From the NCBI GenBank assembly GCA_019309815.1, contig JAFDFO010000002.1:1-38615 (forward strand): 38,615 nucleotides of DNA. The letters run 5' to 3'. The translations under genes were made by a program, and so were the position numbers. The stretch's first letter is position 1, and each line of letters opens with the position of its first letter. Shown here in pieces: positions 1 to 38,615 of this stretch. The notes under the pieces were generated by a model that searched no databases, was not told the origin of the DNA, and saw only the letters and a list, made by a program, of their open reading frames with translations. This DNA is from Deltaproteobacteria bacterium (GTDB taxonomy: Bacteria; Desulfobacterota; Desulfobacteria; Desulfobacterales; C00003060).

Positions 1-1
1 A

Positions 2-136
2 AAGACACGCAGTGGGAAGATAATGAGAAGGATCTTAAGGAAAATAGCAGCAGGTGATACTGACAACTTAGGCGACCTGACAACCCTCGCTGACGAGGCA
101 GGATTCGTCAACCTGATTCAAGGGAGACAAACGTAA
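2..136 (+). CDS. acs: acetyl-CoA synthetase, C-terminal fragment (gene starts before the window)
   Basis: Frame 2 reads ...[44 protein letters not shown], the typical Acs C-terminus ([16 protein letters not shown]). Not in the ORF track because it is partial. Confidence 0.85.
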
Positions 137-322
137 ACATTCTTGCAGGAATCATTACTTCAGGAAACCATTTGCCGCGAAACGGCTACCCCCTGATCGG
201 TAGCATCCACTGCCGTTCCTTCCTAAGACTACCCACACGCCTCCCAACACTATTTTGAAGGATTCCGAGACAAACACCTCGCTCCCGTTAGAAGCTTTTT
301 GATCGCAGGCCCAAAACATTGC

Positions 323-351
323 TTGACAATATAAGCATGGACGCTTATATT
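323..351 (+). promoter_or_regulatory. sigma70-type promoter overlapped by a perfect palindrome
   Basis: TTGACA (323-328), 17-nt spacer, TATATT (346-351). AATATAAGC (328-336) / GCTTATATT (343-351) is a perfect 9-bp inverted repeat with a 6-nt spacer. 37 nt upstream of the DUF134 start. Confidence 0.7.
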
Positions 352-387
352 ATGGTCACAGGCTCAAAATGGTGAAAGGAGTCTATC

Positions 388-705
388 ATGCCCAGGCCAA
401 GAAAACCGCGCTTTGTTCGGGGAGGTCCCATGGCAAATGCCTTCAAGCCTCAGGGGATTCCTGCACGAGATCTTCGCTTAAGCGACCTGGATAAACTGGA
501 TCAAGAGGCTGCTGCTGCCCGTATGAACATATCCCGGCAAACTTTTGGTAGGGTTCTTGCTGAGGCAAGAGAGCTTGTGGCCGAAGCATTGGTGATGGGA
601 AAGATGATTAGGATTCAAGGGGGTTCATTCAGCCTCCCTGGCGCCGGTGAGTGGGGCAGAGGAGGCCGTGGCCGCCGAGGCAGGCACGGAAGAAATGTTT
701 CCTGA
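388..705 (+). CDS. DUF134 family HTH protein
   Basis: MPRPRKPR...FKPQGIPARDL...LDQEAAAARMNISRQTFGRVLAEARELVAEALVMGKMIRIQGG matches the DUF134 pattern (sigma-r4-like HTH). Confidence 0.85.
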   Translation: MPRPRKPRFVRGGPMANAFKPQGIPARDLRLSDLDKLDQEAAAARMNISRQTFGRVLAEARELVAEALVMGKMIRIQGGSFSLPGAGEWGRGGRGRRGRHGRNVS

Positions 706-746
706 CATGATTAGAGGCTGAATGAAGCAGAGAGGAGGTGTTCAAT

Positions 747-956
747 ATGCCAGGCTTTGACAGAACAGGGCCTCTTGCAGAAGGCCCACGGACCGGCCGA
801 GGATTGGGAAGATGCGGCAAGGCGAATGAAACGCCGGTTCCGGATAACTTCCCAGGCCGTCGCGTGAGATCTGGTGACGGTCCGGCCGGTGGCCAGTGTC
901 GGGGGCTGCGTGCCGGAAGAGGCCGCAGCGGCCGGCGAGGCCGAGGTCGTTCATAG
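747..956 (+). CDS. DUF5320-like small Gly/Arg-rich protein
   Basis: MPGFDRTGPLAEGPRTGRGLGRC is the DUF5320 N-terminal signature. RBS AGGAGGTG precedes ATG at 747. Confidence 0.7.
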   Translation: MPGFDRTGPLAEGPRTGRGLGRCGKANETPVPDNFPGRRVRSGDGPAGGQCRGLRAGRGRSGRRGRGRS

Positions 957-966
957 ATGGGGAATT

Positions 967-996
967 ACTTCAGGGGCCAACATAGGCCCCTGAAGT
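967..996 (+). terminator. strong hairpin, probable terminator of the DUF134/DUF5320 unit
   Basis: ACTTCAGGGGCC-aacata-GGCCCCTGAAGT, perfect 12-bp stem and 6-nt loop, 10 nt after the stop. No clear U-tract. Confidence 0.6.
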
Positions 997-1099
997 GCTT
1001 ATAAAAAATGCTTGCGTTTTTCTCCAGACAGGGGGTAAACCCTACATAGGGCAAGCTTTACATAGTCAAATCCGTTTAGGAGGAGAGGGAGGGGCCAAA

Positions 1100-1633
1100 T
1101 TGAATCACCACCTAATCTGGATAGATCTTGAAATGACCGGGGTGGACCCGGAAAACCATGTCATTCTGGAAATCGCAACCATCGTTACTGATGATGATCT
1201 GAAACTCGTGGCAGAGGGCCCGTGTATGGCGATAAACCACCCGGAAGCGGTCCTTTCCAACATGGAAGAGTGGAGTAGAACCCACCATCAGGCGTCCGGC
1301 CTCACAGACAGGGTCAAGGCATCTCCCTATGACTGCGGGCAGGCTGAGCAAAAAACCCTGGATTTCCTGCGTCTTCACTGTCAGGAACGACAGTCCCCCC
1401 TATGCGGGAACTCTATCTGGCAGGATCGACGGTTTCTGGCCAGGTATATGCCGACACTCCACGAATTCTTTCACTATCGCACCGTCGATGTAAGCTCCAT
1501 AAAGGAACTGGTCAAAAGATGGTATCCCTCGTTTCCCCGCTTTGAAAAGGAAGAGGCCCATCTCGCGCTGACGGACATCAAAGAATCGATAGATGAGTTG
1601 CAGTATTACCGCCAGAAAATCTTCCGGCCCTAA
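1100..1633 (+). CDS. orn: oligoribonuclease
   Basis: (M)NHHLIWIDLEMTGVDPENHVILEIATIVTDDDL..., a DEDDh exonuclease. TTG start at 1100 with upstream AGGAGAGG fits better than the ATG at 995. Confidence 0.9.
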   Translation: MNHHLIWIDLEMTGVDPENHVILEIATIVTDDDLKLVAEGPCMAINHPEAVLSNMEEWSRTHHQASGLTDRVKASPYDCGQAEQKTLDFLRLHCQERQSPLCGNSIWQDRRFLARYMPTLHEFFHYRTVDVSSIKELVKRWYPSFPRFEKEEAHLALTDIKESIDELQYYRQKIFRP

Positions 1634-1664
1634 GGATAAATCAAACGCGACATAAATAAGGAGC

Positions 1665-2312
1665 TCATTCAGAATTCTCTCGTGGACTGCGTGCCGGAAG
1701 CCATCGATCTGCAAAAAAGAGAGGAAGCTCCCCCGCGCAGATAGGTCCCACAGTGACGTTCCACCCTGTTGATTCCCTGAGCTCATCGGCCACGGCCCAT
1801 GCCAGGCCAGGAATCACGACTTCCCGATAACCAGTCTTTTCCAAAACACCTGCCTTGACGACCTCGTTGCTGATCACCCCTCCGGTCAGGCTTTTCAGAA
1901 TCACCGCCATGTCAACGGTATCTCCCCTGGTATCGGCAAAGACCACGAAAAACGGACTCTTTGTCGTGCCCAGAATCGAAGTCACTACATCCTGGGTATG
2001 GGTATTGTTTCCGGAGATCAGGATCGGGCTATCATCGCCCGGGTTATTGATCTCTATTCGTCCCGTCGGGCCTGGGCGGGGAACGGTCAGGCAGCCAAAT
2101 TCCGGAAAGAGGTTGTCTGCATCAAGGGCAACCTCAAAAGGGTAGTAAAGACTTGGTGAGAGATCAGGACAATCCTGAGGCTTCTTGTGGCCTTGCTTCA
2201 GCATTTCCACAAACTCCTGACATGTGAGAACCCCGCACGCCCCGCAGTCGGTTTGCGGGAGGTACTTGAGAAAACTAATTCTGTCTATGTAACGGTCAGC
2301 GAGAAGCGTCAT
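1665..2312 (-). CDS. Fe-S protein related to AcsC/CdhE (CODH/ACS corrinoid protein), lacking a TIM-barrel-sized region
   Basis: N-terminal QTDCGACGVLTCQEFVEMLKQG (4Fe-4S), C-terminal half resembles the AcsC terminal domain. Start MTLLADRY at 2312. Confidence 0.6.
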   Translation of the reverse strand: MTLLADRYIDRISFLKYLPQTDCGACGVLTCQEFVEMLKQGHKKPQDCPDLSPSLYYPFEVALDADNLFPEFGCLTVPRPGPTGRIEINNPGDDSPILISGNNTHTQDVVTSILGTTKSPFFVVFADTRGDTVDMAVILKSLTGGVISNEVVKAGVLEKTGYREVVIPGLAWAVADELRESTGWNVTVGPICAGELPLFFADRWLPARSPRENSE

Positions 2313-2313
2313 G

Positions 2314-2345
2314 GGAATGCAGAATGCGGAGTGCGGAGTGCGGAA
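2314..2345. repeat. iterated GAATGCGGAGTGCGGA intergenic repeat
   Basis: ggaatgcagaatgcggagtgcggagtgcggaac directly upstream of the AcsC-like start codon. Confidence 0.7.
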
Positions 2346-2417
2346 CAAGAAAAACAAAAGAAATGCGCACTCAACAATTTGTTCACGAATATATTCATTA
2401 TAGTGGTCAAGTCGCTA

Positions 2418-3704
2418 TCATGAAGAATGGAACCCAATGCTGTCAAAATAAGCTTTTGCGTCGCCGACTGTGTATAGAGAGCCGGTGATGCAGACGCCAT
2501 CATCCTCGCCCACCTTATCAAGGGCAAGCGACACAGCATCCGGGAGATGCGGCACGACAATCATGTCCTGTGATAGAGTGCGCACAAATGCTGCTAGCTC
2601 GTCGGGATCAGCGGCCCGCTCGTACTGCGGTCTGGTAAGAATCATGGTGTCAGCCACGCGGGCCAGCTCTCGCAGCATCGGCTTCCACGTCTTGTCCGCC
2701 AAGATACCCACGACCATGATCAACTCCTTAACGTGGACGGCGTCTTCCAGGAACTTCCTGAGTGTCCTTGCCGCGGACGGGTTGTGTGCCCCATCCAGAA
2801 GGATGAACGGCTTCTTTGAGACAATCTCAAGCCGTCCTGGCCAACGGGTCGTGGCAAGGCCAGAGTAAATCACCTGGTCCGAAATGGTTAACCCTTTTTG
2901 CAGAAGCAGATCCACAACCCCCAAGGCCAGGGCCGCATTGGTAATCTGATGCTCCCCGACCATGCCAATCTTAACCCCCGGCCACCGGCGATGAACGCCC
3001 AAATAGGCAAAATTCCGGTCCTTGTCCTTCCGAACCCGTATCTCTTTTCCGAGCCTGTGCAATGGAGCCCCTTTCTCTTTGGCTACGTTCTCAATAACCG
3101 TGAGCGCGTTCTTCTGGCGGGTTCCGGTGACAACACCGGCCCCTTGCTTGATAATCCCCGCCTTCTCGCGGGCAATCGCGGCAAGGGTGTTCCCCAGGTA
3201 CTCCTGGTGCTCCAGACCGATATTGGAAATGACGCACGCCTCGGGCTGCACGATGTTCGTGGCATCGTACCGCCCCCCCATGCCTGTTTCAAGGACGGCC
3301 CAATCCACACCTGCCAAAGCAAAGTGCTGGAGAGCCATGGCAGTGGCACACTCGAAGAAGGTCGGGGGGTCCCCCTGGGTATAGATGAGCCGGACGGCTT
3401 CCAAAACCTGTGCCACATCTTCATCGGATATGGCTTGTCCGTTGATCTGTATGCGTTCGTTGAAACGAACGAGGTGTGGGGAAGTGTACAGCCCCACTTT
3501 GTATCCTGCACGAGTAAGAATCGAAGACAGAAAGGCGGCAATTGATCCCTTGCCGTTTGTCCCTGCTACATGGATTGAGGAGAAACGCTCGTGAGGATTT
3601 CCGAGGCCTCTTAACAGCCTGGTGATCGTGGAGAGTCCGAACTTGATCCCAAAGCGTCTAAGGCGATAAAGGGCAGCCAGATGCTGATCAACGGAGGTGG
3701 TCAT
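2418..3704 (-). CDS. folC: bifunctional folylpolyglutamate synthase/dihydrofolate synthase
   Basis: HVAGTNGKGSIAAFLSSILTRAGYKVGLYTSPHL...FNERI, Mur-ligase family; ILLDGAHNPSAA. Confidence 0.9.
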   Translation of the reverse strand: MTTSVDQHLAALYRLRRFGIKFGLSTITRLLRGLGNPHERFSSIHVAGTNGKGSIAAFLSSILTRAGYKVGLYTSPHLVRFNERIQINGQAISDEDVAQVLEAVRLIYTQGDPPTFFECATAMALQHFALAGVDWAVLETGMGGRYDATNIVQPEACVISNIGLEHQEYLGNTLAAIAREKAGIIKQGAGVVTGTRQKNALTVIENVAKEKGAPLHRLGKEIRVRKDKDRNFAYLGVHRRWPGVKIGMVGEHQITNAALALGVVDLLLQKGLTISDQVIYSGLATTRWPGRLEIVSKKPFILLDGAHNPSAARTLRKFLEDAVHVKELIMVVGILADKTWKPMLRELARVADTMILTRPQYERAADPDELAAFVRTLSQDMIVVPHLPDAVSLALDKVGEDDGVCITGSLYTVGDAKAYFDSIGFHSS

Positions 3705-3718
3705 GATGACTTCACATC

Positions 3719-3896
3719 TCGGAATGCGGGGATGTTTTCAAGCCGAAAGGCGCAATGCAGAGTGCGGAGTGCGGAATGAACAGAATTAGGAGCCCCGGGT
3801 GCGGAACAAATGATTGGGGAATGGTCACCTCGCGTTTCGGAACCGCAGGGAGGCAAAAAACAATCCGCATTCCGAAATCCGCATTCCAAATTGAAA
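3719..3896. repeat. iterated GGAATGCGGA-type repeats in both orientations
   Basis: ggaatgcgggg, gcaatgcagagtgcggagtgcggaatg, then in inverted orientation atccgcattccgaaatccgcattccaaattgaaattc. Confidence 0.7.
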
Positions 3897-3897
3897 T

Positions 3898-5148
3898 TCA
3901 ATGCTTAAAACTTCGCTGTCCTGTATACACCATCGTAACGTTCGCCTCGTTGCAGGCCTCAATAGAACTGTAATCGTTAAGGGAACCGCCGGGCTGGATA
4001 ACCGAGGAAATTCCTTCGCTTATGCCCACATCCACGCCGTCCCGGAAAGGAAAAAAGGCGTCGCTAACCATGGAAGCTTTGATCAACCCCCCCTTTTCCT
4101 TGGCCACTTTGTGGTCGAATTCCTTTTTCTTTTCGTCGTCGTTCAGCTCATTGTATGGGGTGCCAAGGGCCTCAAAGCAATAGCGGTCTGCCAGCTTCCG
4201 ATAAGCCTTGTCTCTAGCAATTTCCGCAACGCCCACACGGTCTTGTTCTCCAGTTCCGATCCCTACCGTGACTTCGTCTTTGACATAGATCACCGAATTA
4301 GACGTGATTCCCGACTCCACCAACCAGCCGAAAAGCATGTCAGCATATTCCCGGTCAGCTGGTTCCCGTTTGATGCGGTATGTCTTTCCTTTGTGTTCAC
4401 ATTCGGCCAGTCTAAGGTCCTCCCTGGTCCGCGCCTGCGGCACAAACGACCATTGGGCAATGATGCCCCCGTCAATCAAACTTTTGAAATCCACGAAGCG
4501 CTCCCCTACAAATGTTTGCAGGCGACTGATGTTGGCAATTCCTATCACCCTGAGGTTTTTCTTTTGTGCCAAGATGTCCATGGCCCCCTCTTCGAAGTCC
4601 GGAGCCACAACCACTTCTGCATATTGCTGATTGATTGCCTCAGCTGTAGCCTTGTCAACGGGCGAGTTGAGGGCAATGCAGCCACCAAAGGCAGCAACGC
4701 GGTCAGCCATGTTCGCTTTGGTGTATGCCTCCTCAAGGGAGTCGGCCCGTGCGACCCCGCAGGGATTGTTGTGTTTGACAATCGCGGCAGTCGGCTTTCC
4801 AACCAAATACCTTAATATATTCAGGGCGTTATCCGTATCGGTCAGGTTCGTTTTTCCCGGATGCTTCCCGGACTGCAGCAGTTCGATATCTGAGGCCAGG
4901 TATCGGCCCGGCTGAATGGTCCGGGTTTCCCCCAACATGAGGTTCCCGTTGATCAATCGGTAAAGGGCCGCTTCCTGTCCGGGATTCTCTCCGTATCTGA
5001 GGCCTTTCTTGATTCCCTCAATGATCCAACCCACTTTTTCGTAGAAGAGCGTCTGCCGCTCATCTCCCTCAACAAAGCTGATTTCCATGTTTGAAGGAAA
5101 ATGGTCATCCATAACCGTTCTGTACATTTTCTTGAGATCTTCTGTCAT
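3898..5148 (-). CDS. purH: AICAR transformylase, standalone C-terminal PurH domain
   Basis: LRYGENPGQEAALY...LNILRYLVGKPTAAIVKHNNPCGVA...ADRVAAFGGCIALN... AICARFT motifs without the IMP cyclohydrolase domain. Confidence 0.9.
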   Translation of the reverse strand: MTEDLKKMYRTVMDDHFPSNMEISFVEGDERQTLFYEKVGWIIEGIKKGLRYGENPGQEAALYRLINGNLMLGETRTIQPGRYLASDIELLQSGKHPGKTNLTDTDNALNILRYLVGKPTAAIVKHNNPCGVARADSLEEAYTKANMADRVAAFGGCIALNSPVDKATAEAINQQYAEVVVAPDFEEGAMDILAQKKNLRVIGIANISRLQTFVGERFVDFKSLIDGGIIAQWSFVPQARTREDLRLAECEHKGKTYRIKREPADREYADMLFGWLVESGITSNSVIYVKDEVTVGIGTGEQDRVGVAEIARDKAYRKLADRYCFEALGTPYNELNDDEKKKEFDHKVAKEKGGLIKASMVSDAFFPFRDGVDVGISEGISSVIQPGGSLNDYSSIEACNEANVTMVYTGQRSFKH

Positions 5149-5237
5149 TCTACTACTCCTCCACGATCACATGTTGAAGTTCCTACAACCTGCGGAATCC
5201 CCTCGCGTGCTAATGACACCAAGGTGTGCTCCCAAAA

Positions 5238-5265
5238 TGGAGTGATGGAGTACTCCATTACTCCA
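5238..5265. repeat. 28-bp hairpin made of iterated TGGAGTGA units between the purH halves
   Basis: TGGAGTGATGGAGT|ACTCCATTACTCCA, one G-T mismatch, flanked by AAAA and TTTT. Confidence 0.75.
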
Positions 5266-5278
5266 GCTTTTGATTGGC

Positions 5279-5962
5279 CTATTCCATAACCTCGTAGCAT
5301 CTGCTGACGTCGCCGAAAGATGCGCCTTCCAAGAAATCCGCAATATGGCGATCATACACGGCCGTATGATCAAAGGCCTTCCGGGCTAGATCGTATCGCA
5401 GCTCAAGGGAAATCTTCCCGCCTTTCGCCTCCATCTCGGACACGATTGTTGTGTAGTCAGCAGGGTCGACCACCGATGCGACCCGAATGAAGTTCTTAGC
5501 CGAAGCCCTTATCATGCAGGGACCTCCGATGTCGATATTCCCCCTGGCCTGCTCCACCGTAACCCCTTCCTTGGATACGGTCTCTTTGAAAGGATAGAGA
5601 TTCACCACCACCATGTCTATAGGAATGGCCCCTGTCCTCTGAAGGTCCCCCTGATGGGCATCATTGTATTGCTCTGTGAGCAGACCAAGATAGATCTTGA
5701 AATCGAGGGTCTTCACCAGGCCACCCTGAGTCTCCGGCTGTCCGGTGTAATCAGAGACCGGCGTTAGGCACGTGGAGGCCCGGTCACCGAGGATCTCATT
5801 GATTCTGCTATAGGTTCCCCCGGTTGAAAAGAACCTGATCTCCGGATTGATATCCAAGAGTGATGGTACAAAGCTTTCCAGGCCGCTCTTGTCCGACACA
5901 CTGACAATGACATGCCTAATTTTCACAAACCCGTCAATCCTTTCAACAACGTTGATTGCCAT
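5279..5962 (-). CDS. IMP cyclohydrolase, standalone N-terminal PurH (MGS-like) domain
   Basis: HVIVSVSDKSGLESFVPSL...FFSTGGTYSRINEI...DYTGQPETQGGLVKTLDFKIY...NIDIGGPCMIRASAKN. Start MAINVVERI at 5962 with GAGGAGG RBS. Confidence 0.9.
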   Translation of the reverse strand: MAINVVERIDGFVKIRHVIVSVSDKSGLESFVPSLLDINPEIRFFSTGGTYSRINEILGDRASTCLTPVSDYTGQPETQGGLVKTLDFKIYLGLLTEQYNDAHQGDLQRTGAIPIDMVVVNLYPFKETVSKEGVTVEQARGNIDIGGPCMIRASAKNFIRVASVVDPADYTTIVSEMEAKGGKISLELRYDLARKAFDHTAVYDRHIADFLEGASFGDVSRCYEVME

Positions 5963-6191
5963 ATTCCCTCCTCGTCGCCTCAGACCTTGGTCCGACCAAG
6001 TTTGATTTTTCATGCAGACGAAAATCCTCTCTCATGGACTCCCCCTCGACGTCAAGCTGTTTTTGCTGCAGCAGTGGGAAAAATAGACTCCCTTCACCTC
6101 TATTGACAATCAAGCAGTGTGCATTATTTTATGGGGTTGTGTTAGTTGGTTCAAAGGAAGAAATTGTGAGGATGCATTCCAGAGACAGGCG

Positions 6192-7286
6192 ATGATCGCT
6201 AAGCAAGACTATTACGATATCCTCGGTGTTGATCGAAATGCCACTGCTGAAGAGCTCAAGGCGAATTATCGGAAGCTCGCCCTGAAATACCACCCTGACC
6301 GCAATCCAGGCAGTAAAGAGGCTGAGGAGAATTTCAAAGAGGCTGCGGAAGCCTATGAGGTACTCCGAGACCCCCAGAAGAGAAACATATATGACCACTA
6401 TGGACATGAGGGCCTCCAGGGGACGGGCTTTTCCGGGTTTCGCGGGTTCGAGGACATATTCTCGAGCTTCACCGACATCTTTGACGATTTCTTCAGTTTT
6501 GGGACCGGGGGACGCTCGAGGACTGCCGCACGCCGTGGAGCAGATCTTAGATATGACATGACGATTAGCTTTGAGGATGCTGCATTTGGCGTGGAGACCG
6601 AGATCGATATAGAAAAACTCCATACCTGCTCCACGTGTGAGGGCACGGGATGCGAACCCGGAACCCATCCTGAAAACTGTGCCCAGTGTGCCGGAACCGG
6701 GCAGATAAGCAGAAGTCAGGGGTTTTTCAGCATCAGAACTACGTGTCCCAACTGTCGTGGCGGAGGCCGTACCATAACGTCGCCCTGTCCAGGGTGTCAT
6801 GGTACAGGGCAAGTTGAGAAGAGCAACAAGGTAACACTCAAGATCCCTGCAGGCGTGGATACCGGTTCAAGGCTTCGACTCACCGGGGAAGGGGAAAGCG
6901 GTCCCCGGGGCGGGCCCCCCGGAGATCTGTATGTCTATGTTAGCGTAAAACCCCACGACTTCTTCAAGCGCAGCGACGACCATGTTGTCTGCCAGGTTCC
7001 GATATCCTTTGTTCAGGCAGCGCTTGGTGCCGATATTGATGTGCCGACCCTGACAGGAGAAAAGAAGCTGCACATCCCCAAAGGGACACAGGCGGGTGAG
7101 ATCTTTCGATTCAAAGGTGAAGGGATTCTCTCTCTGAGAAGCTACGGGAAAGGGGATCAGATCATACAAATACTGGTGAAGACACCCACAGGTCTTACCA
7201 AGAAACAGGAAGCCATTCTAAAGGAATTCGCAGAACTAGACGCCGCCAAACTGTCTACCAAGATCAAGAACATCTTCAAACAATAG
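6192..7286 (+). CDS. dnaJ: chaperone DnaJ
   Basis: [37 protein letters not shown], four CxxCxGxG zinc motifs. Start ATG at 6192. Confidence 0.93.
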
Positions 7287-7452
7287 TCCGATTCATCCTG
7301 CAGATACCTCCGCTCAGATCACAAGATCCATTCTCCCAGCCCCATACGAAATACCTGATGTTTGTGACGCTTTTGTAAGGGCTCCAGATACAAGGCGCGC
7401 AAGTCTTGGGTCAAAATAAGAATATCAGATACTGAGAATCTCGCTGGGACTT

Positions 7453-7588
7453 AACGCCTGACGGCAAAGGAGACTCCCAAATTCAAGGCGCGCAAGTCCT
7501 GAGGAACGAGTCGTACTTATAGTACGTCGCAGTGACGAAGGACGCCGCGCAACACCGAAGTTGGGCGTCTCCTTTGTCGTCAGACGTT
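7453..7588. repeat. ~136-bp long imperfect palindrome with nested central hairpin
   Basis: Arms aacgcctgacggcaaaggagactcccaa (7453-7480) and ttgggcgtctcctttgtcgtcagacgtt (7561-7588), 25 of 28 complementary. Centre CGTACT-TAT-AGTACG. The right arm includes the ychF-like stop codon. Confidence 0.75.
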
Positions 7589-8617
7589 GAAGTGGAATGT
7601 TATGAGATCCCCGTCCTGAACGATGTAAGTTTTTCCTTCCAGCCTAACTTTTCCTTCTTTTTTCGCGTTCTGATATGAACCCGCACTTAAAAGATCCTCG
7701 CAAGGAATAACCTCAGCGCGAATGAACCCCCGTTTCATGTCGGAGTGGATCACGTCAGCCGCTTCCAAGGCCGGGCTCCCTCTGGGGATCATCCAAGACC
7801 GCACCTCGTTGTTGACTACAGTAAAAAATGAAATCAGGCCGAGTACGTTGCAGGAATGCCGGATCACCCTGTCTCTGGCGAAACCCTCGATCTGATATGC
7901 AGCAGAGAATTCCGCGGCCTCCTCCGGAGGGAGCTCTGAAAGCTCCATTTCCAACTTGCCTCTGATTACAAGCGCATTAGAAAGCTCCGGGGAGCCATCC
8001 CATGCCGGCAAGCCCTTATCCTCATCATCGTTGCTGAAAAGAAGCAAAAGGGGCTTGGCAGATAGGAAGGTGTAACCTTTCAACTGATGAGCTGTTGCCA
8101 GTCCTGGATCATCCCGCAGGGGATTCTGCGCTTCAAGCATGCTGAGACAGGCTTCAAGTAATTGGCGCTCCTCAGCATCACTCTCCTTGCCACGCTTCTT
8201 GTCCTGATCAAGACGCTCGATACGCCTTTCCACGACCACGAGATCGGCAAAGATCATGTCGGTTTCGAGTTTCAGGAAGTCGTCTCGCGGGTGGGGATCC
8301 TCTCCCCCTGGCTGGTGAAAGTTTCGCACGACGTGTATCAGGGCATCACAGGGACGTGCCTCACTCCAGAAGCTCTCATCACTCTGCCCACCTGGAACGT
8401 AGGATCTTGTCCCGGACGGGAGCAAGTATTCAAGCCGGGCAAAAACGGTCTTGTCCGGTTTAAAGAGTTCCTTCAATGCATCGATCCTCTGATCCGGAAC
8501 CTGGACGGTCGTAATGTGGGAACCTTTATGGGCTCCTTGTTCAAACTTGCTCCCGGTCAAAGCCTGAAAGATGGTTGACTTACCCGACCCCGGGAGACCT
8601 ACTATTCCCAACCTCAT
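7580..8617 (-). CDS. YchF/Obg-family GTPase, divergent
   Basis: MRLGIVGLPGSGKSTIFQALTG P-loop; C-terminal TGS-like ...VRLEGKTYIVQDGDLITFHFNV. Confidence 0.8.
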   Translation of the reverse strand: MRLGIVGLPGSGKSTIFQALTGSKFEQGAHKGSHITTVQVPDQRIDALKELFKPDKTVFARLEYLLPSGTRSYVPGGQSDESFWSEARPCDALIHVVRNFHQPGGEDPHPRDDFLKLETDMIFADLVVVERRIERLDQDKKRGKESDAEERQLLEACLSMLEAQNPLRDDPGLATAHQLKGYTFLSAKPLLLLFSNDDEDKGLPAWDGSPELSNALVIRGKLEMELSELPPEEAAEFSAAYQIEGFARDRVIRHSCNVLGLISFFTVVNNEVRSWMIPRGSPALEAADVIHSDMKRGFIRAEVIPCEDLLSAGSYQNAKKEGKVRLEGKTYIVQDGDLITFHFNV

Positions 8618-8681
8618 GTCTTATGGCCACTCCCCTCTTGAGTCCTCAATGGGGTATCATCGCCCTCTTGTTTGTTGTGCC

Positions 8682-8792
8682 CTATGGTCCTTCCGGGCCA
8701 GCACCGAAAAGCCCGAATCGGGAAAAAAGACTGCCCAGGCCCCAGGTCGCTGTCAGAATGAGCAGGATGTTTATGATGAGTTCAGGTGTCAT
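8682..8792 (-). pseudogene. possible 5' remnant of a cation:proton antiporter, or a 36-aa membrane microprotein
   Basis: MTPELIINILLILTATWGLGSLFSRFGLFGAGPEGP*; the hydrophobic start resembles KefB-like N-termini (GSLFxRLGLP). Below the ORF-track cutoff. Confidence 0.3.
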
Positions 8793-9106
8793 CGTCTTCG
8801 ATGCCCTTGTTTTGCTTTACAGCGATTCGCGAATCTGTACGCAACCACACGGCTGTCACGCGAAAAAAATGGCCCGGTTTGACCATTCATCGTACCACGG
8901 TCAAATCAGGCCTGTTTTAAACCGGCGCCATCCTATGTACAGTATTCGCGGCAACCAGCGGTTGGAGTCGTCAGTTTGGGTTGACGTAAAAGATCCGGGT
9001 CAAACCGGAGTAAACAGGCTTTCCAAAATCCGTAGGAGTTGCCAGCCTCTCCGGGTGTTACAACGTTGTTACATTCCACCCATCCGTCTATGGGCTACAA
9101 GGTTTC

Positions 9107-9685
9107 CTATTCCCACTCCACGTAGCACTCTGGCCCTACAGCATCAAGGAACTGAGTCATTATGACCATGAGGTTCAATACGCCAACGACCTGGTCGTCC
9201 CGGAGGACCAGCTGCTGCCGAACGCCATCTTTGAACAAGACGTAGATAGCGTGATTCACTTTATCGTCTTCTGTTAAGACCCCACCAGTAATCGGAGTCA
9301 TGATGTCTCTTACTTTCTTGTGCGCCTCTTGCTTGACCAAGTCGGCAAAGGACTTGTTTTCCCACTGAAAGTGCTCCACGATATCACCGGCCTCCTCGGC
9401 TGCAGCGAGTGCTCGTGAAGAAAGGGCTCGAGCGCTCAAGAACTCTGGTTTTTTCACATTTTCAGGGACCAGCCCCCTGATAAGGTCATACATGGATATC
9501 TTCCCCACGAAGTTTTTGGATGCGTCCGTGACAAAGATCGTTTTGTGGAATTTGCCAATCGTACCCGCCTTCTGGTTCTCGTGATTTCTCTTCAATATAG
9601 CTAAAGCATCACATAGATGGGCATCAACGTCGACTGTGTCGTACTCTTCAATCGGATTCATTACGTCCTTGACCAATGTTGCCAT
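9107..9685 (-). CDS. CBS domain protein
   Basis: VKDVMNPIEEYDTVDVDAHLCDAL...FVTDASKNFVGKISMYDLIRG...VRDIMTPI...VVGVLNLMVIM. Confidence 0.8.
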   Translation of the reverse strand: MATLVKDVMNPIEEYDTVDVDAHLCDALAILKRNHENQKAGTIGKFHKTIFVTDASKNFVGKISMYDLIRGLVPENVKKPEFLSARALSSRALAAAEEAGDIVEHFQWENKSFADLVKQEAHKKVRDIMTPITGGVLTEDDKVNHAIYVLFKDGVRQQLVLRDDQVVGVLNLMVIMTQFLDAVGPECYVEWE

Positions 9686-9871
9686 GTGTTTATCCTCCTT
9701 TGATCTATATTTCCGCGAACCGTGAACTGAATGCCCAAAACTGCATCGTCATAAAGGAATTTTTCCTATATATCATTTTGCCCAGAATTTCAAGGCATTT
9801 TTCGTTTTCAGGTATGCTAAACACACATCCGTCTGTTCCGCCAATACAGATGGGACAGGTGGCAATCGACG

Positions 9872-10027
9872 TCACCCTTTGTACAGGTCTCGTACCAGAT
9901 TCTGAAACCAGGCGGGCTTCTGGATGACCACGTAGATCAGAATGGCACCCAGAATCGGGATGGGAATGACGATATCCACCAGTGCCAACCCCGATAGACC
10001 GATTAGGCATTGAGTCTTGAGGGTCAT
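9872..10027 (-). CDS. small membrane protein (51 aa)
   Basis: MTLKTQCLIGLSGLALVDIVIPIPILGAILIYVVIQKPAWFQNLVRDLYKG*; strong SD GAAGGAGATCC upstream. Shorter than the ORF-track minimum. Confidence 0.6.
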   Translation of the reverse strand: MTLKTQCLIGLSGLALVDIVIPIPILGAILIYVVIQKPAWFQNLVRDLYKG

Positions 10028-10321
10028 ATGGATCTCCTTCATAGCATTTCAACTATTCTAATTGAAAAGCAAGGCGTGTTCAAGCTGAAGAGTGTTTCAA
10101 GCTGGCTTGCGGGTCGAAAAAACAGCGCACAAAATACGAAGACCCTTGGCGTTGGGGACACGAGGTATTATATTGGGACAAGACGGTGCGGAAAGGTGTA
10201 TGGGGGCTGTTTGCATGCTGACCCCTGCCCTGCGCTTCGATAGATAGAGCGTTCCCCCTGGAATCTGTTGTTCGCGGAAGCCTCAAAGAGACCCTACACC
10301 CGAAGTGGGAGGATAGTTCAG

Positions 10322-10519
10322 GTGAGCGTTAAGCAGAAAACAAGCTCTTTCAAGAAGATAATCCGTTTTCTGTTTATCGGCTTGTGGGAGTCGATCTACA
10401 GGAGGAAGCAGCAGAGGGAACTGCACTATTACCACGCCTTCTCCTCACCCCCCAGGCGAGACCAGCTCGTTTACTACCCCCGATATCGATGGATCAGAAG
10501 GGGAGATGACGACCGATAA
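10322..10519 (+). CDS. small basic protein (65 aa), GTG start
   Basis: VSVKQKTSSFKKIIRFLFIGLWESIYRRKQQRELHYYHAFSSPPRRDQLVYYPRYRWIRRGDDDR; GGAGG 9 nt upstream of GTG. Confidence 0.4.
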   Translation: MSVKQKTSSFKKIIRFLFIGLWESIYRRKQQRELHYYHAFSSPPRRDQLVYYPRYRWIRRGDDDR

Positions 10520-10595
10520 AAAACCCCTTGACCCAAGTGCCAGAAATAACCAAGAAGACAAAGCAAGGCCAAGTGCGGCGGAAAGAGAGGTTTAA

Positions 10596-11165
10596 GTGGT
10601 TGATTTTAAGGAACTTCTTAGGAACCGGCGGTCGATCAGGGATTTTGAGGACAAAGATGTCCCCTTGGAACTGATTGAGGAAATCGTAAAGGATAGCTGT
10701 CTGGCGCCAAGTTCGGGAAATGGGCAGCCCTGGAGGTTTGTCATCGTCAAGGATGGAGAGTGGATTCAACGGCTTTCTGAAGAGAGCAAGAAGAACTTTC
10801 TCTCATATCTTGACGAAAATCCGGACGCCCCTATTAAGAAGTACGAAAAGGCTCTCAGAAAAGAAGGTTTCAACGTATTTTACAATGCCCCATGCCTTGT
10901 CTTCATCTTAGGCCCAAAGAGTATCCAGTCGGTGAATGTGGATTGTGCTCTTGCCGCTTCCTATTTCATGTTTTCCGCTGCAGCAATGGGCTTAGGTTCC
11001 TGTTGGGTCGGTTTAGGGACCAATATTAGAGATCCTGAGATTTGCCGGGCAATCGGGATACCCGAAGATTGCCGTATTGTTGCCCCGATCATTTTAGGCT
11101 ATCCGAAAGACGTTCCAGCCCCTCCCCACAGAAATGAACCCCAAATTCTCAAGGTTGTTGTCTGA
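10596..11165 (+). CDS. nitroreductase family protein
   Basis: VDFKELLRNRRSIRDFEDKDVPLELIEEIVKDSCLAPSSGNGQPWRFVIV...GLGSCWVGLG; GTG start. Confidence 0.9.
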   Translation: MVDFKELLRNRRSIRDFEDKDVPLELIEEIVKDSCLAPSSGNGQPWRFVIVKDGEWIQRLSEESKKNFLSYLDENPDAPIKKYEKALRKEGFNVFYNAPCLVFILGPKSIQSVNVDCALAASYFMFSAAAMGLGSCWVGLGTNIRDPEICRAIGIPEDCRIVAPIILGYPKDVPAPPHRNEPQILKVVV

Positions 11166-11389
11166 GAAGTCCGCGAAATCGGCCATCGTTGCGACCCTCT
11201 TGAGCCCCAGTTTGACAACTCCAGCTTGCTTGACATATAAGGTCTTTGCGCTCGCACAAGGCGTGTCTGCATTTGACTCCCACAAAGAGAGAGTCCTCAT
11301 GGAAATTACAGGGGTTCAACACCTTGTGATCCCCGAATGGGTGTCCAGGGCATGTCTGCTGTCCAGAGTCAACAGGGGGAAGCAGTCCA

Positions 11390-12916
11390 ATGGTTCGTAA
11401 ACCAACCTATGAAGAATTGGAGCAAAGGGTTAAGGCACTGGAAAAGGAGGCCGCTGACCGCGCGGGGACACAGGAGGCGCTCAGAGAGAGCGAGGAGAAA
11501 TGCCGACTCACATTTGAAAGTGCCGTGGATGCCATTTTCTGGGCAGATTCCGAGACCGGCCTGGTGACCAACTGTAACAGGGCTGCGGAAACGCTTCTGG
11601 AAAAAAGCCGCGAAGAGATCATAGGACAACATCAAACGACGCTTCATCCGCCGGACAAGGCCGAATACTATACTGGCATGTTCAAAAAGCATATAGAGCA
11701 GAACGGCTCTGTTGATGAAGAGGGAGAGATCATAACCAAGTCCGGAAGAATCATACCTGTTCACATCACTGCCTCAGTTACCCTGGTTCGAGCAAAACCG
11801 ATCATCCAAGGTACCTTTCGTGACATCGCAGAGCGCAGGCGGGTTGAGGAAGAATTGCGGGAGGGGGAAGAGAAGTATAGCACCCTGGTCGAAAGCTCCC
11901 TAACCGGTATCTATATTGACCAGGACGAGAAGGTTGTGTTTGCGAACAACACATTTGCTGAGATTTACAGGTACCCCAGAGACGCATTGATGGGTATGGA
12001 GACTTGGAAGCTGGTCCATCCTGAAGACCGGGCCTTGACCGATGACATGAGGGCAAGGAGGCTGAGAGGAGAAGATGTACCCGTCGAATACGAGGCAAGG
12101 GGACTGACCAAGTTTGGCGGGACCATATGGATTAAGAGGAGAAACACCCGTATAGAATACCAGGGAAAACCCGCCATCTTGGGCAACATCGCAGATATTA
12201 CCGAACAAAAGGGCGCAGAGGAAAAACTGCGAAAGATAAATGAAGAACTTGAGAACTTCGTCCATGTTGTCTCCCATGACCTGAAGACGCCTATCATTTC
12301 CATCCAGGGATTTTCCTCTCGCCTCTTCAAGAAGCGTGGAGACAAAATGGAAGCCAAAGAACGGAAGTACCTTGAGCAGATCAGGACGAGTGCCGACCGC
12401 ATGGAGTTGTTGGTCTCTGACCTCCTTTCTTTGTCAAAGGTCGGCCGTGTAGTCTCCACGTTCAAAGAGGTGTCCTCCCTCGAAATCGTGACAAGCACGG
12501 CATCATCTCTCAGGGACAGAGTGAAAAAGAACGAAATAGAGCTTGTCGTGGGGAAGAACCTTCCGACCATCTACTGTGATGGAGAGAGGATATATCAGGT
12601 CTTTGAGAACCTGCTCGGCAATGCAGTTAAGTTTGTGCAGGGCACCGGAAACCCCAAGATCGAGATAGGGTACGAAGAAAAGGGAGCATTCCACCAGTTC
12701 CATGTAAAGGACAATGGGATCGGGATTGACCCGAAATATCACCGGAAAATCTTTGAAATGTTTCACCGGTTGAAAGAAGTCAAAGATCAGGAGGGGTCGG
12801 GCTTGGGTCTTGCCATTGTTGCCAGGATCATAGACCACCACGGAGGAAAAGTCTGGGTAGAGTCTGAAAAGGCCAAAGGAGCAACCTTCTATTTTACCCT
12901 GCCCAGGAAGCCCTGA
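11390..12916 (+). CDS. PAS-domain sensor histidine kinase
   Basis: Two PAS/PAC regions, VVSHDLKTPIISIQGFSSRL H-box, and GSGLGLAIVARIIDHHGGKVWVES ATPase motif. Confidence 0.9.
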   Translation: MVRKPTYEELEQRVKALEKEAADRAGTQEALRESEEKCRLTFESAVDAIFWADSETGLVTNCNRAAETLLEKSREEIIGQHQTTLHPPDKAEYYTGMFKKHIEQNGSVDEEGEIITKSGRIIPVHITASVTLVRAKPIIQGTFRDIAERRRVEEELREGEEKYSTLVESSLTGIYIDQDEKVVFANNTFAEIYRYPRDALMGMETWKLVHPEDRALTDDMRARRLRGEDVPVEYEARGLTKFGGTIWIKRRNTRIEYQGKPAILGNIADITEQKGAEEKLRKINEELENFVHVVSHDLKTPIISIQGFSSRLFKKRGDKMEAKERKYLEQIRTSADRMELLVSDLLSLSKVGRVVSTFKEVSSLEIVTSTASSLRDRVKKNEIELVVGKNLPTIYCDGERIYQVFENLLGNAVKFVQGTGNPKIEIGYEEKGAFHQFHVKDNGIGIDPKYHRKIFEMFHRLKEVKDQEGSGLGLAIVARIIDHHGGKVWVESEKAKGATFYFTLPRKP

Positions 12917-12981
12917 ATCGATTGTACATTTTGAGAACGCTGATTGTGAAAGAAAGAAACGGCTAAGCCCTTGAGGGACCA

Positions 12982-13686
12982 ATGATAAAGGACATCCCCT
13001 TAAACGAACGGATCATTTTTGCTCTGGATGTACCCAGCGCAAGTGAAGCCAAGAAGTGGGTCGAAACCCTTGAAGCTCACACCAAGTTTTTCAAAGTGGG
13101 ACTGCAGCTCTTTGTTGCAGCGGGTTTTGAGATTATCGACTGGATCTTGAGCCGTCATCTAAAGGTCTTTATCGATCTCAAGTTCTTTGATGTGCCTGAG
13201 ACAGTGAAATTAGCTGTCAAGGCACTTTCAGATAGGGGTGTTACGTTCGCCACTGTCCACGGAAACGACGCCATGCTAAAGGCAGCTGTGGAGGCTGCGC
13301 AAGGTGTGCAGATTCTGGCGGTTACAGTTCTCACAAGTCTGGATGAGGCAGATATGAGAGACCTGGGCTTTAGATGCTCCGTTGATGATCTTGTGCTTTC
13401 GCGTGCCAAACGCGCCCTTGAGATCGGCTGCAGTGGAGTGGTCTCTTCAGGTCTTGAAGCTCCCATGTTAAGGGAAAATCTTGGAACGAATTTCCTTGTC
13501 GTTGTTCCGGGCATCCGCCCGGTGAAAAACGTTGATGACCAAAAACGCACAGTGGATGTCATGCAGGCGTTTCAAAACGGTGCAGATTACGTAGTTGTGG
13601 GCCGTCCCGTAAGGGATGCCCCTGACCCGAATGCCGCAGTGACGGGTATGCAGGCACAGATTGAATCCGTACTTCAGGGTTCCTAA
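12982..13686 (+). CDS. pyrF: orotidine-5'-phosphate decarboxylase
   Basis: NERIIFALDVPSASEA...FIDLKFFDVPETV...VVVPGIRPV...GADYVVVGRPV. Confidence 0.93.
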   Translation: MIKDIPLNERIIFALDVPSASEAKKWVETLEAHTKFFKVGLQLFVAAGFEIIDWILSRHLKVFIDLKFFDVPETVKLAVKALSDRGVTFATVHGNDAMLKAAVEAAQGVQILAVTVLTSLDEADMRDLGFRCSVDDLVLSRAKRALEIGCSGVVSSGLEAPMLRENLGTNFLVVVPGIRPVKNVDDQKRTVDVMQAFQNGADYVVVGRPVRDAPDPNAAVTGMQAQIESVLQGS

Positions 13687-13732
13687 TATATTGAAAACCC
13701 TGCGACAAGAAGAAGCTCTGTGAGGAGATACC

Positions 13733-14449
13733 ATGGCTAAAAAGAAGCGCATTACAAGGAAACAGCTCTTGAAAGAGCCGGATGAATTTCTCACCGTTTC
13801 AGCCAAAACTATTCAGTTTATGGCCAATAATCGAAGACTGGTTCTTGGCGTGGCTATGGGCGTGGTAGCCGCGGCCCTATGCATAGCCGGGTTGCGGTAT
13901 TCCTCACAGGTATCTGAGCGCAAGGCCTATGCCTTGTTTGAGCAAGGACGCATACGTTATTTGGCTGAACTTCTTGGGAGAACCTCGCCCCTGTCCCTTG
14001 ATGAAACTGCCGAACCATTTGAGCGGGTGCTTGAGAAATATCACTCAACAGATGCAGCGCCGTTGAGCCTCATGGCATACGCAAACTTGAGCTACCACAT
14101 GGGCAACTACCAACGGGCGATTGACCTGTATCAAAGGGCCCCCGGTGCTTTCCACAAAGATGGTGCTGTCCTGAAGCTCATCTGGAACGGGCTTGCATAT
14201 GCGTATGAGGCCCAAGACAACTTCGAGTCGGCTGCAGAACACTATCAGAAGATAACGGCTGCTCAGGATGAATTCATGAAGGGAGATGCGTACTATAATT
14301 ATGCACGGATGATGGAAGCGATGAATGATCAGGAAAAAGCCATTGAGGCATATAAGGAGGTAGTCAAAGCGTATCCCGATTCGGTCGGCTTTCAGATTGC
14401 CAGAGAAAAGGTACTTCGTCATGAGAGTGTTTCAGTGGCTGCGAAGTAG
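13733..14449 (+). CDS. TPR-repeat, single-TM protein (YfgM-like)
   Basis: N-terminal TM segment LVLGVAMGVVAAALCIAGL followed by TPR motifs. Confidence 0.7.
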   Translation: MAKKKRITRKQLLKEPDEFLTVSAKTIQFMANNRRLVLGVAMGVVAAALCIAGLRYSSQVSERKAYALFEQGRIRYLAELLGRTSPLSLDETAEPFERVLEKYHSTDAAPLSLMAYANLSYHMGNYQRAIDLYQRAPGAFHKDGAVLKLIWNGLAYAYEAQDNFESAAEHYQKITAAQDEFMKGDAYYNYARMMEAMNDQEKAIEAYKEVVKAYPDSVGFQIAREKVLRHESVSVAAK

Positions 14450-14493
14450 CCTGATCGTGAAGGCAGACAGGAGAGCAGCTCAGATTATTTTGC

Positions 14494-14520
14494 TTGACAT
14501 TGGCCCAAAAATCCTCTAAT
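14494..14520 (+). promoter_or_regulatory. putative promoter of the leader/paaK operon
   Basis: TTGACA (14494-14499) and TCTAAT (14515-14520), 15-nt spacer. Confidence 0.4.
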
Positions 14521-14531
14521 GGATCACTTTA

Positions 14532-14642
14532 ATGAAGCGGTATCATTACTATTTTGCGGATATCATGATGTTCTTCTTTGGGCGGTTCCGATTCTTTTTT
14601 GGAGGTCCGCCTGTGGGTCTTCGTAGGATCTGCAGCCGCTGA
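14532..14642 (+). CDS. Phe/Tyr-rich leader peptide (36 aa), attenuator-type
   Basis: ATG AAG CGG TAT CAT TAC TAT TTT GCG GAT ATC ATG ATG TTC TTC TTT GGG CGG TTC CGA TTC TTT TTT ... TGA = MKRYHYYFADIMMFFFGRFRFFFGGPPVGLRRICSR*; 8 Phe and 3 Tyr in the first 23 residues. Confidence 0.75.
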   Translation: MKRYHYYFADIMMFFFGRFRFFFGGPPVGLRRICSR

Positions 14643-14650
14643 CGAAAACG

Positions 14651-14690
14651 AACCATGGGTAGACGAACTCCGGTACCCCATGGTTTTTTT
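14651..14690 (+). terminator. intrinsic terminator (attenuator) after the leader peptide
   Basis: AACCATGGGTA ... TACCCCATGGTT followed by a T-run (TTTTTTT), 8 nt after the leader stop. Confidence 0.8.
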
Positions 14691-14704
14691 GTGTTGTTAG
14701 CAAG

Positions 14705-14735
14705 CACAGGCCATGGGGCGGAGCTCCGTGGCCTG
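14705..14735 (+). promoter_or_regulatory. second leader hairpin upstream of paaK
   Basis: ACAGGCCATGG...CCGTGGCCTGT; its CCATGGGG is also complementary to the terminator arm CCCCATGG. Confidence 0.5.
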
Positions 14736-14788
14736 TTCCGCTTGGTACAGATATCAGTTCTGAAGGTCTTGGGAAGGAGTTAGGGAAC

Positions 14789-16090
14789 ATGATCTATGAT
14801 AAAGAGCTTGAAACCCTGCCAAGGCATGCTTTAGAAGCGATAAAGCTGAAACGGCTTCAGGATCTGGTTGAAAGGGTATACGCGACTGTCCCGTTCTACA
14901 AAAAGGCCTTTGACGAAAAGGGGATCAAACCTGACGAGATCAGATCCCTCGAAGATCTACAAAAACTCCCCTTTACCTTGAAGCAGGACCTGCGAGACAA
15001 TTATCCGTTCGCCATGTTTGCCACTCCCATGGAAAAGGTAGTGCGCATCCACGCCTCCTCCGGCACCACAGGCAAACCCACGGTGGTCGGTTACACCCAA
15101 AAAGATATTGACACATGGTCAGAGCTCATGGCTCGTACCCTGGCGGCCGCCGGCGCGCATAAGGGGGACATCGTCCATAACGCTTATGGCTACGGGCTCT
15201 TTACCGGAGGCCTGGGCTTTCACTACGGTGCGGAGCGATTGGGCGCGTCGGTTATTCCGGTCTCCGGCGGCAACACCAAACGACAAGTGCTGCTGATGAA
15301 GGACTTTGGCCCCACTGTCTTGACCTGTACCCCATCCTACGCCCTGCGTTTGGGTGAGGTGGCCGCCGAGGAGGGGGTCGATTTTAGATCGCTCAAATTC
15401 AGGGTGGGCGTTTGCGGTGCAGAGCCCTGGAGCGAGAGTATGCGTGAGGAGATTGAGAACAAACTCGGGATTGATGCAGTCGACATCTACGGCCTGAGCG
15501 AGATCATAGGACCGGGTGTTTCCGTTGAATGCATAGAGGCGAAACAAGGCCTCCATGTCTTTGAGGATCATTTCATCGTAGAGACCATTCATCCGGAAAC
15601 CGGCGAATCCGTTCCTTACGGGGAGCCGGGAGAGCTTGTCTTTACCACACTTACCAAGGAGGCATTTCCGCTGATTCGATATCGGACCCGGGACCTCTCC
15701 GTGCTGAACCAAGAGCCCTGCAAATGCGGCAGGACCCTGGTTCGCATGGGACGCATCACGGGACGCTCTGACGATATGCTTATTATTCGGGGGGTGAACG
15801 TATTTCCGTCACAGATCGAAAGTGTACTCTTGGCCAGAAAGGATGTAGCCCCGTACTACCTGCTGATCATCGACCGAAAAGAGCACTTGGACACCTTGGA
15901 GGTGGACGTTGAGATCACCGAAGAAGCCTTCTCCGGTGCTGTGAAAGACCTTCAATCTGTGGAAAGAGACATTGAAAAGGATATCAAAGACCTGTTGGGG
16001 GTTTCGTGCACGGTCCGTTTGGTCGAACCCAGAACCATCCAGCGGAGCGAGGGTAAAGCTCAGAGGGTCATAGACAAACGCAAACTGTAG
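14789..16090 (+). CDS. paaK: phenylacetate-CoA ligase
   Basis: [25 protein letters not shown]...[15 protein letters not shown]...RTRDLSVLN...[20 protein letters not shown]. Confidence 0.93.
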
Positions 16091-16104
16091 CAAAGGAGCG
16101 TGTC

Positions 16105-16536
16105 ATGCGAGTCGAACAAATATCCGTATTCTTGGAGAACAGGACGGGTCGGCTTGCCGAGATAACTCGCGTGTTGGGAGACGCTGGCGTTAATATTCGT
16201 GCACTCTCCCTGGCCGACACGTCTGATTTCGGCATTCTCCGCCTGATCGTTAGTGACAACGAGAAGGCAACAGAAGCCCTGAAAGAACATGGGTTCACCG
16301 TCGGCAAGACCAGCGTGGTTGCAGTCGAAGTTGAAGACAGACCCGGAGGGTTGAATCGTATCTTGGAGATCCTGAGCAAAGAGGATGTCAACGTGGAATA
16401 CATGTACGCCTTTGTCCAGCACAGCGGTGCGAACGCGCTCATGATCTTCCGCTTTGATGATATTGATGCTGCAGTGAAACTCCTTATAGACAACGACATC
16501 AAGATACTGGAAGGAAAAACAGTGTATACCCTGTAG
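16105..16536 (+). CDS. ACT-domain amino-acid-binding protein
   Basis: Two tandem ACT repeats: [32 protein letters not shown]...; [28 protein letters not shown]. Confidence 0.88.
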
Positions 16537-16589
16537 CCTCAGCTCCATGTGTGGCTACCAAAGACACCCTACAAAGGAGGCAAGGAACG

Positions 16590-17777
16590 ATGAAACGGAA
16601 AGAGACAATTGGCAAGGGTGCGGTTTATCTGATAGCCGCTGTTCTGGTGGCAACCTTTACCCTCATTCCGGTTGCGGAGATCTATGCCCAGGAGGCATAC
16701 AAGGTTGGGGCGGTTTTCTCGGTAACAGGGAGGGCTTCTTTCCTGGGCGACCCTGAAAAGAAGACCGCTATGATGCTTGCTGAACAGATCAACGCAGCAG
16801 GAGGAATTGGTGGTCACCCATTGGAATTAATCGTCTATGACGACGAAGGGGACCCCACAAAGTGTGCCCTTTCTGTCAGGAAACTGATCACCCAGGACAA
16901 GGTTTGCGCCATCATCGGGCCCTCTTTGAGCGGCTTTTCCTTGGCTGTTCTTCCAGAGGCGGAGAAGCACAAGATACCTCTGGTGTCATGCGCGGCCAGC
17001 TATAAGATTGTCCACAACGAAAAGACGGGTAAACCGTACAAATGGGTCTTCAAGGTGCCCCAGTCCGACAGTATGGCGGTGGAAGCGATTTACGATCACA
17101 TGAAAAAACGTGGCATTAAGAAGATTGCTATTATGACAGGTACCACAGGTTTTGGCAAAAGCGGCCGGGGTGAGTTGACACGGCTGGCTCCCAAGTACGG
17201 CATAACGATCGTCGCTGATGAAACATACGGTCCAAAGGATACGAGCCTTGCAGCCCAACTTACCAAGATTAAGGGATTGGCTCCACAGGCTATTGTGAAT
17301 TGGTCGATTGGGCCGACCCAGGTGATTGCCTTGAGAAACTGTCAAGAGTTGGGAATGACCAACGTCACCTTCTACCAGAGCCATGGCTTTGGAAGCAAAA
17401 AGAACATCGACCTGGCAGTTGGCGCTGCTGAAGGGGTCTTCACGCCTTTGGGAGCCTGCAACTATGCTGAGATCCTTCCAGATGACCACCCGCAAAAAGG
17501 GGTCACCATGGAATACCGCAGAGCTTATACAATGAAGTACTTTGAACCTGTCTCGTCCTTTGGCGGTCATGCCTGGGATGCGCTTAGCCTGGTCGTCCAG
17601 GCCTTGAAGGCTGTGGGTTGTGACCATGCAAAGATCAGGGATCATATAGAAAATACCAAGGACTTCGTAGGGCAACACGGCGTTTTCAGCTTCTCGCCGA
17701 AAAACCATAACGGCCTGACCAAAAAGGCCTTCCAGATGATTGTGGTGAAAAACGGGGCTTGGGCTTTTGCCGATTAG
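16590..17777 (+). CDS. branched-chain amino acid-type ABC transporter substrate-binding protein
   Basis: Signal peptide, then YKVGAVFSVTGRASFLGDPEKKTAMMLAEQINAAGGIGGHPLELIVYDDEGDP (LivK fold). ATG at 16590 after AAAGGAGG. Confidence 0.9.
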   Translation: MKRKETIGKGAVYLIAAVLVATFTLIPVAEIYAQEAYKVGAVFSVTGRASFLGDPEKKTAMMLAEQINAAGGIGGHPLELIVYDDEGDPTKCALSVRKLITQDKVCAIIGPSLSGFSLAVLPEAEKHKIPLVSCAASYKIVHNEKTGKPYKWVFKVPQSDSMAVEAIYDHMKKRGIKKIAIMTGTTGFGKSGRGELTRLAPKYGITIVADETYGPKDTSLAAQLTKIKGLAPQAIVNWSIGPTQVIALRNCQELGMTNVTFYQSHGFGSKKNIDLAVGAAEGVFTPLGACNYAEILPDDHPQKGVTMEYRRAYTMKYFEPVSSFGGHAWDALSLVVQALKAVGCDHAKIRDHIENTKDFVGQHGVFSFSPKNHNGLTKKAFQMIVVKNGAWAFAD

Positions 17778-17786
17778 TCCAGAGCG

Positions 17787-17838
17787 AGGCGTGTCCGAGA
17801 CTGTCAAGTGAATAAAGCTGCGTGACTCGGACACGCCT
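17787..17838 (+). terminator. hairpin between livK-like and livH-like genes
   Basis: AGGCGTGTCCGAG (17787-17799) / CTCGGACACGCCT (17826-17838), perfect 13-bp stem, then TTGTTTG. Confidence 0.7.
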
Positions 17839-17887
17839 TTGTTTGTTGATCCGATTTTCGTTCAAGATAAAGATGCATGAGTTTGCT

Positions 17888-17924
17888 CGGGGCCTTGAAG
17901 CCTTTCCATGGCTCAACGGCCCCG
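17888..17924 (+). promoter_or_regulatory. second GC-rich hairpin in the livK-livH intergenic region
   Basis: CGGGGCCTTGAAGCC-tttccat-GGCTCAACGGCCCCG. Confidence 0.5.
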
Positions 17925-18008
17925 TTCCTCGCTGAGGACTCCGGGTCCACTCGAATGCCTACCTGCGCGCGGGGCCACAATCGGCGGTACGCTAATAGTT
18001 GATTGATT

Positions 18009-18911
18009 ATGGAAGAGATTTCATTCGCAAGCCAGCTTCTCCAATACACCATAACCGGGATTACTGTTGGTAGCATCTATGCCATGGTGGCCATCGGGTT
18101 TAGCGTGATCTACAACGTTACTGAGGCCATCAATTTTGCACAGGGCGAATTTGTGATGCTTGGCGGCTTGATTATGGTTTTCCTTCAGGTTGCCTTGCAC
18201 ATACCCCTCGTTTTTTCATTCGCGCTCACGATCGTGGTCGTCACAGTAGTCGGCATACTTCTGCACCGTCTGGCTATCAGGCCTATTCGAGAGCCATCGG
18301 TTCTCTCCATGATCATAGCCACCATCGGGGCCTCTTTCTTCATAAGAGGGGCGGCCATGTTTATATGGGGAAAAGATCCCTTTGATCTGCCCCCCTTTTC
18401 CGGTCGAAATCCTATCGCTTTCTATGGCGCGATGATACAACCCCAGAGTCTGTGGGTTGTCGGCTTTCTCGTTGCCGTAGTGGTTGTTCTCACACTCTTT
18501 TTTGATCGCACCATCCTCGGGAAGGCATTACGGGCCTGCGCGGTCAACCCGAACGCATCGAGCCTGGTGGGCATCAACGTGAACTATATGATCCTCCTTT
18601 CATTTGCGCTGAGTGCAGCCATCGGTGCCATAGGAGGCATTGTGATCACCCCCATTTCTCTCATGGAGTATGATCGCGGGGCCATGTTGGCAGTCAAAGG
18701 CTTTGCAGCATGTGTGCTTGGAGGAATGGGGAGTTTTTATGGAGCCATCATAGGGGGCCTGATCATCGGACTTATAGAGTCGCTGGGAGCGGGCCTCATC
18801 TCATCCGGATACAAGGATGCTTTTGCCCTTTTGGTTCTGCTCTTTGTCCTCTTCCTCAAACCAAGTGGCCTGCTGGGCAGCATGGAGATTAGCAAGATAA
18901 AGGAATTCTGA
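18009..18911 (+). CDS. livH: branched-chain amino acid-type ABC transporter permease, LivH family
   Basis: TGITVGSIYAMVAIGFSVIYNVTEAINFAQGEFVMLGGL; multi-TM. Confidence 0.9.
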   Translation: MEEISFASQLLQYTITGITVGSIYAMVAIGFSVIYNVTEAINFAQGEFVMLGGLIMVFLQVALHIPLVFSFALTIVVVTVVGILLHRLAIRPIREPSVLSMIIATIGASFFIRGAAMFIWGKDPFDLPPFSGRNPIAFYGAMIQPQSLWVVGFLVAVVVVLTLFFDRTILGKALRACAVNPNASSLVGINVNYMILLSFALSAAIGAIGGIVITPISLMEYDRGAMLAVKGFAACVLGGMGSFYGAIIGGLIIGLIESLGAGLISSGYKDAFALLVLLFVLFLKPSGLLGSMEISKIKEF

Positions 18912-18944
18912 GTTTGTTTGGATTTCTCTTAGGCTTTCTTCACC

Positions 18945-19916
18945 ATGGATAGACTACCATTCAAAAAGAACAGGGACATTCTGCATCTGACGGGGTTCAG
19001 TCTAGGCCTCCTCTTGTTTCCTTGGCTTGCCCAGCATGTCTCCATTTTTTCCCATTACATGGATGTGATGGTCTTTGCGGGAATTTACAGTATCATGACC
19101 ATTGGCCTGTGTCTCCTCATGGGGTATGCGGGCCAAATTTCGTTGGGACATGCCGCGTTCTTTGGCCTTGGTGCCTATATCTCGGGGGTGGTCACTACAA
19201 AGTACGGGATCAATCCATGGCTATGTCTTCTCATGGGGATGGCAGTTTCTTCAGTCGTAGCCGTCATCATAGGAGCCCCCTCTTTGAAACTGAGAGGGCA
19301 CTACCTGGCCATGGCGACCCTGGCCTTTTGTATTATCATCACGATTGTCTTCAATGAGAATGTGGAATTGACAGGGGGCCCTGATGGACTTGCGTTTATC
19401 CCGGGAATGTCTCTTATGGGATATCCCCTCGATTCGATCGCCAAGTACTATTACCTTGTTTGGGGTTTTGTTCTTTTGTCATTACTTATCAGCCTCAATA
19501 TCATTCGCTCCAGGGTGGGCCGGGCCATGCGATCAATACACGGGAGCGAACTGGCAGCCAGCGCCATGGGAGTCAATATCTCTAAGTACAAGATCTACGT
19601 GTTTGTCGTTTCGGCTGTCATGGCCTCTGTGGCGGGAAGTCTTTATGCCCACTACCTGAACTTCCTTAGTCCCGCCAGCTTCGACCTCTTTGTGTCCATC
19701 AAGCTCCTGATCATGATCATTCTGGGTGGGATGCACAGTGTTTGGGGAGCAGTGGTAGGCGCAGCGCTTATTACTTTTCTAAATTACGAGTGGCTGCACT
19801 ACTTTGAGGAAGCCGAAGGCATGATATACGGGCTGATCATCCTGGTGATCATCATCTTTCTTCCCCGGGGGTTGGTCAGTGTGCCCGGGAAGGTAAGAAG
19901 GATTTGGACAAGATAG
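18945..19916 (+). CDS. livM: branched-chain amino acid-type ABC transporter permease, LivM family
   Basis: GLCLLMGYAGQISLGHAAFFGLGAYISGV; multi-TM. Confidence 0.9.
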   Translation: MDRLPFKKNRDILHLTGFSLGLLLFPWLAQHVSIFSHYMDVMVFAGIYSIMTIGLCLLMGYAGQISLGHAAFFGLGAYISGVVTTKYGINPWLCLLMGMAVSSVVAVIIGAPSLKLRGHYLAMATLAFCIIITIVFNENVELTGGPDGLAFIPGMSLMGYPLDSIAKYYYLVWGFVLLSLLISLNIIRSRVGRAMRSIHGSELAASAMGVNISKYKIYVFVVSAVMASVAGSLYAHYLNFLSPASFDLFVSIKLLIMIILGGMHSVWGAVVGAALITFLNYEWLHYFEEAEGMIYGLIILVIIIFLPRGLVSVPGKVRRIWTR

Positions 19917-19928
19917 AGTGGGTCGCTA

Positions 19929-20972
19929 TTACAAAGGCCAGTAGGATTCTTGGACTTTCATCACATCTTTCACGATTCCGGGTGCCGCCCCTTTTTCCAA
20001 ACCTTCCAAGTCATCAGCGCTCAAGATACTCTCTCCCACGAGCTCTTTTAAGACGGCCTTTGCAGACTCCCTGAGACCTGTAAGATGATACCCTCCCTCC
20101 AAGGTGATGGCCAGCCTCTCGGAGGCGCATTCCTTGGCAAGCGCCATGATCAGACGTGTCATGGCCGCGTAACCCTTTGGTGTGACCTGCATGCCTCCAA
20201 GGGGATCTGCCACGTACGTGTCAAACCCGGCAGATACAAAGATCAGTTCCGGCTTGAAAGCTCTCCCTATTGGACAAAGGATCTGCTCAAAGATCTTGAA
20301 AAAGTCAGCGTCCCCGTAACCTGAAGACAATGGAACGTTGACAGTGAACCCCATCCCTTCTCCGCGTCCGACCTCCCTCATACCTCCTGTCCCAGGATAG
20401 TGAGGATACTGGTGTGTGGAAAAATAGAGGACATCCGGGTCTTCATAGAAGCTGTTCTGAGTTGCGTTGCCGTGGTGGAGATCCCAGTCAATGATCAGGA
20501 TCTTCTTCAGCCCATGGGTCTTTATGGCGTAGCGGGCACCTAGGGCGACATTGTTGAAAAGACAGAAGCCCATGGCCCGATCTTTTTCCGCATGATGCCC
20601 GGGCGGCCTCACCAGGGCAAAACCGTTTCTTACGGTGCCGTCAAGGATCCTGTCCACCAGGGAAAACAGACCACCCACGGCCAGGCTGGCTGCCTGATAC
20701 GAAAGGGATGTGGTCTGGGTATCAGGATCAAGTGACGCGTGGGGCTTCCCGTCCGTGGCAGCTACCCTCTGGATATGGGAAGGGCTGTGGATCCATGCCA
20801 GCTCATCGTGAGTGGCAGGGCGTGGTGAGATTGTCACAAACCTTCCTGCCATGTCTTCCGCTTCAATCATCTCATAGATAACTTGCAGACGCTCGGGGCT
20901 TTCAACGTGAGGAAAGCCGGCAAGGTGCTGTTTGTAAAGGTCGTGGCAGACTATGCCCGTCTTTGACGACAT
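19929..20972 (-). CDS. histone deacetylase/AcuC-like family protein
   Basis: GFPHVESPERLQVIYEMIE...LVRPPGHHAEKDRAMGFCLFNNVALGARYA...ILIIDWDLHHGNATQ...GFDTYVADPLGG. Start at 20972. Confidence 0.9.
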   Translation of the reverse strand: MSSKTGIVCHDLYKQHLAGFPHVESPERLQVIYEMIEAEDMAGRFVTISPRPATHDELAWIHSPSHIQRVAATDGKPHASLDPDTQTTSLSYQAASLAVGGLFSLVDRILDGTVRNGFALVRPPGHHAEKDRAMGFCLFNNVALGARYAIKTHGLKKILIIDWDLHHGNATQNSFYEDPDVLYFSTHQYPHYPGTGGMREVGRGEGMGFTVNVPLSSGYGDADFFKIFEQILCPIGRAFKPELIFVSAGFDTYVADPLGGMQVTPKGYAAMTRLIMALAKECASERLAITLEGGYHLTGLRESAKAVLKELVGESILSADDLEGLEKGAAPGIVKDVMKVQESYWPL

Positions 20973-21001
20973 AATATGCTCCTTGGTGTTTGAGGTGGCG
21001 T

Positions 21002-21027
21002 GTGCCTTGGGCCTTGCGCCTTGCGCC
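21002..21027. repeat. iterated GCCTTGCG-type repeat
   Basis: gtgccttgggccttgcgccttgcgcc in the 5' region of the HDAC-like gene. Confidence 0.6.
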
Positions 21028-21137
21028 ATAAACCTTAATCTCACACCTGACAAGACATTACAAGAATTGAAGCCGCGGTTGGTATTCTCTCGGGGAAGTC
21101 TTTATTGGTGCTGACCAGCACCTCGGGCTTTGATCTT

Positions 21138-21284
21138 TCAAGACGCACAGAGTTGACCGCCGCTTTTTTCGTTCGCCTTGGCTATACGCTCCAGTAGCCT
21201 TTTGAACCAGCCCTTCTTCACATCCTGTTCAGGCTTTGCTACATGTTCACATCGTATCAAAGGGCGGTTCTGTTCACGCGTCAT
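21138..21284 (-). CDS. small protein (48 aa) with Cys near the C-terminus
   Basis: MTREQNRPLIRCEHVAKPEQDVKKGWFKRLLERIAKANEKSGGQLCAS*; AGAGGA upstream. Below the ORF-track cutoff. Confidence 0.45.
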   Translation of the reverse strand: MTREQNRPLIRCEHVAKPEQDVKKGWFKRLLERIAKANEKSGGQLCAS

Positions 21285-21460
21285 TTCTTCTCATATCCTC
21301 TGGGTAGATAGCAGCCAACGCCTTATCGTTTGTTTGCACAAAATACTGTTGCCAGGCCAGCTTGTCAACAGCATTCGCCGCTTTTCCCCTTGACAACAAG
21401 TTGTTACCGCACTACACCCGATGGCTACCACGCTTATAAGAACCTCATAGCCGATATCCC

Positions 21461-21967
21461 ATGGGAATTAGAACACATAGAAGCCAGGCTCCAAAGTCGC
21501 TAAGAATCGCCGTTTTGACTGTGTCGAGCACCCGCAGGCTGGCCGACGACAAAAGTGGGCATTGGATCAAAAAACGGATCCAGAAAAAACAAAGAGTGGT
21601 TTTTCACAACGTGATTTCCGACAACAAGGAAGTCATTGAATACACAATCCGAGCAGTCATTCAAGAACATAACCCTCACGCAATCATAGTGACCGGAGGG
21701 ACTGGCATCAGTCCCAATGATGTTACCATCGAGGCGATCCGACCCATGTTCACCAAAGAACTGACAGCCTTTGGCCCCCTTTTTGCCCAGCTGAGCTACG
21801 AAAGAATCGACTCTGCAGCACTCCTCTCCCGGGCCACTGCCGGCGTGGTGGGGCAAACCATGGTCTTTTGTATACCCGGCAGCATAGACGCCTGCAAGCT
21901 TGCCTGCAAAGAACTCATCTTCCCTGAACTGGGCCACCTCGCAAGGCACGCGCACGAAATTCAGTGA
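21461..21967 (+). CDS. moaB: molybdenum cofactor biosynthesis protein, MoaB/Mog family
   Basis: LRIAVLTVSSTRRLADDKSGHWI...IIVTGGTGISPNDVTIEAI...FCIPGSIDACKLACKELIFPELGHLARH. Confidence 0.9.
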   Translation: MGIRTHRSQAPKSLRIAVLTVSSTRRLADDKSGHWIKKRIQKKQRVVFHNVISDNKEVIEYTIRAVIQEHNPHAIIVTGGTGISPNDVTIEAIRPMFTKELTAFGPLFAQLSYERIDSAALLSRATAGVVGQTMVFCIPGSIDACKLACKELIFPELGHLARHAHEIQ

Positions 21968-22000
21968 GAGGGAAGAAACGGTTTCTGGGCTCTGAGGAGA

Positions 22001-23629
22001 CTATTGCCACCCGAAGATGGTGCCCCGGTCCAAGCTTCGGTATTGAATCGCCTCAGAGATATGATTCGCGTCAACCTTCTCAGCTCGTTCCAGGTCCGCA
22101 ATCGTTCTTCCAATCCGCAGGATCCGGTTGTACGCCCGAGCCGAAAGCCCCAGTTTGTCAATCGCCGCTTCGAGCAGTCTGTGGGAATCCCGGTCAACAG
22201 TGCAATGTCTTCTGATCTGACGGTTGGTCATCTGAGCATTGCAGTGAATCTTCGTCCGTCTTAACCTCTCGGACTGGATGGCACGTGCCCGATTCATGCG
22301 CTCCCTGATATCGGCAGAGGTTGGGGCATCCTGCTGGCTGGCGAGATCCCTGTAAGGGACACCGGGCACCTCCACGTGAATGTCTATGCGATCCATGAGT
22401 GGACCAGAGATCTTGGACCGATACCGATGGATTTTCGTATAGGTGCACGTGCATTCGTGATTGGGATCAGAGAAATACCCGCAGGGACAGGGATTCATGG
22501 CAGCCACGAGCATGAACCTGGCAGGATAGGTTATGCTCATTAGGGCACGTGCAATAGTGACATACCCGTCCTCCATAGGCTGACGCAGCACCTCAAGCAC
22601 ATTCTTCTTAAACTCCGGGAGTTCATCCAGAAAGAGAACACCATTGTGCGATAGACTCACTTCTCCGGGTCTTGGGGTATGTCCCCCGCCAATAAGCCCC
22701 GCATCGGATATAGTATGGTGCGGAGAACGAAATGGTCGACGTGTGATCAGGGCCTGGGACTCTCTCAGCATACCCAACACACTGTACACCTTGGTCGTCT
22801 CGATAGCTTCTTCGAAGGTGATTGGAGGCAGGATCGTTGCCAGGCGTTTTGCCAACATGGTTTTTCCTGCCCCAGGAGGGCCGACCATAATGACGTTGTG
22901 CCCTCCTGCTGCCGCTATCTCCAATGCCCGTTTTACATGTTCTTGACCTTTGACTTCAGAGAAGTCAATCTCGTCTGGGTCTGCTTCCTGAAAAATGGTT
23001 TGGATGTCTACAGATTCGGGCTGAATGGCCCTCAAGCCGCACAGGTAATCTACGAGTGTACCCAGGGTGGGCACTGGGAGCACTTCTATCCTGTCTACCA
23101 CTGCCGCTTCCGGCGCGTTATCTTTCGGGAGAATCATGCCCCGACAGCCGGAGTTTCTAGCCAAGAGAGCTATGGGGAGTGATCCGCGCACCGGCTTGAC
23201 GCGTCCGTCCAGGGAGAGTTCGCCTAGGATCAAGAACTCGGCGAGTCGGTCCTGGGGCACGATCCCTGAGGCACACAGGATGCCCAGTGCAATGGGGAGA
23301 TCAAAGCCTGTCCCCTCTTTCTTGATATCAGCAGGCGCGAGGTTGACCGTGATGCGATCATCCGGAAACCTGTAACCGGAATTGTTGATTGCAGATTTGA
23401 CCCGGTCTTTGCTTTCTTTTACAGCCACCTCTGGCAGGCCCACCGTGGTAAAGCTTGGAAGTCCTTGCCTGATATCAACCTCAACCTCCACGACATAGGC
23501 ATCAACCCCCAATACTGCGCTGCTCAAGACCCGAGAAAGCAAAATATCCTGACTTCCGGAAAGAAATGCTGATTCTTGGAGTTTATTGTTGAGTAATCCG
23601 GGTTGACTTGTCCCCAAACCGTGATGCAA
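22001..23629 (-). CDS. YifB/ComM family Mg-chelatase-like AAA ATPase
   Basis: [47 protein letters not shown]...[23 protein letters not shown]. Actual start may be the TTG at 23543. Confidence 0.92.
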
Positions 23630-23984
23630 AGAATGCCAGAGATTCCTATAAAGGCAATCCTGTTTTCTTGCGGATGAAATGCGGAGGTCACATTAGTAGC
23701 CCTAGGTAGGGGGTATTGGAACTGTCTTTTGGGATGAGCATGTGTTCAAAACGTCCAGGAATCCAGCCATGCGATCCCACAGAAGTCCTGGCAGGCCGGC
23801 CTGGAAGGGAGCGGCTCCTGTTGCAAAATGGACACAACCCCAACCTGCGACGTGTACCTTTCTACACACCTGGCGTGTACAGCATAACATCACACTTCAA
23901 AAAAAGACAAGGGGCGCATCGCTCCTTTCTCCTTAATATTCAGCTGGTTATATTTCTGGAGTTGCGTTTCCTCCAAAATATTGC

Positions 23985-24013
23985 TTGACGTGGTATGGCA
24001 GTTGCTATACTAA
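23985..24013 (+). promoter_or_regulatory. sigma70-type promoter of lpxC
   Basis: TTGACG (23985-23990), 17-nt spacer, TACTAA (24008-24013). Confidence 0.6.
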
Positions 24014-24108
24014 ATTTTGTTTTGCCAAAAAGGTGTCCTTGCCGTAGGCCCATTGAGCCGTCGGCTACAACAGCGACAAGGCGACCGAGATCTGAAAGGA
24101 CAATCGAA

Positions 24109-24981
24109 ATGTATTCTAATCAGCGGACTCTGGTCCGACCCGTTCAATGCTCAGGCGTTGGACTCCACTCGGGCAAGAAGGTGAATTTGACGATTAAGCC
24201 TGCGCCAGTCAACCACGGCGTTAAATTCGTGCGGACAGACTTGCCCCACAAACCAGTTATTGGCGCTCATTTTCGAAATGTCATTGACACGAGCCTTGCA
24301 ACCACGCTCGGAACAGATGGTGTCATTGTGTCGACCGTGGAGCACCTGATGGCATCCTTTGCCGGACTCTCGATCGATAATATTCTGGTCGAGATGGATG
24401 CCTATGAAGCCCCTATTATGGATGGAAGTGCGGGCCCATTTACCTCGATGCTGCTGGAAGCCGGAATCAAAGCCCAATCAGGGAAGCGGTTTACTTTTGT
24501 GGTGAAGAAGCCTATTGAGATGGAGGAAGAAGACAGGAAGGTCGCACTCCATCCCTCAGATACCCTCAAGATTACCTGCACCATAGATTTTGAGCACCCG
24601 GTTGTGAACCGTCAGTCATTTACTATTTCACTCACCGACAGCCTTTTTGAAAAGGAGATCAGCCGGGCCAGGACATTTGGATTCCTGCATGAGGTAAATC
24701 ATCTAAAGAAAAACGGATTTGCCCGAGGGGGCTCTCTCGACAATGCCGTGGTCATCGACAAGGACAAGATATTGAATCAGGAAGGACTTCGCTATAAAGA
24801 CGAGTTTGTCCGCCACAAGGTGCTGGACTGTATTGGCGACCTTTCTTTGCTCGGAATGCCCTTTATCGGTCACATCGTGGCGCATAAATCGGGACACGCG
24901 CTTAACCATGCCTTGTTGAAAAGGTTTATAGACCAAAAAACCTGTTGGGAAACCGTACACATTCCTGCTATTTCTCCCTAG
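24109..24981 (+). CDS. lpxC: UDP-3-O-acyl-N-acetylglucosamine deacetylase
   Basis: QRTLVRPVQCSGVGLHSGKKVNLTIKPA...STVEHLMASFAGLSIDN...MDGSAGPF. Start ATG 24109 with GAAAGGA. Confidence 0.93.
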   Translation: MYSNQRTLVRPVQCSGVGLHSGKKVNLTIKPAPVNHGVKFVRTDLPHKPVIGAHFRNVIDTSLATTLGTDGVIVSTVEHLMASFAGLSIDNILVEMDAYEAPIMDGSAGPFTSMLLEAGIKAQSGKRFTFVVKKPIEMEEEDRKVALHPSDTLKITCTIDFEHPVVNRQSFTISLTDSLFEKEISRARTFGFLHEVNHLKKNGFARGGSLDNAVVIDKDKILNQEGLRYKDEFVRHKVLDCIGDLSLLGMPFIGHIVAHKSGHALNHALLKRFIDQKTCWETVHIPAISP

Positions 24982-25047
24982 CACCGCCATATCCGTAAGC
25001 CTTAAATCCCTTGCCATCGAAAACCTTTTTGGTTATTGTAATTCCTT

Positions 25048-25608
25048 ATGCAGAAAAGGATTTTGATATTTGCGCTCTCTTTGTTTCTGTTGGTTTCGGG
25101 CGTGGCTTGGGGTCAAGATGCCAGGATAACCGACGTTATCGTCACCAACACCAGGGACGACCTTGTTTTGTATTTCAGGGTCGAGGGCTGCTTCACACCC
25201 GACCTTCAGCAGGCGATCTTGAACGGTGTTCCCACCACCTTTACCTTTCTAGCTGCGCTTGACCGTGTTCGGGGTCTTTGGAACGACAAGACTCTATCCA
25301 GAATGGAGATTCACCATACGGTCAAGTATAACAACCTGAAGAACGAATTCGTGATAACCCGCAGCGAACACGGTGACAAGCCGGTCGTTGTCACTTCCGT
25401 GTCCGAAATGAAGAAGGTCATGGCCGAGGTCGAGGATCTCAGGATTGCCAAGCTCGAATCCCTGAAGAGAAACCACCGCTACCAGGTCAGTGTAAAGGCA
25501 GAACTCAGCAAAATTACCCTCCCGTTCTATCTGCATCATGTATTTCGTTTCTTTCTGTTTCTGTGGGATTTCGAGACTGACTGGTACACGACGGATTTCA
25601 TATACTAG
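25048..25608 (+). CDS. DUF4390 domain protein
   Basis: Signal peptide, then ARITDVIVTNTRDDLVLYFRVEGCFTPDLQQAILNGVPTTFTF; located directly before the ntrY-like gene. Confidence 0.75.
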   Translation: MQKRILIFALSLFLLVSGVAWGQDARITDVIVTNTRDDLVLYFRVEGCFTPDLQQAILNGVPTTFTFLAALDRVRGLWNDKTLSRMEIHHTVKYNNLKNEFVITRSEHGDKPVVVTSVSEMKKVMAEVEDLRIAKLESLKRNHRYQVSVKAELSKITLPFYLHHVFRFFLFLWDFETDWYTTDFIY

Positions 25609-25620
25609 AACCCTATCCCC

Positions 25621-27834
25621 ATGGCACAACTTTCAGAAGAAGAACTCCGGCGCCGCAAGCGCGAACGGATCATTATACTGATCCTGATCGTAGTGGTTAT
25701 CCTTATTTCGTACGCCGGGACCAGGGTCCTCCGTTTTGGAGCGGGGCTTCCCATCTCCAACACGGTTATCATGTTGATCCTCATCAATATCAACATGCTT
25801 GTGTTGTTGTTACTGATCTTCCTGGTCTTCAGAAACGTGGTAAAGCTTCTTTACGACCGCAGGCGAAAGGTCATGGGAGCCAAACTGCGTACAAAACTTG
25901 TCGTTGCCTTTGCCAGCCTCTCCCTGATCCCCACCATCCTTCTGTTCTTCTTTTCGATCCAGTTCATAACCTCCAGTGTGGCGTTTTGGTTCAACGTGCC
26001 TGTGGAACACTCTCTGGAAAAATCCCTGGAGGTTGGCAAACACGTGTATCAGACGGTCACGGAAAATAATCGCTTCTATCTGGAACGGATCGCTTATCAG
26101 ATTGCCCACAGGAATCTGATGGAAGAGGCGAACAGAAGAGCGCTCACCCGATATATTCGGGTTGCCCAGAGGGCTTTCAACATCCATGCAATCGAGGTCT
26201 ATTCTACCCGCTCAGAACGAGTGGCACTGGCCCTCGACGCAGACTTGGAGGGCAATCCATTTGGTGCAGTGTCAGCAGACGCCATACAGAAGGAATTTCG
26301 TGAAGTCAATTTTACGACAGTGTCGGACCATCTCCCGTCAGGTGAAATCGCCAGAACCCTGGGATGCATTCCGACCGATGCAAGTCCGGATGAGGCCATC
26401 GGTGTAGTGGCTGTCACCACAATTATTCCACCCAGCCTTGCTCAGAATCTGGGTGCTATTTCTCGGGGTTTTGATCAATACCAGCAGATGAAGATGATGA
26501 AATGGCCCATTCAAGTCAGTCACGTGATCACACTCTCTATAGTAGCCCTGCTAATCATATTCTGTGCAACCTGGTTTGGGTTTTACCTGGCAAAAACCCT
26601 GACGATTCCTATCCAGGAACTGGCTGAAGGGACCCGGCGGGTGGCAGAAGGAAACCTGAATTTTACTATAGACAGGGGTACCGACGACGAAATGGGTACA
26701 CTGGTTGACAGCTTCAACAAGATGACCCGTGATTTGAGAGCGGGCAAGCAGCAGCTTGAACTATCCGCCCGCCAACTCATGGAGCAAAACATTGAAATTG
26801 AACAGAGGCGGATTTACATGGCGACCGTCTTGAGAAACGTCTCCACGGGTGTCATTTCCGTTGATGCCGGAGGGTTCATTTCAACGATCAACAAGTCAGC
26901 AGAGAAGATGCTCGGGCTCAAAGCGGAAGAAGTGCTCAATCGAAGCTATAAAAAGGTGCTGACCCCTCAACAGCTGGCGTTGGCCGATGACTTCATAGAA
27001 GATCTGGCAAACAGCCCCGAAAACTCCGTGGAAAAAGCCGTCAGAGTCACTATCGAACAGACGCCCCGCGCCTTCATGGTCCATGTCACCGCTCTCAAAG
27101 ATGACAAGGATCGTTACATGGGCATGGTGTCTGTCTTCGATGACTTGACAGAAATCGAGAGAGCCCAACGGATGGCGGCTTGGCGTGAGGTAGCAAGGCG
27201 AATTGCTCATGAGGTGAAAAACCCTCTTACGCCCATCAAGCTCTCTGCACAAAGACTCAAGCGGAAGTATAGTGATCAAATTGAAAGCGACGATTCTGTT
27301 TTTGTGGAGTGTACCCAGACTATCATCGACCAGGTCGATCAGATAGGTAATCTGGTGAGCGAATTTTCTGCCTTTGCCAGGCTTCCTGCAGCGACTCCTG
27401 AGCCGTGCCATTTGCCGGCGATTGTGGAAGATGCCACAGCTCTTTACCGGGAAGCCCAGCCTGATGTCTCATTTGAGATTCATTCGGAACCGGATATTCC
27501 GCAGCTCAATCTAGACAGAGAGCAGATGAAACGCGTCATGATTAATCTGATTAACAATGCCATTAGCGCCATGAATGGCAAGGGCACCATTGGCGTAACA
27601 TTGAGCTACGATGGAATCCTAAAAATTGTGCGACTCGAACTGAGTGACACAGGGCCGGGCATTTCCCAGGAAGACAAGATTAGGCTCTTTGAACCTTACT
27701 TCTCTACCAAAAAGACCGGTATGGGCCTGGGACTCTCTATTGTCAGCACCATTGTTGAAGACCACAATGGTTTCATTCGGGTCCAGGACAATCAGCCGAC
27801 GGGAACGAAGTTCATTATCGAATTACCAGCATAG
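25621..27834 (+). CDS. NtrY-like sensor histidine kinase (HAMP, PAS, HisKA, HATPase)
   Basis: HAMP after TM; VARRIAHEVKNPLTPIKLSAQRLKRKY H-box; GMGLGLSIVSTIVEDHNG. Confidence 0.9.
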   Translation: MAQLSEEELRRRKRERIIILILIVVVILISYAGTRVLRFGAGLPISNTVIMLILININMLVLLLLIFLVFRNVVKLLYDRRRKVMGAKLRTKLVVAFASLSLIPTILLFFFSIQFITSSVAFWFNVPVEHSLEKSLEVGKHVYQTVTENNRFYLERIAYQIAHRNLMEEANRRALTRYIRVAQRAFNIHAIEVYSTRSERVALALDADLEGNPFGAVSADAIQKEFREVNFTTVSDHLPSGEIARTLGCIPTDASPDEAIGVVAVTTIIPPSLAQNLGAISRGFDQYQQMKMMKWPIQVSHVITLSIVALLIIFCATWFGFYLAKTLTIPIQELAEGTRRVAEGNLNFTIDRGTDDEMGTLVDSFNKMTRDLRAGKQQLELSARQLMEQNIEIEQRRIYMATVLRNVSTGVISVDAGGFISTINKSAEKMLGLKAEEVLNRSYKKVLTPQQLALADDFIEDLANSPENSVEKAVRVTIEQTPRAFMVHVTALKDDKDRYMGMVSVFDDLTEIERAQRMAAWREVARRIAHEVKNPLTPIKLSAQRLKRKYSDQIESDDSVFVECTQTIIDQVDQIGNLVSEFSAFARLPAATPEPCHLPAIVEDATALYREAQPDVSFEIHSEPDIPQLNLDREQMKRVMINLINNAISAMNGKGTIGVTLSYDGILKIVRLELSDTGPGISQEDKIRLFEPYFSTKKTGMGLGLSIVSTIVEDHNGFIRVQDNQPTGTKFIIELPA

Positions 27835-27840
27835 CCATTT

Positions 27841-27933
27841 ATGATTGATGATTTACGATTGATGATTGAAAGTGAAACGGTTAAATGTACTGGAGGGAAG
27901 AAGAATCAATATTCAATCATCAATAAACAATCC
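27841..27933. repeat. iterated GATTGATGATT repeat forming an inverted pair
   Basis: atgattgatgatttacgattgatgattgaa; ATTGATGATTGAA (27858-27870) / TTCAATCATCAAT (27912-27924) perfect 13-bp inverted repeat. Confidence 0.7.
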
Positions 27934-27950
27934 AATTAGGGGGTGGACCT

Positions 27951-29306
27951 GTGTTTCCGACAATATTGGCCGTTGACGATGAAGCTACTATACTGCAGTC
28001 GCTGAGCGGCATCCTTTCGGATGAGGGATTTGAGGTCTTGACTGCTTCTAATGGGTACGAAGCATTGAAGATCATAGACCAGGAGTCTCCAGATTTAGTC
28101 CTACTTGACATTTGGATGCCCGGCATTGACGGCATAGAAACACTTCAGGAAATCAAGAGGACCAATCCGTTTCTTCAGGTGGTCATCATCTCAGGTCACG
28201 GAACCATTGAGACTGCGGTCAAGGCCACGAAATTAGGGGCCTATGATTTTATCGAAAAACCGCTGTCCATTGAGAAGGTTGTGGTTACGATTAACAATGC
28301 CTTGAACTTCCGGCAACTGGAGGAGGAGAACCGTTTTCTGCGTAAGAAGACCCTTGAGAAACATTCGATCAGCGGAAACAGCCCTCCGATCAAGGCCCTA
28401 AAGAAACAGATTGCGATAGCCGCACCCACGAATGCGTGGATCATGATCACAGGCGAGAACGGAACGGGAAAGGAACTTGTGGCCCGCACAATCCACCAAA
28501 TGAGCCATCGTGCAGACAAGCCGCTCATAGATGTAAACTGTGCAGCCATACCAGATGAGTTAATCGAAAGCGAGCTCTTTGGCCACGAAAAAGGAGCGTT
28601 TACGGGTGCAACAAGCAAGAAGCGAGGCAAATTTGAAGTTGCCAACAGTGGCACAATATTCTTGGACGAGATCGGAGATATGAGTCTCAAGACTCAGGCC
28701 AAGATTCTTCGAATACTGCAGGAGCAGAAATTTGAGCGGGTCGGAGGTACACGGACGCTTACCGTAGATGTCCGGGTCATAGCAGCAAGCAACAAAGATC
28801 TGGAAAAAGAAATCCAGAAGGGAACGTTTCGAGATGACCTTTTCTACCGGATAAATGTCATCCCGATCGATGTGCCCCGTCTGCGAGATCGCACCGAGGA
28901 CATTCCATTGCTGGTAGAAACTTTTCTGAAAGGGTGTCATGAGGAAGGATGCTGCAACTTGAAGACCATCACTGCTGAAGCCCTGGAGCATCTTAAAGCC
29001 TATCCTTGGCCAGGCAATGTTCGAGAACTGAAGAACCTGGTGGAAAGGCTGGGCATCATGACGGAATCGGACGTGATCGGCGAAGAACATATCCCTGCCT
29101 CATACAGCCGCCAAGGCCCGGTTGCTCCTGGTAGAGTATCTCTTGAGGCCGACTCTTTGAAGGAGGCCAAGAAGGAATTCGAAAAAGCATATATCTTGCG
29201 CAAGCTCTCCGAAAACCGGCACAATATCTCCCAGACCGCAGATGCCATTGGCATTGAGAGAAGTCACCTCCACAAAAAGATAAAGTCTTTCGGCCTTAAA
29301 TTTTGA
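27951..29306 (+). CDS. sigma-54-dependent response regulator (NtrX/NtrC-like)
   Basis: Receiver domain DLVLLDIWMPGIDGIETL; AAA+ GENGTGKELVARTIHQ, ESELFGHEKGAFTGA; Fis-type HTH C-terminus. GTG start. Confidence 0.93.
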   Translation: MFPTILAVDDEATILQSLSGILSDEGFEVLTASNGYEALKIIDQESPDLVLLDIWMPGIDGIETLQEIKRTNPFLQVVIISGHGTIETAVKATKLGAYDFIEKPLSIEKVVVTINNALNFRQLEEENRFLRKKTLEKHSISGNSPPIKALKKQIAIAAPTNAWIMITGENGTGKELVARTIHQMSHRADKPLIDVNCAAIPDELIESELFGHEKGAFTGATSKKRGKFEVANSGTIFLDEIGDMSLKTQAKILRILQEQKFERVGGTRTLTVDVRVIAASNKDLEKEIQKGTFRDDLFYRINVIPIDVPRLRDRTEDIPLLVETFLKGCHEEGCCNLKTITAEALEHLKAYPWPGNVRELKNLVERLGIMTESDVIGEEHIPASYSRQGPVAPGRVSLEADSLKEAKKEFEKAYILRKLSENRHNISQTADAIGIERSHLHKKIKSFGLKF

Positions 29307-29348
29307 TAGGCAAAGAACAACAAGTAACAACCGAAAAGCGCGGCTGAG

Positions 29349-29909
29349 GTGAGTGTGAGAGTCACCGGCGGAACTTTGAAAGGAAGAAAACTTCACCCGT
29401 TGCGCGGCATGACAATCCGACCTACCTCTGACTACCTGAAGGAATCCATTTTTAGCATCCTTGCAGGTAGTGTGGAAGATGCAGCGGTGCTTGATCTATT
29501 TGCGGGTACCGGCAGCCTCGGGATAGAAGCTCTTAGCCGGAGAGCCGCAACAGCTGTGTTCGTTGACAGTGCCCCTCAAGCGATAAAAACGGTTATTCAA
29601 AACGTTCAAACCTGCTCCCTCGAAGCACAGAGCACAATATTGAAACGGAATGTATTGCGAGGACTGAGTTTCTTAGGGTCAATTGACTACCTCTTTGATC
29701 TCATCTTCATCGACCCTCCGTACGATAAAGGTTGTGTCAAGAAAACCTTGCAACTCCTGGGCCACAGCAGGTCAACATCAGATGTGGCTACTATTGTTGT
29801 GGAGCACAGCAAGCGAGAGACATTGCCGGAGAAGGTAGATTGCTTCACTCTCAGTGACCAGAGGCATTACGGGAAAACGCTTGTTTCATTCTATAGCACT
29901 GTGCTATGA
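29349..29909 (+). CDS. rsmD: 16S rRNA (guanine966-N2)-methyltransferase
   Basis: RVTGGTLKGRKLHPLRGMTIRPTSDYLKESIFSIL...LDLFAGTGSLGIEALSR...FIDPPYDKG. Confidence 0.92.
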   Translation: MSVRVTGGTLKGRKLHPLRGMTIRPTSDYLKESIFSILAGSVEDAAVLDLFAGTGSLGIEALSRRAATAVFVDSAPQAIKTVIQNVQTCSLEAQSTILKRNVLRGLSFLGSIDYLFDLIFIDPPYDKGCVKKTLQLLGHSRSTSDVATIVVEHSKRETLPEKVDCFTLSDQRHYGKTLVSFYSTVL

Positions 29910-29949
29910 GGCAAGCTATTGGCCATCTGCATATGCATCAAATGCTAAA

Positions 29950-30136
29950 CTAAGGGCTTGCGCAAGAATAACTTCACAGAATTGGCGCTCATATTTGGGT
30001 CGGATTTGGCCGATCCGATTGAGTAAAACCACAGTAATGGCCGGCTATTTCGCGGATTTTGCGAATGAGGTATCGGTCAAAGATGGCCTGAAGCTGGGAT
30101 GCCACAATGTTAAGTTATTTTTGAGCGAGCCCTAAG
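29950..30136. mobile_element. ~187-bp MITE-like / structured intergenic element
   Basis: Terminal imperfect inverted repeats: ctaagggcttgcgcaagaataacttcaca (29950-29978) vs tgttaagttatttttgagcgagccctaag (30108-30136), about 24 of 29 complementary; internal hairpins including TTCGC-ggatttt-GCGAA. Confidence 0.55.
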
Positions 30137-30147
30137 GTGGAGACAAC

Positions 30148-30633
30148 ATGGGTAAGATAGCTGTATATCCTGGCTCTTTTGATCCTGTAACCAACGGACA
30201 TTGTGATGTGGTCCAGCGGAGCCTCAATCTTTTTGACAAAATCATCATCGCTGTGGCAACAAATGGAACCAAGGATCCCCTCTTCACTATCGAGGAGCGC
30301 CTGGAGATGCTCAAAGAAACCTTCAAGGAGATACCGGGAGTTGAGGTGGATTCCTTTGACGGACTCCTGGTCGAGTATGCCGCGGAGCGACGTGCCGATG
30401 CCATTTTACGGGGCCTTCGTGCAGTGTCTGACTTTGAGCATGAGTTTCAGATGGCGCTAATGAATCGGAAGCTCAACAGGACGGTTGAGACGGTTTTCCT
30501 CATGACAGGCTTGCGCTGGATATTCATTAGCTCCTCCATCATCAAGGAGGCCGCTCGATTTGGAGGAGACACGCGGGGCATGGTTCCTGACAACGTCTCC
30601 CAGAAGCTAAGGGAAAAATTCGGTAAGGCGTAA
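30148..30633 (+). CDS. coaD: phosphopantetheine adenylyltransferase
   Basis: KIAVYPGSFDPVTNGHCDVVQRSLNLFDKIIIAVATN...ISSSIIKEAARFGG. Confidence 0.95.
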   Translation: MGKIAVYPGSFDPVTNGHCDVVQRSLNLFDKIIIAVATNGTKDPLFTIEERLEMLKETFKEIPGVEVDSFDGLLVEYAAERRADAILRGLRAVSDFEHEFQMALMNRKLNRTVETVFLMTGLRWIFISSSIIKEAARFGGDTRGMVPDNVSQKLREKFGKA

Positions 30634-30702
30634 GCCTATAGCGGACGGCGATGGGCTGCGGATCACTCCTTGCTGATGAGACTGAGGGTAAGGGCTATTG
30701 AG

Positions 30703-31602
30703 ATGGACTTATGGAGGCTGCACATATTCTGCAGGGTCGTTGAGCTAAGAAGCTTTTCTGGAGCAGCCAGGGCCGTATATCTTTCCCAGCCCACAGTGAG
30801 CAGCCACATCAAAGATCTGGAAAGTCACTTTGAATGTAAGCTTGTCGATCGGTTAGGCAGAGACGTTGTTCCGACCAAGGCGGGCAGTCTACTTTATGGT
30901 TATGCGACAAGAATGATTGCCCTAAAAGGGGAAGCGGAAAACGCTATGGCTGAGTTCCAGGGCAGGATTAAAGGGCGCCTAACCGTTGGTGGAAGCACCA
31001 TACCGGCGGGCTATATCCTTCCTCCTTTGTTAGGCAAATTTAGAGAACGCTACCCTGAAGTGGTGGTGACCCTGGTACAGGGCGATACGGAGAGAGTTGT
31101 CAGAGACACGCTGCAAGGGAATGTAGAACTCGGTATTGTAGGGGCCAAGGCGCAAGAAGTGCAGCTCATCCAGAAGAAGATCATAGATGATGAAATGTTT
31201 CTCGTGGTGCCTGGTAAACACAAATGGGCCGGTAGGCGCCATGTTGTGATGGACGAAGTTGTTAGTGAACCGTTCATCATGCGGGAACTGGGCTCCGGCA
31301 CTAGGAAGTCGATTGAGCAGGTGCTGGATAAGGCCGGCCATGCTCTTGGTGCCCTTAATGTCGTATCCGAGATGGGAAGCACAGAAGCAATTCGTCAAGG
31401 AATCAAGGCCGGGGTGGGCGTATCCATTCTATCTGAGTGCGCTGTCGCCGAAGAACTTACAGCCAAAACCCTCAAGAAGCTGAAAATCCAGGGACTTACA
31501 TTTAAGAGGGCTTTTTACTTGACGGTTCACAGACATCGGACTCAATCTCCTCTGTGTCGAACGTTCATTGACTTTCTTAATCGTCAGAAGGAAACCAAGT
31601 AA
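30703..31602 (+). CDS. LysR-family transcriptional regulator
   Basis: LWRLHIFCRVVELRSFSGAARAVYLSQPTVSSHIKDLESHFECKLVDRLGRDVVPTKAG, with a LysR substrate-binding domain. Confidence 0.9.
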   Translation: MDLWRLHIFCRVVELRSFSGAARAVYLSQPTVSSHIKDLESHFECKLVDRLGRDVVPTKAGSLLYGYATRMIALKGEAENAMAEFQGRIKGRLTVGGSTIPAGYILPPLLGKFRERYPEVVVTLVQGDTERVVRDTLQGNVELGIVGAKAQEVQLIQKKIIDDEMFLVVPGKHKWAGRRHVVMDEVVSEPFIMRELGSGTRKSIEQVLDKAGHALGALNVVSEMGSTEAIRQGIKAGVGVSILSECAVAEELTAKTLKKLKIQGLTFKRAFYLTVHRHRTQSPLCRTFIDFLNRQKETK

Positions 31603-31656
31603 GGCTATGCGGTACAGCTAGTAGCCATTTGCAAGTAAAGAACAAGGAAAGGTCTC

Positions 31657-33818
31657 ATGGCAATATCTCTTTCACCAAATGCGTTGGTGGTTCTTGAACG
31701 GCGTTATCTGAAGAAAGACCGAAGTGGAAAAGTGGCGGAGACGCCAGAGCAGCTATTCAAAAGGGTTGCGCACAGTGTGGCCGCAGCTGACGAGAAATTC
31801 GATCCCGAGGGCGATATTGAGAGAACCGAAAAGGCTTTTTTCAAGTTAATGGCGGAGTCGGTTTTCCTTCCTAATTCCCCCACCCTGATGAATGCAGGCC
31901 GAAGACTGGGACAGCTGGCGGCCTGTTTTGTCCTTCCCGTTGAGGACTCAATTGACAGCATATTTGAAGCACTCAAACACACGGCCATGATTCATAAGAG
32001 CGGGGGAGGTACGGGTTTCTCCTTTTCTCGTGTGCGGCCGGAGAACGATCTCGTATCGTCTACGCAGAAGATATCGACTGGTCCCATTTCCTTTATGACC
32101 GTCTTTGATGTGGCCACCGAGACGGTAAAGCAGGGAGGAACCCGGCGAGGGGCCAACATGGGAATCCTCAGGGTGGACCATCCGGATATCGAGGCCTTCA
32201 TTCGAAGCAAGACCAATCACGCAAGACTGAACAACTTCAATATCTCGGTAGCTATTACCCAACCATTCATGAAAGCCCTCGCGTCCGGCAAAAACTACAA
32301 CCTGATCAATCCAAGAAACCACAAGGTATGGCAGAGCGGGGAGCCAGGCATCATTTTCTTGGATCATATCAACAGAGCCAACCCCACCCCTCAACTGGGT
32401 GAGATCGAGGCAACGAATCCTTGTGGTGAACAGCCGTTGCTGCCGTATGAATCTTGTAATCTCGGCTCGATCAATTTGTCTCAGATGATAACCGACGGCA
32501 AATTGAACAAGACGAAACTGAGACACAGCATTCACACTGCGGTTCACTTTCTTGACAATGTAATAGAAATAAACAAATACCCGCTGCCCGAAATCAAAAC
32601 TATTAGCAAAAAGACACGAAAGATCGGTCTGGGAGTCATGGTCTGGGAGTCATGGGATTTGCCGATATGCTTATCAAGCTCGGGATCCCTTATGATTCAA
32701 AGAGGGCTGTGCAGAAAGCTGAACAGGTCATGGGCTTTATGTTGCGCGAAGCTAGGAAGGCTTCAAGCGAACTGGCCAAGAAGAGGGGGAATTTTCCCGC
32801 CTACGAGGGAAGCATTTTTGACGATCCCAAGACGCCGCATATGCGTAATGCAACTGTAACCACAGTTGCTCCCACAGGTACCATCAGTATCATCGCAGGA
32901 TGTTCCAGTGGCGTGGAACCCATCTTCGCAGTAGCTTATGAGCGCATGGTCCTTGATGGAGAGGCCCTCTCTGAGATGCACCCGCTCTTTGAAGAAGTGG
33001 CGAAGCAAAACGGTTTTTTCAACAAAGAACTGGCCGAGCAGGTTGCTGAAACCGGCTCCATACGGCAAATCAAAGGGATCCCTGGCAAGATCAAGCGTCT
33101 TTTTGTGACCGCTCATGATGTTGCACCCGAGTGGCATGTTCAAAGCCAAGCAGCTTTTCAGAAATATACGGATAACGCAGTGTCCAAAACCGTCAATTTC
33201 CCTCATGATGCTACACCAGAAGACGTAGAAAAGGTGTACAGGCTTGCCTACAAAACCGGATGCAAGGGTGTTACCATCTATCGTTATGGCAGCCGCGATC
33301 AGCAGGTACTCAATCTCGGCAGGCACCAGACGTCGGAAGATAGAGAAACAGGGTCCAAACCCGGCGAGTCAGGGATCGTGCCGCGGGTTCGCCCTATTCG
33401 GACTTCGGGTGTTACCGAGAGAATCAATACGGGTTGCGGTAAGCTCTATGTTACCATCAACGAAGACGAGAAAGGTATTTGTGAAGTATTTGCTCAGATG
33501 GGGAAGACCGGGGGGTGTGCCTCTTCTCAGATCGAGGCGGCCGGAAGGCTCATATCCCTGGCCTTGCGAAGTGGGGTTAAGGTGGAAGCCATTCTTAAGC
33601 AGATTAGCGGTATTCGCTGCCCCTCACCCATATGGCAGAATGGGAAAATGGTACTTTCCTGCCCGGATGGCATTACTCAGGTCATAAAGAACTACACCCA
33701 AATCAGCACCACTGACATGCCTGCTATGATGGGTGCCTGCCCTGACTGCGGCGGTGCATTGGAACACGAAGGTGGATGTCTGGTGTGTCGTTCCTGCGGG
33801 TTTTCTCGTTGCAGCTAG
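31657..33818 (+). pseudogene. nrdJ: B12-dependent (class II) ribonucleoside-diphosphate reductase, frameshifted
   Basis: ORFs 31657-32859 and 32652-33818 are consecutive parts of one NrdJ ([46 protein letters not shown]-like C-terminus). The reading frame breaks at an exact 14-bp tandem duplication (32626-32653). Confidence 0.88.
32626..32653 (+). repeat. exact 14-bp tandem duplication inside nrdJ
   Basis: GGTCTGGGAGTCAT (32626-32639) immediately repeated at 32640-32653. Removing one copy restores [17 protein letters not shown]. Confidence 0.95.
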
Positions 33819-34534
33819 ATGTTGAACACAAACTTCCTCAAGTACATTGCCAGTACGCCGAACACTAACACACCCCCAACACCACTCAAGATCCATCGGA
33901 TAGTCTTAGTCGCCGATCCATTTTTCCTCGTGTCAAACATCGAATACCGGTTAAAGCGCCTCAACACAAAGTAAATGAAGGAGGCAAGAAAGAGCAGGTA
34001 GAAGGCAGCATCAAAAAGGTCAGGAACGCGTTGCTTGAATAGCAGGTTGATGGCACTCATGAAGCCATAAACAAAAGTGCCCGACAGGACGCATATGGAC
34101 AGATATTCATAACGGTCAGAGAATATGAAATTTACATTTCTGTATTCCTTCAAAATGTACCCAATTTCACCGATGACAACAAGAGCAAGCTCTTTCGCGT
34201 TGGGTGCTGTTATTTGGACACCAACTTCTGAACTTGCCTTATCCAGCCCAAAGCTGACCCAGATTCTCACGCTTGGCTCGCCGTAACCGGCAAACCCCAG
34301 CCTAACCCGCCTAATATCATCAGGAAACTGGTTTCGGCGGTATTCACTCATGCTGTTTAGACCCTCTTCGCCCCTGCTGTCCTGAATGACTATGCCGTAA
34401 TGGCGTTTCAGTTCATCAGGTTCTTGCCCGGTAATCTCACCCGCCTTTCTAACAATGTACCCTTCCAAATCCTCAAGTAGCGGCTTGGTAACATTACACG
34501 ATGGGATCACCTGAGTTGCCTTGTATGAAGTCAT
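33815..34534 (-). CDS. hypothetical protein, soluble N-terminal domain plus C-terminal transmembrane segments
   Basis: 239-aa ORF. Hydrophobic stretches YLSICVLSGTFVYGFMSAINLLF, AAFYLLFLASFIYFVL, WILSGVGGVLVFGVLAMYL. No family recognised. Confidence 0.6.
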   Translation of the reverse strand: MTSYKATQVIPSCNVTKPLLEDLEGYIVRKAGEITGQEPDELKRHYGIVIQDSRGEEGLNSMSEYRRNQFPDDIRRVRLGFAGYGEPSVRIWVSFGLDKASSEVGVQITAPNAKELALVVIGEIGYILKEYRNVNFIFSDRYEYLSICVLSGTFVYGFMSAINLLFKQRVPDLFDAAFYLLFLASFIYFVLRRFNRYSMFDTRKNGSATKTIRWILSGVGGVLVFGVLAMYLRKFVFNI

Positions 34535-34625
34535 GAGCCCCCCCGGTATTGGAAGAATCTAACTGCCAGAGAAATTAACAGAAAAAACCTTTCCCGTCAC
34601 GCCGTCGTTTAAGCTTCTCATCCTT

Positions 34626-34757
34626 TTATATCGTAAAATCTCCCTCGAGTGAACCCCAAAACACCCTTTTGGAACCCAAAAGACCGATTATGTGGCCCCC
34701 TGGGTCCGCACTCAATTCGGCGAACCCCCGGATCCCAATCCTCGCGTCTTCCAACAT
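34626..34757 (-). CDS. possible small protein (43 aa)
   Basis: MLEDARIGIRGFAELSADPGGHIIGLLGSKRVFWGSLEGDFTI*; AGAGGC just upstream of ATG. Confidence 0.25.
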   Translation of the reverse strand: MLEDARIGIRGFAELSADPGGHIIGLLGSKRVFWGSLEGDFTI

Positions 34758-34900
34758 GCTGCCTCTTATGAACTTCCTGACCAGGTCGGCTCGTATGTCT
34801 CACGTTCAGTTGCTGTGGGGGCGGCAGTCCTCAGGGAGAAGGCGTCAGCTATCCGTTCATTTTCATTACAGGCAGGAACAACATGCGATAAATATCTGCT

Positions 34901-35884
34901 TTATTCGTTCCCATGGGACAACCCTCTCTCATTGCCTTTTTCAGCCAAAAAATTTAGATACAGGACCAATAGAAAACCAACGACAACCAGGCAAAGAGCT
35001 GTCATTAATTCTATGTCCCAGTGAGACGGCAAGATATTGACCTGGGCCGCAGGGATTATGTTTCCATGAGTGTCTTTCATGCTCTCCACGGTCTCTTTCC
35101 AGGGCCAGACCTTCCTCAGTGAACCGAACATTAGCCCGGTCAAAAGGGCTATGGTAATATCGTGGTATCTATTGAAAAGCCAGTTAAGTAGACGAACGAA
35201 TGTCACTAATCCTATGCCTGCTCCGGCGGCCACCAGTACAAGGGTTAGAATATCTCTATTAATTACCGCTTCCAAGACATAATGATATTTCCCTAAGAGG
35301 ACGAGGATAAACGCCCCGGATATTCCGGGCAGGATCATGGCACATATGGCAATGGCGCCGCTCATGAACAAGAAACATGCTGTATCCGGCGTCTTTGCCG
35401 GGACCATCCCGACCAGAAGATATGTGCATAAAGTCCCCAATGCTATCCATACAGAGATGGATGGGGTCCATTCATTAAGATGCTTGCTCACGGTGATCAG
35501 GGAAGCAACGATCAGGCCAAAGAAAAAAGACCAAATGAGTACCGGCTGGTTTTGAAGAAGCCAGGCCAAAATCCCGGCCAGCGTCACGATGGCCACGGAT
35601 ATTCCAAGCCCGATTGCCATGAGAAACTTCCAGGACGCATGATCCATGGCATCCTTTACTCTTAAAGAGAACAGCAGTTTCACAAAGGTCAGATCAAACG
35701 ATTTGATGGACTTGATCAGTTCCTCATAGATTCCTAGAATGAATGCCATGGTGCCGCCTGACACCCCAGGGACCACATCAGCAGCACCCATGCAAAATCC
35801 CTTCATGGTCAATCCGATATAGGCCGTGAAGGTGCGATCATTACGGATCGGACTATTCATCATAGCTTTAATTTCTCGCCGCAC
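34901..35884 (-). CDS. DUF368 family membrane protein (PopT-type polyprenyl-phosphate transporter family)
   Basis: GFCMGAADVVPGVSGGTMAFILGIYEELIKSI... and AICAMILPGISGAFILVLLGKYHYVL, two DUF368 repeats. Confidence 0.88.
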   Translation of the reverse strand: MRREIKAMMNSPIRNDRTFTAYIGLTMKGFCMGAADVVPGVSGGTMAFILGIYEELIKSIKSFDLTFVKLLFSLRVKDAMDHASWKFLMAIGLGISVAIVTLAGILAWLLQNQPVLIWSFFFGLIVASLITVSKHLNEWTPSISVWIALGTLCTYLLVGMVPAKTPDTACFLFMSGAIAICAMILPGISGAFILVLLGKYHYVLEAVINRDILTLVLVAAGAGIGLVTFVRLLNWLFNRYHDITIALLTGLMFGSLRKVWPWKETVESMKDTHGNIIPAAQVNILPSHWDIELMTALCLVVVGFLLVLYLNFLAEKGNERGLSHGNE

Positions 35885-35966
35885 AATGGTAGGTAGTGCT
35901 TACCCTGGTTCCGTAAGGAGTTTCTGCCCAGCGTAGAACCCGGTCATAGAGTCTTCGTACCACGGC

Positions 35967-36611
35967 CTATTCTGCCTTCCAGCCGTGTTCTCCGATAAGC
36001 TTCACGAACCGGCACCCACCCAGGTCGGTCGTGTGGGCGCCACCTTGGTTTCTTCGGATCTTGAGGAGTGTTTGAGATAATCTGTCACCTACCGGGATTA
36101 CCATACGACCACCTACAGTCAGCTGTTGCACAAGCTTGTCAGGCACATCCGGGCCCCCGGCCGTCACAATGATCGCCTCAAAGGGACTCTCACTCGGCCA
36201 GCCAAGTGTGCCGTCAGAACATTTCACAATGACGTTGTGGTATCCAAGTTGATCAAGGAGCTTGCGAGACCCGACAAATAGCTCCATCACCCGTTCGATC
36301 GAATAGACCCGAAAAGCAAGCTCGGCGAGTATGGCTGTTTGGTAACCCGAGCCGGTTCCTATCTCAAGGACACGATCATCCGGGGTCACTTCAAGGGCTT
36401 GGGTCATCTCCGCCACAATATACGGCTGGGAGATGGTCTGACCTTCGCCAATAGGGAGGGGGAAATCTCCATAGGCCTGATCCTGCAAGGCTTCGCCTAC
36501 AAAAAGATGGCGGGGAACCTTGCGCATGGCCTCAAGGACCCGGTGGTCGTGGATACCACGGGCCTCGATCTGCGTCGTCACCATCTTTTCCCGTAGACGC
36601 CTAAACTTCAT
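35967..36611 (-). CDS. pcm: protein-L-isoaspartate O-methyltransferase
   Basis: RHLFVGEALQDQAYGDFPLPIGEGQTISQPYIVAEMTQALEV...VLEIGTGSGYQTAILAELA. Confidence 0.93.
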   Translation of the reverse strand: MKFRRLREKMVTTQIEARGIHDHRVLEAMRKVPRHLFVGEALQDQAYGDFPLPIGEGQTISQPYIVAEMTQALEVTPDDRVLEIGTGSGYQTAILAELAFRVYSIERVMELFVGSRKLLDQLGYHNVIVKCSDGTLGWPSESPFEAIIVTAGGPDVPDKLVQQLTVGGRMVIPVGDRLSQTLLKIRRNQGGAHTTDLGGCRFVKLIGEHGWKAE

Positions 36612-36712
36612 AGCAGTTCAACAGGACTCCGGGGCTGGACGGCCCAATTTGAATCCACAGGAAAGACCAAAGCGAAATTGGACAGCTTCAACAGGGATGC
36701 AGTGCCTCCATT

Positions 36713-37369
36713 TCAGAATCCTTCAAAGACTATCCGGTTTGGTTTGCGTTTGGGGGCAGGCGGTGATTGATCCGGGTACCCCATGGGAATGACTGCCACG
36801 AGTGTTTTGTCGTGGATGTTTAAGAACTCGTTGATCTGGTCGGCCACATGGAGTGGACCTGTCATCCAACAGGCGCCCAATCCCTCAGCATGGGCAGCGA
36901 GCAAAAGATTCTGAATGGCTGCGGCCACAGTCTGCACGCTTGTTTCCGATATTTCCTTGCAGGGCTCGTAATAGGCAAACACAAGGACCGGAGCCCCACC
37001 CAGTTTCGCGAAGAATTTCTTGGTGGCTTCAACGACCGGCGGCTTTTCCGCAAATACCTCTTTGAGGATCGGCTCCACATAATCATAACTCTTGCTTGCC
37101 AACCTGACAAGGGCTTCCCTCTGCTTCCCGGTAATCACCAAGAAGTACCAGTTTTGTCTGTTCATGCCGGAGGGCGCCCAAATTGCCATTTCAAGGATCC
37201 TGTCCAACACCACCTTTGGTACAGGATCTGGTTTGAATTTGCGAACGCTCCTGCGGCCCTTGATCGCTTCGTGTAGCTCCACAAGTCTCTCCTTTCCGAA
37301 GTGCCGAAAATTTCTATCAGAATAGGTAGTTGGAGTCAAGGGGAGGGGTGTTTCGGGTTTACGTGGCAC
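36713..37369 (-). CDS. nitroreductase family protein
   Basis: LHEAIKGRRSVRKFKPDPVPKVVLDRILEMAIWAPSGMNRQNWYFLVI. Start uncertain; may begin nearer VELHEAI. Confidence 0.88.
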   Translation of the reverse strand: MPRKPETPLPLTPTTYSDRNFRHFGKERLVELHEAIKGRRSVRKFKPDPVPKVVLDRILEMAIWAPSGMNRQNWYFLVITGKQREALVRLASKSYDYVEPILKEVFAEKPPVVEATKKFFAKLGGAPVLVFAYYEPCKEISETSVQTVAAAIQNLLLAAHAEGLGACWMTGPLHVADQINEFLNIHDKTLVAVIPMGYPDQSPPAPKRKPNRIVFEGF

Positions 37370-37502
37370 GAGGGTTATGGTAAATTCATCTTACTCTGTT
37401 AAACTTGTTATTTCGGCCAATCCAGGTTAGTTCCTTGGTTCTAGAATTCGTGTTTTTTCTGGCAGAAAACAGCTTTGTGCCCAAAAAGCTACATGAGAAT
37501 CA

Positions 37503-37558
37503 GAATGTCGAACAAGGGATTAAGAAGGAAAAACCTCGACATTCGGAATTCCTTGTTC
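37503..37558. repeat. intergenic repeat with A-B-A'-B' complementarity
   Basis: GAATGTCGA (37503-37511), GAACAAGG (37510-37517), TCGACATTC (37536-37544), CCTTGTTC (37551-37558). Confidence 0.6.
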
Positions 37559-37609
37559 ATTATCCTACATTCTTGTCTGGTTCCGGCTTGTCCGGGTTAG
37601 GGGGTCGAC

Positions 37610-38413
37610 ATGTCACTAAAAGAGAACCTGAGAAAAAAGATTTTGATAGATGATCTTGCCAGGGCCGTATTGCGGTCGATGGGCCCCTCGGGCGGGCCCC
37701 GGAAAATCGATAAGGAGAATATGCGAAAGCTCCTTTCGTTTACCTCTTTTGTACCGGAGAAACGGAGAGACCTGGAGCTCTATTTTAGCGAGCTTGAATC
37801 TGGCCTCGGCGAGGTCATGTGCCTTGATAACGAGCTTCCGTTATACAGCAACACCAACCTTGAGGATGTGGCCTTGCGCAGAAGCCCGGAATTGAAAGAG
37901 ATGATCAGCATAAGAAACGTGATCAAGATCCTGAATGTAAAAGATATCCTTTTGTGCAACGGAAGAGACGCAGTGCAATATGTCCAAAACCAGGCGATAG
38001 AATTGCTTGATCTCAGCTTCGATGAAAAGGACATCGATGACATGGCTGAAGAAGGAATTGATGCTCTCGTAAAGGCAGACTCCGATGGAGCCCTGGAAAT
38101 CCTCGACCTATTTGTTGAACTTCTGGGCTACAGAGCTATCCCGGCCGCCGTATTAGTGAATGACTACGTGATGTTCGGCGCCCACCATGATGTAGAAGGA
38201 GGAAGGGAGTTCTTTGGCCCAATCATCATGTACAACGATAAGACGAACATACTTAGGCTTATCAAAGATCCCATATCCGTGGATGATCCTATTGCAAACA
38301 TCAAGATCCCCGGAATCGCCATGGGTGAATCAGAGCCGGACGCAGAAGGCTTCGAAGTCTTCAAGTTCCTGAAAGACGCAGCTCTGAAAAAAGAGCCTCG
38401 GACACTGCATTGA
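37610..38413 (+). CDS. conserved hypothetical protein
   Basis: 267-aa ORF with codon-like composition and no better competing frame. No family recognised. Confidence 0.65.
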   Translation: MSLKENLRKKILIDDLARAVLRSMGPSGGPRKIDKENMRKLLSFTSFVPEKRRDLELYFSELESGLGEVMCLDNELPLYSNTNLEDVALRRSPELKEMISIRNVIKILNVKDILLCNGRDAVQYVQNQAIELLDLSFDEKDIDDMAEEGIDALVKADSDGALEILDLFVELLGYRAIPAAVLVNDYVMFGAHHDVEGGREFFGPIIMYNDKTNILRLIKDPISVDDPIANIKIPGIAMGESEPDAEGFEVFKFLKDAALKKEPRTLH

Positions 38414-38431
38414 GACCGTGCCTATTTGCAG

Positions 38432-38615
38432 ATGAGTGCATATAACCGAGAACAGGCAGAAGCCATTGGATTGGTAAGGAATCATCTGAAGACGCGCTCA
38501 CCTTCTGAATTGGCACGGCTGAGGAGAAGGATAAGGAACTACCTCCAATTTAGAAAAGAAACAGATCGGTTCCTGCAACGTTATTTTTCGGAAGTCTGCA
38601 CTTATAAGTGTTACC
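38432..38615 (+). CDS. hypothetical protein, N-terminal part (runs off the window)
   Basis: Open frame MSAYNREQAEAIGLVRNHLKTRSPSELARLRRRIRNYLQFRKETDRFLQRYFSEVCTYKCY... to the edge. Confidence 0.5.
   Translation, partial: MSAYNREQAEAIGLVRNHLKTRSPSELARLRRRIRNYLQFRKETDRFLQRYFSEVCTYKCY

Follow-up and report, generated by a model that had tools for sequence, protein, structure and literature searches.

A MITE family of Desulfobacterota with a structured core kept across the phylum, found inserted upstream of coaD

Bacterial MITEs, short (under about 600 bp) and gene-less non-autonomous DNA transposons, have mostly been regarded as local IS debris, and whether the palindromic ones act as RNA is an old question. 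Dispersed, non-autonomous inverted-repeat hairpins also occur in bacteria in the form of the REPIN/RAYT elements. ERIC (or IRU; 127 bp) of the enterobacteria is, like the element that we describe here, a palindromic, mostly intergenic and multi-copy MITE found across genera, whose transcript forms a long stem-loop (PMC2229807, PMC10969869). The Correia or NEMIS elements of Neisseria (107/155 bp) share with our element the MITE organisation, terminal inverted repeats (TIRs) of about 24 bp and size variants arising from internal deletion, and they form a hairpin RNA for which processing by RNase III has been proposed (PMC2229807). As for the IS1031 and IS427 groups of the IS5 family, they share its TNA target and 3-bp repeat, the IS1031 target being given as 5'-TNA-3' (PMC12016507), and an IS5 element presented below has ends of the same type.

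Here we report a new MITE family of this known type, with an unusually conserved structured core, one copy of which lies between rsmD and coaD in the window, that is, the whole stretch of 38,615 nucleotides that was analysed (Table 1). The original prediction had placed at this locus a 187-bp element (29950-30136) with inverted 29-bp ends, nested complementary blocks and no convincing ORF, and had read it as either a MITE or a large structured RNA. The element is real, and 24 of the 29 end positions do match; its first and last 4 bases turned out to be flank plus target duplication, leaving a true element of 179 bp. The nested blocks (TTTGGCCGAT/ATCGGTCAAA) were located in the inner stem of the fold formed by the + strand, which is the strand with the conserved fold, and the sole ORF that crosses the element (29854-30135), which runs over the end of rsmD in a different frame, is not credible. 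Further along the window, a ribonucleotide-reductase-like gene (31657-33818) consists of two overlapping ORFs (31657-32859 and 32652-33818), which suggests a frameshift near 32650, either real or due to an assembly error.

Table 1. Coordinates of the element and its neighbours in the window
Feature	Position	Strand	Remarks
MITE proper	29954..30132	+	179 bp, near full-length imperfect palindrome; defined from copies, boundaries, fold and alignment
Left 3-bp target-site duplication, TAA	29951..29953	.	Within target C-TAA-G; from family flanking 3-mers
Right target-site duplication, TAA	30133..30135	.	From family flanking 3-mers, identical in 72/89
Left TIR, GGGCTTGCGCAAGAATAACTTCACA	29954..29978	+	Family consensus GGGCTCGCGCAAAAATAACTT
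Right TIR	30108..30132	-	Reads GGGCTCGCTCAAAAATAACTTAACA on the - strand
Inner structured core	29985..30102	+	Model R1 positions about 36-152; kept across Desulfobacterota, while the outer arms diverge
Apical hairpin, AATGGCCGGCTATT	30036..30049	+	Site of the ~22-bp insert of other copies
rsmD, upstream gene	29349..29909	+	ORF; gene name as in the original prediction
coaD, downstream gene	30148..30633	+	ORF; start codon at 30148, 12 nt past the right target-site duplication; gene name as in the original prediction

The element is repeated in its host and beyond. BLAST against the host genome, the check proposed with the prediction, returned 8 full or near-full copies (81-100% identity) plus fragments; some of these copies carry the apical insert and one has an internal deletion. 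Among 96 relatives, DNA searches found matches in 38 and a covariance model in 52, the copy counts from the model being lower bounds, with at most 27 candidates scored per genome; phylum-wide, the element is present in 37 of 395 Desulfobacterota genomes. Counts of the end sequence exceed 100 in some genomes and reach 123 + 145 in G061. The matches include Desulfobacterales bacterium C00003060, from the genus of the window (G002, MAXP01000344.1), and C00003106, from the same order (G084, MAXM01000260.1), the latter being a Seep-SRB1g strain in order C00003060 (PMC10553843). Searches of phages, plasmids and viral contigs with the element gave no match. Many unrelated genes adjoin the copies, and all four arrangements occur (>E> 29, <E< 16, >E< 17, <E> 8), the excess of same-strand over antisense tandem arrangements (29 versus 16) being suggestive only.

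Collapsed copies of about 37-45 bp, which keep both ends and lack the hairpin body, were found in G061 (L277, L289, L292, L303), G069 (L203) and G153 (L367, L370), and one-sided truncated copies (L006, L166, L194, L290, L298) have their broken end close to a gene start; the frequency of the ~40-bp stubs, together with these truncations, suggests that the palindrome often decays. The G061 stubs look like deletions between ATTTT direct repeats. Other repeats were also seen: a second, nearly perfect palindrome family of about 158 bp has the same terminal inverted repeats in G069, G019 and G010 (e.g. L195, L199, L205); the copy at L176 5720-6130 (S7086C20) is interrupted by a different palindromic repeat of about 180 bp (GACTTCGTAAAAAGTCC...); at L299, CRISPR-like direct repeats (GGTTCATCCCCGCACGCGCGGGGAACAC) adjoin a truncated copy; and at L123 5119-5305 host sequence on either side of the copy forms a longer inverted repeat (tcttctccaa / ttggagaaga).

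The boundaries come from the trinucleotides just outside GGGC...GCCC, compared in 89 distinct copies from Desulfobacterales genomes. These are identical on the two sides in 72 copies (TAA/TAA in 37, TTA/TTA in 33), as against a mean of 34.6 and a maximum of 48 in 1000 shuffles, and they are preceded by C in 65 of the 89 copies and followed by G in 59, giving a preferred target of C-TWA-G. Since the middle base is repeated directly (A/A or T/T), the match is not the product of an extended pairing of the stem, which would give the opposite; the element therefore has the limits given in Table 1, within a TAA duplication and a CTAAG target.

Empty sites complete this picture. In the rsmD-coaD gap, the element is absent from all 18 other genomes of the genus in which the gap is readable; in the genome nearest in layout (G015) the gap measures 51 bp, and the window minus the element and one duplication would leave 56 bp. 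Other, unrelated palindromic inserts occupy this gap in some relatives (L311, L315, L318, L313, L325). When the flanks of copies from G018 were joined and compared with the sister genome G010, two gapless matches of 285 bp and one partial match were obtained, and further G010 contigs added one imprecise case. The filled and empty members of three pairs (L388, L384 and L398 versus L023, L052 and L173) agree in length. One base sets the trinucleotides apart in 3/3 pairs: the empty site, with its single copy, shows G and the filled site A (TGA/TAA, TTG/TTA, TTG/TTA). This difference (n=3) is not explained by simple duplication and possibly reflects conversion of the target on insertion or an excision scar. 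The element is mobile: its copies are dispersed, its TIRs conserved, a 3-bp TNA duplication flanks it and it is absent from orthologous sites in sister genomes. The first of the two predicted readings, a MITE, is thereby upheld.

The second reading, a structured element, also holds and is compatible with the first. Over its whole length the + strand forms a single hairpin (-84.8 kcal/mol, z = -7.8, with 0/200 shuffles as good), against only -53.9 kcal/mol (z = -3.3) for the - strand. RNAalifold predicted 65 pairs from 30 copies, with 95.5% of cells paired and two-sided changes in 33 of the pairs, and none of 500 shuffles reached any of these measures; the sequence is thus multi-copy and covarying, not single-copy and devoid of covariation. 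The strand bias was counted as parsimony events on a FastTree tree of 100 copies (midpoint root), from alignment rows that were fitted to a model of the structure and so lean towards pairing: single changes from a Watson-Crick pair led 140 times to G-U and 51 times to A-C, whereas in unpaired columns the corresponding substitutions stood at 91:97 (Fisher p 7e-7), so that the bias is limited to paired columns. Because the predicted structure may omit A-C columns, the count was repeated with opposed mismatches included, giving 140:55. A phylum-wide replicate from outside the genus, without the window copy and L149, gave 80:19 in paired versus 79:66 in unpaired columns, and G-U pairs are kept at fixed columns of the alignment. 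The bias is similar in both orientations relative to the left neighbour (63:20 and 15:6, with low power); it may thus be a property of the element rather than of a host gene, and it gives no preference to a role linked to a single neighbour. Pure correction of a palindrome would treat both strands alike, so selection appears to act on how one strand folds, as RNA or as single-stranded DNA. Rfam gave no match at the gathering score and only chance-level matches (E 3.6-4.8) at a permissive threshold, and a consensus scan found no promoter- or terminator-like site.

The conservation is uneven along the element. In the phylum set, mean identity is 71% in the inner core of about 117 nt, which is kept across Desulfobacterota, and 53% in the outer arms, where GGAACGGGG.., AGAACTTGTCCGTAAATAA.. 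or GGAGGTTAGCC.. stand in place of GGGCTCGCGC.. while the TWA flanks are mostly kept; some cores have no recognisable arms. A coding core (the frame reads '..IEQNHR.S...RGFCD') was considered and rejected by inspection, as an in-frame TGA recurs at C-G/U-G wobble changes. As a tentative idea, to which we give somewhat less than even odds, the core may be a functional folded module of RNA or single-stranded DNA and not the passive filler of a deleted IS, with arms that are swapped for others or adapted to the IS5-type transposase that happens to be present.

Searches with the DDE families PF01609, PF13359 and PF13586 yielded no autonomous element with the exact TIR in the host genome or in the complete genome G069, and the unpaired TIR ends of G069, G061 and G153 all proved to be solo ends, stubs or truncated copies. 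A pair of ends that spans 949 bp (L166), considered as an IS, resolved into two separate truncated or short copies around an unrelated gene (by eye, a glycerophosphodiester-phosphodiesterase-like ORF). Scanning transposase loci for TNA-flanked inverted ends led to L258, an element of 925 bp in G078, from the same order, with the TIR GTGCTTATCCGTAAATAA (18/18), TTA on both sides and two overlapping ORFs that match NF033580 (IS5 transposase), DUF4096 and DDE_Tnp_1. Its end matches the MITE ends of G461 at 17/20 positions, those of G373 and G153 at 15/20 and that of the window copy at only 12/20; by inspection, one G153 end (L369, GGGCTTATCCGTAAATAAAA) is 19/20 identical to the right end of the IS. 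The matches of L258 to MITE ends, together with the TNA target and 3-bp repeat of the IS1031 group, make mobilisation by an IS5-type transposase, probably acting in trans, the best inference rather than a demonstration.

Taken together, we consider, with a probability of about 0.85, that the element is a MITE served in trans by an IS5-type transposase and that the fold of one of its strands is selected. An IS5-family transposase (IS1031/IS427-like, with DUF4096 and DDE_Tnp_1) would act on the ends in trans and paste the element into TNA; the conserved strand, which we infer to be RNA rather than single-stranded DNA, would arise when transcription of neighbouring genes reads through the element, and cells might process or tolerate its compact hairpin in the manner of ERIC and NEMIS; alternatively, that strand could be an intermediate made of single-stranded DNA. 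At coaD, the element would sit in the 5' untranslated region of the coaD-containing transcript. Against an IS5-driven MITE count the want of an autonomous partner with the exact TIR, the 12/20 match of the window end to L258 and the trinucleotide mismatch in all three filled/empty pairs. An alternative is a selfish element that transposes via a folded single strand, whether REPIN/RAYT-like or by another such route, with single-stranded DNA as the conserved form. A fold specific to one strand whichever way the flanking genes point, a long palindrome and a partner not found in the same genome would suit it. A DDE transposase is, however, indicated by the 3-bp direct duplication with its correlated middle base and by the relative from the IS5 family whose ends are of the same type, and duplication of the target is not expected of RAYT elements, so we regard this route as unlikely.

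The strong hairpin, the covariation, the G-U bias on the coding strand and the position 12 nt before coaD would also fit a coaD leader with a cis-regulatory function, or another structured non-coding RNA, that has its fixed place here and is only incidentally repeated. A device specific to coaD is contradicted by its absence in 18/18 other genomes of the genus with a readable gap, and the copies beside unrelated genes in every orientation, the target duplication with its empty sites and the failure to find an Rfam family make this reading very improbable. Template switching can perfect palindromes, and the collapsed ~40-bp stubs suggest deletions in these ones; the covariation and near-perfect arms might thus have come from hairpin-templated correction during replication and not from selection. 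Such correction would yield Watson-Crick pairs with no preference for G-U on one strand, whereas the bias of 140:51 was replicated and its G-U pairs sit at fixed columns, and we give this account a low probability. The case that selection acts on one strand's fold is, for this MITE family, a good one.

The coaD insert is in itself unremarkable; it is explained as the insertion of a mobile element, and its annotation as a leader of coaD should be avoided. The interest lies in the phylum-wide structured core, for in this MITE family a covarying core has been kept across the phylum while the ends drift, and a role of palindromic MITEs as RNA becomes directly testable in one natural system, to which bacteria that partner methane-oxidising archaea also belong (Seep-SRB1g strain C00003106).

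In spite of the similarities listed at the outset, the family differs from each of the described systems: (i) ERIC/IRU has another length, TIR and host group, and TA at its termini where the present family has a 3-bp TNA duplication, the two being set apart by description. (ii) Correia/NEMIS, which differs in length and host group, has been described from one genus, in contrast to a core that here extends across a phylum. (iii) REPIN/RAYT units are shorter, and target duplication is not a feature expected of them. (iv) IS5 elements code for a transposase and the coaD element for nothing, and the TIR of L258 agrees with that of the window copy at only 12/20 positions. (v) PIF/Harbinger and the Tourist MITEs, which are related to IS5, have a TWA duplication, a CTWAG-like target and a G-rich start of the TIR; the resemblance lies in these features, and their hosts are eukaryotic, whereas those of the present family are bacterial.
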